Positions 1 to 64,000 of a DNA stretch of 64,000 nt are shown here, piece by piece. The position numbers were made by a program, and so were the translations under genes. This DNA comes from Halobacteriovorax sp. (GTDB lineage Bacteria; Bdellovibrionota; Bacteriovoracia; Bacteriovoracales; Bacteriovoracaceae). Positions within the stretch are counted from its first letter, which is position 1. Every line of letters begins with the position of its first letter. The DNA lies in NCBI GenBank assembly GCA_002720865.1, contig PBIO01000017.1, positions 186,001-250,000 of the forward strand, in the 5' to 3' direction. The notes beneath the pieces were generated by a model. That model ran no database searches. It saw only the letters and a list, made by a program, of their open reading frames with translations, and had not been told where the DNA came from.

Positions 1-889
1 TAATATCTTCATATTTTTTGCCTTCACCTACACATGAGTCCAAACATGAAATCATTGCTCCATCATGTGGATGAACAAAGAAAGGCATTGAATATCTTGT
101 TTCTCCAGAATCATCGGGATTCACCACTCTATGAGTTGTAGAAGGAAGAACATCGTTTGTTAACCGGCTCATCATATCACCTGTATCAACAACGATTTGA
201 CCTGGTAGTGTTTTAACTGGAAGCCATTTTCCGTCTCTATCTAGAAGCTCAAGTCCACTTCCTGTAGCACCAACTAACATCGTGATTAGATTTATATCTT
301 CATGAGCTCCCGCCCTGACTGAATTTTTTGTATCTTCACCTGTAGTAGGTGGATAGTGAATCGTTCTTAAAATTGTATTCCCATCGTGGATCATTTCTTT
401 AAAGAAATTCTTGGGAGTTCCAAGGGCTTCACCTATCGCTTCTAATAAAATAACTGCGGTTTGATCCATAGAAGAATATAGCTCTAGAAAAGCTTTTTTA
501 AAATTTGCAATTTCTGTGGGCCAAAGGTTTTTTGGATAAACATTATAGTAAGGGCTTTCTTCATTTAGCTCTCTTCCAACATGCCAAAATTCTTTTAAGT
601 CTCCATGCTTTGAGTCTTTAGCATGTTCCTTTTTAAAGGGCGTATAACCTCTTTGTCCGCCAGGAACTCCTCCGTACTTTTCTTTTGTTTCAATTGGAAG
701 ATGAAAAAATTGATGAACGAGCTCATAGGCCTCATCTACCTTTTTTTGGTCAACAGTATGATCAGTCAAAATAATGAATCCATATTCTTTTAGACCAATA
801 AAAAGATTATCCACAAAGTTTTTTCTTTGCTCAGCTGAACCATTTACATAATCTAATAAACTTAATTCTGGCACCCTTCTTTCGGCCAT
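1..889 (-). CDS. 2-oxoglutarate/Fe(II) oxygenase, isopenicillin N synthase-like (3' end outside window)
   Basis: Reading the minus strand from an ATG at 889 gives about 296 codons with no stop before the window edge, so the C-terminus is missing. The protein starts MAERRVPELSLLDYVNG and follows the non-haem dioxygenase plan: an N-terminal DIOX_N-like half, then a jelly-roll core. The iron-binding H-x-D is seen in AHEDIN (about residue 195) and the distal His in THRVVN (about 252), followed by an R-Y-S that fits the 2-oxoglutarate-binding R-x-S. A GAGAGG ribosome site lies 5 bases before the ATG. It follows yggS on the same strand after about 79 bp. Substrate cannot be told; the family includes hydroxylases, desaturases and ring-closing enzymes. 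Confidence 0.88.
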   Translation of the reverse strand, partial: MAERRVPELSLLDYVNGSAEQRKNFVDNLFIGLKEYGFIILTDHTVDQKKVDEAYELVHQFFHLPIETKEKYGGVPGGQRGYTPFKKEHAKDSKHGDLKEFWHVGRELNEESPYYNVYPKNLWPTEIANFKKAFLELYSSMDQTAVILLEAIGEALGTPKNFFKEMIHDGNTILRTIHYPPTTGEDTKNSVRAGAHEDINLITMLVGATGSGLELLDRDGKWLPVKTLPGQIVVDTGDMMSRLTNDVLPSTTHRVVNPDDSGETRYSMPFFVHPHDGAMISCLDSCVGEGKKYEDI

Positions 890-968
890 ATCATCCTCTC
901 AAATCTACTCAATTCCCTCTTAACTTGCTTAAAATGACGTAAAGTTGCAATTTAAAAGTAATTTTTAC

Positions 969-1670
969 CTAGTGATGGGGCTCTTCTGGCTTAAAAATAT
1001 TCGTCCCGACCCTAACATAATCAGCTCCTTCCTCAGCAGCTATTATATAGTCTCGGCTCATCCCCATGGAAAGTTTCATAGGGGGAAGCTCAAAATCACG
1101 TTTTAAAGTATTTCTAACTTTAACCAGGCTCTTAAAGCAGCTCCTAGCATCTTTCTCAAAGTCCTCCGTCCTAATCTTACCCATAGTCATAAGACCGGCT
1201 AGATAAAAGTTGGAGTTTTCCATTCTAGAGATCATATTGGCCGCGGCAGCAAGCTCATCATAATTGGAAATTGAAAAACCTTGTTTCTCTTCTTCCTGAC
1301 TCGTATTAATTTGTAGAAAAAAACCTAATGAATCGCCGTTAAAATGTTCTTCTTTTTTGTAGAGATTTTCTAAGGTTTTAAGAGAGTCTATAGAATGAAT
1401 AAATCTTAGATTTGGAATTTTTAAGAGACGATTTATTTTGTTGGATTGTAGGTGGCCTATAAAATGCCAGGTAATATCTCGATCTTTTAAAAAAATAGCT
1501 TTTTCTTCAAGATCACCAATACGGTTTTCACCAAAATCGGACTGACCTGATTCAAGAGCATATTCTATACTTTCTATATCAGTAGATTTTGAGACGGCCA
1601 CAAGCTCAGTTGTACCAAGTTCTCTTTTTACTAAATCAAGTCTAACTTTGATCAGCTCAGCTCTGTCCAT
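969..1670 (-). CDS. yggS: YggS/PROSC-family pyridoxal 5'-phosphate homeostasis protein
   Basis: A 233-aa cytoplasmic protein of normal family length. The PLP-binding Lys lies in LVAVSKS (about residue 28), followed by the typical FGENRIGDLEEK and WHFIGHLQSNKIN motifs and, near the C-terminus, the phosphate-binding LSMGMSRDY and VRVGTNIF segments. The family binds PLP on a single TIM-barrel domain and balances vitamin B6 and amino acid pools; it has no established catalytic turnover. Its start overlaps the end of the upstream 107-aa gene by 14 bp, so it is the last gene of a glpX-led operon. Confidence 0.95.
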   Translation of the reverse strand: MDRAELIKVRLDLVKRELGTTELVAVSKSTDIESIEYALESGQSDFGENRIGDLEEKAIFLKDRDITWHFIGHLQSNKINRLLKIPNLRFIHSIDSLKTLENLYKKEEHFNGDSLGFFLQINTSQEEEKQGFSISNYDELAAAANMISRMENSNFYLAGLMTMGKIRTEDFEKDARSCFKSLVKVRNTLKRDFELPPMKLSMGMSRDYIIAAEEGADYVRVGTNIFKPEEPHH

Positions 1671-1980
1671 CTTGTTTTTTCTTAAACTTTAACGTGGCAT
1701 TAACTTCAATATCATATCCGTCTAAAACAGCTTCAACCATTTGCTTAGGATCTACTTTACTAAGATGCTTTCTAACTTCTTCTTGAATACCTGCGGTAAA
1801 TTCTGTCCGTGCACCCTTTGCATTTTCAATTAGTCCCGTAACTATTTCCTTAGGCAGCGGTAGATCTTTAACAATCCCCCTAACTGCTTCCTCAGTCATA
1901 AAAGCTGCTCCAACTCCAATTGAAACAACCTTCTTAATTACGTCCCCAAGACCCTCTTTATCTTCTTTTTTTGTCATCAT
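1657..1980 (-). CDS. Small helical protein of unknown function
   Basis: A 107-aa protein without signal peptide. Residues 10-30 (GDVIKKVVSIGVGAAFMTEE) are amphipathic to hydrophobic, the middle is a helix rich in Glu and Lys, and the C-terminus (FKKKQDGQS) is basic. The overall look, a short helical bundle beginning with a weakly hydrophobic helix, is reminiscent of phasin-like or coiled-coil polyester-granule proteins, but I do not recognise a family. It shares one base with the upstream START-like gene and overlaps yggS by 14 bp, so translation is probably coupled. Confidence 0.75.
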   Translation of the reverse strand: MMTKKEDKEGLGDVIKKVVSIGVGAAFMTEEAVRGIVKDLPLPKEIVTGLIENAKGARTEFTAGIQEEVRKHLSKVDPKQMVEAVLDGYDIEVNATLKFKKKQDGQS

Positions 1981-2408
1981 TAGCCCCTAGACTTTGCTCT
2001 ATTCTTATATGAAGTCATCATGGCGGGAAGATTTTTACTTGTTAAGTTATCGACAATCTTTTTTGGTGCAAAACCTTTAATATCTACTTCTAGAGAATAA
2101 GTAACTTCCGTAGTTCCATCACCATTGTCTTTTAACTCCCAAGAGCCTTCATTCATTTTAAAAAGGTCACCTGAATCAAAAGTCCAAGACACACGATTAG
2201 GCTTTTCGTGTTTTAAAATTAAAGTATATTTGAATTTTTTAATAAGGTTGAGACCATATTCTACCTTAGCACCAGCTTCAGTTTGTTCGATAACGTTTAC
2301 AGATGAACAGCCATCAACAAAGTCTGGGTAAGAAGCATAATCGACAATTGTGTCGTATAGCTTATTTATGTCTACATCAAAAGTTTCAGTTCTACTTGCC
2401 TGGGCCAT
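1980..2408 (-). CDS. START/SRPBCC-fold protein (RatA/Coq10-like)
   Basis: A 142-aa protein fitting the polyketide-cyclase/Coq10 (RatA) branch of the START superfamily: the N-terminal strand with FDVDINKLYDTIVDYASYPDFVDGC, central beta strands and a long C-terminal helix (KKIVDNLTSKNLPAMMTSY). This fold makes a hydrophobic pocket for a lipid or aromatic ligand; Coq10-like members act in ubiquinone function, and RatA was described as a ribosome-association toxin. Which role applies here is unknown. It lies 23 bp after glpX and shares one base with the next gene, so it is in the operon. Confidence 0.85.
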   Translation of the reverse strand: MAQASRTETFDVDINKLYDTIVDYASYPDFVDGCSSVNVIEQTEAGAKVEYGLNLIKKFKYTLILKHEKPNRVSWTFDSGDLFKMNEGSWELKDNGDGTTEVTYSLEVDIKGFAPKKIVDNLTSKNLPAMMTSYKNRAKSRG

Positions 2409-2431
2409 CCATAGTCTCCCTAAGTTTGTTT

Positions 2432-3385
2432 TTAATATCTTGGTTTAGTATCAAACCTATGTACTGCATCGATATGTCTAATTGTACCCGATTTTGAGCG
2501 CATAACAATAGATTGAGTCTCAGCACCCCAAGGCTTAAATTTAACACCCTTTAAAAATGTTCCATCAGTTACACCAGTGGCAACGAACATAACCTCACCT
2601 TTAGCAAGTTCTTCAATGCTATAAACTTTTTCTAGGTCTGTTATTCCCATTTTTTTGGCGCGCTCAATTTCTTCATCATGTCTAAAACGAAGGATACCTT
2701 GAAAGTCTCCTCCCATACATCTAAGAGCAGCTGCTGCAATAACACCTTCTGGGGCACCGCCGGTTCCGATCATAAGGTCAACACCACTATCTGGTACGCA
2801 GCAAGAAACAGCGCCGGCCACGTCGCCGTCACCAATAAGCCTAATTCTGGCTCCGGCCTTTCTCACTTCGTCGATTAAACCTTCATGTCTTTCACGATCT
2901 AAAATAATACAAGTTAAGTCTTGGACTCTACAGCGCTTAACTTCAGCAAGTCTTCTTAAGTTTTCTTCTGCTGACTCATTGATATCGATAACTCCCTTTC
3001 CTTCCGGTCCGCAGGCTATCTTTTGCATATAAGTATCAGGTGCGTTTAAGAAACCGCCTCTTTCAGCAATCGCCATAACTGAAATTGAGTTGCTCGCCCC
3101 AACGGCGCAAACGGTAGTTCCTTCAAGGGGGTCTAGGGCAATATCAAGTGCTGGACCAGCTCCTGTTCCAACTTTTTCACCAATATATAACATGGGAGCT
3201 TCATCTCTCTCACCTTCACCAATAGTCACAACCCCTTCACATTCAACTGAGTCAAGCATGGTTCTCATGGCATCAACGGCGGCTTGGTCAGCGGCTTTTT
3301 CATCTCCGCGCCCCATCCAACGAGCTGAGGACACTGCGGCCATTTCGGTAACGCGTACAAATTCTAAGGCAAGATTTCGATTCAT
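2432..3385 (-). CDS. glpX: Fructose-1,6-bisphosphatase class II
   Basis: 317 aa, the normal GlpX length. Diagnostic motifs are AAVSSARWMGRGDEKAAD near the N-terminus, the metal-binding IGEGERDEAPML, the LDPLEGT motif and the GTGGAPEGVIAAAAL segment. GlpX hydrolyses fructose 1,6-bisphosphate to fructose 6-phosphate in gluconeogenesis in a metal-dependent, lithium-sensitive manner. A gluconeogenic step fits an organism living on amino acids and lipids rather than sugars (inference). It is the first gene of a minus-strand operon running through the START-like protein, the 107-aa protein and yggS. Confidence 0.97.
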   Translation of the reverse strand: MNRNLALEFVRVTEMAAVSSARWMGRGDEKAADQAAVDAMRTMLDSVECEGVVTIGEGERDEAPMLYIGEKVGTGAGPALDIALDPLEGTTVCAVGASNSISVMAIAERGGFLNAPDTYMQKIACGPEGKGVIDINESAEENLRRLAEVKRCRVQDLTCIILDRERHEGLIDEVRKAGARIRLIGDGDVAGAVSCCVPDSGVDLMIGTGGAPEGVIAAAALRCMGGDFQGILRFRHDEEIERAKKMGITDLEKVYSIEELAKGEVMFVATGVTDGTFLKGVKFKPWGAETQSIVMRSKSGTIRHIDAVHRFDTKPRY

Positions 3386-3450
3386 AGATTCTCCAATAAA
3401 AAATACGGACGAATCATACTTGCTTTAGATTATTCTGGAAAGGAATTGCT

Positions 3451-4170
3451 CTAAGCGCCAATTTTAATGGATAGGAAACTTGTCACATTTTCGGGTAAAA
3501 AGTTCTTGGGAATATGAGAGATAATGCGTGACGCAAATTTAATTTTCTCTTCATCACAGCTTTGGTCTATCTCAAAGATGTATTCATCCTCTGCATTCAA
3601 GGGTGTTTCAACGTTTCTCTTATTAATAACATTACCTGTTCGAAGACCTTTACCATCTTCCCATTCAACAAAACTATCCATCATGATAATTTGAAATCTA
3701 GAAGTTTCATGATCATTATGCTCCCAAACAAAAACTTCAACTGGACCATCTGCCCTAAGCCAATATTTGAGATTATTAGGCATTTCAATATCAAGTCCAC
3801 TGTCATGAACAGGTCTCATACCAGCGACAATATTTTCAATGCTCAAAAATGCAGGGATCTCTTTTTGTGTAAGCTTATCATCGAAAGCTATACCTAATCT
3901 TTGGCCTTTAACCCATTTTACTGAGCCAGAAATATTAATTGAAGCTCCACGCCAATGCAGATCTCCCCCTATGGCACTGTCAGGTTTAAAATCACAACCA
4001 CCATTTTTTAGGCTAACTTGCATTCCTGTATAGCTAATATTAAGAACTTCAAAGACTTGTTCTTCACCGCTATTGGCTTTGAAGGTTAAGTAAGTGAATG
4101 GGAACCTTGGAAAGATCCTCTTTTCCGTTTCTTTGTAGTCTGTCTTAATTAAATTGAGGTGCCCTTCCAT
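3451..4170 (-). CDS. PilZ-domain protein with unknown C-terminal half
   Basis: 239 aa, no signal peptide. The N-terminal 100 residues are a PilZ domain with both c-di-GMP-contacting motifs: RxxxR as R-I-F-P-R (residues 18-22) and N-x-S-x-x-G as NISYTG (44-49), followed by VKWVKGQRLGIAF. The C-terminal 130 residues (FVWEHNDHETSRFQIIMMDSFVEWEDGKGL) match nothing I know and may be an output domain. A c-di-GMP receptor is the expected role. The gene is monocistronic; a long hairpin repeat sits 16 bp upstream of its start. Confidence 0.88.
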   Translation of the reverse strand: MEGHLNLIKTDYKETEKRIFPRFPFTYLTFKANSGEEQVFEVLNISYTGMQVSLKNGGCDFKPDSAIGGDLHWRGASINISGSVKWVKGQRLGIAFDDKLTQKEIPAFLSIENIVAGMRPVHDSGLDIEMPNNLKYWLRADGPVEVFVWEHNDHETSRFQIIMMDSFVEWEDGKGLRTGNVINKRNVETPLNAEDEYIFEIDQSCDEEKIKFASRIISHIPKNFLPENVTSFLSIKIGA

Positions 4171-4185
4171 TTTTCTTCCTTTGTT

Positions 4186-4258
4186 GGTGCCAGTTACCTT
4201 TTGGGACTCGTAGCATTATTCTCGATAATGCTTAGAGTCCCAAAAGGTAACTGGCACC
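4186..4258. repeat. 73-nt long inverted repeat (REP-like hairpin)
   Basis: Two perfectly complementary 24-nt arms, 4186-4209 and 4235-4258, begin and end with GGTGCCAG / CTGGCACC. Inside them a second, nearly perfect inverted pair (AGCATTAT / ATAATGCT) extends the stem around a TCTCG loop. It lies between the divergent PilZ and pgsA genes. There is no T-run on either side, so it is not a classical terminator. The GGTGCCA-type tip and the nested palindrome resemble REP elements mobilised by RAYT (IS200-like tyrosine) transposases; that assignment is inference. Confidence 0.8.
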
Positions 4259-4373
4259 TATAGATTACAACAGATTAGGGGTGAAGGTTAGAAGGTAAAA
4301 ATAGCTCCACAAACGCGCCGCGCACGTGTTAAAACTTGAGTAGTTCTAATTAGTTTTATGGGAATGCTGCTGC

Positions 4374-5015
4374 ATGGAAGAAAATACGGCCAATCAGGCT
4401 CAAGCGGAGACAGAATGGGAGATTGATAATCTTCCCAATAGGCTCACCCTCTTTCGAGTCGCCCTAATCCCCATTATCATCGGTAGCCTCTATTTAAATT
4501 TACTTGATTTCCCTTGGCTCTATGGAATGAAGCAAACCCTTTGTTATATCGCCGCGTGGACATTTGTAGCCGCGAGTATCACCGACTTTTTTGACGGCTA
4601 TATCGCCAGAAAAAGAAATATAGTAACTATGTTCGGCTCATTCTTAGACCCTATAGCCGATAAATTCTTAATTGTTAGCTCTCTTATTGTGCTACAGGCC
4701 CTAGAAAGAATTCCCGTGTTGGTGGTGATCATTCTAGTGTTAAGAGAAATTTACATTACAGCTCTAAGGCTTCTCGCCAGTGATAAAGGGCTCGTGGTAC
4801 CAGTAGGACAACTAGGAAAATGGAAAACGGCCTTTCAAATGTTTGGTATTGGTTTTCTCATGGCCTATGATGACCCCTATGGGATCCCAATGATCTTATT
4901 AGGAAATATTTTTATTTATTTAGCATCGATTTTTTCTATCTACTCTGCTCTTGAGTATACCTTAGGAATGTGGAGGAAGTTGAAAATTAAAAGAGAAGAA
5001 GCCCGTGGAAGATAG
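4374..5015 (+). CDS. pgsA: CDP-diacylglycerol--glycerol-3-phosphate 3-phosphatidyltransferase
   Basis: 213-aa integral membrane protein of the CDP-alcohol phosphatidyltransferase family. It opens with the family segment NLPNRLTLFRVALIPI, and the signature D-G-x2-A-R-x8-G-x3-D-x3-D is complete within residues 72-99 (FFDGYIARK ... GSFLDPIADK). Several hydrophobic helices follow. The enzyme makes phosphatidylglycerophosphate, the committed step to phosphatidylglycerol and cardiolipin. The start has only a weak ribosome site. The last 11 bp overlap serB. Confidence 0.93.
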   Translation: MEENTANQAQAETEWEIDNLPNRLTLFRVALIPIIIGSLYLNLLDFPWLYGMKQTLCYIAAWTFVAASITDFFDGYIARKRNIVTMFGSFLDPIADKFLIVSSLIVLQALERIPVLVVIILVLREIYITALRLLASDKGLVVPVGQLGKWKTAFQMFGIGFLMAYDDPYGIPMILLGNIFIYLASIFSIYSALEYTLGMWRKLKIKREEARGR

Positions 5016-6195
5016 CCAATATATTTTAGTCACTGTATCCGGACCTGATCATCCAGGTATTACCAGCATGCTTTTAGATATAATCACTCAGGCTGGAGAC
5101 GCCATTGCAGATATGGGTCAGGCCGTTACTCATGGCTTACTTTCTCTTAGCATAATGATTGAAATAAAAAGTAGAGATGAATCTGGCAACCCAGTCGTTC
5201 TAAAAGAGATGCTTTTTAGAACTTCTCAAATAGGATTAACTCTTACTTATCAGCCCATTGAAGCTAAGCAAGATGTCTTTGATAATTCAGAGAAATTCAT
5301 TCTTAATTGTGTCTCAGTAAATAATATTAGTGCCGAATTTTTAAGAGACGTCTCGGGAACCTTGGCTGATCACGATATAAATATCGTTCGCATAGATAAT
5401 ATGGAACCTGGAAGTTTTAAGGTTATGGAAATAACCACCTCCATTCCTGAAGGTTTAGACTTTAAAGGAATAAAGGCCAATCTTTACGCCCTTTCAACAC
5501 AACATAGAGTCGACGTAGCTTTTCTTAGAGATAATGTATTTAGAAGGTCTAAAAGACTTATCGTTTTTGATATGGACTCAACTCTTATTCAAACCGAGGT
5601 TATAGACGAAATGGCCGAAGTCCATGGAGTTGGTGCAGAAATAAAAGAAATAACTGAAAGAGCCATGAACGGTGAGCTCGACTTTGATGAATCTTTAATT
5701 CAAAGAGTTTCTAAACTAAAAGGATTAGAAGTCTCAAAGATGGAAGAAATACTAAAAAACCTTCCTTTCACAACAGGCTGTCAAGAATTCATAAGAACGG
5801 TAAAGTCTCTCGGTTATAAAGTAGCTATTATCTCAGGTGGCTTTAGTTTTTTTGCTAATGCTTTAAAAGATCAACTTGGAATCGATTATGCTTTTGCCAA
5901 TGAATTAGAAATCATTAATGGAAAGCTTACAGGAAATGTTGAAGGGCAAATAGTTAACGCCAATCAAAAAGCTTTTTTACTTAAAGTTTTGGCCCAGCAA
6001 GAACAAATAAACCTAGACCAAGTTGTGGCCATTGGGGACGGAGCTAATGATCTTCCTATGCTTGCCACGGCCGGGCTAGGAATCGCCTATCACGCTAAAG
6101 ATATTGTTCGAAAAACAGCTGAGCAACATATGAGCCATGGGCCTATGACGACAATTCTTTATTTCCTAGGAATTCCAAGCTCTTCTATAGTCTAA
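5005..6195 (+). CDS. serB: Phosphoserine phosphatase with two N-terminal ACT domains
   Basis: 396 aa from a GTG at 5005, inside the end of pgsA. Residues 5-85 (ILVTVSGPDHPGITSMLL) and about 95-170 form tandem ACT regulatory domains; the HAD phosphatase follows with the nucleophile motif DMDST near residue 188, the SGGFSFF motif and GDGANDLPML. The two-ACT layout is the longer SerB type, in which ACT domains sense serine. The reaction is phosphoserine to serine, the last step of serine synthesis. Serine also feeds phospholipid and sphingoid-base synthesis, so co-transcription with pgsA may be meaningful. Confidence 0.95.
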   Translation: MEDSQYILVTVSGPDHPGITSMLLDIITQAGDAIADMGQAVTHGLLSLSIMIEIKSRDESGNPVVLKEMLFRTSQIGLTLTYQPIEAKQDVFDNSEKFILNCVSVNNISAEFLRDVSGTLADHDINIVRIDNMEPGSFKVMEITTSIPEGLDFKGIKANLYALSTQHRVDVAFLRDNVFRRSKRLIVFDMDSTLIQTEVIDEMAEVHGVGAEIKEITERAMNGELDFDESLIQRVSKLKGLEVSKMEEILKNLPFTTGCQEFIRTVKSLGYKVAIISGGFSFFANALKDQLGIDYAFANELEIINGKLTGNVEGQIVNANQKAFLLKVLAQQEQINLDQVVAIGDGANDLPMLATAGLGIAYHAKDIVRKTAEQHMSHGPMTTILYFLGIPSSSIV

Positions 6196-6235
6196 GATGC
6201 TTTTCATTTTTATCCTATTGAGATAAGTTCCACTT

Positions 6236-6577
6236 ATGAGAGAGCTACTGCAATCTAAAATTCATAAAGCAACTGTAACTGAAGCAGACGTCTCTTATAT
6301 TGGCTCTGTAACCATTGATACGGACCTTCTTGATAGAATCGACTTATGGCCAGGTCAAAAAGTATTAATTGTCTCTAATACTTCTGGGGCTAGATTAGAA
6401 ACTTATGTTATTGCTGGAAACCGTGGAACTGGTGAAATTTGTATCAACGGTGCCGCTGCTCATCTTATTAAAAAAGGTGAAGAGGTGATCATCATCGGTT
6501 TTCAAGTTTCAGATAAGCCGGTTGAGCCAAAATGTATTTTAGTTGACGAAAATAATCGATTCGTAAAATATCTCTAA
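6236..6577 (+). CDS. panD: Aspartate 1-decarboxylase
   Basis: 113 aa, close to the usual 115-126. The self-cleavage site G23-S24 in IGSVTID generates the pyruvoyl cofactor; NTSGARLETYVI and the GEICINGAAAHL segment are typical. It converts aspartate to beta-alanine for pantothenate and CoA synthesis. It begins 40 bp after serB on the same strand and is probably co-transcribed. The next gene converges from the other strand with one base between them. Confidence 0.95.
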   Translation: MRELLQSKIHKATVTEADVSYIGSVTIDTDLLDRIDLWPGQKVLIVSNTSGARLETYVIAGNRGTGEICINGAAAHLIKKGEEVIIIGFQVSDKPVEPKCILVDENNRFVKYL

Positions 6578-6578
6578 C

Positions 6579-7346
6579 TTACTTTTTATTTTTTTCTTTT
6601 ATAATTTTTTCTTTGTCCGGAATAATTGAACCACATTTTCCAGTGGACTTCATAACGGCCCTTTGAACACATACTTGGTACTTTCTCATACTCTCACTTA
6701 CGTTAGAGCCTTCTTTAAGAAGCTCTTCATCACTTGGCATCTTGCAGGCCTTGGTGATGGTGCCCATACATGAATCTAACATGGCCTTGTCACTAAGTGC
6801 TCCGCCCTTTCCTTTTTTAGAACTGGGGACTGCACTCTTACAATGGGCCGGAGCTTTAGCTTCAAAAATCTCATCACATTCGATAGTAACTTCATTTCCA
6901 CAGTATTTCTTTCTAAGTTCAAAGCACTCGAACTCTTTCCCGCCCTTTGCTCCGCTTACAAAGTCATTTCCGCATGCTTTAGTCATTTCCTTTTTGTACT
7001 TAGAAGAGCAGGCCTCAAGACTTAGACCATTCTCAACACAAAGAGTATTAGTCGCTTCTTCGCACCCGACATCTTTGGATTTTGCTCTTTTTTCTGGCTT
7101 ATACATTTCTCGGCTATAGAGGAATTTATCCGCATGGACTTTACCGCAGGCCTTTACAAAGCCCTGATACTTTTTCTTTACACAGGCACCAATATTCAAA
7201 TTAGCGCTGGTACATTCGGTGTACTTAAAATAATCACAATCGCTAAGACCTTCGAGCTGATCGGCACTAATCTTGTCGTCAGCAATTGATTGTAAACTTG
7301 TGAAACAGACCATAAGCATGACCAATTTAAGCATTTTTGACTCCAT
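6579..7346 (-). CDS. Exported cysteine-rich protein of unknown function
   Basis: 255 aa with a signal peptide (hydrophobic core KLVMLMVCFTSLQSIA, cleavage near ADD). The mature chain holds many Cys in repeating C-x(5-12)-C patterns (CDYFKYTEC, CGKVH, CEEATNTLC, CSSKYKKEMTKAC, CFELRKKYC), suggesting three to four disulfide-bonded helical-hairpin units. The spacing resembles small Cys-rich proteins common in Bdellovibrio-type predators, but I recognise no named family. An ordinary monocistronic gene, convergent with panD. Confidence 0.8.
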   Translation of the reverse strand: MESKMLKLVMLMVCFTSLQSIADDKISADQLEGLSDCDYFKYTECTSANLNIGACVKKKYQGFVKACGKVHADKFLYSREMYKPEKRAKSKDVGCEEATNTLCVENGLSLEACSSKYKKEMTKACGNDFVSGAKGGKEFECFELRKKYCGNEVTIECDEIFEAKAPAHCKSAVPSSKKGKGGALSDKAMLDSCMGTITKACKMPSDEELLKEGSNVSESMRKYQVCVQRAVMKSTGKCGSIIPDKEKIIKEKNKK

Positions 7347-7600
7347 GTAATTCTTAAGTCTTATGATAATGCAAAAACCAATTTTTGGGTTAATCCAACT
7401 AAAATTGGCAGTGATTTTTTTATTTTAAATGAACTAATTTTCCTTAAGCGCTGGTGTAAACCCTCGAAATTACAGTACTGAGCCTTATTTTTTCTTAAAT
7501 TTGATACTTTTAAAACTCAAAGAAGCGTAATCAACCGGATTTGGCCTTAAAATATAGACTAATAAGAATTCTAGAACTTATTAATTTTAGGAGATGGATG

Positions 7601-10600
7601 ATGAAATCCTTCAACCGGACAAAAAAAGCAATACTTGTATACCTGCTGAACTTCACTCTGTTTGCAGTTCAAGTCACGGCCATTGGCGGAGCAATTCCAA
7701 GTTATGCCAATGATTCAATTACGACCTCCGGAACAACATCAAACGACGAGAAAAAAGTTTATTCAGCATTTGTCCCTCCTGGTTTTACCACCGAAGATTT
7801 TAAAGTTGTTGAAGAAGTAAATCGAATCGCAAAAGAAAACCGCGAAAGAGAAATGAATAGAAATAAAAATAAGGAAGATGTTGAGCATGATATCTCTTCT
7901 TCAAAATGTCGTACACAAGCTGCCAATCGCCGCGAGAGAATGACAGATATTACCAACTACCGAGCAGTAACAGGGCAGCAAGGATATGATGAAATTTGTC
8001 GCCTAAGAGCTAAGCTGGCCCGTCAAACCGGAGGCCCTGTGGTTAGCTGTACTGGTATTGGTGACATGCAAGGTAACTCTGCCGATATCAATCGAAATGG
8101 TGAACTTCAAGGATTGGAGGCTAGATATAAAGACGACCCAGGCGGAACTGTTGCAGGTTTTGAGACTGAAGACTGGGAAGCTAAGAATAAGGCCGCTGAA
8201 GAAAGGCTAGAAAAAGCTCGCATCGATGTTGTAGCTAAAAGAAAAATCGTACCTGAAAAATATAATGCCTATATGAGGAAGAAAAACTCTTGTGAAGGTA
8301 GAAACTTCGGATGCACCAATAGACAGGACCGTGAGGAATTAGAAAGACTAAGAATTGATTACGTCACTGCTGCTAGAGGTCTTAATGAAGCAGAAATCGA
8401 ATTTAAAGCCGCTAAAAAACATAACGATGACTTTGCTAAGCCTCTTAGGTCTGAAAAAGGAAATATGGCCACGGCCGAAAATGACGTTTTAAATAATAAA
8501 CAAAATATGGAAGCGACTGATAATTTTTCCGGTGCCACTGGAGGGGCCAATGGTCAGCTGACAGGTCCAGTTTATGAAACAAATGAAGAGTTAAAAAGCG
8601 CCATTGGTAGATACACGGCCAATGCCGCTGAGTTTGCCCAAGAGAAAATGGAATTTGTTAGAGAGCTTGAGTTTCAAAACCAACAGCGTGGTGAGTACGA
8701 AATCTATGAACTTGCGCTTAAGGATTATGATAAAGGCTCAAAGGGCGGAAAGATGGCCCTATCCAATTTAGATGTTATGGCCATGGCGTCTGCGGCCATT
8801 AAGAAATTAAAATGTAATAAAAAAGATGATTTTGAATCAAAGGCCTATCATATCTTTAGAGCAGCTTCAGCCACATACGTCGCTGCCATCATTAGAGATA
8901 AAGGTTCAAACCAAGACTTTAATCAATGTATTAAAGATGAAATTTTTAATGAAAATGAAAAAGGTGAAAAAGAAGAAAAGAATGATGAGCAATTTGAGGC
9001 CGTTGAGAAAGCTCTAAACTCTCATACTCAAATCGTTGATTCTATGTGTATGACCGTAAACCCAGATCCAGATAATATCCCTACTGTGAACGGAACTCCT
9101 GTGGTTCCAAGAGAGAGAGTTGAGCATTTAAAAAAGGTCTGTGACGCCTCTGCAGGTATTGGCTGTAAGCAAGGACAAGAAGAAGGCTGCGCCCCAAGGA
9201 CAAGAGAGACGGCCCTTGAGATGTATAACACTGCTCTAATGATTGCTCAGCATGAGTTATCAGATAAAAGACAGCTTGTGGCCACGGCCGAGGCGAATGT
9301 CAAAAAAGGTAAGAAGAAAATTAAGACAACAAAGAGAAATATAATTGTAACTAACGCTCTTTTTGTTATGCATAGACTTCTCTCAAAAGTTTATAAAGCC
9401 ATTGGAACGGCCCTAAACTCTTCTCCTTGTGGATGTGGTGCACCTTTTATTGCTCTTTCAAAAGCACATTGGGGATTTTACTTGGTTTGGTTTGGTTTAA
9501 ATGCTTATTTTTTAGCGGAGCTAATCAAGTGGACTAACTTCACTAAAAAGTGGGAAAAGAAACTTGATAAGGCCAGAAACCATACTCACTTAGCTTGTAA
9601 CTATGGTGAAGCTAAAGCCAATTACGCTATACATAAAAATTTTGCAGAAGATACAAAAAGAAAAGCTGAAGAAGCCTATAGAAAATCAAAAGAAGAGGTC
9701 ATGGGCTTTCTAGAAAAAGAAAATTTGGGTTCTTTAGAAAAGAAGACGGGCTTCTTTAAAATGCCTAAAGGTTACGAAAAAGAACATGAAAAATTTGCAG
9801 CTGAAATTTACATAAAAAAATATATTAAAAATGCAAGTCATTCAGTTTTTAATTTAATTTTTCCTTCAGCAATGGCAAATAGTTTGGCTGAAGAAGATAA
9901 TATCGATGTAGCAAGTGGCAATGTTAATCAAGCTAATATAAAAGAGACTGAGAGATCAGCTATGGCAGCAGGTATGGCCATTGGCTCCACCTCTTTTTAC
10001 CATTTTGTTATAAGACAAAATGAGCACTGGCAAGAGCAAGCTTTTGATGCTGACGGGAAAGAAGGCTCCGGAACTGGTTATGTTCACAATAATAATCCAA
10101 TTATGTACTGTAATGAAGGCGGTGAAGCTGGTGACTGTATTAAGGAAGGAACTCTTGGAATGGCAACGCCTGAAACAAGAATTCACACCATAACAAAGAC
10201 AGTCGCCCTAGTTCAAGAAAACTTAAGTGGTCTTTTAGAGCATTTAGATACGGCCGTTGGTCAAAGAGATAAGTACGTAAAACTTCTAAACCAAATGAGA
10301 AATGCCATGACTCTTGGTCGCCAAGGTATGGATACTCAGATTGAAGAGAAGCCCGTTATTAGAATCGCTTCTTGTATGAAAAAAGGAAATGGTGGCTCTT
10401 TTGAGATCGATAAGACTTGTTCCTGTCAGGCCACTGGTACTTGTGCCAGCCTTCAATATCCAGACATTGGAGAATTCTCTCCAGGAGTTGTAGCTGAGAA
10501 TGAGGCTGCCGTTAAAAAGTTTGCGGATGCAGACCTAAGTGGAAAGCTTGACCAAGCAAATGTTGCAGCTGGAGAATTAAATAAAAATTCAAATGCTGTT

Positions 10601-11230
10601 CGAAGAAAAATTCGAGATAATTTCAAAGAGTTGAATAAAGAAAGAGAAAAGAATAATTTAAAAAGTATTGATTATTCTAAGGCCGCGAAAAAACAGCTTA
10701 TCGCAAGCAGAGCTAAGTCGATGATGACTTATTCAAAGCTTTTTCCGTCTAAGTTTAAAGCTGAGAAAACACGAGGTGGTCTCTCGTCTTATTACAATGA
10801 TGCCAATTTAGGAGCTGGAGACGGTACGGTTAAGAGCCAACCGGTCTTAGCGGCTGTTGGAAATACCAACTCAAGTGCTTCTGCCGGTTCCGGAGGAAAA
10901 GGCTCTCTTGGTAAATCAGGTGATTCAAAGAAAGATGGAATTGGATTTGATTTTGACTTTGGTGTTGATGATGAAGGTCTTTCCGCCGAAGAGCTCGCAA
11001 GACTAAGAAAAGACCGCGAAGACGCTGAAGCTCTAGCAAGGATATCTAAGGGTCAAGCTGAAGGGTCTAACTCAAGATATGGGCACCAAAGAGTCTTATC
11101 AGATGATAGCACTTTTAGCAGCGATAATACTGGAATAAATAGGGATACTAAAAAGAATATTTTTGGGATTATCTCGAGTCGATATAAAAAATCGGCCTTC
11201 CCTATCTTCCTAGGGGATAGCGCACTATAA
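7601..11230 (+). CDS. Very large exported protein with coiled coils, unknown function
   Basis: About 1,209 aa. The open frame extends upstream to a TTG at 7541, but an AGGAG at 7589-7593 sits correctly for the ATG at 7601 (or 7598), giving MKSFNRTKKAILVYLLNF, a long signal peptide ending near PSYA. The mature chain is rich in charged coiled-coil helices with scattered Cys. Two hydrophobic stretches around residues 620-680 (IVTNALFVMHRLL; FYLVWFGLNAYFLAELI) and another near 820 could be membrane segments. The C-terminus is Gly/Ser-rich then basic. I find no enzymatic motif. The LRR gene follows after 8 bp. Confidence 0.85.
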   Translation: MKSFNRTKKAILVYLLNFTLFAVQVTAIGGAIPSYANDSITTSGTTSNDEKKVYSAFVPPGFTTEDFKVVEEVNRIAKENREREMNRNKNKEDVEHDISSSKCRTQAANRRERMTDITNYRAVTGQQGYDEICRLRAKLARQTGGPVVSCTGIGDMQGNSADINRNGELQGLEARYKDDPGGTVAGFETEDWEAKNKAAEERLEKARIDVVAKRKIVPEKYNAYMRKKNSCEGRNFGCTNRQDREELERLRIDYVTAARGLNEAEIEFKAAKKHNDDFAKPLRSEKGNMATAENDVLNNKQNMEATDNFSGATGGANGQLTGPVYETNEELKSAIGRYTANAAEFAQEKMEFVRELEFQNQQRGEYEIYELALKDYDKGSKGGKMALSNLDVMAMASAAIKKLKCNKKDDFESKAYHIFRAASATYVAAIIRDKGSNQDFNQCIKDEIFNENEKGEKEEKNDEQFEAVEKALNSHTQIVDSMCMTVNPDPDNIPTVNGTPVVPRERVEHLKKVCDASAGIGCKQGQEEGCAPRTRETALEMYNTALMIAQHELSDKRQLVATAEANVKKGKKKIKTTKRNIIVTNALFVMHRLLSKVYKAIGTALNSSPCGCGAPFIALSKAHWGFYLVWFGLNAYFLAELIKWTNFTKKWEKKLDKARNHTHLACNYGEAKANYAIHKNFAEDTKRKAEEAYRKSKEEVMGFLEKENLGSLEKKTGFFKMPKGYEKEHEKFAAEIYIKKYIKNASHSVFNLIFPSAMANSLAEEDNIDVASGNVNQANIKETERSAMAAGMAIGSTSFYHFVIRQNEHWQEQAFDADGKEGSGTGYVHNNNPIMYCNEGGEAGDCIKEGTLGMATPETRIHTITKTVALVQENLSGLLEHLDTAVGQRDKYVKLLNQMRNAMTLGRQGMDTQIEEKPVIRIASCMKKGNGGSFEIDKTCSCQATGTCASLQYPDIGEFSPGVVAENEAAVKKFADADLSGKLDQANVAAGELNKNSNAVRRKIRDNFKELNKEREKNNLKSIDYSKAAKKQLIASRAKSMMTYSKLFPSKFKAEKTRGGLSSYYNDANLGAGDGTVKSQPVLAAVGNTNSSASAGSGGKGSLGKSGDSKKDGIGFDFDFGVDDEGLSAEELARLRKDREDAEALARISKGQAEGSNSRYGHQRVLSDDSTFSSDNTGINRDTKKNIFGIISSRYKKSAFPIFLGDSAL

Positions 11231-11238
11231 TATCCCCT

Positions 11239-11811
11239 ATGAGCAGTAAAAGGATTAAGTTACGTAAGAATCAAAATAGCTTCCCAATAGAAGTGTTCCA
11301 GGAAACAAACTTAACAAGTCTAGACCTTATTGCAGAGGGAGTTGAAAAACTCCCCACTGCCTGGTCTAATCTTGAGTCACTAGAAAACCTAAGTATTCAA
11401 TGTGCTAATATCACCGAGGTTCCTAGAGAGTTATTTGAGCTACCAAAACTAAAAATTCTAAAAATAAAAAATGGGATCATTAAAGCGCTGCCTAGTAAGC
11501 TTAATCCAAGTAAGTCTTTAACGAATCTTCAACTTAATAATAATAAACTTGAGTCACTTCCTACCTGGATTGGCGAACTCAAAAATTTAGATGTACTAGA
11601 TCTTTCTGGAAATAAGCTCTCTAACCTACCTAAGACCTTCGAGAACTTACAAAATCTTAAACGCTTAAACCTAGATCGAAATTCCCTAGAACTGCTTCCA
11701 GAGGAGCTTGAGAAACTTAAAGCGCTTCTTCATTTATCACTGGATAATAATCCCTGGCTGCCTGAAGAAAAAGACAAAATTTTTAAGAAATTTAAGATTT
11801 GGTTTTCTTAG
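11239..11811 (+). CDS. Leucine-rich-repeat protein
   Basis: 190 aa without a signal peptide. About six consecutive LRRs of 22-23 residues run from residue 30 to 175, of the L-x-x-L-x-L-x-x-N-x-L-x-x-L-P type, for example LTNLQLNNNKLESLP and LDVLDLSGNKLSNLP. This is the bacterial disease-resistance-like LRR class, a protein-binding surface with no catalytic domain. It lies 8 bp downstream of the 1,209-aa exported protein and may be co-transcribed. It ends one base from the convergent cyclic-nucleotide-binding gene. Partner unknown. Confidence 0.9.
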   Translation: MSSKRIKLRKNQNSFPIEVFQETNLTSLDLIAEGVEKLPTAWSNLESLENLSIQCANITEVPRELFELPKLKILKIKNGIIKALPSKLNPSKSLTNLQLNNNKLESLPTWIGELKNLDVLDLSGNKLSNLPKTFENLQNLKRLNLDRNSLELLPEELEKLKALLHLSLDNNPWLPEEKDKIFKKFKIWFS

Positions 11812-12165
11812 CTAAACTCTTATTCGAGAGTTTGCTCTTCTTAAGCGATCAAGCAAAGTATGAACAAGAGCTTTATACCAGGCCGGCAATGCATTAAGGG
11901 TCTTTTCGAACTTTTCACTTGGAATAACAGTTAAAACGCATTCAGAAATGGCCTTCACACTAGCAGAGCGAGGCTCTTTATCTAGAAAACTCATCTCACC
12001 TACGACTTCTCCAGAGTAGATTGTTCCAATTTGAATAGTACTATCGCCTTTTCTCTTGAACACGGCCATAGTGCCCGATTGAAGAAAATACATTTGAGTA
12101 GATTCTTCACCCTCTCGAATCAAATATTCTTCTGGCTCAAGTGAAATTGTAGAATCATCAGACAT
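11812..12165 (-). CDS. Stand-alone cyclic-nucleotide-binding domain protein
   Basis: 117 aa consisting of one cNMP-binding beta-barrel. Visible signatures: YLIREGEESTQMYFLQSG and the phosphate-binding cassette region GEMSFLDKEPRSASVKA, in which the R-S-A-S order matches cAMP-binding cassettes. There is no helix-turn-helix, so it is not a CRP-type transcription factor; it may be a regulatory subunit or membrane-signalling partner. A paralogue-like domain occurs at 38114-38569. Its promoter should lie between the clp terminator and 12165. Confidence 0.88.
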   Translation of the reverse strand: MSDDSTISLEPEEYLIREGEESTQMYFLQSGTMAVFKRKGDSTIQIGTIYSGEVVGEMSFLDKEPRSASVKAISECVLTVIPSEKFEKTLNALPAWYKALVHTLLDRLRRANSRIRV

Positions 12166-12224
12166 TTATTCTCCAAGTAACAAATACAAACTTATTATAC
12201 TAGGTCTCATAAGTTTATAAAGTA

Positions 12225-12259
12225 AAAATGGTCCCTCTGTGACTTTAGGGGACCATTTT
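12225..12259 (-). terminator. Rho-independent terminator of the clpB-like gene
   Basis: Arms AAAATGGTCCC (12225-12235) and GGGACCATTTT (12249-12259) form an 11-bp stem with a 13-nt loop. On the minus strand it starts a few bases after the stop of the clpB-like gene and runs into ATTTTTACTTT. Confidence 0.7.
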
Positions 12260-12265
12260 CATCTA

Positions 12266-14629
12266 TTACTGAAAATTAACAGTTTTATCTGTATCAGACC
12301 AAGAACCCTTTAGAATTCCTTCTTCAAGAGCACCTTCGAGTAGTTTCCTACTTAGGGGTCTTGTAATTAGTCGATTAAAAACAGACTTAAGTGGTCGAGC
12401 TCCATACCTTTCATCTATGCCTCTACTAGCAAGTGCTTCGACAACTTTTTCATCTAGTTCTAACTTCAACTTTTTACTTTGTAGTCGCTCATTAAGAAAA
12501 CTTAACTCTTTTTTGACAAGATTATTAATCACATCTCCTTCAAGAGATGAATAGCTAAGAACCGCATCAAGTCGTCCTAAGACTTCTGGCTTAAAGTCCA
12601 TTTCTATATTTGTACTATTAGTAGTCATTAGGATTATAGTATTCTTAAAATCTATAGTCCTTCCTTTATTATCCGTAAGCCTCCCGTCATCAAGGATTTG
12701 TAAAAGGATATCAGAGAAATCCCCATGTGCTTTTTCAATTTCATCAAATAAGATAACGGCATAGGGCTTTCTTCTAACCGCTTCGGTTAGTACACCACCT
12801 TCATCATAACCAACATAACCAGCTGGTGCTCCAATAAGCTTAGAGACTGAGTGTTTTTCTGAGAACTCTGATAGATCAAATCGAATCAGATTAGATTCGC
12901 TATTAAAGAGAAACTCACTTAGTGCCTTGGCCGTTTCGGTTTTTCCAACTCCAGAAGGTCCTTTTAAGAGGAAACTACCAAGAGGACGACTATTATCTGA
13001 GAGTCCAGCATGGGAGGAGATCAAGGTCTCTGCGATCTCATGAAGAGGTTCATCTTGCCCAAAGACTCGGTTCTTTAAATAGTCCTCTAATTCTAAAATA
13101 TTATCTTGTTTACTCTTTAAGATTTTTTCAACAGGTATCCCTTTTTGCCTTGAGATCACTTGGGCAATATCCTTTTTACTTAAAACCCAATCGTGAGCAG
13201 TTCCCTCAAGCTGACTTTCTAGCTCTGGGATGACGCTATATTTTAGCTTACCGGCAGTTTCATAATCCTGATTTCTTTCTGCCTGACTAAGCTCGAAGTT
13301 ATAACGCTCTAATTGGTTTTTTAGTTCGCTCAGCTTTTTAACTGAAAGAACTTCTTTTTCCCAAACAGCTTTTTCTTCAAAGAACCTTTTTTCAAGTTCT
13401 TTGATCTCTTTTTGAATTTCTTTATTTTCTGAGTTTACCTGGGAGTATATTTTCTTTGTTCTAATTTCTCCTTCAAGCTCCACGAGCTTTGCAGGCATAG
13501 CTTCCGCTGAAAGTTTTAAGGCACTTGAAGCTTCGTCAACTAGATCTATAGCTTTATCCGGAAGATTCTTATCAGTAACATATTGGTCAGAAAGAATTAC
13601 TGAGCTAAAAATAGCGTCATCAGATATTTTTATTCCATGATGAATCTCTAACTTCTCTCTTATACCCATTAAAATCTCAATGGCATCTTCTTTACTAGGT
13701 TCGTTTACAGGAACTGACCTAAATCTTCGGTCTAGGGCTGAGTCTCCCAAAATAAACTTTTGATATTCTTCAGGCGTAGTAGCACCAACGCAATTTAACT
13801 CCCCTCTTGCTAGGGCAGGTTTTAATAAATTGGCCGCATCCATAGCCCCATCAGTTTTTCCAGCTCCAACCAGCTGATGAATCTCATCAATAAAGAGTAT
13901 CACTTCACTGGCCTTACTTTTAACAAACTTTAAAAGAGCTTGAAGCCTCTCTTCAAACTCTCCTCTAAATTTGGTTCCTGCCATTAAAGAACCCATATCT
14001 AATGAGTAAACTGTTTTACCTTGTAGAACGTCAGGTACTTCTCCTTTTACAATGGCGTCGGCCAGACCTTCAACAATGGCGGTTTTACCAACTCCGGCAG
14101 AGCCCACTAGAACAGGGTTATTCTTCCCTCTTCTACCAAGAATTTCCATAACCGCCCTTATCTCTTTACTACGCCCAATAACTGGGTCGAGTTTCCCTTC
14201 ACTAGCAAGCTCATTTAGGTTAGTTAAAAACGCGGGAGCTTCCGACTCACTGTCTTCATTATTTAGAGAGCTATAATCAATATTAAGTTCGGGAAAGATT
14301 TGCGGCATAAACTTTAATAAGTCCGTCTCAGTGACCTCCTGGCGTCCAGCTTGGATCGCATTTGAAGAGGCATGAGTCATCCACTCACTAAAGTTTGCAG
14401 AGGGTCTAAGCTCCGTTAGATCAACTGGTTTTGATACTACAGGTAGTTTACCAAGCAAAATCTCTATATCTTTTTTATATTTTTTTAACTCTCTAGATAC
14501 GAAGGAGGATGGGTTAGATAACAAACCATATAAAAGATGACTTGCATCTAAGCTTGAGTGCTTTCTTTTTTGTACTTCGGCTTGAGCTATATCAAGTGCT
14601 CCGGCCACAATACTATCAAATTTATTCAT
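12266..14629 (-). CDS. ClpB-like Hsp100 disaggregase (compact middle domain)
   Basis: 787 aa with two AAA+ modules. An N-terminal Clp_N-like domain (residues 1-115, [10 protein letters not shown]) is followed by D1 with Walker A GSAGVGKT (176-183) and Walker [11 protein letters not shown] coiled-coil region of about 100 residues then leads to D2 with Walker A GPSGVGKT (near 557), [17 protein letters not shown] and LFDEIEKAH. The D2 segment has no IGF/IGL loop for ClpP binding, which favours ClpB over ClpA/ClpC. The middle domain and total length are shorter than typical ClpB (about 860 aa), so it may be a paralogue rather than the main disaggregase. Role: ATP-driven threading of aggregated proteins in the cytoplasm. 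Confidence 0.88.
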
Positions 14630-14777
14630 AACGCCTCCAGTCTAATAAAAACAGGGACATAGGGCCCATAAATAGGCTATTTTCCCTCTCTATAGATAAG
14701 ATGGGGTCTCTCAAATTTTTGTCAAGAACAAGAGTTAAATATAAGATGTCTCAAAATTATAAAATTAGGTTTAAAAA

Positions 14778-16361
14778 ATGAAATTATTAATTTTAATCAG
14801 TGCAGTTCTTTTTTCTTTTAATGCTTTTTCAAAGTATCCAACACCTAGTTTTGAAAGCCCTCGCCAGTCCATGAATTATTTTTTAAAGACGATGAAGGGC
14901 TATAAGCTTGGAGATGAGAAGGCCATAGACTTAGCGGTTAAAACCTTAAACACCTCTAAATTAGATCCGGCTACAAAAATAGAATCCGCCAAGCTAGCCG
15001 CTACTCGGATTATTAATACTCTTGATCGACTCGAATATATTGATATTAGTAAAATTCCTGATATGCCTGAAGGTGATATTTGGTTTTATAAGAAGCAGTC
15101 CGTTGAAATAGATGAAGTATATCATGAAGTAGAAATTGCCCTTTCTAAGGTTGACAAGAAATGGCTCTTTACTCCTGAAACTATTAATACCATTGTTTAC
15201 TTTGAAGCTAGTCTAAAAGATAAAAAGTTAGCTAAAGGTGTTACCGGTCTTAGTAACTGGAAAACAAAATTAAAAAGAAGTATGCCTGCTTGGACAGGAC
15301 ACAGAAGTTTTGTTCTCCTTAATGGACAATGGCTGGCCATCCTTCTCATCATTTTTATTTCCTTAATTATTGAAAAAATAGTCCGTTTTATTATTGGCCG
15401 TTATGTTACTAACTGGCTCATCAAAAGAGGCATAACTTTTGACGAAGCAGAGGAAAGGCATTTTACTCTACCTATAGGTATTATGACCTTTTCAGGTTTT
15501 TGGACCCTGGCCGTAAGGCTCCTAGAATTTCAAGATGGAGAGCTGGCTGCCTTTCTTCGCGGTGGATATGTTGTTTTCACTATAGCCTGCGTTTTTGCTG
15601 CCAATCGAATAGTAGATGTCGTTGGCGTTTGGCTGGCAGAAAAGGCGGAGCTTACTGAAAATAAGTACGACGATATTTTAGTTCCACTTATCTCAAAGAC
15701 TTCAAAATTCTTTGTCTTTTGTATTGGTATTATCTTTATTGGAAACTCACTAACCCTTGATATGAAGAGCATTATTGCTGGTATGGGTATTGGTGGTTTT
15801 GCCTTTGCTTTTGCCGCAAAAGATACGATCGCAAACCTTTTTGGCTCACTAACGATTCTATTAGATAAGCCCTTTCAAATTGGGGATTTGGTTAATATTG
15901 GAGGCAATATTGAAGGAGTTATAGAACAGGTAGGCATTAGATCAACCCGAGTAAGAACTCTTTATGATTCAATGATAACTGTTCCAAATGGAATTCTGAC
16001 CAATACCCATATCGACAATTATGGAAGAAGAAATTATAGACGATTAAAAACAAAGTTAGGTGTTCAATACGACACCGAGCCAGAAAAACTCGATGCCTTT
16101 TGCAATGGTATTCGTGAACTTTTGAAGAATAATGAAAACGTAAGACAAGATAATTTTAGGGTCTACTTTACAAGTTTTTCTGATAGCTCTTTAGATATTC
16201 TTCTCTATCTTTTTTGGCATGTTCCAAATTGGGATAAACAACTAGAAGAGGAACATCAGTTATCGATGGATATCTTAAAACTTGCCAATGAACTTGGTGT
16301 AAGCTTTGCTTTTCCAACCAGGACCTTGCATCTTTTTAATGAAGATCAAAAGACTACTTAA
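14778..16361 (+). CDS. MscS-family mechanosensitive channel with exported N-terminal region
   Basis: 527 aa. A signal peptide (LLILISAVLFSFNAFS) leads into an about 170-residue extracytoplasmic region, then transmembrane helices (WLAILLIIFISLIIEKIV and others). The canonical pore helix and beta domain is IIAGMGIGGFAFAFAAKDTIANLFG, followed by DKPFQIGDLVNI and RTLYDSMITVPNG. The C-terminal alpha/beta vestibule continues to about residue 520. It opens under membrane tension to relieve osmotic downshock. The N-terminal domain makes it longer than E. coli MscS (286 aa), as in YnaI/YbiO-type channels. It overlaps the convergent CheY-like gene by 8 bp. Confidence 0.93.
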   Translation: MKLLILISAVLFSFNAFSKYPTPSFESPRQSMNYFLKTMKGYKLGDEKAIDLAVKTLNTSKLDPATKIESAKLAATRIINTLDRLEYIDISKIPDMPEGDIWFYKKQSVEIDEVYHEVEIALSKVDKKWLFTPETINTIVYFEASLKDKKLAKGVTGLSNWKTKLKRSMPAWTGHRSFVLLNGQWLAILLIIFISLIIEKIVRFIIGRYVTNWLIKRGITFDEAEERHFTLPIGIMTFSGFWTLAVRLLEFQDGELAAFLRGGYVVFTIACVFAANRIVDVVGVWLAEKAELTENKYDDILVPLISKTSKFFVFCIGIIFIGNSLTLDMKSIIAGMGIGGFAFAFAAKDTIANLFGSLTILLDKPFQIGDLVNIGGNIEGVIEQVGIRSTRVRTLYDSMITVPNGILTNTHIDNYGRRNYRRLKTKLGVQYDTEPEKLDAFCNGIRELLKNNENVRQDNFRVYFTSFSDSSLDILLYLFWHVPNWDKQLEEEHQLSMDILKLANELGVSFAFPTRTLHLFNEDQKTT

Positions 16362-16791
16362 ACAGACTTGGGTTTATAGTTTTTAAGACTTTTTTAGCTT
16401 TTTCTTGAAACTGTTCTTCAGTAAAAGGTTTTACCATATAGTGCTTAACACCCAGCTCAAGCGCCTCAGTTAAAAAGGCTTTATCAATATTACCTGAAAC
16501 AACACAGATTGATTCAATCACATTATCGCTAGTCCCAAGTGCCATCTCTTTTATGATGTCACCGCCCTTTCTCTTAGGCATATTTACATCTAACAATATA
16601 AGAGAAAACTTTTGATTAGCTAACTTCTTGGCCCCCATGGCCCCGTCAGTTGCGGTAATAATATTTCTAAAACAACCTAGATTCTCACAGTACATTTCAA
16701 GAACATCAATGACGGATTGTTCATCATCTATAATAATGACGTCATCTATGGGCTTCATTAGTTTAGAGTCTAAGAAATCATCACTGCTCAT
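16354..16791 (-). CDS. Single-domain CheY-like response regulator
   Basis: 145 aa, one receiver domain. The acidic pocket D22-D23 (IIDDEQ), phosphoacceptor D68 (LLDVNMPKRKGG), the switch Ser in VVSGN and the conserved Lys in MVKPF are all present, so it should be phosphorylated normally. There is no output domain. It starts 2 bp after the 476-aa conserved gene at 16794, so the two are co-transcribed, and its end overlaps the MscS gene. Confidence 0.92.
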   Translation of the reverse strand: MSSDDFLDSKLMKPIDDVIIIDDEQSVIDVLEMYCENLGCFRNIITATDGAMGAKKLANQKFSLILLDVNMPKRKGGDIIKEMALGTSDNVIESICVVSGNIDKAFLTEALELGVKHYMVKPFTEEQFQEKAKKVLKTINPSLFK

Positions 16792-16793
16792 TT

Positions 16794-18224
16794 TTATTTC
16801 TCACACTTAACGCCAAAGAGGCATTTATCTTTTACTGCGTCTGCAACAGTTTTAGGAACCATCTCTTCCCAGCCGCTTTCATCTTTAATAATCATATTTA
16901 AAACAGTTCTAGACCAAATATGATGAACATCTTTATCAAAATTATCAATATCAGCTATTCTACCTTTTTCTTTAAGATAACTTATAAGCTTATGCATTGA
17001 CTTATCAACTCCAGCGTCAGCTGAATGAAGATTCTTCTTTTTAGCGTCATCTACACTTGGGTAAATAAAAAGGTTGGTTCTATGTCCAAGTAATTTTCCG
17101 ATGGCCCCTAGAAGACCATCATCCTCATCAAGATATTGTTCTTCGTTGAAGATTTCTTCGAGATTATAAAATCCTAATACAAAGGCCACTTCCTTCCTAT
17201 TTTTAGTAGATAAAAATTCATTCAATTGATGATAACCTTCAAAGCTAGAGATAAGCACATCATGCCCAAGGGCATTTATAAGATCGACTCTGGCCAAAAA
17301 GTCCTCACTATCAACTTCCCCTCTATCTAATAGCTTATGCATACTAATTTCAGGAATAACTAAAATATTCTTTTTCTCATCACCTTCTAGTCTTTCAACA
17401 AACTTTTCTTGACCAGTCTTTAACATATCTAAATTAACTAATGTCGGTGGTCGATATGACCCTCTACAAACGAGGACATTTTTTTTATAGAGCGCATCTC
17501 CTGCTAATAAGACTTTTCCTTTTTCATCGAATAAAACAGCTGAACATAATTTTTGCTTAACTAACTCGAGGCTCAAAAGTCTACTATCGATATTTTTAAA
17601 AGCTGGGCCGCTTACTCTAATCAGGTCGATCTCTAATCTATCTCTTCCTATATTTTCAATTAAACTATCAACTAACTCATTTCGATCCCCTAATCTAAAG
17701 TAACAAGCGTGAACTAGGTTTACACCAATATCCCCTAAAAGATCTTGTTGTTGAAAGTTTGTTTGATCAAGCATTCTGATATGAATCACAATTTGTGATG
17801 GTTCAGCTTCAGTTTCGTGTTGAAACCTTACTCCAAGCCAACCGTGACAGTCTGCTCCGCCTTTAAAACTTTTTGCGGCAACAGTATCAGCAAAAACAAA
17901 AAACCTAGTTCCGTCAGGCCTAACTTCAGAAAGTCTTTCACATAAAAGCTCATGCTCTCTTGCGAGCATGGTATCTACTCTTTCTTCACTAACGTAACGC
18001 CCACTTTTTCCATAGATAATATCACTTACAGTCATATCGTAGGCTGACATGGATTTAGCTATGGTTCCGGCAGCGCCCCCTGCTTTAAAGAAGTTTCGGG
18101 CCACCTCTTGTCCTGCACCAATTTCTGCGAAAGATCCGTAGATTCCCGGATCAAGATTTACCGCCAAAGCCTTTTGGTTTGTGTTTAAATTCTTTAAAAG
18201 CGGATCTCCGCTCATAATGCTCAC
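16794..18224 (-). CDS. Conserved protein of unknown function
   Basis: 476 aa, cytoplasmic, no membrane segments. The N-terminal half carries strongly conserved-looking blocks: NTNQKALAVNLDPGIYGSF, EIGAGQEVARNFFKAGGAAG, TIAKSMSAYDM and FFVFADTVAAKSF. I recognise this as a family spread over several phyla that databases label inconsistently (for example as nucleotidyltransferase or receptor); no function is established that I can rely on. The first gene of a two-gene operon with the CheY-like protein, divergent from the ferredoxin gene across a 66-bp spacer. Confidence 0.85.
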   Translation of the reverse strand: MSIMSGDPLLKNLNTNQKALAVNLDPGIYGSFAEIGAGQEVARNFFKAGGAAGTIAKSMSAYDMTVSDIIYGKSGRYVSEERVDTMLAREHELLCERLSEVRPDGTRFFVFADTVAAKSFKGGADCHGWLGVRFQHETEAEPSQIVIHIRMLDQTNFQQQDLLGDIGVNLVHACYFRLGDRNELVDSLIENIGRDRLEIDLIRVSGPAFKNIDSRLLSLELVKQKLCSAVLFDEKGKVLLAGDALYKKNVLVCRGSYRPPTLVNLDMLKTGQEKFVERLEGDEKKNILVIPEISMHKLLDRGEVDSEDFLARVDLINALGHDVLISSFEGYHQLNEFLSTKNRKEVAFVLGFYNLEEIFNEEQYLDEDDGLLGAIGKLLGHRTNLFIYPSVDDAKKKNLHSADAGVDKSMHKLISYLKEKGRIADIDNFDKDVHHIWSRTVLNMIIKDESGWEEMVPKTVADAVKDKCLFGVKCEK

Positions 18225-18290
18225 CTTTTCAAAGTACTGTATCTAGTTTATTTTACTACAAGTTTTATATTTTTTCCGAGCAGGCAAACT

Positions 18291-18581
18291 ATGACAAATT
18301 ACAAAGCTCACCTTTTTATCTGTACCAAGTGCAGATTTATCAAAGAAGATGGTCAATTATGCGATGAAAAGCTGGCCTCAAATTTTAGAAAATCCGTAAA
18401 AGATAGGGCAAAGGCCAAATTTGGCAAAGGTGTAGTACGAGTTAATGCTAGCGGCTGCCTAGATAACTGTGAAAATGGAATTTGTTCTGTCCTGTATCCT
18501 TCGGGAGAATGGAATATCCAGTTAAGACCTGGAGACGAAGATAAGCTAATACAAGCTATTGAAAATACGTTGAAGAAATAA
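18291..18581 (+). CDS. Thioredoxin-like [2Fe-2S] ferredoxin
   Basis: 96 aa. The fold of NuoE-type/2Fe-2S thioredoxin-like ferredoxins is indicated by the N-terminal HLFICTKCRF and the C-terminal ligands in NASGCLDNCENG and GICSVLYPSGEWN. Four Cys for the cluster are in place; extra Cys occur near residue 25 and in GICSV. Such proteins carry single electrons to oxidoreductases. Divergent from the 476-aa conserved gene. Confidence 0.9.
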   Translation: MTNYKAHLFICTKCRFIKEDGQLCDEKLASNFRKSVKDRAKAKFGKGVVRVNASGCLDNCENGICSVLYPSGEWNIQLRPGDEDKLIQAIENTLKK

Positions 18582-18656
18582 TCCGCCCCATAAATAGGGC
18601 TGTTAAATTTTTCCATTAAACTAATATCAGTACCTTAGAATTCATCTTTACCCCCT

Positions 18657-18685
18657 TAATACCGATATGGAATATACGCTATAAT
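18657..18685 (+). promoter_or_regulatory. Possible sigma-70 promoter for the 38-aa gene
   Basis: A perfect TATAAT at 18680-18685, preceded at 17-18 bp by TTAATAC as a weak -35. It lies 41 bp before the ATG at 18727. The interval 18582-18992 otherwise holds only the small gene and AT-rich spacer. Confidence 0.4.
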
Positions 18686-18726
18686 AGAAGAGTGGTTCTC
18701 ACTCTAACTTTAGCGGGAGTGTAAGA

Positions 18727-18843
18727 ATGGAACCGATAACAATCGTTGTAATCGCTGGAGTCATGCTAGGTATGGCCATTGAGGCTAAGGCGAGGACAGA
18801 AAAGAAAAAAAAGAAAGTGCCTGTTAGGATCAAGAAAGATTAG
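18727..18843 (+). CDS. 38-aa single-span membrane protein
   Basis: A short open frame with a GGGAG ribosome site 8-9 bases before the ATG. It encodes MEPITIVVIAGVMLGMAIEA followed by a tail with seven Lys/Arg in thirteen residues (KKKKKVPVRIKKD). That is one hydrophobic span of about 17 residues plus a basic cytoplasmic tail. Ribosome site, upstream TATAAT and a sensible topology support it; length alone would not. Function unknown. Confidence 0.6.
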   Translation: MEPITIVVIAGVMLGMAIEAKARTEKKKKKVPVRIKKD

Positions 18844-18992
18844 ACCCAGGTACATTTCAAGAGTCATAAACCTTATTCTTTGGTTCGATATCCCCTTGAT
18901 TTTATTAACAAATACTTTATAGCTTAGTTTTTACATACTGCATTGTGTCATTATCATAATATTGGTAGTTTACCTCTGATTTAGAGGTAATT

Positions 18993-19964
18993 ATGAAAGA
19001 CAAAGTATCAGCCATTTTAATTGGATTAAGTTTATCCTATTCTGCTTCGGCCATGGTCCAGTTTGATGGGACTAAAATCATTTATGGTAATGATGATCGC
19101 TATGAAGTTGACCAATACCCCAATAAAGAATTTAGAAATCTAGCTAAATCTGTGGCCGGTATGGTGAAGTCAAGCAAACTCAAAGACGATATTGGTGATG
19201 TAAATTTCTATAATTTTACTAAGCAAACTGCAGAAGACAAGTTTGAACTATGTGAAGAAGAACCTTTTAAAGACCAGTATAGTCTTCCCATTTGCAGTGG
19301 CTTTCTTGTAGCCCCTGATGTCCTTGTTACCGCAGGCCATTGTATTGAAGAACAATTTGATTGCGATAAGTTTAAATGGGTATTTGATTTTAAAAAAGGT
19401 ACTCAAAAAATAAAAAAAGAAGATGTTTACAGCTGTAAACAAATTTATGAAAGAGATCTTTACGCTAGTAAATGGAAGCTAAAAGATTACGCTGTTATTC
19501 AACTTGACCGCCCGGTTAAAGGTCGCACTCCTTTAAAATTTAGAAGAAAAGGAAAGGCAAAGATTGGTGATAGCTTAGTAGTCATTGGCCACCCGTCTGG
19601 AATTCCTATGAAAATTACTGACAATGGGAAAGTACAGAGAATGAATAAAGAAGAGATCTTTAAGCCTATTTCTACTCTTTTTAAGAAAAGATATTACTTC
19701 AATGTGAATCTTGATACCTACTCTGGAAATTCAGGAAGCCCTGTATTCAATAGAAAAACAAAAACTGTTGAAGGTATCTTGGTTCAAGGCGGCGAAGACT
19801 ACGTTAGAAATATAGATTTCTTCTGTAATGAATCAAACCGGCTTGCAGATTCGCGCTGGGTAACCGAAGAAAAGGTATTTAGAATTACAAAAGTGCCTTA
19901 TATCAAAAAATTTCAGGACAAATATCTTAAAAGCCAACAAAAGTCAGAAAAAAAGGCGGAGTAA
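18993..19964 (+). CDS. Exported trypsin-like serine protease
   Basis: 323 aa with a signal peptide (VSAILIGLSLSYSASA). The chymotrypsin-fold triad is visible: His in LVTAGHC (about 115), Asp in KDYAVIQLD (about 165) and Ser in SGNSGSPVFN (about 247). CSGFLVAPDVL marks the first barrel. Four or more Cys suggest disulfides. The Glu/V8-like GNSGSPVF motif places it with bacterial trypsin-like/V8 enzymes. Candidate promoter: TTTACA (18930) and TATCAT (18952), 16 bp apart. Likely acts in the periplasm or outside, possibly on prey protein (inference). Confidence 0.93.
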   Translation: MKDKVSAILIGLSLSYSASAMVQFDGTKIIYGNDDRYEVDQYPNKEFRNLAKSVAGMVKSSKLKDDIGDVNFYNFTKQTAEDKFELCEEEPFKDQYSLPICSGFLVAPDVLVTAGHCIEEQFDCDKFKWVFDFKKGTQKIKKEDVYSCKQIYERDLYASKWKLKDYAVIQLDRPVKGRTPLKFRRKGKAKIGDSLVVIGHPSGIPMKITDNGKVQRMNKEEIFKPISTLFKKRYYFNVNLDTYSGNSGSPVFNRKTKTVEGILVQGGEDYVRNIDFFCNESNRLADSRWVTEEKVFRITKVPYIKKFQDKYLKSQQKSEKKAE

Positions 19965-20093
19965 ATACCTCCGCCAAATTAATAACAGAGCAAGTTAGTT
20001 AGGGTCTTTTTGTTACCGTATAAGTTTCCTAGTTGAATCTCCTCCTAATACCCCTTAAATTAAGCTTAAGCACAAATAAATTATGGAGGATTT

Positions 20094-20744
20094 ATGAATT
20101 TTACAATCGTGAGACGAATCGGTTATTTGGCAGTCGCAGGTCTAATATTTTTCTCTGCTTCTTGTGGAGATAATCAAAGAGACAATTTAAAAATTGAAGG
20201 TATTGATGGACCACATATCGCCCTTCACCAAGATCAAATTTTAATCACAACAGTATTTGAAAAAATACAAATCGATGGTGGCCTAAGGTACAACCTACCT
20301 AAGTTTGAGAACAGCTATATTGAGGTAAGTCCTGACCTACAGTCAGACGGAACTTTAATGGCCGTTAATATTTCAATCAATGACCTACTAGGTGATCTAG
20401 CTGAAATCCTAGATCCACAAACTCTACCTGGAGGACGCGCTCTTCCTGGTGTAAGTGGAGGTTCACTTCCGGCACTAGCTTTTACTATTAAAGCTTGGAA
20501 CAATATGACGGTTTATCTTGGTAAAGATGTTTTTGGTATCTTCTATCCATTTAACTTAGATATTGATGGAGCTATCGCAACATTTAGATTCTATATTGGT
20601 GAAAAGAAAGCCGGAAATATCTCTCTTGTTGGTAAAGACAACGATGGTGAAAACTCAGGGGTTCTACTTCTTCTTGAAATGGATGCTACGACTAAGAAAC
20701 TTCTTAGAAAAAGAGCTCGTAAGTATGGACACCGTTTAAACTAA
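20094..20744 (+). CDS. Lipoprotein of unknown function
   Basis: 216 aa with a lipoprotein signal: hydrophobic YLAVAGLIFFSAS then the lipobox Cys at residue 24 (SASC|GDN). The mature chain is predicted beta-rich with a Gly/Pro-rich insertion (LPGGRALPGVSGGSLP) and a basic C-terminus (KKLLRKRARKYGHRLN). Asp at +2 would be a retention signal in enteric bacteria; its meaning here is unknown. A strong ATGGAGGATTT ribosome site and a good terminator mark it as a well-expressed single gene. Confidence 0.85.
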   Translation: MNFTIVRRIGYLAVAGLIFFSASCGDNQRDNLKIEGIDGPHIALHQDQILITTVFEKIQIDGGLRYNLPKFENSYIEVSPDLQSDGTLMAVNISINDLLGDLAEILDPQTLPGGRALPGVSGGSLPALAFTIKAWNNMTVYLGKDVFGIFYPFNLDIDGAIATFRFYIGEKKAGNISLVGKDNDGENSGVLLLLEMDATTKKLLRKRARKYGHRLN

Positions 20745-20768
20745 AAAAAAATATATATAGTGAATAAG

Positions 20769-20797
20769 AGGCCCTTCTTTGAAGGGCCTTTTTTTAT
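20769..20797 (+). terminator. Rho-independent terminator after the lipoprotein gene
   Basis: AGGCCCTTC-TTT-GAAGGGCCT followed by a run of T with one A. A perfect 9-bp stem with a 3-nt loop, located between convergent genes. Confidence 0.9.
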
Positions 20798-21612
20798 TTA
20801 GTTGCGCTAGCTTGCATGGCCGTATAGTGAAACACAGCATTGGGGTCGCGGCTAACATTTTTTAATTCTTTTTTAACTTCTTCAACCATTTTTTCATCAA
20901 CTTTATTGGCCTGAACAAGTTCATCGGCCCCGCTTAAGAGAAGCTCGCTCCAAAAGTCGATCATCTCCTTTCTTCTATCAGGTTGCCTATTATCAAAATG
21001 AAAAACTTTAAGATTAGTATCAATATCTTTAAAACCTGCAGTTAAAAGTAAGTTTCCAAGTTTGGCACCAATAAAAGGATCTCCCCCGATTTCATATTGA
21101 TGATCATTAAAGGCCACCCAGTATTTCCAAACATTAGGGCTATAGGGTTCCAAGAAAAAACTTGAGTTCATAACTTCAGTGACCACTATTTTTCCGCCAG
21201 GTCTAAGCACCCTTCTCACCTCTGAAAGAACCGTTGCTGGTGAAGGAACATGTTCTAAAACCCAACAAAGAAAAGAGCCATCGTAGTCTCCAGACTCAAA
21301 AGGAAGGTCTTCCGCATTGGCCTTAAGCGCTTCATAGCGATCTTTTGCAAAACTTAATTTTTCAATACTTTCTTTAGCTACTTTTAACTGATCATCACTT
21401 AGATCAATACCTGTTAAATTAATATTAGGATGTCTTCTTAGAAGAATTTCAGATTGAGCCCCAACACCACAGCCAACCTCAAGAACCTTTTTAGTTCTCG
21501 AAAAATCCACATTCTCATAAATTGTTTGCTCTAAAAATTCAGCTTGTTTTTTTAGCCTTGCTTGTTCAACAGGTGAGAAACCATGTAAATACGGAAATTG
21601 TCCTTCGCTCAT
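20794..21612 (-). CDS. Class I SAM-dependent methyltransferase
   Basis: 272 aa. Motif I is VLEVGCGVGAQ (residues 44-54), the acidic motif II end is LTGIDLS, and post-motifs DYDGSFLCWVLEHVPSP and EVRRVLRPGGKIVVTEV follow the UbiE/methyltransf_11 pattern. Substrate unknown. Its start shares one base with the stop of the sufE-like gene, so it is the last gene of the operon that contains the GMC dehydrogenase. Confidence 0.92.
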   Translation of the reverse strand: MSEGQFPYLHGFSPVEQARLKKQAEFLEQTIYENVDFSRTKKVLEVGCGVGAQSEILLRRHPNINLTGIDLSDDQLKVAKESIEKLSFAKDRYEALKANAEDLPFESGDYDGSFLCWVLEHVPSPATVLSEVRRVLRPGGKIVVTEVMNSSFFLEPYSPNVWKYWVAFNDHQYEIGGDPFIGAKLGNLLLTAGFKDIDTNLKVFHFDNRQPDRRKEMIDFWSELLLSGADELVQANKVDEKMVEEVKKELKNVSRDPNAVFHYTAMQASATK

Positions 21613-22046
21613 TAAACTAACCCCATCTTGATTTTTGTTTGCATAGCAAGTGCATAAAGAGAAATCTGTTTTAACATTGAAGATAATCCATTCGCCCTAC
21701 TCATTGAAAGATGTTGCCTAAGCCCTATATCATCTAACCAGTCAGTTCCCACGGCCAAGATTTCATCAGGGGTCGAATTCGAGTAAACCTTTAATAATAA
21801 TGAAATAATACCTTTTACAATTGAGGCATCGCTATCAGCATAAAATTGAATTTTACCTTCTCTAAGTTCTGGAAAGAGCCACACTTGAGATTGGCAGCCT
21901 CTAACCTTATTTTCTTCTAAGCGGTATTCATCTGGGAGCTCAGCAAGTTCTTTGCCCATCTTAATAATATGAGAATAACGATCCTCCCAAGAGGAAAATC
22001 CATTAAATTCTTCTTTTAAATTTTCTATTCTTTTTGTAATTTCCAT
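21612..22046 (-). CDS. sufE: SufE-family sulfur acceptor
   Basis: 144 aa, normal length. The active Cys51 lies in VRGCQSQVW; DRYSHIIKMGKELAELPD and the C-terminal LSMSRANGLSSML segment are family hallmarks. SufE takes persulfide from the cysteine desulfurase SufS and passes it to the SufBC2D scaffold for Fe-S cluster assembly. No suf neighbours are present here; it sits between a GMC dehydrogenase and a methyltransferase, which is unusual company. CsdE would be an alternative name. Confidence 0.93.
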   Translation of the reverse strand: MEITKRIENLKEEFNGFSSWEDRYSHIIKMGKELAELPDEYRLEENKVRGCQSQVWLFPELREGKIQFYADSDASIVKGIISLLLKVYSNSTPDEILAVGTDWLDDIGLRQHLSMSRANGLSSMLKQISLYALAMQTKIKMGLV

Positions 22047-22094
22047 GGGGCATTTATAGCAAAGCTCACCCCTATGTTCAAAAGGGAAAAAACT

Positions 22095-23666
22095 CTAAAT
22101 TTTAAGGGCTTGGGCGTTCTTAAGGGCGAAGCCAAGGATGCTTTCCATGGGGTTTGTGGCCACACTAGTGGGGAATATGGAGCCATCCATAATATAAAGG
22201 TTTTCAAGTTGGTGGTGCTTGCCTAGGGAGTCAACAACGCCCAGTTTTTCTTCTTCACTCATTGCACAGCCTCCCATGACATGAGCACTTACAATCTTGG
22301 CATTTAAGACCTCTAAGGGAAGCTTCATAATTGAAGCTTTAGCTTCTGACCAAGAAGTATAAAAATCTGCTTCCCTATGAATAGGCCAAACCTTTTTAGC
22401 ACCAGCAGCAAATTGAATTTCAGCACTAGCGAGCCAAGCATCGCGGATACCATTCCAGACATAAGGAGAGATTTTATAGTCAAGCCCAGGGCTTCCATCC
22501 TGCTTTAAATAAACTTCTCCCCCAACTGACTCAGGGTGAAAACCGTCTCTTAAAAGTGCTATTATCACTTGGAAATAGGGATAGTTTTCCATGACATAGC
22601 GGTGCTTATCACCATGCATATCAATAACGCTAGAAAGAATAACGGGATGAATGGGAGCAACTTCTAACTTAAAGCCCATCTTCCCTGAATGAGGTCTTGT
22701 TTCTAAGAAATGATCAGAATAAATAACTTGAGGTGCCCCTTGCCAGGCCTCAACTTCACTATCCATCATGGCACCAGATAAACATACCGGGTGAACAAAG
22801 GTTCGTTTTCCAACTAAATGAAAAGGATCCGCGACTTTACTTCTTAAAAGTATCGCCGGACTCCCTATGGCCCCAGCGGCTAAGATAACTTTTTTTGCTT
22901 TAACCAATATTTTCCGAGAAGACGGCCGAAGACAAGAAGTATCCATTGCTCTTAAATAAACACCTTTAACTTTTCCCTTTTCCAATATTAATTTTTCGCA
23001 GCGAAGATGGTGACCAAGAGTTGCCCCATTTTTAATGGCCTCCGGTAACAAGCTTACGAGTGTTGATTGCTTGGCACCAACAGGGCATCCCATTCCACAG
23101 TAACCTAAATTTTGGCAATCTATCACGTTCCTACTAATCACCCCATGGCTTAACTTAAGCTTAGTAAGTCCCTTTGCAAGTGTCTCATTATTTTCGTTTG
23201 GCGGTATGTCCCAGGGCCTAATTCCCATTCTTTTTTCGACTTCTTCAAAATAAGGAAGCATTTGAGACTCTGAACATCCCTCGACTTTCCACCTATCCTT
23301 CCACCAATCTAAACTACGTTTGGGTGTTTTAAAACTAGAAGTCCAATTTACAGTCGTACCGCCACCAACGTTTCTTCCCTGAAGTATTTTTATGCCTTTA
23401 TCTTTTGTTAGCCTCCCAGCACTTTCTTGATAAAGCTCCGGATAGGCCTTTGCTTCCCTCATCTTAAAATCGCTAGTAAGTTTAAGAGGTCCCTCTTCTG
23501 CTACAAGAACTTTATAACCCCGTTTTGATAAGACCTGTGCGGCCATGGCCCCACCAGAACCGGAACCAATAATAACAATATCAAAGTCTAAAGTTAGATC
23601 GTTAGAGATCTGTCTTCCATCAATTATATTCTGTGAGTTTTTGTCGATAGGTTCATTAAAACTCAT
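22095..23666 (-). CDS. GMC-family flavoprotein dehydrogenase
   Basis: 523 aa. The FAD Rossmann motif IIGSGSGGAMAAQ lies at residues 32-44, the GRNVGGGTTVNW motif near 95-106, ILAAGAIGSPAIL near 265, and the C-terminal VATNPMESILGFALKNA closes the fold. The conserved His is in SAHVMGGCAMS. GMC enzymes oxidise alcohols or sugars. The Tat-type small subunit encoded immediately upstream (4-bp overlap) indicates a gluconate-2-dehydrogenase-like or cholesterol-oxidase-like exported complex. A cytochrome subunit is not seen here. Confidence 0.92.
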   Translation of the reverse strand: MSFNEPIDKNSQNIIDGRQISNDLTLDFDIVIIGSGSGGAMAAQVLSKRGYKVLVAEEGPLKLTSDFKMREAKAYPELYQESAGRLTKDKGIKILQGRNVGGGTTVNWTSSFKTPKRSLDWWKDRWKVEGCSESQMLPYFEEVEKRMGIRPWDIPPNENNETLAKGLTKLKLSHGVISRNVIDCQNLGYCGMGCPVGAKQSTLVSLLPEAIKNGATLGHHLRCEKLILEKGKVKGVYLRAMDTSCLRPSSRKILVKAKKVILAAGAIGSPAILLRSKVADPFHLVGKRTFVHPVCLSGAMMDSEVEAWQGAPQVIYSDHFLETRPHSGKMGFKLEVAPIHPVILSSVIDMHGDKHRYVMENYPYFQVIIALLRDGFHPESVGGEVYLKQDGSPGLDYKISPYVWNGIRDAWLASAEIQFAAGAKKVWPIHREADFYTSWSEAKASIMKLPLEVLNAKIVSAHVMGGCAMSEEEKLGVVDSLGKHHQLENLYIMDGSIFPTSVATNPMESILGFALKNAQALKI

Positions 23667-24166
23667 TCATCGAGCTCCAAAGGACCTGGATAACCAATTG
23701 ATTTCCAGCTTTTTGGATTGGCATAGAAACTTGCATTAACCAGTTCACAAAGAGCTCCATAGGCCCCTCTAAGAAGAGGAAGTGAATGATACTTAAGATC
23801 ATTTAACATAGTGTCTACCTCTTTTTCACTGGCCGCGCTCCAAGGGGCATTTCTTCCCATTAACCACCGACCGGGCCTAAACTTAAAGAGTAGCAGCAAC
23901 TCTCTAACTTCTTTTTGTACTAGAGGTGGTAGACCTAAAATTGCAGCCTCAATTCCTTTTAATAATTCTGGCAACTCTGCTCGGCTAAGGGGAGTTCCTT
24001 TTAATATAACAATGGAGAAGATCTCCATAAAAGCAAGTTCCTCTTGATCAAAAAAAATATAATCAGGATGTGGTGTAGACTTTAAAGAATTTGAAAGTGA
24101 ATAAGCGCCACCGAGTATTACGGCACCGACAATTCCAGTTTTAAAAAAAGATCTTCTATGAATCAA
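23663..24166 (-). CDS. Tat-exported small subunit of the GMC dehydrogenase (gluconate 2-dehydrogenase subunit 3-like)
   Basis: 167 aa. N-terminal RRSFFKTGIVGAVILGGA is a twin-arginine signal. The mature region, helical, ends SFYANPKSWKSIGYPGPLE, which is typical of gluconate 2-dehydrogenase subunit 3 partners of GMC flavoproteins. The subunit is thought to carry the folded FAD subunit across the membrane by hitch-hiking, since the GMC protein itself has no signal. It overlaps the GMC gene by 4 bp and the upstream papain-like gene by 11 bp. Confidence 0.88.
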   Translation of the reverse strand: MIHRRSFFKTGIVGAVILGGAYSLSNSLKSTPHPDYIFFDQEELAFMEIFSIVILKGTPLSRAELPELLKGIEAAILGLPPLVQKEVRELLLLFKFRPGRWLMGRNAPWSAASEKEVDTMLNDLKYHSLPLLRGAYGALCELVNASFYANPKSWKSIGYPGPLELDE

Positions 24167-24929
24167 GCTCTTCTATCCAATAGTAAGCGGGGTTGGCATT
24201 TATGAACTCATCTATATTGCATTTAATATGCGCCTTATCTGAATCGGGATGACTTCTTCTTTGATGTACCTCAGTGTCAGTAGATGTATCTGCGTTCAAT
24301 TCTTTCCAGCCAGAAAGTAAGTCAATCGTCTTTTTCTCTTTATCTAAACCAACGATGACGACATAGTGCCAGCCGCCAGATTTATTATCTTTTGAGTTAA
24401 GACAGGCCGGAATATTATGAATTAGTGAAATAAAAGGAACCTTTTTTTCTAGTAAGCGTTCAATGGTCTTAAGTTTTTTTGAGTTGGAGTTTTTTGCCTT
24501 TAACCTTTTTACAATGAGTTTTTCTGCATTGATAGAATTAGCCTTTTGGACAAATGTCTTTAATCCCTTAACAAGTCCGTTTGGTAAAGTAAAAGTCTGG
24601 GGATATTTCTTTCCATCTGGAGCTTTCCCTCTGGCAGGAGCTTTTTGCGACCAAGAGGCTGTATAAAATTCCTTAATAGTTTTTTTAGGATGGAAGGTTC
24701 CGTCATAAACCTGTTCTTCACTTAAAATTTTATAATCTCTTTCCCCTTCCCAATAACTAAAAAGCATTGAAGCGGCCACAGGGCCACAACCTTCAAAGCG
24801 CTTGCTACTTCCCCCCCTGGGATCTTTGATAACTCTTTGCTCCACGGGCTTAACAAAAGGGATATATAGAGTATTGGCAAATAAAGAAAAGGAAGCCAAA
24901 TAAAGGGCTAGTAATAGGATTGTTTTCAT
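24156..24929 (-). CDS. Exported papain-like (C39-type) cysteine peptidase-like protein
   Basis: 257 aa with a signal peptide (TILLLALYLASFSLFA). The Cys of EGCGPVAASMLFSYW is the C39-like nucleophile, the His of GGWHYVVIVGLD the base, and DLLSGW supplies the third position. This is the architecture of stand-alone C39_2 peptidases that cleave after double-Gly or act as amidases. An inverted repeat (24928-24957) covers its ribosome site and start codon. It begins 35 bp after the DUF3106-like gene, so it may be read from the ECF-sigma operon. Confidence 0.82.
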   Translation of the reverse strand: MKTILLLALYLASFSLFANTLYIPFVKPVEQRVIKDPRGGSSKRFEGCGPVAASMLFSYWEGERDYKILSEEQVYDGTFHPKKTIKEFYTASWSQKAPARGKAPDGKKYPQTFTLPNGLVKGLKTFVQKANSINAEKLIVKRLKAKNSNSKKLKTIERLLEKKVPFISLIHNIPACLNSKDNKSGGWHYVVIVGLDKEKKTIDLLSGWKELNADTSTDTEVHQRRSHPDSDKAHIKCNIDEFINANPAYYWIEELDS

Positions 24930-24957
24930 AGTCCCTAAATTATGAAGGAGGGACTAT
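24928..24957 (-). promoter_or_regulatory. Hairpin covering the start of the papain-like gene
   Basis: Arms ATAGTCCCT and AGGGACTAT pair over 9 bp around a 12-nt loop. On the minus strand the 3' arm contains the AGGGA ribosome site and most of the ATG, so folding should block initiation. There is no T-run, so it is not a terminator. Confidence 0.55.
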
Positions 24958-24964
24958 GAATTGA

Positions 24965-25459
24965 CTAGTCTGTGCTTGAAGAAGAGTCCTGTCTGGCCCT
25001 TCGCGCTCTTCTTATCTTACTTCGCTGTTTTTTCTTAATTCGATCTTTAGTAGAGCGTTTTTGTCGCCTTAAGGTTCTTTTTTCACGTTTTAATCTCTTA
25101 AGCTTTTTAAAACGCTTTCGCCTTTCTTCTTTAGGTAATTTTTTAAATTTTTCAAACCTTTTTAAAAGCTTAGCCTTTCTTTCAGGGCTTAGATTTTTAA
25201 ATCTTTTATGATTTTTTACTATTTTTCTTTTCTGCTCTGGGGAAAGTTTTTTAAATCTTGAAAATCTCTTCTTCAGTTTCTCTTTTTTTTCAGGATCTAA
25301 TTTTTTCCATTTCCTATAGAATTTTCGAATCTTTTGCTTTTCTGCTTTAGATAGGCTCTTCCACCTTTTGACAGAATCTTCCGTTTCCTGTGAAAAACCA
25401 AGGTTTAAGGTCGCAAAACTAAACAAGAGAACAAAGACGATCTTATAAAATGTTTTCAT
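24965..25459 (-). CDS. Exported basic repeat protein, DUF3106-like
   Basis: 164 aa with a signal peptide (IVFVLLFSFATLNLGFS). The mature part repeats a roughly 17-residue unit five times: WKSLSKAEKQKIRKF, WKKLDPEKKEKLKKR, FKKLSPEQKRKIVKN, FKNLSPERKAKLLKR, FKKLPKEERRKRFKK. This is the DUF3106 pattern. A very basic C-terminus of Arg/Lys follows. In beta-proteobacteria DUF3106 genes stand third after an ECF sigma gene and a small membrane protein; the same order with one extra gene appears here. Possibly a periplasmic chaperone or metal/stress sensor; not proven. Overlaps the upstream gene by 4 bp. Confidence 0.85.
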   Translation of the reverse strand: MKTFYKIVFVLLFSFATLNLGFSQETEDSVKRWKSLSKAEKQKIRKFYRKWKKLDPEKKEKLKKRFSRFKKLSPEQKRKIVKNHKRFKNLSPERKAKLLKRFEKFKKLPKEERRKRFKKLKRLKREKRTLRRQKRSTKDRIKKKQRSKIRRARRARQDSSSSTD

Positions 25460-25653
25460 GACTGCTCTCCTTTCTTTTCTTCCGTAACTAGTGCTTCCAT
25501 TTCTTCTAACTCTTCAAGGCTTACTTCATCTTCTAAGAGTTCTAGATTCGAAAAAAATTCCAAATCTTTAACAATCTCTTCATCTTCATTTGTTAGTTCA
25601 CTGGCATAACCGATACTCGTGGCCAATAAAACCGACAGGAATAGTGATTTCAA
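25456..25653 (-). CDS. Small acidic exported protein
   Basis: 65 aa: a signal peptide (LFLSVLLATSIGYA) followed by about 45 residues with some twenty Glu/Asp (DEVSLEELEEMEALVTEEKK). The charge is opposite to that of the very basic DUF3106-like protein encoded next, and its sequence resembles the acidic C-terminus of the upstream 116-aa protein (LEELEEFEDL). A 4-bp overlap on each side shows tight coupling. The two acidic chains may bind the basic partner (inference). Confidence 0.78.
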   Translation of the reverse strand: MKSLFLSVLLATSIGYASELTNEDEEIVKDLEFFSNLELLEDEVSLEELEEMEALVTEEKKGEQS

Positions 25654-26000
25654 TTAGCATCTCCCAGTAGAACATCCCAATCTTCATCACTTAAATCCTC
25701 AAACTCTTCAAGCTCTTCTAAAATATCCATATTTGAAAGAAGAGCTTCATTCTCAATCAATTGGATTGCTGCCATACTGCTAGGACTAATTTCGATATCC
25801 CTTGTCTTATAAAAGCTAAAAGTAGCAACGACTAAGACACAGGCTGCAATTCCATGGCGGAGTCCAAAAGTACCAAAGAGAGGCTCTTTTTTAGGAGAAA
25901 ATTCTTCCCTAAAATTATTTAAGAACCTGTCTTCTGATGCCTTTCCAAACTCATCTCTCTGCTCTATTTTTTCTTTTAAGGAACTTAAGAATTTTTTCAT
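25650..26000 (-). CDS. Membrane-bound anti-sigma factor candidate
   Basis: 116 aa with one transmembrane helix (GIAACVLVVATFSFY, residues 50-65). The N-terminal 48 residues are cytoplasmic and charged; the C-terminal 50 are outside and acidic (MDILEELEEFEDLSDEDWD). It lies directly after the ECF sigma gene with a 4-bp overlap, the usual position of anti-sigma factors and of DUF3619 proteins in sigma/DUF3619/DUF3106 operons. No zinc-binding HxxxCxxC is present, so it is not a ZAS-type anti-sigma. Confidence 0.78.
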   Translation of the reverse strand: MKKFLSSLKEKIEQRDEFGKASEDRFLNNFREEFSPKKEPLFGTFGLRHGIAACVLVVATFSFYKTRDIEISPSSMAAIQLIENEALLSNMDILEELEEFEDLSDEDWDVLLGDAN

Positions 26001-26605
26001 TCTTCCTCCTTACTCATCTCTTCAATAAACTTCTTTCTCGCCCTAAAGAGCACCGACTTAATTGAGCTAATGCTTTTCCCCGTAATTTCAGAAATCTCTT
26101 CATAAGACATTTCTGAAAGAGAGGCTAAAGTTAATACTTCTCTTTGGGCATCGGGAAGCTTTTTTAATACCTCATGAACCCTTTGGGCATCTGCCTTTCG
26201 TAAAATAAGCTCTTCCACATTACTTGAGTCATCCTCTATTAAGGATATTGAATCTCTCTCGTCCTCTCCTGAGGATATATCTTCTAAAAGTAAGTCTCTT
26301 TTCTTTCTTAAGTAATCAAGCGTTGTATTACGGGCAATAGTCCAAAGCCATGGCCTAAACTTTTTATCTATTTGGTACTGACTACGATGGCGGTACACTT
26401 TAAAGAAGGCTTCCTGAGAAACCTCTTCCACTACCGTTTTATCGTAAATCATGTTCCCAATATAGCTCATGACTGCTCTCCTATGCCTCTTATAAAGAAC
26501 CTCATAGGCCCGCTGGTTATCTTCTGCTCCAACCAGGGCCATAAGCTCCTCATCATTAAGCTTCCCTAACCTTACGAATGAAAGACCTAAAAAGTTGCGC
26601 GACAA
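25997..26605 (-). CDS. ECF-type RNA polymerase sigma factor
   Basis: About 202 aa. Region 2 (YEVLYKRHRRAVMSYIGNM ... FRPWLWTIARNTTLDYLRKKR) and region 4 (LPDAQREVLTLASLSEMSYEEI, ISSIKSVLFRARKKF) are clear. The open frame starts at a TTG at 26611, but AAGAGGA ends at 26612, so the in-frame TTG at 26605 has better spacing. It directs transcription of a regulon probably including the exported basic protein at 26738. It heads a tightly overlapping string: anti-sigma candidate, acidic protein, DUF3106-like protein. Confidence 0.94.
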   Translation of the reverse strand: MSRNFLGLSFVRLGKLNDEELMALVGAEDNQRAYEVLYKRHRRAVMSYIGNMIYDKTVVEEVSQEAFFKVYRHRSQYQIDKKFRPWLWTIARNTTLDYLRKKRDLLLEDISSGEDERDSISLIEDDSSNVEELILRKADAQRVHEVLKKLPDAQREVLTLASLSEMSYEEISEITGKSISSIKSVLFRARKKFIEEMSKEEE

Positions 26606-26665
26606 AAACAATCCTCTTTAATTACAGATACTTAGCTAAAAAATAAAAATAATTTCGCACCACGC

Positions 26666-26691
26666 GCAACTATTTTAGATCCCCCTCGTAA
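26666..26691 (+). promoter_or_regulatory. Candidate ECF-sigma promoter
   Basis: GCAAC (26666-26670), a 16-bp spacer and CGTAA (26687-26691) match the general ECF pattern of a GAAC/CAAC -35 and a CGT-containing -10. It points at the exported basic protein and would leave a leader of about 40 nt. Confidence 0.5.
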
Positions 26692-26737
26692 TGCTAGTTA
26701 GAAACGATAAACGAACAACAACCAAATAGGAGACACC

Positions 26738-27196
26738 ATGAAATTATCAACAATTCTAATCGCAGCCGCAACCTTATTAATAACAATATCTGCAAATGCA
26801 GATGAGCTAGATACCAGAGCTGATAAACGGCAAGTAAGACAGGCCAAGAGAATTAAGCATGGAGTAAAGAATGGAGAGCTTACAAAGAAAGAGACAAAAA
26901 CTCTTGTAAAGAATCAAAGAAGAATTAAAAGAATGGAAAAACGTTTTGAAAAAGACGGAGAGCTAACGAGAAAAGAAAAGAAGAGACTAGAAAAGGCGCA
27001 AGATAGAGCCTCTAGAAAAATATTTAAAAAGAAACATAATAAAAGAGATAGAAATAATAATAAAAGAATTAAGCAAGCTCGTAAAAAACAACAACGAATT
27101 AAAAATGCTAGAAGAAAACATAATGCACAGAAAAAGAAAAGAATTGCTCACGCCCGTCGTAAGCATAATGCAAACAACGATAGAAGAGCAGAGTAA
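26738..27196 (+). CDS. Exported very basic helical protein
   Basis: 152 aa with a signal peptide (LSTILIAAATLLITISANA). The mature chain has roughly 45% Lys/Arg, with a duplicated segment (HGVKNGELTKKETKTLVKN and FEKDGELTRKEKKRLEKA, an EF-hand-like G-E-L-T-x-K-E unit) and a tail rich in Asn, Lys, Arg and His with repeats of ARRKHNA. Divergent from the ECF sigma operon, with a candidate ECF promoter and strong ribosome site (TAGGAGACACC). The repeat G-E-L-T-K-K-E resembles proteins annotated as stress-induced, but no function is known. Confidence 0.82.
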   Translation: MKLSTILIAAATLLITISANADELDTRADKRQVRQAKRIKHGVKNGELTKKETKTLVKNQRRIKRMEKRFEKDGELTRKEKKRLEKAQDRASRKIFKKKHNKRDRNNNKRIKQARKKQQRIKNARRKHNAQKKKRIAHARRKHNANNDRRAE

Positions 27197-27213
27197 GTTT
27201 TCCCTCAAAATAA

Positions 27214-27245
27214 AAGCGGTACCTGGAGAGGGTGCCGCTTTTTTT
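27214..27245 (+). terminator. Rho-independent terminator after the basic protein gene
   Basis: AAGCGGTACC (27214-27223) pairs with GGTGCCGCTT (27231-27240), with one G-U, a 7-nt loop and a run of seven T. Confidence 0.85.
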
Positions 27246-28509
27246 AGTTAAAATCTTCTGGATTTAGATCTAATTTAACTTTTCCCGATTCAACACCGCT
27301 ATTAATAAGTTCAAAGACAGTTTTTGCATTTGCCTGAACTAGTGCGATATCTTTTTGAGAAAACTGAAGGTCAATACTTAACCAAGAGATAAACTCCGGG
27401 TTGCTTAGTAGTCCCACTAGGTTCTTTAGTCTTTCAAAACTCTCTTTTGAAAAATGTCTAATCTTTTTTAGGGCCTTATCATCTAGAGTTCTATTTCTAA
27501 AAGCAATTCCGCAGTCATTATCCTTAAGAAGCATTCTTTTTAAAACGATTGCCCCTTTTGCGTTCATGGCAGCGTCTACTTCTGGTCTGCCTTCTTTATA
27601 CTTTTTCCGAACCAGCTCTCCTGCTTCTTTGTAGTAATAGTACTTCCAGTAGTCCACATTACCGTATCTATCAAACTGCGAAAGTATTCCATCTACGATC
27701 AGCATATCGGTATAGTCTTTTAGAGCAAAGAGCTTTGGCAGGTTTGAAAAGGTTTTAGAAAACTGTTTTTCAATTCCACCGCGCTTTTTAGCCAGTTTTG
27801 CTAGGGCATGTTTTGTATAGCCACTAACGCCGCTACCGTATAAATCTCTATACAACTCTTCCCCTTTCGGGTTTTGAACAAGAGCACCATAACTCTTATC
27901 TCCATCTATATGAGTTATACGTTCTCTACCATTGTTTAACTGTTTTAAAAGAGTGCTCCAGTTCTTTGGTAACCAACCACTCATATGAGCGGTGTACTTT
28001 ACGCCTAATTCTGCCTGGGCAATATGAAAGCTCTTATCGACACTTCTTAGAACTCCTACTGGAACCTGACCAATATTAAGCAGTCTTGAGAAGTGATAAT
28101 AACCTAGAATTGAAGGTGTATAAGAACAGCTTGTTGAAACTTTATATTTAGCAAGTTTACTTCCCCGCTTTTGAACTTTCGAGCATTCTTCATTTAAGAA
28201 TTGCTCTTTTGTTAAGTCACTATCAACGGCAAAAACCTCTAGGGCCGGTGAGGTATTTTTTAATTTCGGACATACAGCTAAAGAGTATTTTACACCTTTC
28301 TTTTTATACTGAAGCTCGCTGCTATAAAAATCCATAGAACAGAGCTTTTTCTCAGCTTTTAAATCGCTTTTAGAATATTCAATTCCAAATTTTTGACCGA
28401 TTTCTGAAGTCGTCAAACAAAGTTCATTAACGCCAGTTAGAGAAGTAAACTCTGAAGCAGCTGCGACCCCAGATAAAAGTGCTATTGCTATAAAGATAAG
28501 TGTTTTCAT
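27244..28509 (-). CDS. Exported protein with FAM20/HipA-like kinase motifs
   Basis: 421 aa with a signal peptide (LIFIAIALLSGVAAA). I do not recognise the N-terminal half, which has several Cys. From residue 265 a pattern like that of secreted FAM20-type and HipA-type kinases appears: DMLIVDGILSQFDRYGN with catalytic Asp280 and Asn284, then LLKDNDCGIAF with the metal-binding D330-N331 and a downstream Phe, then a helix (IRHFSKESFERLKNL) as in FAM20C. An ATP-binding Lys cannot be assigned with certainty. If real, it is a kinase acting outside the cytoplasm. It lies 50 bp after the metallophosphoesterase gene on the same strand. Confidence 0.6.
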   Translation of the reverse strand: MKTLIFIAIALLSGVAAASEFTSLTGVNELCLTTSEIGQKFGIEYSKSDLKAEKKLCSMDFYSSELQYKKKGVKYSLAVCPKLKNTSPALEVFAVDSDLTKEQFLNEECSKVQKRGSKLAKYKVSTSCSYTPSILGYYHFSRLLNIGQVPVGVLRSVDKSFHIAQAELGVKYTAHMSGWLPKNWSTLLKQLNNGRERITHIDGDKSYGALVQNPKGEELYRDLYGSGVSGYTKHALAKLAKKRGGIEKQFSKTFSNLPKLFALKDYTDMLIVDGILSQFDRYGNVDYWKYYYYKEAGELVRKKYKEGRPEVDAAMNAKGAIVLKRMLLKDNDCGIAFRNRTLDDKALKKIRHFSKESFERLKNLVGLLSNPEFISWLSIDLQFSQKDIALVQANAKTVFELINSGVESGKVKLDLNPEDFN

Positions 28510-28511
28510 AA

Positions 28512-28536
28512 AAGGAGGAGTATCAGTCCCCTCCTT
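28512..28536 (-). promoter_or_regulatory. Hairpin containing an extended Shine-Dalgarno before the kinase-like gene
   Basis: AAGGAGG and CCTCCTT pair over 7 bp with an 11-nt loop, ending two bases from the start codon at 28509. On the minus strand the 5' arm is a perfect anti-16S sequence, but it is 20 nt from the ATG, too far unless the stem reshapes the leader. Confidence 0.5.
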
Positions 28537-28559
28537 AGAAGCCTAGGGCGTTGTAATTA

Positions 28560-29717
28560 TTACTCTCCAAGTTCCTTCTTCACGAGATCGTGACGACGAA
28601 TACTTAAATGTGAATAGGGCCTAATACGCTCTGGAAGCTTGGTTTTATCCACTTTGGTCCCATCTGAGCCATGAGCATCAAGAGTTACGTGACCGGTCTC
28701 TAAATCCACTGTAACGGCCCCATACCCCCTTGCTGAGCGGGCGGAAGTTCTTTGATCAAGGTACCTATTCCCATGTCCTAAACAAGGCATTGAAAGGATT
28801 CTAAGAGAATCTTCTAAAGCCTCATTATTATGATGAACAACCCCAGGATAATAAGCATGTGAATGCCCAAATACGGCCAAGCTTAGATCACCATCCTTAA
28901 AGATTTGCTCTAAGGAATCTGATCTTTTACCTTGCTGCTCGTTTCCAAGAAAGGCGTAGTACTTACCTCTACCGTTTTTAGAATGTTTGCTTTTAGATAA
29001 GACTGGGTAGAGTGGAACATGACCGTAAGCGATTCTGGCCACGGCCGTTCTTGCTTCCTCGGAGTTTAGCTGATTTTTTACCCACTCTCTTTGAGTTACT
29101 CCATTAACGGTTCTATCTCTTAGGGAATAAGTGCGGACATTATCCAGGGAAATAAAAAAGACGCCCTTATAAAGAAAAGAATAATAAAAAGGGTAAGCCT
29201 CAGTGGAAACCATGGTTACCCCAAGCGTTTTATCTTTCCAAAAGTCTTTATAATAACCACGCTCTCTTTCAATACTAGCATCGTGATTTCCTGGAGAGGG
29301 CGCAAAAGGAATTCCCTTTTCTTTAATAGGATTAAGAATCTTTGATTCAAAAGAGTTCCACATTTCTCTAAATCTTGAAGGTGGAAATTTCTTTTTATAA
29401 TCCTCCCCACTGGTGAAATCGCCAGTTCCGATAATGATGTCAAAACCTGATGAAAGTATATGACCCATTCCAGACTTAACCGTACTGGCGTAGTTTGGAT
29501 CTCCAAGGGACCCATTCAGGTCACCAAGAATTCCAATCTTGAGTATTCCTCTGGGAGCATTACCAGGAGGAGGAGTTGTTCCTGGTGCCGGTGTCGGCTC
29601 AGGTTTAACAATTGGCTGATTGTTATCTACATTATCAGGGAGTTGACCTTCAGCAATCTCTGCTTCGTTACATCCCAAAAGAAAAACTAATAAAAATAAA
29701 GAAAGTGTAGTGCGCAT
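28560..29717 (-). CDS. Metallophosphoesterase lipoprotein
   Basis: 385 aa with a lipobox Cys at residue 16 (FLLGC|NEA), then a Pro/Thr/Asn linker (residues 30-55). The calcineurin-like domain has all five blocks: GDLNGS in place of D-x-H (65), GTGDF (97-101), PGNHDAS (142), YGHVPLYP, and FGHSHAYYPG. In the first block the usual His is Asn (D-L-N), which occurs in some subfamilies. The substrate may be a phosphoprotein, nucleotide or lipid. It is transcribed just ahead of the kinase-like gene. Confidence 0.9.
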   Translation of the reverse strand: MRTTLSLFLLVFLLGCNEAEIAEGQLPDNVDNNQPIVKPEPTPAPGTTPPPGNAPRGILKIGILGDLNGSLGDPNYASTVKSGMGHILSSGFDIIIGTGDFTSGEDYKKKFPPSRFREMWNSFESKILNPIKEKGIPFAPSPGNHDASIERERGYYKDFWKDKTLGVTMVSTEAYPFYYSFLYKGVFFISLDNVRTYSLRDRTVNGVTQREWVKNQLNSEEARTAVARIAYGHVPLYPVLSKSKHSKNGRGKYYAFLGNEQQGKRSDSLEQIFKDGDLSLAVFGHSHAYYPGVVHHNNEALEDSLRILSMPCLGHGNRYLDQRTSARSARGYGAVTVDLETGHVTLDAHGSDGTKVDKTKLPERIRPYSHLSIRRHDLVKKELGE

Positions 29718-29960
29718 TATTCATCCTTGAAGTTTGCGGCCGCAGTCCTTGTCATAGCCAGTTTAAAAAACTGGTTACCCTATTATATCGTGAATCAATT
29801 CCTAGTTGGGAACATGTAAGACAATTGTTAACAAAAACATGACATAAATACCTGAAATAACACACCGAAATAGGCCCTTAACCTGTCTAAAATTCATACA
29901 GGGCCTATAGGTTTTACAAGAAAACCCTTTAGCGGGCCTTAGCAAGATAAACTTATTTAG
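29718..29960. other. Intergenic region with two small inverted repeats
   Basis: The region separates the divergent metallophosphoesterase and YiiX-type genes. CCAGTTT-AAA-AAACTGG (29758-29774) is a perfect 7-bp palindrome with a 3-nt centre, operator-like. ATAGGCCC (29870-29877) and GGGCCTAT (29901-29908) form a longer-range pair. I see no coding frame and no clear promoter. Confidence 0.5.
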
Positions 29961-31535
29961 ATGAACAAAGTCTTAATAACCCTATTTCTAGCGATGCTCT
30001 CGATGGAGTCCTTTGGGACTTTATTAAGCCCTCGTGAGGTTATTTTTAAAACAGATAGGCAGGTTTATTCTCTTTCTAAAATTAAAGATCCAATTGAAAA
30101 AGCAGATAAGCTTCGAAGGATTCTAAACAACTTCACCAGATTTATTGTTAAAAAAGGTATTGAATACAATAATAGACTTTCTTCTGGCTCACCTTTGAGT
30201 GGAGCTCAGCTAGAAGTTCTCTATCGTTTTATCCCTACTTATAGAAATATTTTGATTCAAGCTCAAATTGATTTAAAAGCTTTAAATGAAGCAGGCCATG
30301 AAGAAAAGCTTTTGTATCTTCATAATCATTTAAAACTTCTTCAAAGTCTAAGAACTATTCATAAGGCCTATTTTAGACCAGATGAGATGAGAACTCAGAT
30401 TCATAATGCTTTTAGAAAAGCTGAGCAGAGTTCAGTAACAAGAGATGAAATCTTAAAGCTAATTAATCAAGTAGCTTCTAAAGATAATCAAGAAAATCTA
30501 AAGAAGCTTTATAGAGATCTAATTGTTAATGGGCAATCTGTAAGCAGTGAAGGTGACCAGCTAACAGAGCTTATTAAAAGAAATAGTTTAGGAGGACGGT
30601 TAGAGTCTGAAGGATATATTAATATTTGGACCTACACCTTCTTTGATGGCCTAGCGAGATTTGGAAATAATTTGGAATACATGCTTTCTAAAGGCTTTGG
30701 AAATGTCATGGGTGAAGTAAAGTTTAGAAAAGGCTTTCTCTATAAAAACACCGAGGCTCTGGCAGAATTCAAACCAAGACTTATGCCCCTTGATATCATT
30801 GTAGAAAGAAGCCCGTTCGCTCTAACAGATATGACTATCCCTGGTCATTGGACCCATCCTGCCATTTGGCTTGGGACAGAGGAGCAGCTTAAAGATCTAG
30901 GCATCTGGTATCATCCAATTTTTAAGCCTTATCAAAAGATGATTAAAGCCGGAAAAAATGTATTAGAGGCTTTAAGACCTGGGATTCAAATTAACCCCCT
31001 TGCCTCCTACTTTAATACTGATGAAATTCTTCATATGAGAGTTCCCGGTATCCTTCAGGATAAAGAGCGAATGCTGGCCGTGTACCAAAGGGCACTAGGT
31101 CATTATGGTCAAAAATATGATTTTAATTTTGATGCCGCCTCTACTGATGTTATTGTCTGTAGCGAACTAATTTTTCAGGCCTTTGGAAATATCAACTGGC
31201 CTGCTGATAAGGTCCTAGGTCGTCACTCCATTACCCCAGATAATATTGTTGAAATCATCTTTTATGAGGACTCTCCAGTTGAATTCGTTTCAATCTTCGG
31301 CGTAAACGAGCAAAAGTCCATGTATGAACTTGATAAGGACGAGATGATGCATATGATGGGCTTTAGCCTCGACAAGTCAAAGACTCTTGAAGACGGTGAG
31401 AAGCGCTACAATAAAGAAGTAACTGAATGTAAAATTAAATCTTCCCGAGTAAGAGTGGGAAGTAGAAGGGAAAAAAGGCTTAAGATTAACAAGTGCGACC
31501 AAGTTCTTAAGCCTGCGGTTTATAAAAGTCTTTAA
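29961..31535 (+). CDS. Exported YiiX/YebB-type permuted papain-like amidase (C92-like)
   Basis: 524 aa with a signal peptide (VLITLFLAMLSMESFGT). The first 270 residues are helical and unassigned. The catalytic domain starts near 275 (LMPLDIIVERSPFALTD), with His in GHWTHPAIWLG (about 296-299) and the nucleophile Cys in DVIVCSELIFQAFG (about 399), in the circularly permuted order of NlpC/P60-related YiiX proteins. Family members cleave amide bonds in lipids or peptidoglycan-linked substrates. It ends in a basic tail and overlaps the convergent lipoprotein gene by 4 bp. Confidence 0.85.
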   Translation: MNKVLITLFLAMLSMESFGTLLSPREVIFKTDRQVYSLSKIKDPIEKADKLRRILNNFTRFIVKKGIEYNNRLSSGSPLSGAQLEVLYRFIPTYRNILIQAQIDLKALNEAGHEEKLLYLHNHLKLLQSLRTIHKAYFRPDEMRTQIHNAFRKAEQSSVTRDEILKLINQVASKDNQENLKKLYRDLIVNGQSVSSEGDQLTELIKRNSLGGRLESEGYINIWTYTFFDGLARFGNNLEYMLSKGFGNVMGEVKFRKGFLYKNTEALAEFKPRLMPLDIIVERSPFALTDMTIPGHWTHPAIWLGTEEQLKDLGIWYHPIFKPYQKMIKAGKNVLEALRPGIQINPLASYFNTDEILHMRVPGILQDKERMLAVYQRALGHYGQKYDFNFDAASTDVIVCSELIFQAFGNINWPADKVLGRHSITPDNIVEIIFYEDSPVEFVSIFGVNEQKSMYELDKDEMMHMMGFSLDKSKTLEDGEKRYNKEVTECKIKSSRVRVGSRREKRLKINKCDQVLKPAVYKSL

Positions 31536-32200
31536 GAATCAAATTTGTGTATACTCTGCACGATTCCATTTTCAAGTCTAACAAAGTAGCGATCGTAGAC
31601 ATAAGTCTCGCGTCGTCCAGTAGCATCAATAGATTTATTAAAAACTCTAAGAGGTTTGCCCCAGCAGATCTTTAGGTAGTCTTCTGGCATTCCTACGGCA
31701 AGTCTTCCCTCTCTTAAAACTTTCCAATAACGAGCAAAAGTCTTTTTTGAGTAGGGATTCTGTTTAACAAAGCCGTAGCTTAATCTGTCGCGCAGAATAT
31801 TATCTTTAATACTAAATTTCTTTTGAACATTTTTGAATTTAACTAGAGTTTTAAAAACGAGATTTTTAGTTCCAGATTTAAACACGAAATTGATATAGCT
31901 ATGGCAATCTATGGAACGTTCTAGAGAGTACCACTTACCTTCCCTTTTTTTCATGCAGGTAAATTCGCTAAGTTTTATAGATTTAAGACGAGACTTTTCA
32001 GTTCTATTAAAGCCGAATTTTTCCGCATGTCTGCCAGCATACCAGTTGCTACCAATTAATTTATCTCTTTCTAAATGAATGGCCTTTTGAGCCTTTTGTA
32101 GAAGTGCATTTTCTTTAACTTTTGAGACCTTTACCTGGTCCATACAACCGGTCAAAGTCACTATCCCTAGCATAAAACAGATCAGAAGAACTGCTTTCAT
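31532..32200 (-). CDS. Lipoprotein of unknown function
   Basis: 222 aa, lipobox Cys19 (LTGC|MDQ). The C-terminal part (GMPEDYLKICWGKPLRVFNKSIDATGRRETYVYDRYFVRLENGIV) has the G-M-x-x-x-x-x-x-x-W-G-x-P pattern of small SmpA/OmlA-like or DUF2845-like lipoproteins, in which a beta strand follows W-G-x-P. That points to an outer-membrane or periplasmic binding role. The N-terminal 130 residues are basic and unassigned. Confidence 0.8.
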   Translation of the reverse strand: MKAVLLICFMLGIVTLTGCMDQVKVSKVKENALLQKAQKAIHLERDKLIGSNWYAGRHAEKFGFNRTEKSRLKSIKLSEFTCMKKREGKWYSLERSIDCHSYINFVFKSGTKNLVFKTLVKFKNVQKKFSIKDNILRDRLSYGFVKQNPYSKKTFARYWKVLREGRLAVGMPEDYLKICWGKPLRVFNKSIDATGRRETYVYDRYFVRLENGIVQSIHKFDS

Positions 32201-32310
32201 AACTTACCTCCTGTAAGTGATGTGCACATAAGCGCACCTTTCTCTCTATAGTTAGAGCAAAACAGATGCCAAGAATTTGAACGAATTTTTAAGGTATTGC
32301 ATGGCCTAAT

Positions 32311-32350
32311 TTTGACGCTGGTGCCTTTTAGGGGTCAAAGCTGTGGCACC
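32311..32350. repeat. Short inverted repeat, possibly related to the 4186-4258 element
   Basis: GGTGCC (32320-32325) and GGCACC (32345-32350) enclose TTTTAGGGGTCAAAGCTGT; an overlapping alternative pair is TTTGAC (32311) / GTCAAA (32334). The GGTGCC(A) tip and the intergenic position match the long hairpin at 4186. No T-run follows, so a terminator is less likely. Confidence 0.5.
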
Positions 32351-32360
32351 ATTAACCGTC

Positions 32361-32840
32361 TTATTGAGTCAACTGTCTCCAGTCAAACTGACTAATAGTC
32401 TTCCCATCTTCATCTTTAAAACTATGGCCTGGAATTGATCTAGAGATAGGAAGCCTCTTTTTCTTTTTAGATGATAGGACTACTTTATATGGCCTTATCA
32501 TTTTTAGCCTTTCTCTTTCATAGGCCGTTAAAACTTTCTTAAAAGACTCTTTTTTCATTCTATCTTTAAACAGTAGACCAAATAATAAAGAGGTAAAGAC
32601 CACTGAGATAAAGGCTAATTCAGGGATGATATAGCTACCAAGGAAAAGGATAAAACTAAAAAGAATGGCCTGCTTAAAATTTACTGAACCTTTGGATAGA
32701 AGCTTTGGTTCATAAGGCACTTGAGATCTTTTCATTTTTTTGTATTGAGCAATAGCATGAGCTTTTCTACGACGATTTCGAATCTCATCTCTTTTGATCT
32801 GAACTGGATTTATTTTATTTTTTAATTTTAACTGCTCCAT
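32361..32840 (-). CDS. Small two-span membrane protein
   Basis: 159 aa. Two adjoining hydrophobic stretches (AILFSFILFLGSYIIPEL and FISVVFTSLLFGLLF, residues 55-90) flanked by Lys/Arg-rich regions. The N-terminal tail is basic and carries RNRRRKAHAIAQYKKMKRS. No family recognised; the topology suggests a helical hairpin with both ends in the cytoplasm. Confidence 0.7.
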   Translation of the reverse strand: MEQLKLKNKINPVQIKRDEIRNRRRKAHAIAQYKKMKRSQVPYEPKLLSKGSVNFKQAILFSFILFLGSYIIPELAFISVVFTSLLFGLLFKDRMKKESFKKVLTAYERERLKMIRPYKVVLSSKKKKRLPISRSIPGHSFKDEDGKTISQFDWRQLTQ

Positions 32841-33058
32841 TACAAGCTCCTTCCTAGGCTTCTAATTACAAGGAATATGCCAAGAAAATGCTCATAATAA
32901 CAGCCACTTACAAAATGCTACCGAGTAAAAAAGAAAGCCCTGTCCAAAGTTTTTACACTTATACCTGAGTATTTCCCTCAAGTCCTAAAGTGTATACATT
33001 TAATCGGGCATCTTGTTAGAATTTTTCATCTTAAAAAATCGCATAAACATGGAAGCTT

Positions 33059-33706
33059 ATGTCTCAAATTGTTGTAGCAGCGGGCCGGGCAGGTAAGAAA
33101 CTTGCTATTTGGTCTTATACTCTCCTGACTTTTTTACAAGTCAGTCCAATCGGTGGCGCCGTCGCAAAATGGGCACATTATTGGGGTGCTAACAGCAGCA
33201 AGATTATTACCTTAACTACCATTAATACAACGATGACTTTTGGAACTGAGTTTATCTCTAGGTCTATTCTTTCAAATAGCTTAACTAAAAATAAAGAGTA
33301 CAAGTTCATTGTAGGAGAAGGGGCCTGGTACAATAATATTAACCGCCAGTCCCTCATCAATATTTGGATGACATTCTTTGCATCTTTATTAGGGGCTCCG
33401 GTCTACTTCTTTAGTCGCAGGTCCACAAGATTCCTCTTCTTTATTAGTTTCGGAGTCTTCAATTCAGCCCTTAGCCAAGGACTTTTGAGTTTTCTAAGAG
33501 AAGGCTTCCTTTTAATAAGCGCTAAACGCCTACTCTTTGATTTCTTTTATAACGGAAGTTTGAAATTTTTTATGTTTGAATTTTATCGTAAGCCCATAAA
33601 GCATAAGACCAATTTCTTTAGTCTTTATTGGGTGCGCGGTAAGCAAGATGTATTAACCGGTATTTTTAAAAACCTCATACTAAACCTTTTACGATTTAAG
33701 GGATAA
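33059..33706 (+). CDS. Multi-span membrane protein preceding the exported AAA+ gene
   Basis: 215 aa with four probable membrane helices (IWSYTLLTFLQVSPIGGAV; an amphipathic stretch near 45; LINIWMTFFASLLGAPVYFF; FLFFISFGVFNSALSQGLL) and a basic C-terminus (KPIKHKTNFFSLYWVRG). Not a family I know. It is 15 bp upstream of the exported Clp-like ATPase gene and in the same direction, so it is a candidate membrane partner. Confidence 0.75.
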   Translation: MSQIVVAAGRAGKKLAIWSYTLLTFLQVSPIGGAVAKWAHYWGANSSKIITLTTINTTMTFGTEFISRSILSNSLTKNKEYKFIVGEGAWYNNINRQSLINIWMTFFASLLGAPVYFFSRRSTRFLFFISFGVFNSALSQGLLSFLREGFLLISAKRLLFDFFYNGSLKFFMFEFYRKPIKHKTNFFSLYWVRGKQDVLTGIFKNLILNLLRFKG

Positions 33707-33721
33707 CAACAGGAGAAAGAG

Positions 33722-35935
33722 ATGAAATTATTATTAATTCCTTTTCTAATGCTTGCATTTTCTTTTAACGCTTTTGCAGACGGTCAGCCAGACTTTAGAA
33801 AGCTTCAAGAGATCGCTCGTATTATTCACTCAGAGAACACGTCTTACAGGACTGACAAAGGGTGGGAGAAGATTACTGAACTGATGAATCAAGTTGAAAT
33901 TTTTGACGAGTCAGTTAAAAGAATGATGAGCACATTTTGCTCAGATGAACCAAACAAGTCGGTTCTAATTGTTGGTGAGCCAAGTGATACTTTTAAGTAT
34001 CTATTTGCTCGTCTTGCTAAAATGAGTCCAGAAGAAGGCTGTAAGCGTCTATCTCATATGGACCTTATCACGGCCAAGCTACAAGGTTATATGTACGTTG
34101 GTACAACTGAAAGAAACTGGCGCGATTTTATTGAAAAGCCTGCTTACAATAAAGACGTTGTTCTTTATGTAAATAACCTGGCACTTCTAATTGGTATCGG
34201 TACAAGTATGAACCGCGATGTGGGGATTGAGTCTACTTATATCAACGCCGTAAAAACTGGTCAGTTAAAGTCTGTGGCTTTCCTTAATAAGTACGATTAC
34301 AAAAGACTTATTCACGGAAGACATGCTTACGTTTTAAATGGTTTCCAAGAAACTATTAATGTTGATGATCTAAAGATGGCACAAGTTGATAAGCTTGTTC
34401 GTACTTACCTTGACCTTAATGCTCCTCATATTAAGATGAGTGATAAGGTGGCTAATTTTATGTACAGAAATATTCAGTACTATCAGCCAAACCTAATGGA
34501 GCCACAAAGAACAATGAATGTTGTTCTGTCTTTGATTCGTCAAAACCCGACTAAAACAACTCGTTTTAGAACTGATGTAAAGTCTCCTAATCCATATGGA
34601 GCAAACATCAAAGAAGAGTATATTATTGATCGTCCAGATGCGGTTGCTATGGGTCTGAACTTTGAATATTTTATGACTGAAGCAAATCGCGACCGTCTTA
34701 GAATTTATGACTTTCATACAAATGAGCTTCTTCAAACCATGACTGGAAAGCTTGGTGCTGTTAGATCAAATAACTTTGAAACTAATAAGCTAAGACTTGA
34801 ATTTACTTCTGATGGGTCTGTTCAAGACAAAGGTTTCAAAATTGATGCGATTGTTGAGCAAAAAACTGAGGACGTGGTTCTTACTGTTGAGCAAGTTCGT
34901 AAGGCCATTATGGAAATGGTTCAAGTTCCAGACTGGATCATCAAAAGAGATTACCAGGTAGTAAGAAACCTTCCAGCGATGCTTGAAGAAGATGTTGTTG
35001 GTATTCATATGGCCAAAAAAGCCGTTATCAAGGCCTTCAAAGTTGGTTATGTTGCTGGTCGTACTGATGAAAAACCAGCTGGAGCTCTAATGCTTGTAGG
35101 TCCTACTGGTACTGGTAAGTCTTACATCGCTAAGAAAGCTGCTGAGTTCATGGATATGAAGCTAGTTACTCTAGACATGACTCAATATGCGACTCCAGAG
35201 TCTTTTGATAGATTCCTAGAGACTGTAGCTAATAACCTTATCCTTTATCCATATGCTGTTTATCTTTTTGAAGAAATCGACAAGGCCGACACTCGTGTTC
35301 TTGATCGTCTTTACTTCATGATGGACGAAGGGATTTTCTACGATAAAAACCAAAGACCACTTTTTGCTAGAGGATCAATGGTAATGATGACGACCAACGC
35401 TGGTCACGATCTGATTATCCGCGAAAGAAACAATCCAAACCTTCAAAGACTTGTTAACGAAGAACTTCAGAAATTCTATCGTCCAAGTTTTCTAAACCGT
35501 TTTGACAGTATTCCAATTTTTCTTCCTTTTTCTAAAGAAGAATTTCATCAGTTAGCGACAATTATGACGATGAAAAAAGTTAAGAAAATGAAAGAGTATT
35601 TTGACTGGAATGCAACTGTAGACGAAGAAGTTATTCGTTTTATGGGAGAAAATGGTGGTTCAGATCTTTACGGTGCTCGTCCAATGGAAAGAATGGTTGA
35701 GAACGTAATTTCTGTTGGTATCTCTGAATACCAAATCCAAAGAGGAACTATTGAATTTGGTGACTCATTTAAGATTTCAAAAGTTCGCGGAGAAAAACTT
35801 AAGTTTAAGATTTCTGTGAATGGTCGTGGTGGTGTTAACTACGAAGTAGACATGGATAATAACTCCGGTCTTATTGATTTCTCAGCTACGTTCCCTGAAC
35901 TAGCGAAGCTTTTCCAAGAAAACAGAATGTACTAA
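33722..35935 (+). CDS. Exported Clp/Hsp100-type AAA+ ATPase with degenerate first domain
   Basis: 737 aa. The N-terminus LLLIPFLMLAFSFNAFA|DG is a textbook Sec signal peptide, with an excellent ribosome site (AGGAGAAAGAG). Residues 75-200 follow the Clp D1 plan but with lost motifs: VLIVGEPSDTFKYLF replaces Walker A and VVLYVNNLALLIGIGTS replaces Walker B. D2 is largely intact: Walker A GPTGTGKS (460-467), Walker B YLFEEIDKA (Glu for the usual Asp), sensor-1 TTNAG, an Arg finger in FLNRFDS, and sensor-2 YGARPMERM. There is no ClpP loop. Codons are of the highly expressed type (frequent CGT, GTT). An Hsp100 outside the cytoplasm is unexpected. Confidence 0.85.
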   Translation: MKLLLIPFLMLAFSFNAFADGQPDFRKLQEIARIIHSENTSYRTDKGWEKITELMNQVEIFDESVKRMMSTFCSDEPNKSVLIVGEPSDTFKYLFARLAKMSPEEGCKRLSHMDLITAKLQGYMYVGTTERNWRDFIEKPAYNKDVVLYVNNLALLIGIGTSMNRDVGIESTYINAVKTGQLKSVAFLNKYDYKRLIHGRHAYVLNGFQETINVDDLKMAQVDKLVRTYLDLNAPHIKMSDKVANFMYRNIQYYQPNLMEPQRTMNVVLSLIRQNPTKTTRFRTDVKSPNPYGANIKEEYIIDRPDAVAMGLNFEYFMTEANRDRLRIYDFHTNELLQTMTGKLGAVRSNNFETNKLRLEFTSDGSVQDKGFKIDAIVEQKTEDVVLTVEQVRKAIMEMVQVPDWIIKRDYQVVRNLPAMLEEDVVGIHMAKKAVIKAFKVGYVAGRTDEKPAGALMLVGPTGTGKSYIAKKAAEFMDMKLVTLDMTQYATPESFDRFLETVANNLILYPYAVYLFEEIDKADTRVLDRLYFMMDEGIFYDKNQRPLFARGSMVMMTTNAGHDLIIRERNNPNLQRLVNEELQKFYRPSFLNRFDSIPIFLPFSKEEFHQLATIMTMKKVKKMKEYFDWNATVDEEVIRFMGENGGSDLYGARPMERMVENVISVGISEYQIQRGTIEFGDSFKISKVRGEKLKFKISVNGRGGVNYEVDMDNNSGLIDFSATFPELAKLFQENRMY

Positions 35936-35942
35936 TTCTGAT

Positions 35943-35973
35943 GGGCGCCTATAAAGGCGCCCTTTTCTTTTTT
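35943..35973 (+). terminator. Rho-independent terminator after the AAA+ gene
   Basis: GGGCGCCT-ATAA-AGGCGCCC is a perfect 8-bp GC-rich stem followed by TTTTCTTTTTT. Confidence 0.92.
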
Positions 35974-36038
35974 AAAAAATCCTACCAAAAATTTGAAAAA
36001 AAACTTACTGTAAATTATGAGCATGTTAAGTTTCGCTC

Positions 36039-36875
36039 ATGAATCTATCTGATAATAATCTACTCAAAAAAATTAAAAAACTTAGAGAACTTGAAAGAAG
36101 GACTCAATGCCAAATTATAGCTCACCTTGAAGAAGTCCATAAACGAAGGCTGTATGCTGATTTAGGATATTCTTCCCTCTTTAAATATATGGTAAAGGAA
36201 TTAGGCTATTCAGAAGGAGCCGCCGGTAGAAGACTGGGCGCCCTTAGATTATCTCAAAAAACCCCACTGGCAAAAAAGATGATTGAAACAGGAGAGCTTA
36301 GTTTAAGTGTGGCTTCCGATGCGTTTAGATTTTGTAAGGCCATGAATAAGTCCTCTACTAAAAAGGTCCTAGGAAAGCTTAAAAACAAATCTAAAGACGA
36401 AGCTAAACTTGAGTTCCTAAAGATAACGCCTAGCGACTCCGCTGAGAAGCGTGAAGTTCGACAAAGAGTAAGTACGGTTGCCACGAGAATACATCTAAAC
36501 TTAGCTAATTCCACAATTAGTAAACTAGAAAAAGTTAAAGCAATAAAAAAGTTATCTACTGAAGATGTCTTAGAGTACCTTTTAGACAAAGAACTTGAAG
36601 AATTATCCTCCGATCTTTTCAAAATTAAAAAAAGCCGTGGTTCTAAAGGCCGCAACATACCTACAAGTGTAAAAAAACAAGTTAAAGCTCGCGCTGAATT
36701 TAAATGTGAGTTTCCTGGTTGTAATGAAATTCATAATTTAGAATTTGAACATATAGTTCCATACGCTAAAGGTGGAACTCATGAATTAGAAAACATACTC
36801 CTTTACTGTAAGACTCATAATCAAAGAGCAGCAATAAAAGAATTTGGCCTCCATAAGATGAATAAATATTTTTGA
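36039..36875 (+). CDS. HNH endonuclease-domain protein
   Basis: 278 aa. The N-terminal 200 residues are helical, like the DUF222-type region in front of many HNH domains (HLEEVHKRRLYADLGYSSLFKYMVKELGYSEGAA). The HNH nuclease is C-terminal: zinc Cys pair CEFPGC, catalytic LEFEHIVPYAKGG (His-Ile), ENILLYCKTHN. Stand-alone genes of this kind occur in several copies in Bdellovibrio-type genomes. Whether it acts in defence, prey DNA degradation or as a selfish gene cannot be told. Ribosome site weak. Confidence 0.88.
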   Translation: MNLSDNNLLKKIKKLRELERRTQCQIIAHLEEVHKRRLYADLGYSSLFKYMVKELGYSEGAAGRRLGALRLSQKTPLAKKMIETGELSLSVASDAFRFCKAMNKSSTKKVLGKLKNKSKDEAKLEFLKITPSDSAEKREVRQRVSTVATRIHLNLANSTISKLEKVKAIKKLSTEDVLEYLLDKELEELSSDLFKIKKSRGSKGRNIPTSVKKQVKARAEFKCEFPGCNEIHNLEFEHIVPYAKGGTHELENILLYCKTHNQRAAIKEFGLHKMNKYF

Positions 36876-37021
36876 GAGTTTTGGCAGGCAACTTATCTGA
36901 CCAAACCGGGCCATTTTTGCCCAAATTCCAGGAATATACGCAGTTTAAATAACTATGGTACAATATACTTAATAGCCCCTTCTCATGGGGCTCCCCACTG
37001 ACGAGATGTAGAGGAGGGAGT

Positions 37022-37699
37022 ATGAGAAGCAAGCTGGGAGAGTACTATTCATTTGCGGTAATCACTATGACCTTGGTCTTTGCGGGATCAGTTTTCGCCA
37101 TAGATAAAACCCACGACTTCCAGGTTGATCTCGATCAAGAACAATGCCTCTTTGAAATTCTTCATTCCCCTATTACTAAATTAAGATATCCAAATATTCT
37201 TTCTGATAGCATCGATGGTAAAAGTTTTGCCATGCTTAAGGAGATGGACTCCTTTTGTGCCTGCAGTGTTCAAAAAAGAAAAGATGAACTAACTCAAAAG
37301 AAAACGGATAAAATGAGCTGGCGCTTTAGAGATAAAAAAGAAGGTCTTGGAAAAGAGGACCAATGCGCCCTAGCCAAGTTCTCTGACGAAACCATGGACC
37401 TCTATTATCATGTTGTGGTTTCAAACCGTTTTCGAAGAGACCTAGAAGAAACCATAAATAATCGAATGGCCCAGGGGATGCGTATTATTGCTTCAGACTT
37501 ATCAGTACAAGGACAAACAACTTGTATGGAATCAAAAATCCTAAAGAGATGCACTCGTATCAAATCATTAAGGTCTACCTATCAATGTATAGAAGAAACA
37601 ACTAACGACCCAAGGTTAATGGATAAAATCTCACTTGAGTGCCCAAATTTAATTGAAAAAACTAATTATAAAATCGCTGGTGATGATCTAAGAATTTAG
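37022..37699 (+). CDS. Exported protein of unknown function
   Basis: 225 aa with a signal peptide (YSFAVITMTLVFAGSVFA) and a strong GAGGAGGG ribosome site. The mature chain contains about ten Cys, for example SFCACSVQKRK, TTCMESKILKRC and YQCIEE, suggesting disulfides, in helical surroundings. No family recognised. The acetyltransferase-like gene begins 13 bp after it on the same strand. Confidence 0.78.
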   Translation: MRSKLGEYYSFAVITMTLVFAGSVFAIDKTHDFQVDLDQEQCLFEILHSPITKLRYPNILSDSIDGKSFAMLKEMDSFCACSVQKRKDELTQKKTDKMSWRFRDKKEGLGKEDQCALAKFSDETMDLYYHVVVSNRFRRDLEETINNRMAQGMRIIASDLSVQGQTTCMESKILKRCTRIKSLRSTYQCIEETTNDPRLMDKISLECPNLIEKTNYKIAGDDLRI

Positions 37700-37712
37700 T
37701 TAAGATTTTCTA

Positions 37713-38132
37713 ATGAACTTGGTCCCACTCTCTCCTATTGATCTTTTTAAAGCTAAGGATATCTTAAAAGCTTCTCCTGTTTTTGTGAGATCTAGTAATA
37801 TTTCTGACCTACAAAGTTTTTGTGAAAACCTATTCATGGAAGAGATCCCCGGTGAGCCAGAAATTATTTCAATCGAAGACAAAGAATCCCCTATAGGCTT
37901 TTTTAAAGTATCTAAAAACTTTCCCATGCCCGGGTTCATACATTTAAGAATTCTCGTAATTAGAGAGGATAATAAAATAAAACAAGTAGCAAAAGAAGTT
38001 ATTTCTAAACTTAGAATGGGCCAAACTATATGGATTGACTCTCCAAAACATCAATTTAATGAAGAGTTTTGGAAGCAGCTGGGCTTTACTGAAGAGGCCG
38101 GACGCTGGGTCCTTCAGCCATCTAACATATGA
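37713..38132 (+). CDS. Small protein, possibly GNAT-like acetyltransferase
   Basis: 139 aa. The central strand GFFKVSK, the strand IHLRILVIRED and the C-terminal FWKQLGFTEEAGRW are in the order of a GNAT fold with its W/Y-x-x-L-G-F end, but the acetyl-CoA-binding Q/R-x-x-G-x-G/A loop is missing, so activity is doubtful. Co-directional with the upstream exported protein; the last 19 bp overlap the convergent cyclic-nucleotide-binding gene. Confidence 0.6.
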   Translation: MNLVPLSPIDLFKAKDILKASPVFVRSSNISDLQSFCENLFMEEIPGEPEIISIEDKESPIGFFKVSKNFPMPGFIHLRILVIREDNKIKQVAKEVISKLRMGQTIWIDSPKHQFNEEFWKQLGFTEEAGRWVLQPSNI

Positions 38133-38569
38133 GAAAATTCCATAAGTAGATTATTATTGGCCATATGAGAAGAAAGAATTTCTATGACGTTTCGATAAAC
38201 AATATTACCGGCCACTGGCTCTTCCTCAACAAAAGTGAATAAATCGTCTTTATGAAGTTTTAAGACTTCCGTATTCATCACAGAATTTACATTGGCCGAA
38301 CGATTTCTTTTTGTAAAAACCGCCATCTCCCCAACGCAAAGTCCCGGATCTATTAACGCTAATGTTTCTCCTGCATCACCAACTACGGCCAGCCTACCGG
38401 TAAGAACAATTAGGATTTCTTCCCCAGGCTTATTGGCCTCTAGTACATTATCATCTTCTTCGTAGGTAACTCTGGTGCAAACACCAACTAGTCTTTCTAG
38501 GTTTTTAGGTGAGAGGCCCTTGAAAACAGCTATATTGTTAATGATTTTTGCATACTCTGAAGCATCCAT
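38114..38569 (-). CDS. Cyclic-nucleotide-binding domain protein
   Basis: About 151 aa from the ATG at 38569; the open frame extends to a GTG at 38626 but TAGGGA lies 5 bases upstream of the 38569 ATG, which I prefer. One cNMP-binding domain: IAVFKGLSPKNLERLV, EEILIVLTGRLAVV, and a cassette GEMAVFTKRNRSANV. The C-terminal helix (IVYRNVIEILSSHMANNN) lacks a DNA-binding domain. Its binding cassette contains R-S-A-N where cAMP-binding proteins have R-x-A/S-T, so ligand binding is uncertain. Confidence 0.85.
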   Translation of the reverse strand: MDASEYAKIINNIAVFKGLSPKNLERLVGVCTRVTYEEDDNVLEANKPGEEILIVLTGRLAVVGDAGETLALIDPGLCVGEMAVFTKRNRSANVNSVMNTEVLKLHKDDLFTFVEEEPVAGNIVYRNVIEILSSHMANNNLLMEFSHMLDG

Positions 38570-38756
38570 AATTTCCCTACTTAGTTTATTTTTATTTATA
38601 TTATCAAAGTACATAAAATTAGCCACAAAATAAGAGCAGAAATTATAATGCGTACATAAATACTAGGAGATTTAGTTCCGAACTTCTGTCTAAAAAAATT
38701 CACTCTTTTAGTTTCATAATTGAGTTATAATAAACACATAACATCTGGAAAATATT

Positions 38757-40118
38757 GTGAACGTTTTAGTAGTAGAAAGTAATCCCAAGGCCATTAGCCT
38801 TTTAAGCTCTGCCCTTCGTGCGGAGTTTGGAGCTAAAGTCCATGTTGAAAAACATGGTACCCCCGGGACTGCTTATATTTCAGAAAACCCTATGCTCGAC
38901 TTAGTCGTTGTCAGAAGCATAAACCCATCACCAGATCATAATGCTGAAGAGACTGCTCGAATTGTTTTAAACTATATTTACGATAATGAGCTTACCTGTA
39001 AGGTTTTGGTTCTCGGTGAATTTGAAGCCGCAGGGTTTGAATATGCTCACTTACCGGAAAGATTTAAAGTCAGCGACTTTACCACCCTAGTTAGAAAAAC
39101 CCTTGGGATAACTCTAGAAAAATTAAAAGAGTTAAAGCTAGGCGACTATATTCCCATCGATATTCAAAACTTTTATGTAATGAACAAGGCCCCCTGTGAT
39201 ACCTATATCAAATTGGCCAGGTCTACTGGAGATCAATATGTTAAAAGGATTCATAGCGGTGATGAGTTTGATAAAGCTGCCATTCAAAAATATGAAGCAC
39301 AAGGAGTAAAAGAACTTCATATCCCGACAGATCAAAAAAACCACTTTCTAGAGGCACAGCTTAAACAGTACTTGGGATCCATTACAGATATCACAAAACC
39401 AGAGCCAGTCCTCGTTGAGCTTAGATCAGACGCTTATGATATTAATAAAACACTTATCAATAATACCGGTGTTACAGAACAAATGATTTTGATGAGTCAG
39501 GCTTCTATTAAGGCCATGGCACAATCAGTGGTCCAAAATAAGAAGCTAGGTGGTCTTTTAAAAAATATCCTAAATAATAAAGGATCATTTGCTTATAAGC
39601 ATAGCTACTTGATTAGTGTTTTTGCCTCAGCTGTTATGCCAAAACTTGAGTGGTCAGAAAAAAAACAATTTGAAGCCAATGTTGAAAGGATAACTTTTGC
39701 TGCTTTTTTCCACGATATTTTATTAACAGAAGAAAAACATATTAGAATTAGAAATAAGCTTGATCTCTATCAGGCAAAACTTGAAGCTAAAGAAAAAGAC
39801 CTGGTTCTTGAGCATGCCCATAATATGGCCACTTTTATACATGAAATGAAGCATGCCCCAAGGGGTGCTGAGCAAATAATCCGAGAACATCATGGCATGA
39901 GAAATGGGATTGGATTTGCTGAAGTCTATACTTCTAGTCTTGGGGCCATGAGTATAATGTTTATCGTCTTAGAGGATTTTGTTTCTAGTCTATTAGACTT
40001 TAAAGAAAAAGGTCTAACTATTAAAGAAATTTTGGAAAATATGAATGAAACCTATCAGCTCCCTTCATACCGAAAGATTATCGCCGCCCTTCAAGAGGCC
40101 CTAACAGATTCTTTTTAG
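38757..40118 (+). CDS. Pseudo-receiver plus HD (HD-GYP-like) signalling protein
   Basis: 453 aa from a GTG. Residues 1-110 follow a receiver fold (MNVLVVESNP) but the phosphoacceptor is Arg (DLVVVRS), so it cannot be phosphorylated there. The C-terminal 200 residues are an HD-hydrolase of HD-GYP shape: KHSYLISVFA, FFHDI (about 319), EHAHNM and REHHGMRNGIGF, where HH-E-x-x-x-G-x-G-Y-P is degenerate. The function could be a c-di-GMP-binding or -cleaving output or a scaffold. Paralogous in plan to the protein at 60198-62405. Confidence 0.82.
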   Translation: MNVLVVESNPKAISLLSSALRAEFGAKVHVEKHGTPGTAYISENPMLDLVVVRSINPSPDHNAEETARIVLNYIYDNELTCKVLVLGEFEAAGFEYAHLPERFKVSDFTTLVRKTLGITLEKLKELKLGDYIPIDIQNFYVMNKAPCDTYIKLARSTGDQYVKRIHSGDEFDKAAIQKYEAQGVKELHIPTDQKNHFLEAQLKQYLGSITDITKPEPVLVELRSDAYDINKTLINNTGVTEQMILMSQASIKAMAQSVVQNKKLGGLLKNILNNKGSFAYKHSYLISVFASAVMPKLEWSEKKQFEANVERITFAAFFHDILLTEEKHIRIRNKLDLYQAKLEAKEKDLVLEHAHNMATFIHEMKHAPRGAEQIIREHHGMRNGIGFAEVYTSSLGAMSIMFIVLEDFVSSLLDFKEKGLTIKEILENMNETYQLPSYRKIIAALQEALTDSF

Positions 40119-40906
40119 ATTTCAGATTTTCCACGTTTATAGATGACCTGGGTCATAAGACCTTCTCTATCGTATTCCTCCCAGGTGCCTTCCTTTAAGT
40201 TTTCTTTATACTCACCCTTCGCCTTTATTTCTCCCGTAGCAAAATAAAATGTCCAAGGACCAGCTTTTTCACTGCTAATATAAACTCCCTCGGCCATAAG
40301 CTGTCCATTGGGATAATAATGCTTCCATTCCCCTACTCTTAGCTTTTTTTCTAACTCACCACTAAGGGCCACAGTTCCATCATCGTATTTAAGCTCAAAT
40401 TCCCCAGTCGAGCTTGCCGAATCAAACCCAGTTCCATTAACGACCGAATCGCTTGGTAAATTCCATTCAAAACTCCCAATGGAAAAGTTTTCTTGTAAGC
40501 TTCTCATGGAGGCTAAAAAGGATTTTCTGGCCGTCATAATTTGAGCAGTGCTAGGTTTTTTTAAGTATTCTTTTTCATCTCGATAAGATGATCTCGTACG
40601 ATCATCTAAAGAGTTTAAAAACTCTTGCTCTTGAGGATGTTCATAAAGAGCGAATAGTAAAGTTTGAACTCCTCCAGCGACGCCAGAGTAGATTTTTTGC
40701 ATCTCTTCAGAGCTATAATTAAAAATATAACCAAAATCTGTCATATTCGACATGGCCGCCATGAGATAAACAGGATCCTCTAAAATAGCGACCTGAACAA
40801 CCTTAATACGGGTTTTCTCGTTCATGCTTTCAAGGGATCCGACGAACTTTTTAAAACCCTCAAGGCCCTTTTTCTTATGTTTTCCTAAGGTGTTCATAGA
40901 GCGCAA
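40115..40906 (-). CDS. MORN-variant (YwqK-type) repeat protein
   Basis: 263 aa, no signal peptide. Residues 165-260 hold four tandem MORN-like units of about 23 residues (GEWKHYYPNGQLMAEGVY, GPWTFYFATGEIKAKGEY, GTWEEYDREGLMTQVIY) as in proteins labelled YwqK antitoxins. The N-terminal 150 residues are helical. No toxin gene is next to it, so the antitoxin name is unsupported here. It overlaps the convergent HD gene by 4 bp. Confidence 0.85.
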   Translation of the reverse strand: MRSMNTLGKHKKKGLEGFKKFVGSLESMNEKTRIKVVQVAILEDPVYLMAAMSNMTDFGYIFNYSSEEMQKIYSGVAGGVQTLLFALYEHPQEQEFLNSLDDRTRSSYRDEKEYLKKPSTAQIMTARKSFLASMRSLQENFSIGSFEWNLPSDSVVNGTGFDSASSTGEFELKYDDGTVALSGELEKKLRVGEWKHYYPNGQLMAEGVYISSEKAGPWTFYFATGEIKAKGEYKENLKEGTWEEYDREGLMTQVIYKRGKSEI

Positions 40907-41058
40907 TTATACCATAAGAACTCTAAATACTTGATATTTAATAGTTTATATGGGGTAGCTCATTAGATCCGCTTATTAAAACGCATTATAAATGATGTAT
41001 TGACTAGTTGAGTTACGCAGGGGATGTTGCGCCTGACTGGGACTAACATGGAGATACT

Positions 41059-42153
41059 ATGAAACACATTTTATTGGCACTTTCGCTTACTTTTGGTTTC
41101 AACCTACAAGCAAGTGTAGACGGAGCATATTTAGACGCTCCTTATAAGAATTTAATTCATCCGATTGATTCTAAATCGAATTTTAAAAACATAAGCAAAT
41201 CCGACTTTCTTGAAATGCAAGAGATCATGACACCTGTTAGAGCTCAAGGGGCCCGTGGAACTTGTTCAATCTTTAGTGGTATTGCCATGCTTGAATCAAT
41301 GCTTCTTATGAACTATCAATTCGAAAAAGACTCTCTGGATCTTTCTGAAGAATGGTTAGAGTATTTAATCATGAGAAATAGGACTTCAGATGGGTCTAAC
41401 TCATGGTCTAACTTTAATGCTCTAAGAAATTACGGAGTTCCAACAGAACAAACTTATTCTTATATCGGACAGACATGGGAAGAAAACTCTTTTAATCCGA
41501 TGGCCACTCAAAGATGTGGTCACCTAGAAGGAAGACTAAAAAAATCATGTCTCCTTGGACATAGAGACCCAAGACTTCTAAACACTCCTTCACAAGTTCT
41601 TCAATCTGAAGGAAATGAACTATATGATCCGGAATTTGATGAAGCTAGAACTGAAGCTTTTGAATTTAGAAATAACTATATTCAATTTTCAAGCACTAAC
41701 TACAGTGTTTATTATACTCAAGATGTTAAAAGACTTTTGGCCAAGGGAATTCCTCTAACAATGGGAATTGAGTTCTTTTATGGTGCCTGGAACCATAGAA
41801 AGGCTATTGAATTTGGTATTGGTCGTTCGGAAGAAAACTGGACTCTAGGAATTGTTGGATATCCAGAAAGAGGGTCTGTTGACTATAAGGTATCAAGAGA
41901 AAATGGTGCTGGTCACTCAGTTCTAGTCGTTGGTTACGACGATGAAAAAATCGTAAAAACAACTGTTAAGATGCAAGACGGAACGACTAAAGAGTTCACT
42001 TACAAAGGTGTTTACTACTTCAAAAATAGCTGGGGTAAAGGTGGTTTTGGCCGTGACTTTAATGTTGATGGGGAAGTTTTTGACGGCTACGGAATGATCA
42101 CTCAAAAGCATGCTCATGAGCACGGGTCTTTCTACAGAATGCCACTTAAGTAA
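41059..42153 (+). CDS. Exported papain-family (C1) cysteine protease
   Basis: 364 aa with a signal peptide (HILLALSLTFGFNLQA). The catalytic set is complete: Gln63 (PVRAQGARG), Cys69 (TCSIFSG), His near 284 (AGHSVLVVGYDD) and Asn in YYFKNSWGKGGFG. There is no long inhibitory propeptide; about 35 residues separate the signal from the start of the catalytic domain. An exported protease, possibly for prey digestion (inference). Ribosome site ATGGAGATACT. Confidence 0.93.
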   Translation: MKHILLALSLTFGFNLQASVDGAYLDAPYKNLIHPIDSKSNFKNISKSDFLEMQEIMTPVRAQGARGTCSIFSGIAMLESMLLMNYQFEKDSLDLSEEWLEYLIMRNRTSDGSNSWSNFNALRNYGVPTEQTYSYIGQTWEENSFNPMATQRCGHLEGRLKKSCLLGHRDPRLLNTPSQVLQSEGNELYDPEFDEARTEAFEFRNNYIQFSSTNYSVYYTQDVKRLLAKGIPLTMGIEFFYGAWNHRKAIEFGIGRSEENWTLGIVGYPERGSVDYKVSRENGAGHSVLVVGYDDEKIVKTTVKMQDGTTKEFTYKGVYYFKNSWGKGGFGRDFNVDGEVFDGYGMITQKHAHEHGSFYRMPLK

Positions 42154-42172
42154 GTTCATAATAAATCATAAA

Positions 42173-42203
42173 AACGCGGTCTTCCTTAGGCCGCGTTATT
42201 TCT
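42173..42203 (+). terminator. Probable terminator after the papain-family gene
   Basis: AACGCGG (42173-42179) pairs with CCGCGTT (42191-42197), 7 bp, followed by the short T-rich ATTTCT. The T-run is weak. Confidence 0.55.
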
Positions 42204-42310
42204 AAAACAATAAACCGACTCTTTGCCTCCGCATTATTAATTTTTAAGACTAATTCTTATTTATTTCCTATCATTTAAAGATTCTAATTTTTTAATTTAT
42301 AGAGGTAAAA

Positions 42311-43636
42311 ATGAGCGGATTGGCCGAAGGAGATGGCAAACTCGATCGAACACTTGGTCCCCTTATGTTATGGGGTCTTGGGGTTGGTTATGTCATCAGT
42401 GGAATGTATTTTGGATGGAATCTAGGTTTACCTGAGGGTGGCACATTAGGCCTGGCCATAGCCACCTTTTTTATCATTATCATGTATGTCTGTTTTACCT
42501 TTAGTTACACAGAACTGGCCTGCGCTATTCCTAAGGCAGGCGGGGCTTTTGATTATTCAAAAAGGGCCTTTGGAAACCAATGGGGATTTTTGGGAGGTAT
42601 GGCCCAAAATATAGAGTTTATCTTCGCTCCCCCGGCCATCGCCTTTGCTATCGGTGCTTATTTAAATATCCATATGCCAAGCATACCGGCCAATTATATA
42701 GCTATTGCTGCCTTTCTCATTTTCACTGGGGTTAATATTATCGGCGTAAGAATTGCCGCCATGTTCGAATTGGTGATCACTATAATCGCCGTCGTAGAGC
42801 TTTTAATCTTCGCAGGTGTAGCTCTTCCTCACTTTGAAACAGCAAACCTAGCAAAGAATGCTTTTCCAAATGGCTGGGAAGGTGTGTTTAGGGCCATCCC
42901 ATTTGCTATTTGGTTTTTCTTAGCAATTGAGGGGGTAGCTAATGTGGCCGAAGAGACCATTAATCCCCAAAGAAATGTGCTTATTGGTTTTGGTTCTGCA
43001 ATCGCGACTTTGGTTATTCTTTGCCTCTTAACTTTTACCTCTGCCATAGGTGTCGGTGGATGGGAAACAATCGTTTACGAAGCAGGCTCCACTGCCGCTT
43101 CTGACTCTCCCCTTCCTCTGGCCATTAAAAGCATTGCTGGTGGTAACGCATTTTTATACCACCTCATTGTTTGGGTTGGGCTCTTTGGTTTAGTCGCTTC
43201 ATTTCACGGAATTATTTTAGCGGCCGGTAGGGCAACTTTTGAATTTGGACGAGTTGGATTTGCTCCTAAGATTTTTGGAAGGACTCATAAGAAGTTTAAG
43301 ACACCAGCTTTTGCGTTGCTCATAAATATGATCATAGGAATTGGGGCCGTCCTTACTAACAGGACTGGGGATATAATTACTCTTGCCTGCTTTGGGGCCC
43401 TAAGTCTCTATGTAATTTCCATGTGCGCCTTCTTCAAGCTAAGAGTGACTGAGCCTGATTTAGAAAGACCTTTTAAAGTCTTTGCCTATCCCCTAGTTCC
43501 AGCTCTAGCTCTTATCATTGCAACTGTCTCCCTAGTTGCCATGTCTTATTATAATCAAGGATTGGCCCTGCTCTTTTTTGGCATAATGTTTGGTTCCTCT
43601 TTAATCTTTACCTGTTTTTATAAGGAAGAAAAATAA
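42311..43636 (+). CDS. APC-family amino acid/ethanolamine permease
   Basis: 441 aa with twelve predicted membrane helices. The conserved first helix GLGVGYVISGMYFGWNLGLPEGG, the following ELACAIPKAGGAFDYSKRAFG and PFAIWFFLAIEGVANVAEE are typical of ethanolamine permease-type members of the APC family. It should import a small amine. The stop overlaps the start of the ligase gene by one base, so the five genes to 48267 form one operon with a GAGGTAAAA ribosome site at its head. Confidence 0.9.
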   Translation: MSGLAEGDGKLDRTLGPLMLWGLGVGYVISGMYFGWNLGLPEGGTLGLAIATFFIIIMYVCFTFSYTELACAIPKAGGAFDYSKRAFGNQWGFLGGMAQNIEFIFAPPAIAFAIGAYLNIHMPSIPANYIAIAAFLIFTGVNIIGVRIAAMFELVITIIAVVELLIFAGVALPHFETANLAKNAFPNGWEGVFRAIPFAIWFFLAIEGVANVAEETINPQRNVLIGFGSAIATLVILCLLTFTSAIGVGGWETIVYEAGSTAASDSPLPLAIKSIAGGNAFLYHLIVWVGLFGLVASFHGIILAAGRATFEFGRVGFAPKIFGRTHKKFKTPAFALLINMIIGIGAVLTNRTGDIITLACFGALSLYVISMCAFFKLRVTEPDLERPFKVFAYPLVPALALIIATVSLVAMSYYNQGLALLFFGIMFGSSLIFTCFYKEEK

Positions 43637-44979
43637 TGAAGTTAACAAAAGAACAAGTTATTGAAAAAGTTAAATCTTTTCCTGGTGGAAAAGTAAAGCT
43701 GGCCGTTACGGATATAGACGGAATTCTAAGGGGAAAAGTTATTCACCTAGATAAATTCTTATCAGTTATTGATGGCGGCTTTGGTTTTTGTAATGTTGTT
43801 TTTGGCTGGGACTGTGCCGATACTTCTTATGAAGGGGTCGATTTTACGGGCTGGCATACAGGTTACCCTGACTCCAACGCAAAGATCGATTTAAATACTC
43901 TAAGATTTGTTCCTTGGGATGAAGATATTCCTTTTTTACTAGCGGACTTTGATGGTCTTCATGTTTGCCCTCGTAGTCTATTAAAGAAAGTAAGGCAGAA
44001 ATCCTTAGATATGGGTTACTCTCCAATTTTTGCCCAAGAGTTTGAATGGTTTAATTTTGAAGAAAACTCAAATGACCTACACGATAATGATCATCTTCAT
44101 CCAAACCCAATAACAAGAGGAATGTTTGGGTATTCGATTCTTAGAAGCACTCAGAGGAAAGAGTACTTCCATGATTTATTTGATTTAATGGATGCATTTA
44201 GAGTCACCATTGAAGGAATACATACTGAGACCGGTCCAGGTGTTTATGAGGTGGCAATTCTTTATAAAGATATTTTAGAAGCTGCTGACCGAGCTGTACT
44301 TTTTAAGGCCTCGGCAAAAGAAATAGGACATCATCATGGTGTCATACCTTCTTTCATGGCCAAGTGGGATGAGAAGCTCCCTGGATGTTCTGGCCATATT
44401 CACCAATCATTATGGAAGGATGGTAAAAATGTTTTCTTTGACGAAAAATCAAAAAACAAAATGAGTCCTATTATGGAGAGCTATTTAGCAGGCCTTCTAC
44501 ACTGTCTTCCAGAAGTTCTCCCAATGTATGCCCCAAATATGAACAGCTATAAAAGACTTGTAGAAGGAATGTGGGCCCCAACCACAGTCACTTGGGGGAT
44601 TGATAATAGAACCACGGCTATTAGAGTTCTTCCAGGCTCTGACAAGTCCACAAGAATTGAAATGCGTGTTCCAGGTTCTGATGCCAACCCATATTTGGCC
44701 CAAGCAGCTTCTCTAGCTTCAGGTCTTTATGGAATAGAAAAAGGATTAAAGTTAACTCAACCCCCGTGCACGGCCAATGGTTATGAGGATAAGTCCCACG
44801 GTGTACTTCCTTCCAATCTTTGGGAGGCCACCCAGAAAATGAAGGACTCAAAAATTGCCAATGAGCTTTTTGGAGAGGATTTTATAAAGCATTTTAGTCA
44901 AACCCGTGAGTGGGAATGGAAACAGGCTGCTAAAGTCGTTACCGACTGGGAACTCAAAAGATATTTTGAAATTATGTAG
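43636..44979 (+). CDS. Glutamine-synthetase-family gamma-glutamyl-amine ligase
   Basis: 447 aa. GS fold with catalytic beta-grasp blocks: KLAVTDIDGILRGKV, QEFEWFNFEEN, the NHH-like SGHIHQSLW, and RVLPGSDKSTRIEMRVPGSDANPYL. It differs from true GlnA and groups by motif style with PuuA/GlnA4-type ligases that join glutamate to amines with ATP. The neighbours (permease, alcohol dehydrogenase, gamma-glutamyl hydrolase, aldehyde dehydrogenase) suggest the amine is an amino-alcohol such as ethanolamine (inference). Confidence 0.9.
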   Translation: MKLTKEQVIEKVKSFPGGKVKLAVTDIDGILRGKVIHLDKFLSVIDGGFGFCNVVFGWDCADTSYEGVDFTGWHTGYPDSNAKIDLNTLRFVPWDEDIPFLLADFDGLHVCPRSLLKKVRQKSLDMGYSPIFAQEFEWFNFEENSNDLHDNDHLHPNPITRGMFGYSILRSTQRKEYFHDLFDLMDAFRVTIEGIHTETGPGVYEVAILYKDILEAADRAVLFKASAKEIGHHHGVIPSFMAKWDEKLPGCSGHIHQSLWKDGKNVFFDEKSKNKMSPIMESYLAGLLHCLPEVLPMYAPNMNSYKRLVEGMWAPTTVTWGIDNRTTAIRVLPGSDKSTRIEMRVPGSDANPYLAQAASLASGLYGIEKGLKLTQPPCTANGYEDKSHGVLPSNLWEATQKMKDSKIANELFGEDFIKHFSQTREWEWKQAAKVVTDWELKRYFEIM

Positions 44980-44987
44980 GTGTAAAA

Positions 44988-46148
44988 ATGGATTGGACTC
45001 AAAAATATACATATAATTTTCCTTGCCCCATTAGATTTGGACCAGGAGTAATAAAAGAGGTCGGGCCTCATCTCAAAGAGCAAGGACTTTTAAATCCGCT
45101 AGTTGTTACAGACCCTGGTTTTGCTTCCTTACCCCTATTTGCAAAGATCATGGATGAACTAAAATCAGCTGGACTAAAGCCGGTTCAGTTCACTCAAATT
45201 GATAAGAACCCTGTTAAGAAAAATGTTTTAGACGGGGCTAATTCTTACCATGAACAAAAAGCCGACTCAATTATAGGACTAGGTGGAGGTGCTAGTATGG
45301 ACGTGGCCAGGGCCATCGCCCTTAAGGCCTATCACGAACGTGATCTTTTTGATTTTGACGATGCCCTAGGTGGAGACAAATATGTTGTAGAGGAAATTCC
45401 TTATTTTATAACTATCCCTACGACTAGCGGCACAGGCTCGGAGGTTGGCCGATCAACTGTAATTTCGGAGGATGAAAGTCATCAAAAAAGAGTCCTTTTC
45501 TCTCCAAGGTTAATGGCCAAAATGGTTTTCGCAGATCCGGAACTTACAATGGAACTGCCTCCCCATATCACAGCGGCAACTGGAATAGACGCCCTAACTC
45601 ATAATATCGAAGCCTATGTCTCAAAGGGCTTCTCTCCCATGTGTGACGGTATCGCGATAGAGGCCATCAAGCTTATCAATGAGAGTTTATATAAGGCCAG
45701 TACAGCACCTTGCCTAAAATCTAGATCCAAAATGCAAATGGCCGCTCTTATGGGTGCAACTAGCTTTCAAAAAGGACTTGGCGTCGTTCATTCTACTGCC
45801 CACCCCCTTTCAACTTTGTTTGATACTCATCACGGTTTGGCCAACGCCATTATGCTTCCCTATGGGATAAAGTTTAATGCTGAATGTTCCAGCGATCGTT
45901 TCGAGTTTTTGTGTAAAGTCTTAGATCTAGGAGAAGTTTCCTCTAAGGCCCTAATCGACTGGACCCTCCAATTAAATAATTCTCTTGGCCTTCCAAGAGA
46001 CTTAAGTGCCATCGACGTGGGAACAGATAAAATAGACGCCCTTTCCGATCTCGCCCTTAAAGATGTTTGCCATCAATGTAATCCAAGGCCCGTTAGCCTA
46101 GAAAATTTCAAAGAAATTTATAGTTGGGCCATTGAAGGTAACCTATGA
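44988..46148 (+). CDS. Iron-containing alcohol dehydrogenase
   Basis: 386 aa, family III. NAD-binding GLGGGASMDVARAIAL, PTTSGTGSEVGRSTVI, and the metal ligands in DALTHNIEAYVS and HSTAHPLSTLFDTHHGLANA (Asp/His set complete). In this operon it probably oxidises the alcohol group of the gamma-glutamylated amino-alcohol to an aldehyde. It starts 8 bp after the ligase gene and overlaps the next gene by 4 bp. Confidence 0.94.
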   Translation: MDWTQKYTYNFPCPIRFGPGVIKEVGPHLKEQGLLNPLVVTDPGFASLPLFAKIMDELKSAGLKPVQFTQIDKNPVKKNVLDGANSYHEQKADSIIGLGGGASMDVARAIALKAYHERDLFDFDDALGGDKYVVEEIPYFITIPTTSGTGSEVGRSTVISEDESHQKRVLFSPRLMAKMVFADPELTMELPPHITAATGIDALTHNIEAYVSKGFSPMCDGIAIEAIKLINESLYKASTAPCLKSRSKMQMAALMGATSFQKGLGVVHSTAHPLSTLFDTHHGLANAIMLPYGIKFNAECSSDRFEFLCKVLDLGEVSSKALIDWTLQLNNSLGLPRDLSAIDVGTDKIDALSDLALKDVCHQCNPRPVSLENFKEIYSWAIEGNL

Positions 46149-46894
46149 TTAAAATAGCCATGACCCCTTGCTTTTTTTATAAGGACCCTTCAAGGACAGT
46201 GTTTGGTCATAAAGAACTTACCTATATGGAAAATGATATGGTGAGGTATTTGGCCAGACCTGGAGTTATGCCTTATTTACTTCCCGATCTAAAGGACGAT
46301 CTCCTGCTTCAATATTTAGAAGAAGCAGATGGATTTATTATCCAAGGTGGTTCAGATCTTTGCCCTGAAACCTATGGTGATGATTATATAGATAAAGAGC
46401 GCTGGCCTGGGGATCCCTATAGAGACCAGTATGAGTTAAAAGTTATAGACTATGCCTTTAAAAATAAAAAACCTATCTATGGTATCTGCCGCGGGTTTCA
46501 AGTATTAAATGCCTATTTCGGTGGAAGTCTTCATCAAGATATAAATACGGAAATTAAAACCAAGCAGGTTCACAGAGACCCAGATAAGTATGACCATATT
46601 AATCACGAAGTTGATGTAACTGAAGATGGTCTTCTTCATAAGATATATGAGGGCAAAAAAAAGCTCCAAGTCAATTCAGTTCATCATCAGGCCGTAAAAC
46701 GTCTCGGAGACAATTTAAAAGTAGATGCCCTTAGTTCAAGTGACCAAATTATTGAGGCCTTTCATTATGATGGAGACCAATGTGCCTTCGGCGTTCAATG
46801 GCATCCGGAGTTTTCACCAACGTTGAAAGATGTTGTTTGTGACCCGACCCCTTTGTATGATTATTTTTTAAGTGAAGTGGAGAAAAATAAATGA
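46145..46894 (+). CDS. Gamma-glutamyl hydrolase, PuuD-like class I glutamine amidotransferase
   Basis: 249 aa. The Cys nucleophile is in YGICRGFQVLNAYFGG, the His-Glu pair in FGVQWHPEFSP; GFIIQGGSDLCPETYG is the peptidase C26 oxyanion region. PuuD releases GABA from gamma-glutamyl-GABA; here the expected reaction is removal of glutamate from the oxidised gamma-glutamyl product. It has no ammonia-accepting partner domain. 4-bp overlaps on both sides. Confidence 0.92.
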   Translation: MIKIAMTPCFFYKDPSRTVFGHKELTYMENDMVRYLARPGVMPYLLPDLKDDLLLQYLEEADGFIIQGGSDLCPETYGDDYIDKERWPGDPYRDQYELKVIDYAFKNKKPIYGICRGFQVLNAYFGGSLHQDINTEIKTKQVHRDPDKYDHINHEVDVTEDGLLHKIYEGKKKLQVNSVHHQAVKRLGDNLKVDALSSSDQIIEAFHYDGDQCAFGVQWHPEFSPTLKDVVCDPTPLYDYFLSEVEKNK

Positions 46895-48267
46895 GTTTAA
46901 AAATATATAATCCCTCTAATAACGAGTTAATAAAAGAAATTCCTACCGACAATAGTGAGACTCTTGCTCATAAGTATGAGTTACTAAAAAATGGGGTCCA
47001 GGAGTTTCAAAAAACGTCAGTAAGAGATCGAATTTTAATGATGAGTAAATTTTCTGATTTACTAAGAAAAAATAAAGAACACTTGGCCAGAGTACTAAGC
47101 GATGAGATGGGGAAACCATACTCTGAAGCCCTAGGTGAGGTAAAGGGAGCAGCGGTTAAAATACAATTCTTTTTACAGGAAAGTGAAAAGTACTTAACCA
47201 AGAAAAAAGTAAACCACGATGGAGGAACGGAAGAGTTCATAAGCTACGAACCTCTAGGAATTATTGCCAATATTTCTGCTTGGAACTACCCCTACCTTGT
47301 GGGAGTTAATATTTTTGTGCCAGCTCTTATTTGTGGAAATGGAGTCTTTTATAAACCAAGTGAATACTCAACCTTAACAGGTATAGAGATTGAAAAATTA
47401 TTATTCCAAGCGGGCTTTCCCCCAGAGGTTTTTAAACTTGCTATTGGGGGCGCAGAAGTTGGAGAAGAACTTCTTAATATGCCACTCGATGGATACTTCT
47501 TCACTGGTTCCTATAAGACTGGAAAACATATCGCAACAAAAGTGGCACCAAAACTTGTTCCAGTAGGCCTTGAACTTGGAGGAAAAGATCCTCTGTATGT
47601 AACAAATAAAGTAAGTAGCATTAAAGATGTGGCCGCCTCTGCCGTCAGTGGAGCCTTTTATAATAATGGTCAAAGTTGCTGCTCAGTTGAAAGAATTTAT
47701 GTGCATGATGAAGTTTATGATGAATTTCTTGAGGAATTTTTAAAGGAAGTAGAGAATTTAAAAGTTGGGAATCCTTTTGACAAAAATATCACTCAAGGAG
47801 CCATTAGTAGAAAAGAACATTTAAGTTTTTTGGAAGAACAGGTTAGTGACGCTCTCTCTAAAGGCGCCAAACTAGAAACTGGTGGTAAAGTTATTAGTGG
47901 CCCTGGGAATTTCTTTGAGCCTACAGTCTTCACTAATGTTAATCATGAAATGAGAATTATGACTGAAGAAACCTTTGGTCCCATCATCGGTATTCAAAGA
48001 GTTACTAACGATGATGAAGCATTAGTTCATATGAATGACACTGATTACGGCCTAACGGCAAGCGTGTTTACAAGCGAAAAAGGTCGCGCCGAAAAACTTA
48101 TGAAAAAATTAGATGCCGGTACTTGTTACTTAAATTGTTGTGACCGTGTATCGGGGTATACGCCCTGGGCCGGAAGAAAAAACTCAGGACTTGGGGCCAC
48201 TCTAAGTTTTCATGGACTCTATGTATTTACGAAAACAAAGGCCTGGCATTTTAGGCAAAATATGTGA
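46891..48267 (+). CDS. NAD(P)-dependent aldehyde dehydrogenase
   Basis: 458 aa. Catalytic Asn in NISAWNYPY, FFTGSYKTGKHIA, the general base Glu in LELGGKDPL and the nucleophile Cys in NNGQSCCSVERIY are present. Resembles succinate-semialdehyde-type enzymes, slightly short at both ends. In the operon it should turn the gamma-glutamylated aldehyde into the acid before hydrolysis. The last base pairs overlap the following receiver gene. Confidence 0.93.
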   Translation: MSLKIYNPSNNELIKEIPTDNSETLAHKYELLKNGVQEFQKTSVRDRILMMSKFSDLLRKNKEHLARVLSDEMGKPYSEALGEVKGAAVKIQFFLQESEKYLTKKKVNHDGGTEEFISYEPLGIIANISAWNYPYLVGVNIFVPALICGNGVFYKPSEYSTLTGIEIEKLLFQAGFPPEVFKLAIGGAEVGEELLNMPLDGYFFTGSYKTGKHIATKVAPKLVPVGLELGGKDPLYVTNKVSSIKDVAASAVSGAFYNNGQSCCSVERIYVHDEVYDEFLEEFLKEVENLKVGNPFDKNITQGAISRKEHLSFLEEQVSDALSKGAKLETGGKVISGPGNFFEPTVFTNVNHEMRIMTEETFGPIIGIQRVTNDDEALVHMNDTDYGLTASVFTSEKGRAEKLMKKLDAGTCYLNCCDRVSGYTPWAGRKNSGLGATLSFHGLYVFTKTKAWHFRQNM

Positions 48268-49280
48268 TGAAAGAAAAAATCTTGGTGGTCGATGATGACC
48301 GTGACATTCTTAATTTTATTAAATTAGATTTAGAATCAAAAGATTATGTTCCCTTTCTATGCGCTACTGTAGAAGAAGCTATCAAAGAACTGAAGAATCA
48401 TCAATTTGAATGCGCTATAATCGATATTGTCATGGGTCCTAACAAAACCTCTGATGAGCTCATAAAATTTTTAAAAAATACGTCAACTAATATTTTAAAC
48501 TTTGATCTTCCTATGATTATTATTAGCGCTCATGTTAACGATGACCTTAGAGTTAGGATGATTTCAAAAGATCCCCTTATTGTAGACGCAATCAAAAAGC
48601 CATTAACAAAAAACCAAATCTCAAATAAGATTCAAGATATTCTTAGCTCTCAAAGTGAGGCTGACGAAGAACTAGATGTAATCTTTAGACCATTTGAAGA
48701 TCAATTAGCCCCTAAAAAAGAGGAAGTTCCTAGGCCGCAAGAAACTCGCGATATCCCTGATAAAAAAGAAGAAGCCTACAATGAAAAGGCTATGCAGGAA
48801 GCTGGGATTAATAAGCTTATGTTTCATTGCTTTAATGGCGACTACAATGGACTTCAAGAAGAACTTATAAAAAATCCAGAAGCTTCACTACTATCCAGAA
48901 GCTTAGATGGAAAAACTTGTATTCACTATGGCGCTAGAGGAGGAAATCAAGAGCTTATTGATTTTCTTTTAGTTAGTGGTTTAAAGATTAACGACAGAGA
49001 TAAAAAAGGACGAGAACCACTTTACGAGGCCGTTATGGCACAGGATTTTGCTATGTGTGAGCATCTGATCTCTCACGAAGCTAGATTAAGCTCAAAATTT
49101 GACGATAAAACTTATTTGATGATCGCGGCCACTGTTAATAACTTTGAAATTTTTGAGCTCCTTTTAAAAGAAGGAGTTAACCCTAGCCTCACCGATGCTG
49201 ACGGTAAAACAGTTAAGGTTTATCTCAAAGAAAATAAGCAAAATAAGTTCCTAGAGGCCCTTAAGAAATTCGGCGTTTAA
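48267..49280 (+). CDS. Response regulator with C-terminal ankyrin repeats
   Basis: About 337 aa from the ATG at 48267 (a GTG at 48264 is also possible). The receiver domain (1-125) has ILVVDDDRD, phosphoacceptor Asp in CAIIDIVMG and the conserved Lys in DAIKKPL. After an acidic linker, residues 185-335 contain four ankyrin-type repeats (GKTCIHYGARGGNQELIDFLL, GREPLYEAVMAQDFAMCEHLI). An adaptor with phosphorylation-controlled protein binding is likely. It overlaps the aldehyde dehydrogenase gene by one base, so it may be co-transcribed with the amine operon, perhaps only by position. Confidence 0.88.
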   Translation: MKEKILVVDDDRDILNFIKLDLESKDYVPFLCATVEEAIKELKNHQFECAIIDIVMGPNKTSDELIKFLKNTSTNILNFDLPMIIISAHVNDDLRVRMISKDPLIVDAIKKPLTKNQISNKIQDILSSQSEADEELDVIFRPFEDQLAPKKEEVPRPQETRDIPDKKEEAYNEKAMQEAGINKLMFHCFNGDYNGLQEELIKNPEASLLSRSLDGKTCIHYGARGGNQELIDFLLVSGLKINDRDKKGREPLYEAVMAQDFAMCEHLISHEARLSSKFDDKTYLMIAATVNNFEIFELLLKEGVNPSLTDADGKTVKVYLKENKQNKFLEALKKFGV

Positions 49281-49609
49281 AAATTAACCCAAATATTAAA
49301 AAGTACACTGCGGTTATACTTTAAGATTTTTGAATCGGTTAAAGTTCTTTCGATCTCTTTTAAGCAATGACCGGCATCTCCCTTTGAATTAAACTCATCT
49401 AAGCTGGTGTTGTCTGTAGGGCCTGCTAGCCAAACATCAAAACCCATAACCTCTAGACCAGACTCTAAACACCAATTGATAAACAGCTTTGCTGTATCAG
49501 CTGGAAGGGCAAATTCGGAACCATCAGGAGAAAAGATAGCCTCATTTTCAAACCGTTTAGGTAGCGGGGCATTTCCAAAAGTTTTAGTCACTACTTTTTC
49601 TTCCCACAT
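49277..49609 (-). CDS. Small protein of unknown function
   Basis: 110 aa, cytoplasmic. Mixed alpha/beta with the segment INWCLESGLEVMGFDVWLAGPTDN, and an acidic/His patch at DAGHCLKEIERTL. No family recognised; its size and pattern would fit a small immunity- or adaptor-like protein, but nothing firmly supports that. It overlaps the exported duplicated-motif protein by 19 bp and converges with the receiver-ankyrin gene by 4 bp. Confidence 0.7.
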   Translation of the reverse strand: MWEEKVVTKTFGNAPLPKRFENEAIFSPDGSEFALPADTAKLFINWCLESGLEVMGFDVWLAGPTDNTSLDEFNSKGDAGHCLKEIERTLTDSKILKYNRSVLFNIWVNF

Positions 49610-49875
49610 TTTTTCATCATTTTATCAAGTGGAGAGCAATAATCTTCTCGTTTCTCTACTTTCTTAGAAACTTCTTTTGTTTTTTTATGGGCCTTATTAA
49701 CTATTTTTTTATCCGTTTCCCCATCCTTTGCTTCACACTTTTTCATCATCTTATCGAGTGGAGAACAATAATCCTTTCTTTTTTCTACTTTTTTAGAAAC
49801 CTCTTGAAGTTCCTCTTTAGCCGTTTGAGCATATAGGAAGTTACAACTTAGTAAGAATATTAAAAGAAATTTCAT
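49591..49875 (-). CDS. Small exported protein with duplicated two-Cys motif
   Basis: 94 aa from the ATG at 49875, which has GGAGAAAGCT before it; the frame extends to 49911 inside the ATP-grasp gene. Signal peptide KFLLIFLLSCNFLYA. The mature chain is essentially two copies of EVSKKVEKR-x-DYCSPLDKMMKKC, separated by a Lys-rich linker (about residues 24-45 and 70-91). It lies 14 bp after the ATP-grasp gene. Function unknown; the two-Cys repeats next to a ligase and a peptidase are suggestive of a modified or processed peptide. Confidence 0.8.
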   Translation of the reverse strand: MKFLLIFLLSCNFLYAQTAKEELQEVSKKVEKRKDYCSPLDKMMKKCEAKDGETDKKIVNKAHKKTKEVSKKVEKREDYCSPLDKMMKKCGKKK

Positions 49876-49889
49876 AGCTTTCTCCAGCT

Positions 49890-50912
49890 TTACTTGGTTG
49901 ATCCAGACCATTGAATGCCTAGACTCAAAATCTTCTTTAGAAGATCTTTGTACTTTATCTTGGCATGTAGTGCACTCATGGCAAGTTCATCCGTAGCCGA
50001 AATATCGGGGTTAGGATTGGCCTCGAGGATATAGATTTTTTCATCAACTGTCAGCCTAATATCGATTCGAGCGTAACCACTTAAATTTAAAACTTTATAT
50101 GCACGTCGACATACACTAAAGATCTTTTTTTCCAAGGCCGGATCAAGTTCAGCAGGTCCAGTCTTAATCCCTTTTTTTGTTCTGTACTTTTTATTAAACT
50201 TTGCTCTATTTGAATAAAATTCTTTTTCTGGTTTATCTACTTTCTCAAAAAAGAGTTCCCATACTGGAAGTGCTTTTGCCCTATAGTTTCCAACAATACC
50301 AACATAAAGCTCCCTTCCCTCCACAAACTGTTCAACGAGAGCATCATCATTTAGCTTTTTATTTATATATTCTACTCTTTCTTGTAGCTTTTCATCATTA
50401 TGAACCACTGAGGCCTTTGAGATTCCAAAGCTAGCTTCTTCCGTTAAGCATTTTACGATTAAGGGAAACTCTAAATGCTTAGGCCTGTTTACTTTCTTAT
50501 TTTTAGGAAAGACGAAGAATTTTGGTGTTGGAATACGATGATAAGTTAAAATCTTTTTAGCCAGTGCTTTATCTCTGGCGAGGATTAGTCCTCTTGGATT
50601 ACAGCCCGTATAAGGAACTCTTAAAAGTTCTAAGTAGCTCACTACATTTTGATCAAAAAGGGCTTCCCCATCAAATTCTTCTAGCAGATTATAAATCACA
50701 TGGGGATTGATCTCATCTACGGCGCTTCGAATAGACCTTAGATCAGAATAAACTCCAAGGACATGAACTTCATGCTTCATTTTCTTTAAAGTAGAAATAA
50801 CATGATATTCTGTTACCCAAGGTTCAAATTCAATTTCTTCAGATGTTTTTTTAATATCATCAGGCGGAACTAGTGCCTCATGTACTAAAACTAAGATTCG
50901 AAGTTTGCTCAC
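49890..50912 (-). CDS. ATP-grasp ligase, D-Ala-D-Ala ligase-like
   Basis: 340 aa. The N-terminal half has the D-Ala-D-Ala ligase-like pattern VIYNLLEEFDGEALFDQNVVSYLELLRVPYTGCNPRG. The ATP-grasp domain follows (FPLIVKCLTEEASFGIS, VEQFVEGRELYVGIVG), ending with the metal-binding YARIDIRLT and LEANPNPDIS. It is not DdlA/B: key serine/tyrosine motifs of Ddl are altered and the partner is a zinc peptidase. Overlaps the metallopeptidase gene by 4 bp. Confidence 0.9.
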   Translation of the reverse strand: MSKLRILVLVHEALVPPDDIKKTSEEIEFEPWVTEYHVISTLKKMKHEVHVLGVYSDLRSIRSAVDEINPHVIYNLLEEFDGEALFDQNVVSYLELLRVPYTGCNPRGLILARDKALAKKILTYHRIPTPKFFVFPKNKKVNRPKHLEFPLIVKCLTEEASFGISKASVVHNDEKLQERVEYINKKLNDDALVEQFVEGRELYVGIVGNYRAKALPVWELFFEKVDKPEKEFYSNRAKFNKKYRTKKGIKTGPAELDPALEKKIFSVCRRAYKVLNLSGYARIDIRLTVDEKIYILEANPNPDISATDELAMSALHAKIKYKDLLKKILSLGIQWSGSTK

Positions 50913-51910
50913 ATAATTACCCTATGCCTTCCCTGTCTTTTAAAACGAATACTTTCTTTGACTAGCAAATCACTCAAGGCAGATTCTACTCGTCGCTTAC
51001 CTGGTCTTACAAAAAGCCCAGTGGTACGTGTTTCTTTTAAAAGATCTTTAAGCATAGGTTCAACTTCATATTGATAGAGCCCCGTTTTTCTAGCGACTCT
51101 CTTAATGATGAGTTTCTTTTTAGTTAAGAGAAGCTTTTCTCCGCTAATCTTTCCCACAGGTGAAAAAAGGCTCTTTAGCTTCTTTCCAAAAAATGCCCTT
51201 CCCTGCACTCTCTTGCTCAAAGTCTTTATACGATAATATTTTCGCAAAGTGAGCCTTGAGTCGGCAAGTGAATCAACTACTTCTTTGGATTTATTTACGG
51301 GTTTTCTGCCTTTAATTTGCCCCATAAGCCTATTTAAGCAGTTTAATTTATCAAGGGCCTTCCAGCCTTTATATTTTACTCTCCAGTTTGACTTTGGAGT
51401 TAGCCAAACAGCAAAGGTTTCTGCCCAATCTTCCTCAGGGTGAGCCTGTGCATAGCCTTCGCCAATATGTCTTACATAGGCCCTAGAATAAGGTTTATAA
51501 GTGTATGAGTCAGGGTATGCTATATGAGTGGGTCCAAAGAGCTTTGTTCGCTCTGTTCTATCTTTAAGCTCAAAGGCATGGTCTATGGCGTGGCCACACT
51601 CATGCCTTAGAAGCTTCATAAATGAAAGCTCAGTACCGCCCTCACAATAGCCCATCATCTTTCGCTCTAGGCGAACTAACCTTGGATGTAAGGTGAAAAA
51701 TGGAATAGCGATACCTGGAATTCCCTCTGGAGAAAACCACTCATCAGAGGCCCAGAAGTGAGGTTTAAATTTCAGATTTTTCTTGGAAAGTTCTTCGAGG
51801 AGCTGATTGATTAAAGGGGCCCTAAATGAATCTTTGAGAACTAATCCAAGCTCTCTTAGCTCTAGATCTAGTAGCTCTTCATCTGTGAATTTTTCCCAAA
51901 AATAGCTCAT
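50909..51910 (-). CDS. Zinc metallopeptidase (HExxH)
   Basis: About 333 aa. HECGH at residues 105-109 is the zinc motif; the third ligand is likely the Glu of DWAETFAVWLTPKSNWR, which is the putative zinc-binding metallopeptidase family pattern in which HExxH is followed by a downstream E-x-F. The 130-residue C-terminus is basic and may be a nucleic-acid or substrate-binding domain. The ATG at 51910 is better spaced from AAGGG than the one at 51916. It heads a four-gene operon. Confidence 0.88.
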   Translation of the reverse strand: MSYFWEKFTDEELLDLELRELGLVLKDSFRAPLINQLLEELSKKNLKFKPHFWASDEWFSPEGIPGIAIPFFTLHPRLVRLERKMMGYCEGGTELSFMKLLRHECGHAIDHAFELKDRTERTKLFGPTHIAYPDSYTYKPYSRAYVRHIGEGYAQAHPEEDWAETFAVWLTPKSNWRVKYKGWKALDKLNCLNRLMGQIKGRKPVNKSKEVVDSLADSRLTLRKYYRIKTLSKRVQGRAFFGKKLKSLFSPVGKISGEKLLLTKKKLIIKRVARKTGLYQYEVEPMLKDLLKETRTTGLFVRPGKRRVESALSDLLVKESIRFKRQGRHRVIM

Positions 51911-52005
51911 GCTCATCCCTTAAAATAAGCGAAAGAATAACATGAATTTCTCTCGCCCTCACTTTGAAAATGAAGGCGATAAAATATTTTCTTAGCGTAA
52001 AGAAA

Positions 52006-52959
52006 TTAGGCAGTAGCTTTCTTCTCGGGATGAAGAACTCGGTCAAAAACCGAATAACTATTATTGGTGATAAAGTTCCAAAGAACCGCAGACCAGCTAT
52101 GGTAAGAATATAGGGAATCGTAATACTCTGGGGCCATGGCCTTTAATTTTGGCAGGTTATTCCAAGGAATATTCATAAAGTCATGATGCTCGTTATGATA
52201 GCCCACATTAAAAGAGAGCTTATTAAGTGGCCCGTAGTAGCTATAAGTTTCCTGCTCATTTTCAGTGACCACATAGTGCTCCTGAATCCAGCGTCCACCA
52301 ACTGGGTGAGGGCCAAGACCAAAAAAGGTTGAAAGACCTACGTAGAGAAGCGCCTTACCCCCTAAGAAGTGATAAATGGCCATATTCACGAGGACCATAT
52401 AAGCGATATTCATAATCAACCACTTATCCACTAACTTGATATTTTTAAAGCGCATAGGCCTTAGGGCCTGGGATAGACCGAAGAAAACGATCCACATGAA
52501 CTTCTTAAATGTGGAGTTTCCGATAAACCTGGCTTCTTCTACACTAGCGATATCGGCGTCGTACTTGTACTCACCCATATGGCGGTGATGAACCATATGA
52601 TACTTTCTAAAGGCCATGGCACCAGGTAGGAATAAGGCCGTATCGCAAATAATTCCCATAATTTTATTAGGAACAGTCTTCTTAAAAACTAGGTTATGAC
52701 AGCATTCATGAATCTGAGCAAAGAGAGAATGACTAGCATAGGCTCCGATCAAATAGGCCCCAAGCACCAAAATTAAATAAGATTGCTTGGCAAAAAGAGA
52801 GGCTAAAAATAGCTGAAGAAGCACAATCCCCAGTATCCAAAGGGCGCTAGAGGCATTTGGACCCATAAGGGACTTGATTTCAGGGTACTTTTCCGCCATT
52901 TCACGTTTACGAGAAATATGGATATTTGGTGTGTCTACTTGGATATATGAATTTCGCAT
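52006..52959 (-). CDS. Sphingolipid Delta4-desaturase (DEGS-type) homologue
   Basis: 317-aa membrane desaturase. Three His boxes: HECCH (84-88), HMVHH (121-125) and HNEHH (about 255-259). The C-terminal motif HPVGGRWIQEHYV and YSYYGPLNKLSFNVGYHNEHHDFMNIPWNNLP match eukaryotic dihydroceramide Delta4-desaturase closely, including the final APEYYDSLYSYHSW. It should introduce the 4,5-double bond of sphingosine into dihydroceramide or a free long-chain base. Bacteriovorax stolpii has sphingolipids; the rest of that pathway is not in this window. Confidence 0.92.
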   Translation of the reverse strand: MRNSYIQVDTPNIHISRKREMAEKYPEIKSLMGPNASSALWILGIVLLQLFLASLFAKQSYLILVLGAYLIGAYASHSLFAQIHECCHNLVFKKTVPNKIMGIICDTALFLPGAMAFRKYHMVHHRHMGEYKYDADIASVEEARFIGNSTFKKFMWIVFFGLSQALRPMRFKNIKLVDKWLIMNIAYMVLVNMAIYHFLGGKALLYVGLSTFFGLGPHPVGGRWIQEHYVVTENEQETYSYYGPLNKLSFNVGYHNEHHDFMNIPWNNLPKLKAMAPEYYDSLYSYHSWSAVLWNFITNNSYSVFDRVLHPEKKATA

Positions 52960-53035
52960 GGAGGGTTTTTATCAGGTATAACGCTTTTGGACAATCCCTT
53001 TCACTAAATGACGCTTTGATTTAGAATATAAAGTA

Positions 53036-54322
53036 ATGAAATCATGGAGTATTTTAGCCATTCTCATTTTACCTGTTTTTACTCAGGCACAGGTAAAAAA
53101 GCCCCTTTCCTCAAAAGTTGAGGAACTCCTCAAAGCAAAACAGGAACAAAGGGCCAGGGAAGAGGCCACTGTTGAGAAAATTGGAAAAGATGCGGTTTTT
53201 GAAGCCTTAGAAAATGAAAGGCAAAGAAAAATCCGAATTCTAAAAGAAAAGAAAATATCAAAGGCAGTTAAATCTCGCTTTAGTCCTAAAACCCCCTTTC
53301 TAAACTATAGGCCCCCTGCGGATATGTTTTTGTGGCGGGCCACCTTAAGCTATGGAAGAGATTCCTATGAAACAAATACTGGCTCCATCAAAAAAGAGCT
53401 AAATGAATCTAGCCTTAAAGCTGAAAATCAAATTCACTACAGCTGGACCAAAAAAACCCTTTTTAAATACACCAATACTTTTCATGTGTTTCAAACTACT
53501 CAAAACGACCTTCGCCAAGTTAACGGAGCCACTGTTACTCCAGATCCTGATATAACGAATGGAAAATTTGGCGATCATCTCTTTGAGTATAACTATAGAA
53601 GTAAAAGAGAAATTTTTTACGGCTATGATTTAGATTACTTTATTAAACTTGCTTGGCCGTTTGGTGAAGCATCTAGGGCCTATGCTTTTGGAACTGGGGC
53701 TGAGTCCACCACTTCTACCACTACGGCCTCACAAGATGGTAACTTAAAAAGCTCTTTTGGAGCTCAGCCACATATAGGCATAGACTATTTCTCGGGAAAA
53801 GAAAGAAGCCGTTATAATATAGGAGCCAGCGTAGCTTACGCAATGAAGGGCCGCTACATAAGAAATAAAGGAACTGGGTTTTGGAGCTCAAACCCCACTG
53901 GCCTTATAGTAAAAACAAGTGAGTATACCAGCGCAAATATTTGGTTTAACTATCAAAAGAGACCGGATATTTTAAAGCGAACCTTTTATGGTTTTGGAGC
54001 CAATGCTTTTTTTACAACTGATCAAGAGGAGAGAATCTTAACAACCGGAGCTGACGGATTATCTTGGGATCAGACTGATAAGATTCAAGGTTATTTTAAA
54101 TTCAAGTTAAAAGGCTGGGTCAAATATATGCTAAAAAATTACGAGCATATTGAATCAGGTCTAATCGCTCATGTCCCCTACTCTTATAAAATAAAAAGAG
54201 AAGTTCTTGATGAGTCGGCTGATACCGGTGGAAATAGAGTTGTTGTTAATAATCAAACCACGGAAAAAGTAAAAGGGAGAATGCCCATTGAAATCTATTT
54301 TACTTATGCTTACTCTTTCTGA
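53036..54322 (+). CDS. Exported protein, probable outer-membrane beta-barrel
   Basis: 428 aa with a signal peptide (WSILAILILPVFTQA). Residues 20-90 are a coiled coil (VEELLKAKQEQRAREEATVEK). From about 100 on, alternating aromatic strands (FLWRATLSYGRDSYE, LFEYNYRSKREIFYGYDLDYF, RYNIGASVAYAMKGRY) run to a C-terminal Phe (YFTYAYSF), the hallmark for BAM-inserted barrels. No transporter family recognised; the N-terminal coiled coil may bridge to a periplasmic partner. Confidence 0.78.
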   Translation: MKSWSILAILILPVFTQAQVKKPLSSKVEELLKAKQEQRAREEATVEKIGKDAVFEALENERQRKIRILKEKKISKAVKSRFSPKTPFLNYRPPADMFLWRATLSYGRDSYETNTGSIKKELNESSLKAENQIHYSWTKKTLFKYTNTFHVFQTTQNDLRQVNGATVTPDPDITNGKFGDHLFEYNYRSKREIFYGYDLDYFIKLAWPFGEASRAYAFGTGAESTTSTTTASQDGNLKSSFGAQPHIGIDYFSGKERSRYNIGASVAYAMKGRYIRNKGTGFWSSNPTGLIVKTSEYTSANIWFNYQKRPDILKRTFYGFGANAFFTTDQEERILTTGADGLSWDQTDKIQGYFKFKLKGWVKYMLKNYEHIESGLIAHVPYSYKIKREVLDESADTGGNRVVVNNQTTEKVKGRMPIEIYFTYAYSF

Positions 54323-54711
54323 TTTTCAAATTCCTTAAATCTATCTAAGTCCGCTTTGATGGATCCTAGAACCCAAGTGATAAGGGCGAAGTCGTCAACA
54401 AATCCCACTCCTAAAATAAAATCGGGAATTAAATCTACCACCGAAACAAAATAAATAACGGCCAAGATAGAAAGCCAAAGTGTTCTCCAAGGAACTTCCT
54501 TATACTCGCCCACTCCCCAAGCCTTTAAGAGTCTAAGTAGAGTAAGAAAATCTTCATATCCTCCCTTTAAACCTGAGACAATCTTATCTTTTAAAAGTAG
54601 CTGGGAGGCAGAGGCAATTTCATTTATAATATTCTGAGGGTTTTCGATGATACGTCTTACTTTATGACCGAATTTCTTCTCTGCGTAATTTTTAAGACGT
54701 TCTGAGTCCAT
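54310..54711 (-). CDS. YkvA/DUF1232-family small membrane protein
   Basis: 133 aa. The DUF1232 signature VPWRTLWLSILAVIYFVSVVD followed by LIPDFILGVGFVDDFALI is complete (residues 73-118). The N-terminal 70 residues are helical. Function not known for the family. Convergent with the barrel gene (13-bp overlap). Confidence 0.93.
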   Translation of the reverse strand: MDSERLKNYAEKKFGHKVRRIIENPQNIINEIASASQLLLKDKIVSGLKGGYEDFLTLLRLLKAWGVGEYKEVPWRTLWLSILAVIYFVSVVDLIPDFILGVGFVDDFALITWVLGSIKADLDRFKEFENQKE

Positions 54712-54757
54712 TGGGGCATAATCCTTATAACAGTTTTGCTTAGTATAAAGGCCTACT

Positions 54758-55552
54758 ATGAATCAGTCCATTAAAAGTCGAATTGCCCCAACACCAAGTG
54801 GTTTCCTTCACTTGGGGAATGCTTATAACTTTTTAGTCATATATAGAGAAACCGTCATTAAAAGGGAAGGAAAGCTACATCTAAGAATTGATGATTCCGA
54901 TTCTGGAAGAGTTAGAGATGAGTATATTTCCGATGTTTTCGATACATTAAAGTGGTTAGAGATTCCTATTGAGTCTGGTCCAAAAAATCTAGAAGATTTC
55001 AAAACAAATTACTCCCAGTATTTAAAAAAAGATTATTATAAATCATTTTTAAAAAAATTACCTGATTGCTATGTCTGTGAATGCAGCCGGAGTTTTTTAA
55101 AAGAGAATAATTGTCCCTGTTTTAAGAAAGATTATTCTTATGAGCCTGGAAAAAATGCCATTAGACATAAGGTTAAGAATGAGGAAGTATTTAAAAAGAT
55201 GGGAGACTTTATTATCTGGAGAAAGGACGATCTCCCTTCTTATCAGTTGGCCTCCCTCATAGATGATATTGATGAAAAAATTAACCTCATCATTCGAGGG
55301 GAAGATTTAATAGATTCAACTAAGGCACAATTTTATCTAGCAGAACTATTAAATGATAAGATTTATACGAGCTGCTCGTTTTTGCATCACCCATTAATCA
55401 AAACTGAAAACGGGGAGAAAATCTCCAAGAGTCAAAATAGTGAAAACGAAACTTCTCTAATATTAAAAAATCTTAGGGCCAATGGTACGGATAGAGATGG
55501 GGTCTTGAAGAAACTAGGCTTTAGCTCTTGGGAGCATTTTCTTAATTCTTAA
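54758..55552 (+). CDS. Glutamyl-Q tRNA(Asp) synthetase-like (class I aaRS, short)
   Basis: 264 aa, matching the short GluRS paralogue (GluQRS/YadB) that lacks the anticodon-binding domain. HIGH motif is HLGN (18-21) in IAPTPSGFLHLGNAY, and KMSKS is KISKS (about 220). A Cys cluster (CYVCECS ... CPCF) in the middle matches the zinc site of GluQRS. It attaches glutamate to queuosine of tRNA(Asp). The conserved order of RIDDSDSGRVRDEY supports it. Alternatively a truncated GluRS. Confidence 0.88.
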   Translation: MNQSIKSRIAPTPSGFLHLGNAYNFLVIYRETVIKREGKLHLRIDDSDSGRVRDEYISDVFDTLKWLEIPIESGPKNLEDFKTNYSQYLKKDYYKSFLKKLPDCYVCECSRSFLKENNCPCFKKDYSYEPGKNAIRHKVKNEEVFKKMGDFIIWRKDDLPSYQLASLIDDIDEKINLIIRGEDLIDSTKAQFYLAELLNDKIYTSCSFLHHPLIKTENGEKISKSQNSENETSLILKNLRANGTDRDGVLKKLGFSSWEHFLNS

Positions 55553-56042
55553 TTTGCCGACATTGTTTTTTTATTTTCCATCCTGCCACTAGAGTTTTTC
55601 TTCTCCATAGACTTGGCCAAATGGTTTTATACACATTTTTTTTATCATTTTTAGAAAGCTCACAAAATCCACCATCTAAATAACAGCTCACATGATCCTT
55701 AAAAGATTGTCTTTTAAGCTTTTTACAAGAGAGCTCATCTGAAATATTCGCAAGTCTATTAATTAAACAGGTTCTGGTTTTCTCTATCCATTCCCAGCCT
55801 TTGCTCGAAAACTGATCTTTTCTGTCTTCGAATCTTTCACAGTATTTTTTTCCAAAGCCCCTAGGATAACCAAAGCGTCCACAGTCTTTAACTTCTTCAA
55901 TACAAGTATAAAACTCACAGTCCCCCACAAGCTTTATGCAATCTCTTAGCTCACCTTGGACTGGTGTTGAATACAGAAGCCCCATCATAAGGACTCTTGA
56001 AATTAAGAGGAATCGCCATTTTAAACGGAGAAAGTTGAGCAT
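55542..56042 (-). CDS. Exported Cys-rich protein, stanniocalcin-like Cys pattern
   Basis: 166 aa with a hydrophobic N-terminus (FLLISRVLMMGLLYSTPVQG). Ten or more Cys. The block from residue 79 to 145 (SSKGWEWIEKTRTC, ELSCKKLKRQSFKDHVSCYL, FCELSKNDKK) shows Cys at 92, 106, 120 and 127. The last three intervals (13, 13, 6 residues between) and the C-Y step recall animal stanniocalcin, which I compare from memory. This is a weak resemblance, not an assignment. The last bases overlap the GluQRS-like gene. Confidence 0.7.
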   Translation of the reverse strand: MLNFLRLKWRFLLISRVLMMGLLYSTPVQGELRDCIKLVGDCEFYTCIEEVKDCGRFGYPRGFGKKYCERFEDRKDQFSSKGWEWIEKTRTCLINRLANISDELSCKKLKRQSFKDHVSCYLDGGFCELSKNDKKNVYKTIWPSLWRRKTLVAGWKIKKQCRQIKN

Positions 56043-56323
56043 AAGGGCTTATAGCATGAAAGAGTTTTTCACCCCAGATACCCTGAAGGGCTTACATTAT
56101 TGGCAATATTCGGGAAGTTTAGTAGTGGTTAAGAAAAGCAGGCAAAAAATTAACCTCTAAAGTTTTTTGTAAAAACAACCGATTAGAGATCAATAAAACC
56201 AATGGAAGTTCAAAATTTCCGGTCGGTTACCCAAGTTGTGAAGCTAGCTTCACGTTTGTTGAGTTAAATACGATAAGAAATAGCTCACAATATTAATAAG
56301 AAAACTTTGATTAGGAGTTATGT
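56043..56323. other. Intergenic region with a 16-bp perfect palindrome
   Basis: The spacer between the Cys-rich gene and the 33-aa gene. GTGAAGCTAGCTTCAC at 56238-56253 is a perfect palindrome without a central loop, of the size of an operator half-site pair. No clear promoter or terminator beyond this. A short plus-strand reading frame (ATG at 56056) has no good support. Confidence 0.5.
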
Positions 56324-56425
56324 ATGAGCAGAAAACAAAAAGAGCAAATCAAGGAAAGAGTCATCTCAGCCGCCCTTGTTCTTATTGTGGCCATAGCTTC
56401 TCATGGAGTTTTCACTCACCTATAA
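56324..56425 (+). CDS. 33-aa single-span membrane protein
   Basis: MSRKQKEQIKERVIS followed by a hydrophobic AALVLIVAIASHG and FTHL. GGAG at 56314-56317 gives 6-base spacing to the ATG. Basic N-terminus and one span are typical of small inner-membrane proteins. The TAA is in the same frame as the TTG start of the DUF5329 gene, which begins only 6 bp later, so translation may be coupled. Confidence 0.6.
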   Translation: MSRKQKEQIKERVISAALVLIVAIASHGVFTHL

Positions 56426-56431
56426 AATGAA

Positions 56432-56797
56432 TTGAAACTAATCCTTAGCCTCTTTTTAATTTTACCTCTCTATGCAGCTGAACTATCAGATCATCAAAAG
56501 ATTAATAAGCTTCTAGAAGCAGTAGAACAATCTAAGTTAACCTTTATAAGAAACGGAAAAGAATACGATGCTTCAAAGGCGAGAAAACACCTTGAGTATA
56601 AATATAATTACGTTTTAAAAGGTTTTTGGTTTTGGCAAAAAGGCGAAAAGGTCACGGTTAAGAAGTTTATTGATAAAATCGCTTCTGGATCTTCAACCAC
56701 CGGTAAACCTTATTATATAAAAACTAATGTAGGGACTAAAGTCCCTACAAAAGATTGGTTGTATAAAAAACTTAAAGAAATAGAGTCTAGTCAATAG
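56432..56797 (+). CDS. Exported DUF5329-like protein
   Basis: 121 aa from a TTG start, with a signal peptide (KLILSLFLILPLYA). Family blocks: FIRNGKEYDASKARKHLEYKY, VKKFIDKIASGSSTTGKPYY and VPTKDWLYKKLKEIE. This is the small exported DUF5329 fold; function unknown. Only weak initiation signals precede the TTG, so it probably depends on translation from the 33-aa gene. Convergent overlap of 11 bp with the next gene. Confidence 0.82.
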   Translation: MKLILSLFLILPLYAAELSDHQKINKLLEAVEQSKLTFIRNGKEYDASKARKHLEYKYNYVLKGFWFWQKGEKVTVKKFIDKIASGSSTTGKPYYIKTNVGTKVPTKDWLYKKLKEIESSQ

Positions 56798-58328
56798 TAT
56801 CTAGTACTTTTTTAACTTCTTCTTGATCACTTTTAATTATCGCTTTGGCTTCCTCAATTTCAGCGTGAGAATGCTTTTCTTGCTCAAGTAATACTTCGTG
56901 CGCCTTTATCACCTGAGGCATTCTCTTCTTTCTTTCCTTATCATAAGCAAGAATTTTCTTTCCTTCTTTTATAGGCTGATCATAACTCATACCTCCCACT
57001 TGTCTTCGACTTGGGGTCTGAGGGATAAAGATATAATCAACTCTTTTTATTCCTTTTCTCTTATTCCACCTTTTACTTGAAAAGTTTTTAACAAATGACT
57101 CTAGAGCAGGTCTTGGGACATAATACTGAGGGTCTCTTGTGGTTACATAACTTACCACTCTAACTCCACCAATAACCCCTTCTCCATTGGTATTATTTGA
57201 CCACCATGAAAATGGATTCACATAGCCAACATTTTGCACATCAAATAATCTGGCACCAAGATTGTGATGCTGTCCATAAATATCTATTTCTCTCATGACA
57301 TAATTTGAAGTTGTGGTGCAGTTATAACCAGGTGTGATCTCAAGTCCTTTGACTGTTCTTACTTTATGAAGTTCTTTTTCATAGAGATCTCTGGCCTTCT
57401 TTAGCTCTTCGGGCTTAATCCCATAAGCATATAAAGTAAAAGTAGGTCTGTAGTTTTGTTGACCTTGGATAAGGTGACCAAAATAACTTACAAGATCAGT
57501 ATTACCGGCCAAGACCTCTTTAGGTCCCTCAAAGTAAAAATTATAAGTCTCACCTTTAATAGTTCCATCTTTTCCTACTATTCCTCCGCCAAAAGCAAAA
57601 TGACCTGCTGAGGCTCCAGGAGAATCCCCTTGTCTACCACTTAAAGTAATAACAAGTACTCCTTCACCTTCTTTAGGCTGATAACCTTTTTTGTTAAATA
57701 AAGTTCCGCTCCAAGGCTTCTTTCCTTGAGAATTAATATTCTTAGGCATTTCATTTATGATAAAGGCCTTTGGATCATTATAAAATTCTTTAGGAGCTGG
57801 ATATTTTTGTGGACCAATAGAAGAGATTAAATCTTTTTCTAGTATGGCGTTGATAACGAAGACTTTTTCATCACCTCTTTTTTCAAAAAATCCTCTGGCT
57901 AAAACTTCCTTATTTTCATAATAGCTCTTACTTTGCTCATCAAAAGGAATTCCATAAATTGGCTTTGTTCTTCCATAGGTTACTTTTTGTCCATCAATAT
58001 AGCGCTGCCCTTTTTCATCCGTAATCATACGCCCATCTAATTTATCTTTGCCGGCAATAATTGTTGGGGTCCTATCAGTTATAATTTGAGAGTCAGTAAT
58101 CTCTCCAGAAAATTCTAGAACATAATTTTGGCTACTAAGCATTTTAGAATCAAGTGTATATTCAAACTGAGGGGCCATCACGACTTCTCGTTGTACTTCT
58201 CGATCATTTTCCATAGAGGTTAAAATCACTCTACCGGAATCATCTTTAGAGAGAATCCCATTCACAGTTCCTGCAAAAATAGAGTTTGAGCTCAATAATA
58301 AGGCCATGGCCAAAAGTGCTTTTTTCAT
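56787..58328 (-). CDS. Exported protein with possible papain-like Cys/His pair
   Basis: About 513 aa from the ATG at 58328 (GGAGAATTTA just before it); the frame continues to 58445 but the upstream segment lacks initiation signals. Signal peptide KALLAMALLLSSNSIFA. The catalytic-looking parts are GDSPGASAGHFAFGGG (His) and GYNCTTTSNYVMREIDIYG (Cys), the order seen in Lnb-N/DUF4105-type exported hydrolases; the C-terminus is a charged coiled coil. Function not established. Confidence 0.75.
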   Translation of the reverse strand: MKKALLAMALLLSSNSIFAGTVNGILSKDDSGRVILTSMENDREVQREVVMAPQFEYTLDSKMLSSQNYVLEFSGEITDSQIITDRTPTIIAGKDKLDGRMITDEKGQRYIDGQKVTYGRTKPIYGIPFDEQSKSYYENKEVLARGFFEKRGDEKVFVINAILEKDLISSIGPQKYPAPKEFYNDPKAFIINEMPKNINSQGKKPWSGTLFNKKGYQPKEGEGVLVITLSGRQGDSPGASAGHFAFGGGIVGKDGTIKGETYNFYFEGPKEVLAGNTDLVSYFGHLIQGQQNYRPTFTLYAYGIKPEELKKARDLYEKELHKVRTVKGLEITPGYNCTTTSNYVMREIDIYGQHHNLGARLFDVQNVGYVNPFSWWSNNTNGEGVIGGVRVVSYVTTRDPQYYVPRPALESFVKNFSSKRWNKRKGIKRVDYIFIPQTPSRRQVGGMSYDQPIKEGKKILAYDKERKKRMPQVIKAHEVLLEQEKHSHAEIEEAKAIIKSDQEEVKKVLDTID

Positions 58329-58509
58329 TAAATTCTCCAAATTTATTAAATATTCCCTTATATGGAGCAAAACTCGTTCCAGTATTTCCCAGGATAAGTA
58401 TCTGATTTTACGCGCCACGACTGTTATTTTCCTAATATTCGTCAATGTCTTAGACGCTGGCAGTTAAGCTCTAGAATTGATATGATTTTGGTCGGTAAGG
58501 AGAGCATGG

Positions 58510-59652
58510 ATGCGCGACTATAATAGACCAGACTTAAACCACCTTAACCAAGGGACACAGCCTCTTGATAGGCTTGATGTTTTTGGGAATTGGGACGCAG
58601 TCCCTCTTGGCTGGTATGCCCTTTGCGACTCAAAAGAAATTAAAAAAAATAAAATCAAAACCTATAAAATTATGGGGCAGCAAGTTGTTGTCTGGAGGGA
58701 CGAATCAGGAGCAACACATGCCCTTGATGCTTTTTGCCCACATATGGGTTTAAACTTGACCCAAGGAAAAGTAGAAGGACGACAAGTTCGCTGCAAGTTT
58801 CATGGATGGCGCTTTAATGAAAAAGGCTCTTGTACTCATATCCCTTGTGCTGAATCTCCAAAAAAATCTGCCAAAACACAAAGTTATGCCACCCAAGAAC
58901 AATACGGTTTGATCTGGATTTATCCCGACGAAGTTGCACCCAAACCAGTTTTTATCCCCCATGATATAAGGGGAAAAGAATTAGACTGGTGGCATATGAA
59001 ACCTTTGAAACGAAAATGCCATCCCCATGCGCCAATGATCAATGGAATCGATGCTCAACATGTAAAGGCCGTACATGATATAAATATTGTTCCGGAAGGC
59101 TCAATTCGAATGCGTGATGAGGAAACACTAGAGATTTACTTAGGCTCTAAAATTCCAGAGGGAACCACCACTTTAGGAAAACTGGCCCGCTGGATTCTTG
59201 GACCCTACTACGCCTATATAAATTCTTTTGTAGATGGAAATATTGCCCTTCTCAATACAGTAAAAGATGTAAAACTTTTTGGAAAATGGAAGGCTCCCGA
59301 ATGTAATATTGTTTATTCAATTCGTTATTTTGAACGGGGAGAATCGAGTATTCTGCCTATCTGTGTAACAGAAAAGCGACGCGGCTTTCTAGCAAGACTT
59401 AGAACAAAATTTGTTTTACTACTAACTAAAATTGGTTTTGAAGTTCTTAAGAATGACGAAGGAGATGAGTTCTTTGAAGATTTAAGATTTCGACATGATA
59501 ACCTATTAGAAGAATTTGATAAACCAATTAAGACCTTAATTGATTTTTTAAACAGTAAACCCCTTTCTAAATGGTCTACAACCCAAAGAAAGGTTATAAT
59601 TAACAAAGAGAAACAGAGCAAGAGCTCTTTTAATCAACCGATGGATTGCTAA
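58510..59652 (+). CDS. Rieske non-haem iron oxygenase
   Basis: 380 aa. Rieske [2Fe-2S] ligands C-x-H in AFCPHMGLN and C-x-x-H in CKFHGWRF (about 76-98). The mononuclear iron triad is in NGIDAQHVKAVHDI (about 177-190). The layout (Rieske plus catalytic domain) is like KshA and the DAF-36/Neverland sterol 7-desaturases; the reductase is not here. Substrate unknown; sterol-like or aromatic. The ATG at 58510 follows AAGGAGAGC. Confidence 0.92.
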   Translation: MRDYNRPDLNHLNQGTQPLDRLDVFGNWDAVPLGWYALCDSKEIKKNKIKTYKIMGQQVVVWRDESGATHALDAFCPHMGLNLTQGKVEGRQVRCKFHGWRFNEKGSCTHIPCAESPKKSAKTQSYATQEQYGLIWIYPDEVAPKPVFIPHDIRGKELDWWHMKPLKRKCHPHAPMINGIDAQHVKAVHDINIVPEGSIRMRDEETLEIYLGSKIPEGTTTLGKLARWILGPYYAYINSFVDGNIALLNTVKDVKLFGKWKAPECNIVYSIRYFERGESSILPICVTEKRRGFLARLRTKFVLLLTKIGFEVLKNDEGDEFFEDLRFRHDNLLEEFDKPIKTLIDFLNSKPLSKWSTTQRKVIINKEKQSKSSFNQPMDC

Positions 59653-60197
59653 TGAAGTACTTATTTTTATTCTTTGCCCTAATTAATATGGCCAATGCCG
59701 ATGAACAATTTATTGTTGATCCAGGGGTACAAATAAAGTCTGGCTATGGAAATTCTGAAATGTTTATCTCTTACGATCGGGCCAATCCCGATGTTGATTT
59801 TAACTATGTTTCTAAAGGCTGCTATTCCGGAAAAATTAATAGATACAAAAATAAGATGGCAGAACTTGAGTCTGAAGACTTTATTTTTACCAATACGGAA
59901 ATATACAAGAATATCGTTCCAGGTACGGAAAAAGAAGTTGCCACGTTTTTAGTCACTTACGTTAAAGATACTTATGAGGGTAATTGGGAACTCGATGATA
60001 CTGGAGCTAGTGAAGAAGAGGATCTTTCCGGACCAAGAGCAAGACCTGCTGATTATCTAGTGTATAGATTTATTCATTTTGAATGTGAGCTTAAGCCTGA
60101 AACAAGAGTTCACGACCAAAGCAGAAAAGAAGGAAAAGATACTAAGACCTACGATATCCCTTCAACTGGCTCTGGAAGTAAAGGAATGAAGAAATAA
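59652..60197 (+). CDS. Small exported protein of unknown function
   Basis: 181 aa from the ATG at 59652, which overlaps the Rieske stop (TAATG), with a signal peptide (YLFLFFALINMANA). The mature chain is beta-rich, with an acidic middle (ASEEEDLSGP) and a basic, Ser/Gly-rich tail (GSGSKGMKK). No family recognised. Co-transcribed with the Rieske oxygenase; converges with the HD-ankyrin gene. Confidence 0.78.
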   Translation: MKYLFLFFALINMANADEQFIVDPGVQIKSGYGNSEMFISYDRANPDVDFNYVSKGCYSGKINRYKNKMAELESEDFIFTNTEIYKNIVPGTEKEVATFLVTYVKDTYEGNWELDDTGASEEEDLSGPRARPADYLVYRFIHFECELKPETRVHDQSRKEGKDTKTYDIPSTGSGSKGMKK

Positions 60198-62405
60198 TCA
60201 GATATTGTTTTTAACGAACTCTATGATTTCTTTATTCCCACCTTTCTTGGCGTAATCGATTACAGTTTTCTTATTGGCGTCCTGTGAATTTAAATCGGCC
60301 TTAGTTTCTTTAACTAAAAACTCTAAGGCCTTCAAATGTCCTCTGAGCGCACAAACCATACAAAGACTAACTCCACCCACGGCCTGTTGACTAGGCCTAG
60401 CTCCTTTTTGACTTAAACTAAAGAAGAGCTCTTCGTGACCATGAATTAAGGCATGATAAAGAGGACCTCTTCTCATTCGGTCCACCTGATCTAACTTGGC
60501 TCCCTTTTCAAGTAGGAGATTCACAATCTCTTCACTATTAGCGATAACCGCAAACATCAAAGCGGTTTTTCCCTCAAGATCAATGACATTGATTTCCTCT
60601 AAAGAGTTATCGATAAGAAATTTACACATGGTTACTTTTGCCTGCGAAGCCGCTAGCATAAGGTCTGTTTCTTTTAAGTCTCTTGAAAGCCTAAAGGCCT
60701 GAATGGTGTCGTAAACCTTTGGTGCAGCTTCTAAATAATCATCAAAACAATCTTTTATTTGTTCGATAACTTCAGGTTCTATACTAGGGGTTTCTTGTCC
60801 ATCAAAAATGCCATTTAAAATTCTGTACATATATGAGCTTTTTTCAAGAAGTTTATGGCTTAGCTCTTTTTCAGTCTCTTCTAATAAATGTTCGCCTTGC
60901 TCTTTGATTAACTCTAAGCGGTGGTGAATAAAGGAGATGACCTCCCAATGACCGAGCTCTTCTTCGGTTAAAAGCTTTGATTCTCTTAAATGGACTTCTA
61001 ATGTTCTTTCAACTTCATCAAGACTATCTGCCTTTTGCCAAAACTCTACAATTTTATCTAAATCGACGAGCTCTAAAAGTTCCAGTGCCCCAATAAGTTC
61101 ATTGTATCCCTTCCCTTCAAATTTTAATTTTAGGCTATTTAAGATTTTTTCTTTCGATCTTTCCAATCCCTTCTTTTGATAAAAAGGTAAACAAGATACG
61201 GCCCATTCCTCCGCAACTAAAAAAGATTTTGCTAGGTTTGAGATCCCCTCTAAATTATTACAAAAACCTCTTCCATCAGTTGAACCATGGTGTTCGCGAA
61301 TTAGCTTGCAAGCTTCTTTAGGAACCGAATCCCATGCCTCAAAGAACTTTGCCGTTAGGTCTGCATGCCTCTCAATTCTTTCTTTTTGAAGTTCGTCTAG
61401 CTTTGCTGTTTTTAAACTATCATTATTTCTGATAACAGCCCAATCATCAGACTCTAAAAGCAGATCATGAAAAAATGCAGCATAGGGAATATTAAGTTCT
61501 GGATCTTCTAAAATCCAATCCAAAAGTTTTATCATATGAAGCGAGTAAAAAATTACTAGCTGGGCCGTAAGAAAGCGTTCACTAAAATCATCACTTAGCA
61601 GTAGTTTTTGAAAATCATCAAGTCCCTTTGTTGAACTCGTGATCTCAACCATCGAAGTAATACATTGATGAGACAGCTCTGCCACCTCTTCATCCATCCC
61701 CCCGTTTTGAAATTCTTTACTTAAAAAAGTTAATGTTTTATCTAGGGCGTCCATTTTTTGAGCCAAATCAATATCAGGATTTCCAAGTAGGTTGGCCATA
61801 TGGCTAAATTGCTCTGTGAAAGTATTTACAAATAAGATTCTTTTTGATGCTTCAACAAAAACATCCCCTCCTAGAAGTCCTTTTAGAACTTCTTTATCTA
61901 TATTGTCACCTGCGCTAAGAATACAATGCTCCTTATCTTCGTCTGTGTAAATCTCGCAGGGAGAAGTTATAAAATACTCAAGCAGGGAAGAGTCAACAGG
62001 ATAAGGATCTGGGACTTTATATTTTGCCATTTGGGTAGGAGTAATTTCAAAAAGCTTAGCAACCGGTGAAAGAATATTTTTGAGAAGACCGTTCTCTTCC
62101 ACATAAATAAACTTTTCAACATTATTTAACTTGTCTTTTTTCTTCCTATTAACTTGAACAACGATAGGAATATCATAACCAAGCTCCGGTATGGCCTCAT
62201 CAAGAAGTGAAAAAACATCTTCTCCCTCTATGGAATCTCGGCAAACAATGAGATCCCATTTAGGTAAGCTGTCCCCTTTTAAAATCTTTTTTAAACCAGA
62301 AATTGAGGTGATGATATTAGTTTGTGCCTCTAAAAAAATTTTAAAGTTCACATCGAGGATTAGCCCTCTTTTTTTCCGATCCTCAATTATAAGTGCCTTA
62401 AACAT
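60198..62405 (-). CDS. Pseudo-receiver, HD domain and ankyrin repeat protein
   Basis: 735 aa. A receiver-like domain (residues 1-115, LIIEDRKKR) has Arg in the phosphoacceptor position (DLIVCRDS). A middle region holds HD-GYP-like elements FFHDL (about 311), ERHADL and REHHGSTDGRGF (about 368), in which the GYP element is degenerate. Residues 440-580 are helical. The C-terminal 150 residues are four or five ankyrin repeats (GKTALMFAVIANSEEIVNLLLEKGA). It shares the receiver Asp-to-Arg change and HD layout with the 453-aa protein at 38757. Monocistronic. Confidence 0.85.
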   Translation of the reverse strand: MFKALIIEDRKKRGLILDVNFKIFLEAQTNIITSISGLKKILKGDSLPKWDLIVCRDSIEGEDVFSLLDEAIPELGYDIPIVVQVNRKKKDKLNNVEKFIYVEENGLLKNILSPVAKLFEITPTQMAKYKVPDPYPVDSSLLEYFITSPCEIYTDEDKEHCILSAGDNIDKEVLKGLLGGDVFVEASKRILFVNTFTEQFSHMANLLGNPDIDLAQKMDALDKTLTFLSKEFQNGGMDEEVAELSHQCITSMVEITSSTKGLDDFQKLLLSDDFSERFLTAQLVIFYSLHMIKLLDWILEDPELNIPYAAFFHDLLLESDDWAVIRNNDSLKTAKLDELQKERIERHADLTAKFFEAWDSVPKEACKLIREHHGSTDGRGFCNNLEGISNLAKSFLVAEEWAVSCLPFYQKKGLERSKEKILNSLKLKFEGKGYNELIGALELLELVDLDKIVEFWQKADSLDEVERTLEVHLRESKLLTEEELGHWEVISFIHHRLELIKEQGEHLLEETEKELSHKLLEKSSYMYRILNGIFDGQETPSIEPEVIEQIKDCFDDYLEAAPKVYDTIQAFRLSRDLKETDLMLAASQAKVTMCKFLIDNSLEEINVIDLEGKTALMFAVIANSEEIVNLLLEKGAKLDQVDRMRRGPLYHALIHGHEELFFSLSQKGARPSQQAVGGVSLCMVCALRGHLKALEFLVKETKADLNSQDANKKTVIDYAKKGGNKEIIEFVKNNI

Positions 62406-62465
62406 GGGCTTTATTATAACTGAAAAAGCCTATTCCCACCGTATTCTTTAGGTTAAGATTTATGA

Positions 62466-63071
62466 ATGAAATTCAAAATCTTGCCTCTATTTATCAGTTT
62501 CTTCTTATGCTTTGCAGCTTCTGCTAAAGAGCAGTTGGCCACATTTGCAGGGGGCTGTTTTTGGTGCACCGAATCTGTCTTTGACGATAAGCCAGGGGTT
62601 CTTAGTGCAATCTCAGGTTATACAGATGGGAGCAAGTCAGATGCAAACTATAAGGCCGTAAGTAGTGGCTCAACAAAGCACTATGAAGCCGTTCAAATTA
62701 AATTCGATGATACCAAGACAAGTTACAAGAAACTACTTGAGCTCTATTGGCGTTCTATAAATCCGACTGATTCAGGTGGTCAGTTCGCTGACCGAGGTCC
62801 CCAGTATAAACCGGCCGTCTTTTTTCATACTGTGGAACAAAAGAAATTGGCCCAAGAGTCTATTGTTATTCTTGATAAGGCTAAAATTTTTAGAAGAAAG
62901 ATTGTCGTCCCAGTACTTCCCTTTAAGAACTTTTTTCCTGCGGAGGAGTATCATCAGGATTACCATAAGAAAAAACCCATCCATTATAAATCCTATTATT
63001 ATGGCTCAGGTAGAGGTACTTACCTAGACTTAAAATGGATTACTAAAAAAGACTTTAAGATTTTTAAATGA
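62466..63071 (+). CDS. msrA: Exported peptide methionine sulfoxide reductase A
   Basis: 201 aa with a signal peptide (ILPLFISFFLCFAASA). The catalytic motif GGCFWC holds Cys31; GYTDGS, the conserved substrate pocket HYEAVQIKFD and FFPAEEYHQDYH are present. The enzyme reduces the S-epimer of methionine sulfoxide in proteins. It differs from cytoplasmic MsrA by being exported, and so needs an extracytoplasmic electron donor not seen here. The last 4 bp overlap the ATP-grasp gene. Confidence 0.95.
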   Translation: MKFKILPLFISFFLCFAASAKEQLATFAGGCFWCTESVFDDKPGVLSAISGYTDGSKSDANYKAVSSGSTKHYEAVQIKFDDTKTSYKKLLELYWRSINPTDSGGQFADRGPQYKPAVFFHTVEQKKLAQESIVILDKAKIFRRKIVVPVLPFKNFFPAEEYHQDYHKKKPIHYKSYYYGSGRGTYLDLKWITKKDFKIFK

Positions 63072-63895
63072 AAAAAATAGCCTTTCTAACAAAAGATGAA
63101 TTAGAAGATTTTTCCTGCGATGATGATCTGGCCATCCCCGTGGCCCATAAGTATGGTCTCGAGATCTCCACCATTAGCTGGCATAGTGAAACAGACTGGT
63201 CTTTTTTCGACGCCGTTATCATTCGTAGTACCTGGGATTACCAAGATCATTATGAAGAATTTATAAAAGTTCTTGATAAGATCAGCTCCGAGACTCTCCT
63301 TTTAAATAATATTGATACGGTCAAGTGGAACTCTCACAAATCCTATTTAAAAGAATTACAAGAAAGTGGACATAAAATTATACCTACTCTTTTTCATGAT
63401 CAAATTATAGATAAGTCCGTCGATGAGCTTTGTGATTTGCTAGGAACTGAGAAAATTATTTACAAGCCATATATAGGAGCTAATTCTGATAATACCTTTC
63501 CAAGGTTAAGGGGTGAATCCGTACCTCAAGTAAAGCTAGAAAATTTTTTCGTGCAAATCTTTTTAGATTCCGTTTTAACAGAGGGGGAATTTTCTCTTTT
63601 CTTTTTTAATGGTGAGTACTCCCACGCTATTTTGAAAACGCCTAAACCTGGGGACTATCGAGTACAAGAAGAATGGGGCGGGGAAATTAAATCGATTACT
63701 CCGGAAGAGAAATTAATTGAAACGGCTAAGGCCATTGTTGACCCAACTCAGCTTTATAATCGCGTTGACTTGGTTAGAAATAATGATTCATTTGAATTAA
63801 TGGAACTTGAACTTATTGAGCCTGCTCTTTATTTTAGAACCTCAAAAGGAGCTGAAGAGAACTTTTTAAAGGCCCTAGTTACTAGGCTTAGGTAG
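63068..63895 (+). CDS. ATP-grasp domain protein
   Basis: 275 aa. Pattern of the RimK/DcsG-type ATP-grasp family: VIIRSTWDYQDHYEEFI and LLNNIDTVKWNSHKSYL in the N-terminal domain, IIYKPYIGANSDNTF, EGEFSLFFFNGEYSHAILKTPKPGDYRVQEEWGG, and metal-binding YNRVDLV ... LMELELIEPALYF. It joins a carboxylate to an amine or thiol using ATP; the substrate is unknown. Translationally coupled to msrA. Its last 21 bp overlap a possible convergent gene. Confidence 0.9.
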   Translation: MKKIAFLTKDELEDFSCDDDLAIPVAHKYGLEISTISWHSETDWSFFDAVIIRSTWDYQDHYEEFIKVLDKISSETLLLNNIDTVKWNSHKSYLKELQESGHKIIPTLFHDQIIDKSVDELCDLLGTEKIIYKPYIGANSDNTFPRLRGESVPQVKLENFFVQIFLDSVLTEGEFSLFFFNGEYSHAILKTPKPGDYRVQEEWGGEIKSITPEEKLIETAKAIVDPTQLYNRVDLVRNNDSFELMELELIEPALYFRTSKGAEENFLKALVTRLR

Positions 63896-64000
63896 GACTT
63901 CGTCTACCTCTTGTCTGGACATATTTAAATAAGGAAAAAGTCTTCCCTCTGCCCCTCGTACATTCCCACGAACATTACCAGGCCAGATCATCATACCAAT
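63875..64000 (-). CDS. C-terminal end of an unknown protein (5' part outside window)
   Basis: A minus-strand frame of 41 codons enters from the window edge and stops at TAG (63875-63877). It reads MMIWPGNVRGNVRGAEG and then RLFPYLNMSRQEVDEVLP. No family recognisable from so short a piece; it overlaps the end of the ATP-grasp gene by 21 bp. Confidence 0.45.
   Translation of the reverse strand: MGMMIWPGNVRGNVRGAEGRLFPYLNMSRQEVDEVLPKPSN

Follow-up and report, generated by a model that had tools for sequence, protein, structure and literature searches.

An exported protein of 421 amino acids is encoded next to a metallophosphoesterase lipoprotein in the genome of a Halobacteriovorax sp., and an earlier note had proposed, from motifs reminiscent of FAM20C and HipA kinases, that the two form a kinase/phosphatase pair acting outside the cytoplasm. 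The locus raises the question of whether the first protein is a kinase and the second its partner. Coordinates given here refer to the window, that is, the whole stretch of 64,000 nucleotides that was analysed. The reading frame of the 421-aa protein starts with ATG and spans 27244..28509 on the minus strand. Its first residues, about 1-19 (MKTLIFIAIALLSGVAAAS; 28453..28509, minus strand), are predicted to form a signal peptide, and a simple composition test finds a hydrophobic N-terminal stretch in 134 of 141 homologues. A stem-loop at 27212..27242, beyond the end of the gene, is called as a terminator on the plus strand; being T-rich on the minus strand too, it probably serves both.

No model of Pfam, NCBIfam or PADLOC matches the protein or its relatives (59 members were scanned in Pfam and NCBIfam), so the family is invisible to routine annotation, and a single-sequence search of the PDB gave nothing useful. 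Among these 59 members there was no match to PF06702 (Fam20C), to the HipA models or to the PI3_PI4_kinase model of Pfam. In 191 genomes of the phylum, PF06702 is nowhere above its cut-off; the Fam20C matches there all lie under it and none belongs to the present family. PF08757 (CotH) was matched neither in the Pfam scans nor anywhere in the whole genome of the window, and no HipB-like gene adjoins the kinase-like gene in the window. An NCBIfam match to aureocin_A53 (E 0.0042, below cut-off), covering residues 376-406 in one of the 59 members, was taken as chance.

The AF2 model, built for the window protein with 58 relatives, reaches a pLDDT of 84.6 and a pTM of 0.84 and is weak only at residues 222-254. 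A Foldseek search of the PDB with this model returned three matches with E < 0.001, all of them chains of DrFam20C1 (zebrafish FAM20C; best E 7.7e-6, prob 1.00), followed by CtkA at E 0.011. In VIA-align, nine FAM20 entries rank at the top (Z 15.8-18.0, rmsd 3.8-4.7 over 261-278 residues) and PI4K-II comes second (Z 13.7-15.4), with CtkA (Z 11.3-11.7), HipT/HipA (Z about 9-11) and CotH (Z 10.0-10.1) lower down. These predictions support a kinase fold whose closest solved structures are the FAM20 kinases. The kinase-like resemblance claimed earlier was thus borne out, and an unrelated fold was not seen. Likeness to FAM20 in sequence is merely suggestive: FAM20C appears in the profile search at E 1.7, below significance, through two collinear stretches, a VPP helix and the DVMDMTIFDFLMGNMDR loop, and profile-profile comparison places family positions 265-281 on DVMDMTIFDFLMGNMDR of FAM20C with 41% identity over 17 columns, a weak match (Prob 17). 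Phosphorylase kinase, found by profile at E 0.0028, was discarded as support because the alignment sets C-terminal helices (profile 400-467) on another part of that kinase and misses the catalytic motif.

Conservation was counted in an alignment of 141 homologues from which duplicates had been removed. The putative catalytic loop D280-R281-Y-G-N284 (27658..27672, minus strand) retains D in 140/140, R in 140/140 and N in 139/140 sequences, and the DFG-like D330-N331-D332 (27514..27522, minus strand), presumably metal-binding, is kept in 140/140, 139/140 and 140/140. The motif FDRYGN lies at residues 279-284, not 280-284 as previously given, and KDNDCGIAF at 329-337, one less than 330-338; the residue numbers D280, N284 and D330 were correct all the same, and their expected conservation in homologues was found. 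For the ATP lysine, which could not be assigned before, two candidates can now be proposed, Lys82 in the N-lobe (28264..28266, minus strand) and Lys123 in LAKYK at the end of a predicted strand 117-123 (28141..28143, minus strand), each present in 139/139 homologues. We propose K123 as the ATP lysine, with the pocket geometry inferred, and K82 as one of two phosphate-binding lysines, a role inferred from the likeness to FAM20C. D273 (140/140) and D414 (139/139) are also kept. This degree of invariance is expected of an active site that is being maintained, and it places the motifs beyond chance. Coincidental motif likeness in a protein unrelated to kinases, a reading to which the missing Pfam and NCBIfam matches and the weak sequence comparison with FAM20 might point, is hardly credible given this invariance and the fold match.

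With the FAM20 kinases the family has in common an exported or secretory kinase fold, the DR loop, a DNx(x)G metal motif and disulfides. D280 would correspond to Asp458 of FAM20C by the profile alignment of the DR, and D330 to Asp478, where FAM20C carries DNGRGFG, by the DN..G motif and its order only; the two critical lysines of FAM20C may correspond to K82 and K123. However, the present family is bacterial, has a D-R-x-G-N loop in place of D-R-H-H-Y-E, carries an insertion of about 30 residues between the two aspartates and has its own phosphatase gene. It also has no conserved equivalent of Glu306, which FAM20C requires for activity and whose loss helps to make FAM20A a pseudokinase (PMC5865150). 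In the alignment of 141 homologues, no acidic column occurs in the loop and helix after K123, and the positions of Glu306 and Glu311 of FAM20C are non-acidic: S129 and I134, in the register of the profile alignment to FAM20C, are mostly T/S/V and S/I/P/A in the family. Either another acid substitutes, such as E29 or E53 (each more than 96% conserved), or the chemistry differs.

The cysteines bear on location. C31 and C57 are jointly missing in seven sequences of the alignment, C80 and C109 in L062, and C406 and the C-terminal cysteine in L040 (the window protein), L041, L048, L089 and L181; the sequence of L042 is truncated by the end of its contig. Pairwise loss implies three disulfides in the family and thus an oxidising compartment, an inference from sequence. 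FAM20 has four disulfides (PMC5865150), and the three inferred here follow a pattern of their own.

The neighbouring gene (28560..29717, minus strand) encodes a 385-aa metallophosphoesterase that matches PF00149 with E 3.3e-14 (54.2 bits against a cut-off of 21.5). Its N-terminus, MRTTLSLFLLVFLLGC, fits a lipobox, LLGC at 29670..29681 (minus strand). It lies upstream of the kinase-like gene on the same strand with a gap of 50 bp (28510..28559, minus strand) between its stop and the next start. The reading frames and PF00149 thus confirm the exported protein and the calcineurin-like lipobox phosphatase as first described, with the same spacing. A gap of about 50 bp also separates the two genes in G037 and G038. 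The metal-ligand motifs GD, GNHD, H and GHxH are kept, and D66, N68, D100, N144, H145, H233, H285 and H287 are invariant in the phosphatase alignment. By profile, the nearest solved relatives are purple acid phosphatases, 6git, a wheat enzyme (E 4.7e-12), and TRAP/ACP5 (1ute, E 1.5e-8), with which the partner has the metallophosphoesterase core in common. However, the metal-ligand tyrosine of GDxxY is not conserved in the alignment, which reads GD-F/M-x-x-G, and motif I is D-x-N, so by its ligand set the partner is not a proper purple acid phosphatase; in the window it is also a lipoprotein.

The kinase family was traced in steps. A single sequence finds relatives in 7 of 129 genomes of the window's own order, and a profile of these order-level relatives finds the kinase in 56 of 368 genomes of the phylum. 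The single window protein recovered no relative from the genome contig collection; a tighter alignment gave 115 confirmed places there, of which 80 were kept. Hosts belong to several bacterial phyla and include Bdellovibrionales, Ruegeria and other Rhodobacteraceae, Thiothrix and other Gammaproteobacteria, Desulfobulbaceae, Thermoanaerobaculia, an Aquificaceae MAG and others. No homologue of a Ruegeria member was found on plasmids. Ten apparent second copies of the kinase proved to be DUF2252-type proteins, which form another kinase-fold family and were miscounted through single-linkage merging, probably by way of a natural 823-aa kinase-DUF2252 fusion at L090:5202-7673 (minus strand). About ten other kinase loci have separate DUF2252-type genes close by, and DUF2252 is listed in the kinase clan (PMC9758233).

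The phosphatase adjoins the kinase in 17 of 68 family members of the phylum (13 with the window's arrangement, in which it lies upstream and on the kinase strand, and two divergent) and in 62 of the 80 loci of the contig collection. In 52 of these 62 the reading frames overlap with the phosphatase downstream, although the lengths of overlap hinge on the choice of start. The two genes occur together repeatedly in Bdellovibrionota, Rhodobacteraceae, Gammaproteobacteria and Desulfobulbaceae, arranged in three different orders, from which it follows that the arrangement changed while the partnership stayed. It is not obligatory, since 51 of the 68 members in the phylum lack an adjacent phosphatase. 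Of the 31 genomes that encode this phosphatase subfamily, 20 also encode the kinase, against 56 of 368 overall (Fisher p 4e-11, uncorrected for kinship), and the distance matrices of the two proteins correlate with r 0.86, a value reached in 0 of 2000 permutations.

Another exported protein, with a DSP fold, adjoins the kinase in about 50 loci (for example L047:5125-5904, minus strand, and L113:4265-4909, plus strand) and is nearly blank in Pfam. Its best matches include DUSP23 (Z 13.5); Siw14, titled a PP-IP phosphatase, and AtPFA-DSP1 are among the top, with DUSP23 above Siw14. In its P-loop, HCxxGxH[A/S]SG, the catalytic arginine is replaced and a histidine is invariant, so that it fails the HCX5R criterion. 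Of the 48 genomes encoding this protein, 34 encode the kinase too (p 3e-22, kinship ignored). The window's genome lacks the DSP-fold protein. Kinase loci of Rhodobacteraceae also carry DUF4956 and a phytase-like/SdiA-regulated propeller, and those of Bdellovibrionota a VTC-OEP-HlyD-DUF4956 cluster. In the window's genome the VTC-DUF4956 cluster lies on another contig, away from the kinase (L197:7454-11935, C31), and contains DUF4956, an HlyD/phytase-like fusion, an outer-membrane-efflux-like protein and VTC, the same genes that are found around the kinase in relatives from the Bdellovibrionota. Beside it are two exported paralogues of about 1147 aa without Pfam assignment (L197:258-3698, minus strand, and 3900-7346, plus strand). 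Their kinase-like series KTQSKPK..., IHSEGT... and HDIGFSFG may represent another atypical kinase family.

Several other features of the surroundings were observed. In Bdellovibrionota, up to four genes (single-linkage groups c19-c22) form a conserved block upstream of the kinase in L071, L073, L075, L076 and L094-L096. Close to the kinase in the window, a sigma factor gene is flanked by two genes for small, exported, highly basic proteins (24965-25459, minus strand, and 26738-27196, plus strand), DUF3106-like and with a Lys/Arg-rich repeat. Divergent from the phosphatase lies a gene (29961-31535, plus strand) whose product is exported and contains a YiiX/C92 peptidase domain of the permuted papain-like type, and a gene of similar size and orientation takes this position in G037 and G038. 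A 737-aa protein (33722-35935, plus strand) combines a signal-peptide-like start with an apparent AAA+ ATPase domain of the ClpA/ClpB type, an export-like start being unusual for an ATP-dependent machine.

The reading that we favour, with reasonable though not high confidence, is that of an exported kinase with a purple-acid-phosphatase-like partner; the activity, the donor and acceptor of the phosphate, and the opposed action of the two enzymes are inferred. The proposed pair outside the cytoplasm is supported to this extent, by the kinase fold and by recurrent pairing in distant bacteria. The 421-aa protein would be a disulfide-stabilised kinase whose bacterial family, as yet without a name, belongs to the FAM20/PI4K-II branch of the atypical kinases. 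It would most likely use a nucleotide to phosphorylate a substrate located in the periplasm or outside the cell. D280 would act as catalytic base, N284 and D330/D332 would hold metals, and K82 and K123 would hold phosphates, while the lipoprotein would most likely remove that phosphate or a similar phosphomonoester. However, ATP is not known to be abundant in the periplasm, which leaves the donor unexplained and counts against this reading. It is also conceivable that the protein is a pseudokinase, or catalyses another reaction such as AMP transfer, and that it regulates the neighbouring phosphatases or acts as their scaffold. Some kinase-fold proteins AMPylate or glutamylate, the positions of Glu306 and Glu311 are non-acidic, and the neighbouring DSP-like protein itself lacks its P-loop arginine. 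Nevertheless, we regard this as unlikely, as both aspartates, the asparagine and the two lysines are essentially invariant in 141 sequences, unlike in a decayed active site.

What an exported kinase would phosphorylate is a separate matter. FAM20B, from which the other FAM20 kinases are proposed to descend, phosphorylates xylose (PMC7948968), and PI4K-II, the second-best fold, acts on lipids; a protein substrate is therefore not to be assumed. PI4K-II itself is an intracellular membrane enzyme without export signal and without a sequence match to the family. The target might be a small molecule or glycan, such as an inositol phosphate, a polyphosphate-linked compound, a lipid or an envelope sugar, with the neighbours as members of a pathway for phosphomonoesters in the periplasm; such a scheme would narrow the exported-kinase reading and is compatible with it. 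The plant enzyme nearest to the partner, the recurrent phytase-like/SdiA-regulated propellers, VTC and DUF4956 neighbours, and the matches of the DSP-fold protein to Siw14 and AtPFA-DSP1 all point this way. However, every one of these hints is indirect, DUSP23 outranks Siw14, and clusters of VTC and DUF4956 also occur with CotH, a protein kinase, so that we hold such a target for a real possibility, somewhat short of an even chance.

Returning to the exported kinase and its phosphatase, bacterial FAM20-related kinases as such are already known. CotH acts on spore coats. Like the present family, which in several lineages has VTC and DUF4956 as neighbours, it is a bacterial FAM20 relative. Nevertheless, CotH is matched at a VIA-align Z of only 10 against 18 for FAM20, and the present family adds an export signal and a phosphatase partner; it also keeps a DND metal motif, whereas CotH is reported to lack the DFG motif (PMC12189002). 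HipA/HipT and CtkA have the kinase fold and D...N...D motifs in common with the family at lower similarity (Z 9-12). CotH and four Legionella families cluster with FAM20 (PMC9758233), whose kinases have been described as animal-specific (PMC7948968, PMC9758233). Since clusters of CotH, polyphosphate polymerase and DUF4956 occur in Gram-positives (PMC7112168), it is possible, by analogy of the neighbours, that the new family fills the place of CotH in Gram-negatives. A literature search found no paper on the family, most subscription journals and preprints being outside its coverage.

A wider picture, which we consider rather doubtful at present, is a reversible extracytoplasmic phosphorylation system of Gram-negatives that joins FAM20 relatives, a purple-acid-phosphatase-like eraser and an altered DSP, is tied in some lineages to polyphosphate-type clusters of VTC and DUF4956 and would point to a bacterial root of FAM20. 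If true, its kinases would be the nearest relatives of animal FAM20 yet recognised in bacteria. A widespread bacterial family of exported kinases, accompanied by a linked phosphatase and closer in structure to FAM20 than to CotH, would open envelope phosphorylation of Gram-negatives to direct test; it would also raise the question of a nucleotide source outside the cytoplasm and have a bearing on the origin of FAM20.

Follow-up and report, generated by a model that had tools for sequence, protein, structure and literature searches.

Organization of the locus

The window, a stretch of 64,000 nucleotides from the genome of Halobacteriovorax sp., carries at positions 33059-35935 of the forward strand two genes, the first encoding a 215-residue polytopic membrane protein and the second a 737-residue two-ring relative of the Clp/Hsp100 ATPases. 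The two genes are separated by 15 bases. Both open reading frames were found where the initial annotation had placed them, and the sequence AGGAGA lies 5 bases upstream of the second ATG. The coordinates of all features are collected in Table 1.

Table 1. Features of the ATPase operon in the window
Feature	Position	Strand	Basis
215-residue polytopic membrane protein, about 4 predicted membrane spans	33059..33706	+	ORF; hydropathy, 6-sequence alignment
Ribosome binding site AGGAGA of the ATPase gene	33711..33716	+	sequence
737-residue Clp/Hsp100-like ATPase, predicted extracytoplasmic	33722..35935	+	ORF, Pfam, orthologues
Predicted Sec signal peptide, residues 1-19 (MKLLLIPFLMLAFSFNAFA)	33722..33778	+	hydrophobic N-terminus in six relatives; dN/dS
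D1 AAA module, residues 60-268, Walker A and B lost	33899..34525	+	hhalign, PDB Clp D1 matches
Cys73, first of the two sole cysteines	33938..33940	+	invariant in six relatives
Cys107, second of the two sole cysteines	34040..34042	+	invariant in six relatives
Retained aromatic D1 pore loop GYMYVG, residues 122-127	34085..34102	+	aligned to Clp D1 loop AG(T/A)KYRG
CUB domain, residues 286-374, between D1 and D2	34577..34843	+	Pfam PF00431; PDB cubilin
D2 AAA module, residues 452-597, ATP site intact, GYVG pore loop deleted	35075..35512	+	Pfam AAA_2; alignment
D2 Walker A GPTGTGKS, residues 460-467	35099..35122	+	sequence; invariant in relatives
D2 Walker B LFEEI	35264..35278	+	sequence; invariant in relatives
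D2 small domain with sensor-2 arginine (GARP)	35531..35767	+	Pfam ClpB_D2-small 2.4e-8
Intrinsic terminator stem, 8 pairs then T tract; strong	35943..35962	+	sequence

High expression had been proposed for the ATPase, and the codon usage supports this. The codon bias of the ATPase gene is the strongest among the 44 open reading frames of at least 200 residues in the window; the gene ranks first in its share of C-ending two-fold codons (0.44) and also in its share of the arginine codon CGT. Judging from this strong bias, the ATPase is probably abundant.

Two other observations were made in the surroundings of the operon. The other Clp ATPase of the window, a ClpA-like protein of about 787 residues (12269-14629, reverse strand), is missing about 30 residues from the segment that links sensor 1 to the Arg finger; in ClpA, the missing stretch bears the ClpP-docking loop. 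HNH-endonuclease proteins are encoded near the exported Clp gene both in the window (36039-36875) and at a locus of genome G102 (L058 5003-5872); they are possibly mobile or multicopy genes with no connection to it.

Two AAA modules that have degenerated in opposite ways

The initial annotation described a ruined first AAA module (D1), without Walker A and with two asparagines in Walker B. This is correct: the Walker A position reads GEPSDTFKY, the acidic pair of Walker B is replaced by VNNL, and both motifs are missing from D1 in all six sequences of the ATPase. Profile comparison nevertheless identifies the module as a Clp D1: its hhalign alignment to the Clp D1 profile gave an E-value of 3.3e-6 over 198 columns, compared with 0.09-0.84 for three column shuffles, and a sequence-only search of the PDB returned the D1 of ClpA, ClpC and ClpB at E-values of 4e-4 to 5e-3. 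The pore loop of D1 has been retained; it reads GRKYVG or GNRFVG in relatives, with Y or F kept at the aromatic position in all six. Between the window and genome G002, purifying selection is equally strong on the two modules (dN of 0.054 for D1 and 0.060 for D2, with dS of about 1.0, hence dN/dS of about 0.06 each). Since selection on the dead D1 is as strong as that on D2, D1 is in use.

The second module (D2) had been credited with GPTGTGKS, a Walker B glutamate pair, and sensor and Arg-finger positions, all of which are confirmed by motifs (LFEEID at 515-520, TTN at 557-559, LNRFD with R593 and GARP with R653) and by Pfam matches to AAA_2 (7.4e-20) and ClpB_D2-small (2.4e-8). The whole Clp D2 spans residues 405-690 and is followed by a tail of 47 residues. 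No catalytic residue of D2 varies across two families, and this holds for sensor 1, the Arg finger and sensor 2 as well. The GYVG pore loop of D2 has been removed by a 12-residue deletion, visible as a gap in the alignment. The two rings have degenerated oppositely: D1 keeps a pore loop without an ATP site, and D2 an ATP site without a pore loop. Ordinary Clps have ATP binding and aromatic pore loops in each ring. The IGL/IGF-type loop used for docking to ClpP is absent from D2 in all six sequences, as it is from 14 of 27 control Clp loops.

An AlphaFold model of the ATPase reached a pLDDT of 71 overall and above 90 in D2, while the region between the rings that matches the CUB family (see below) was built as low-confidence helices; the underlying alignment contained Clps only. 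The match of this model to ClpC and ClpB in Foldseek is therefore not independent evidence. In a tree of D2 sequences, the six ATPases form one clade (support 1.0) separate from ordinary Clps. The class I layout of the Hsp100/Clp family, with two tandem Clp-type AAA modules, is found here (D2 by Pfam and PDB matches, D1 by profile), but intact Walker A and B motifs occur in D2 only and an aromatic pore loop in D1 only. The cytosolic location typical of bacterial members does not agree with the signal predicted in every full-length relative. Judged by its sequence, the ATPase is a divergent Hsp100 relative by descent that fails several of the defining features of the family.

The loss of the D2 loop raises the question of a relationship with Torsins, which lack aromatic pore loops and reside in the lumen of the ER (PMC5425593). 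The protein could be a bacterial Torsin counterpart, that is, a Clp-type ATPase that is exported, threads no substrates and, by ATP-dependent assembly and disassembly, remodels or switches an envelope partner, here the 215-residue protein. A weak match to the Pfam Torsin family (2.3e-6; 28.2 bits for a cut-off of 27), the predicted export signal and the presence of a membrane-protein partner are in keeping with this. A Torsin, however, consists of a single Clp-D2-like module without a pore loop, whereas the present protein has a further AAA ring in which an aromatic pore loop is conserved, and its sequence is nearer to ClpB and ClpA than to Torsin. We consider such a counterpart unlikely.

Export signal, cysteine pair and CUB domain

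The clean Sec signal claimed for the ATPase, with a predicted cleavage site between AFA and D, is borne out by its relatives. The initial annotation had named a lack of homologues bearing the signal as evidence that would speak against export; a hydrophobic N-terminal export signal was found in all six full-length relatives, although their sequences differ in this region. One of the six resembles a lipoprotein start, with an imperfect lipobox. In the comparison of the window with G002, dN is 0.02 and dS 2.2 for the signal region, values that are rough as they come from 20 codons only; the protein sequence of the signal is conserved although synonymous sites are saturated. This indicates that the signal is translated and under selection.

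The mature ATPases contain exactly two cysteines, which are invariant across relatives and 33-34 residues apart. This Cys73/Cys107 pattern is compatible with a disulfide in an oxidising compartment. The hydrophobic stretch is flanked by a positive N-terminal end and an acidic C-terminal side, a charge pattern that favours an N-in/body-out orientation even without cleavage of the signal.

A CUB domain was identified between D1 and D2. The match to PF00431 has an E-value of 1.1e-7 in the window ATPase (32.6 bits for a cut-off of 21.4) and of 6.6e-9 in that of G181 (36.5 bits). The sequence-only PDB search mentioned above also returned the CUB domains of cubilin (2.6e-5), enteropeptidase and Kremen. 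CUB domains are otherwise typical of secreted proteins. At most of the approximately two dozen loci with a match to this CUB domain that we inspected, the domain forms the C-terminus of an open reading frame with subtilase motifs. Secreted subtilases that have a CUB domain like that of the ATPase at their end are common across the phylum, with one in the window's own genome (L117 855-2540, on contig C32) and others at about 20 further loci.

The N-terminus might instead be an anchor that is not cleaved and is inserted the other way round, or result from a mis-called start, in which case the protein would be a cytoplasmic Clp variant. Cytoplasmic AAA proteases such as FtsH do bear N-terminal anchors. 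The charges around the hydrophobic stretch point the other way, the signal is kept in six relatives with differing sequences and is under selection at the codon level, the ribosome binding site belongs to the present ATG, and export would be in keeping with the CUB domain and the cysteine pair. A cytoplasmic variant is thus very improbable. That the ATPase is held at or beyond the membrane, as first proposed, is well supported by four lines of evidence, all drawn from sequence: the conserved signal, the lone cysteine pair, the CUB domain and the charge pattern. The subtilase neighbours in G102 described below add to them. The CUB domain, the lost D2 pore loop, the retained D1 loop and the Cys73/Cys107 pair are features that the initial annotation did not contain.

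Co-inheritance with the 215-residue membrane protein

We searched 369 genomes of the phylum for both proteins, leaving a fragmentary D1-CUB match in G091 uncounted. The D1-CUB part was found at or near full length in six genomes (G000, G001, G002, G021, G102 and G181); the ATPase is split over two contigs in G001 and present in two copies in G102. The 215-residue protein occurs in seven genomes, namely these six and G032. This co-occurrence is highly significant (Fisher test, 2e-12 by genome and 1e-7 by genus). The two genes lie side by side in the window genome, G001, G002, G021 and G181, the last of which belongs to another family, so that adjacency spans two genera of the window's family and a second family. 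The partnership suggested for the two proteins is thereby supported, and the pair, which the initial annotation had proposed to look for in other genomes of the phylum, does exist there, adjacent in two families but rare (6/369 and 7/369). In G032, the membrane-protein gene is followed, in the place of the ATPase gene, by a gene for a 440-residue protein with a lipoprotein-like start (L060 1105-2427), which has no detectable relation to D1, CUB or D2.

An origin from a phage or plasmid was considered and rejected, as phage, plasmid and viral collections held no relatives of the D1-CUB part or of the membrane protein. Outside the phylum, a single scan of genome contigs with peptide patterns, which are unspecific, gave ordinary Clps only among the matches listed. 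Among the open-licence papers searched, we found none that describes a comparable exported Clp from bacteria.

The membrane protein itself has no match in Pfam, PHROGs or the PDB, and no AAA-like domain was detected in it with Pfam. A relationship to GtrA or DUF2061 was rejected (hhalign probability below 1%). G000 has two DUF2061 matches, equal in both score and length, on different contigs (C16:15002-15154 and C25:85230-85382), which are possibly a repeated element. An alignment of six sequences revealed invariant residues E64, R68, R96, Q97, D161, K169, E174 and R177; according to hydropathy and the alignment, the charged ones are near or in the spans. A single-sequence structure model had a pLDDT of 40.

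The pairing of an ATPase with a membrane protein recalls the PTEX translocon of Plasmodium, in which HSP101, an HSP100 ATPase, works extracytoplasmically above a membrane pore (PMC6550532). The window ATPase could likewise be a translocation motor that threads proteins through a channel formed by the 215-residue protein, or extracts them from it, and the conservation of the operon pairing in two families is in line with this. We nevertheless give this reading a slim chance: the 215-residue protein matches no known channel, no secretion-system genes lie in the neighbourhood, and in G102 the two genes are apart, the membrane-protein gene following a different exported Clp and a trypsin-like protease.

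Secreted proteases beside the G102 genes

The two ATPase paralogues of G102 each have a secreted subtilase without a CUB domain as neighbour. One begins 15 bases downstream of the paralogue at L058 7174-9507, and the other lies 300 bases upstream of the paralogue at L057 7338-9536. The membrane-protein gene of G102 is found at a third locus (L059 468-10664, on contig C140) and is adjacent to neither. This locus encodes an AAA protein of 907 residues, a vWA protein and a Clp, all with signal peptides. Both rings of this Clp are intact and its D2 has a GYVG loop; its N-terminal region was found in no other genome of the family. A trypsin-like protease with a signal peptide comes next, followed by the relative of the 215-residue protein, an RCC1-repeat protein and a gene of the TLC family (ATP/ADP transporter-like). 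The membrane-protein gene thus stands directly behind an exported two-ring Clp and a secreted protease.

These arrangements, in G102 alone, suggest that exported Clp-type ATPases tend to go together with secreted proteases and with this membrane protein, and the relatives point more to a secreted protease as partner than to a secretion motor. Together with the CUB domain, the subtilase neighbours also suggest a link to proteases, a point against a Torsin counterpart. No secreted protease adjoins the ATPase gene in the window, G002, G021 or G181. The protease nearest to it in the window is a C92 amidase-like gene (29961-31535), a few genes upstream of the operon, whose product begins with a signal-like sequence and contains a Peptidase_C92 (YiiX-type papain-like) domain.

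ATP outside the cytoplasm and proposed function

The periplasm is generally held to be devoid of usable ATP or limited in it, and its chaperones to be ATP-independent (PMC4516975), but ATP-dependent periplasmic reactions have been reported, such as the adenylation of streptomycin (PMC4289276). An ATP/ADP transporter was rejected as a fixed partner of the ATPase: TLC-like genes occur in 52 of 129 genomes of the family, none was found in G181, and the adjacency in G102 is an isolated case. The scarcity of periplasmic ATP, like the dead D1 of all relatives, would suit an exported scaffold whose AAA modules serve for assembly or binding without steady ATP turnover, for example with one nucleotide locked in during folding. 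A scaffold would have no need of the D2 catalytic residues that are invariant in two families, and we find this quite unlikely.

The export signal, the domain layout, the gains and losses of motifs, their conservation, the co-inheritance and the protease neighbours in one genome can be read directly from the sequences. The explanation that we prefer, with confidence a little short of even, is that of an extracytoplasmic Hsp100-type unfoldase, tethered to the membrane and feeding secreted proteases. The 737-residue protein would be exported by Sec and work in the periplasm or beyond, as a ring-forming remodelling enzyme of the Hsp100/Clp type. Its D2 ring would be the ATP motor, hydrolysing ATP outside the cytoplasm, while the D1 ring would bind no ATP and grip the substrate chain with its aromatic loop, so that motor and grip would lie on different rings. 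The CUB domain between them may bind a client protein or a protease, and the 215-residue protein may tether the ring to the membrane. The output would be the unfolding of extracytoplasmic proteins by threading, most likely with hand-over of the unfolded proteins to secreted proteases. Three points weigh against this unfoldase: the ATP generally thought to be missing from the periplasm (PMC4516975), the four loci without an adjacent secreted protease, and the D2 ring without a pore loop of its own, a loss that in Torsins accompanies the loss of threading (PMC5425593).

More tentatively, there may be a complete ATP-driven system of unfolding and degradation outside the cytoplasm, in which exported Clp rings feed subtilisin-like or trypsin-like proteases and use ATP that is exported or derived from prey. 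Its full version would be seen in G102, with two exported Clp-type ATPases, a vWA protein, a trypsin-like protease, the membrane protein and a TLC gene in a row. Such a system would contradict the rule that protein quality control in the envelope is ATP-independent. With a conserved, codon-biased exported Clp that has an intact D2, the rule on periplasmic ATP becomes testable in one organism. The ATPase would also offer a natural experiment on a machine whose motor and grip belong to separate rings.

Comparison with known systems

The ATPase resembles ClpA, ClpB and ClpC in having two AAA modules in the same order, and in its D2 small domain, D2 catalytic motifs and aromatic D1 loop. It differs from them by its signal peptide, the absence of a Clp N-domain, the dead D1, the CUB domain between the rings, the deleted D2 loop and its two lone cysteines. 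With the phylum's CUB-ended secreted subtilases it shares a CUB domain with an (H/N)PY start and a GF-containing end; those proteins are proteases, whereas here the domain is part of an ATPase, and the subtilases that neighbour it in G102 have no CUB domain.

TorsinA is likewise a Clp-related AAA+ protein outside the cytosol, with a signal sequence, a loop-less D2-type module and membrane-protein cofactors (PMC5425593), but it has one AAA module and no CUB domain. Its cofactors LAP1 and LULL1 have AAA-like lumenal domains, whereas the 215-residue partner is mostly within the membrane. HSP101 of PTEX is a two-ring HSP100 that acts beside a membrane pore protein, outside the cytoplasm (PMC6550532); it is of the ClpB type and has two ATPase domains in addition to a middle domain, where the window ATPase has a dead D1 and a CUB domain, and a pore role of the 215-residue partner is putative. 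Torsin and HSP101/PTEX are the nearest known arrangements, and neither combines all of these features; the ATPase would be a bacterial parallel to these two eukaryotic extracytosolic Hsp100 relatives.
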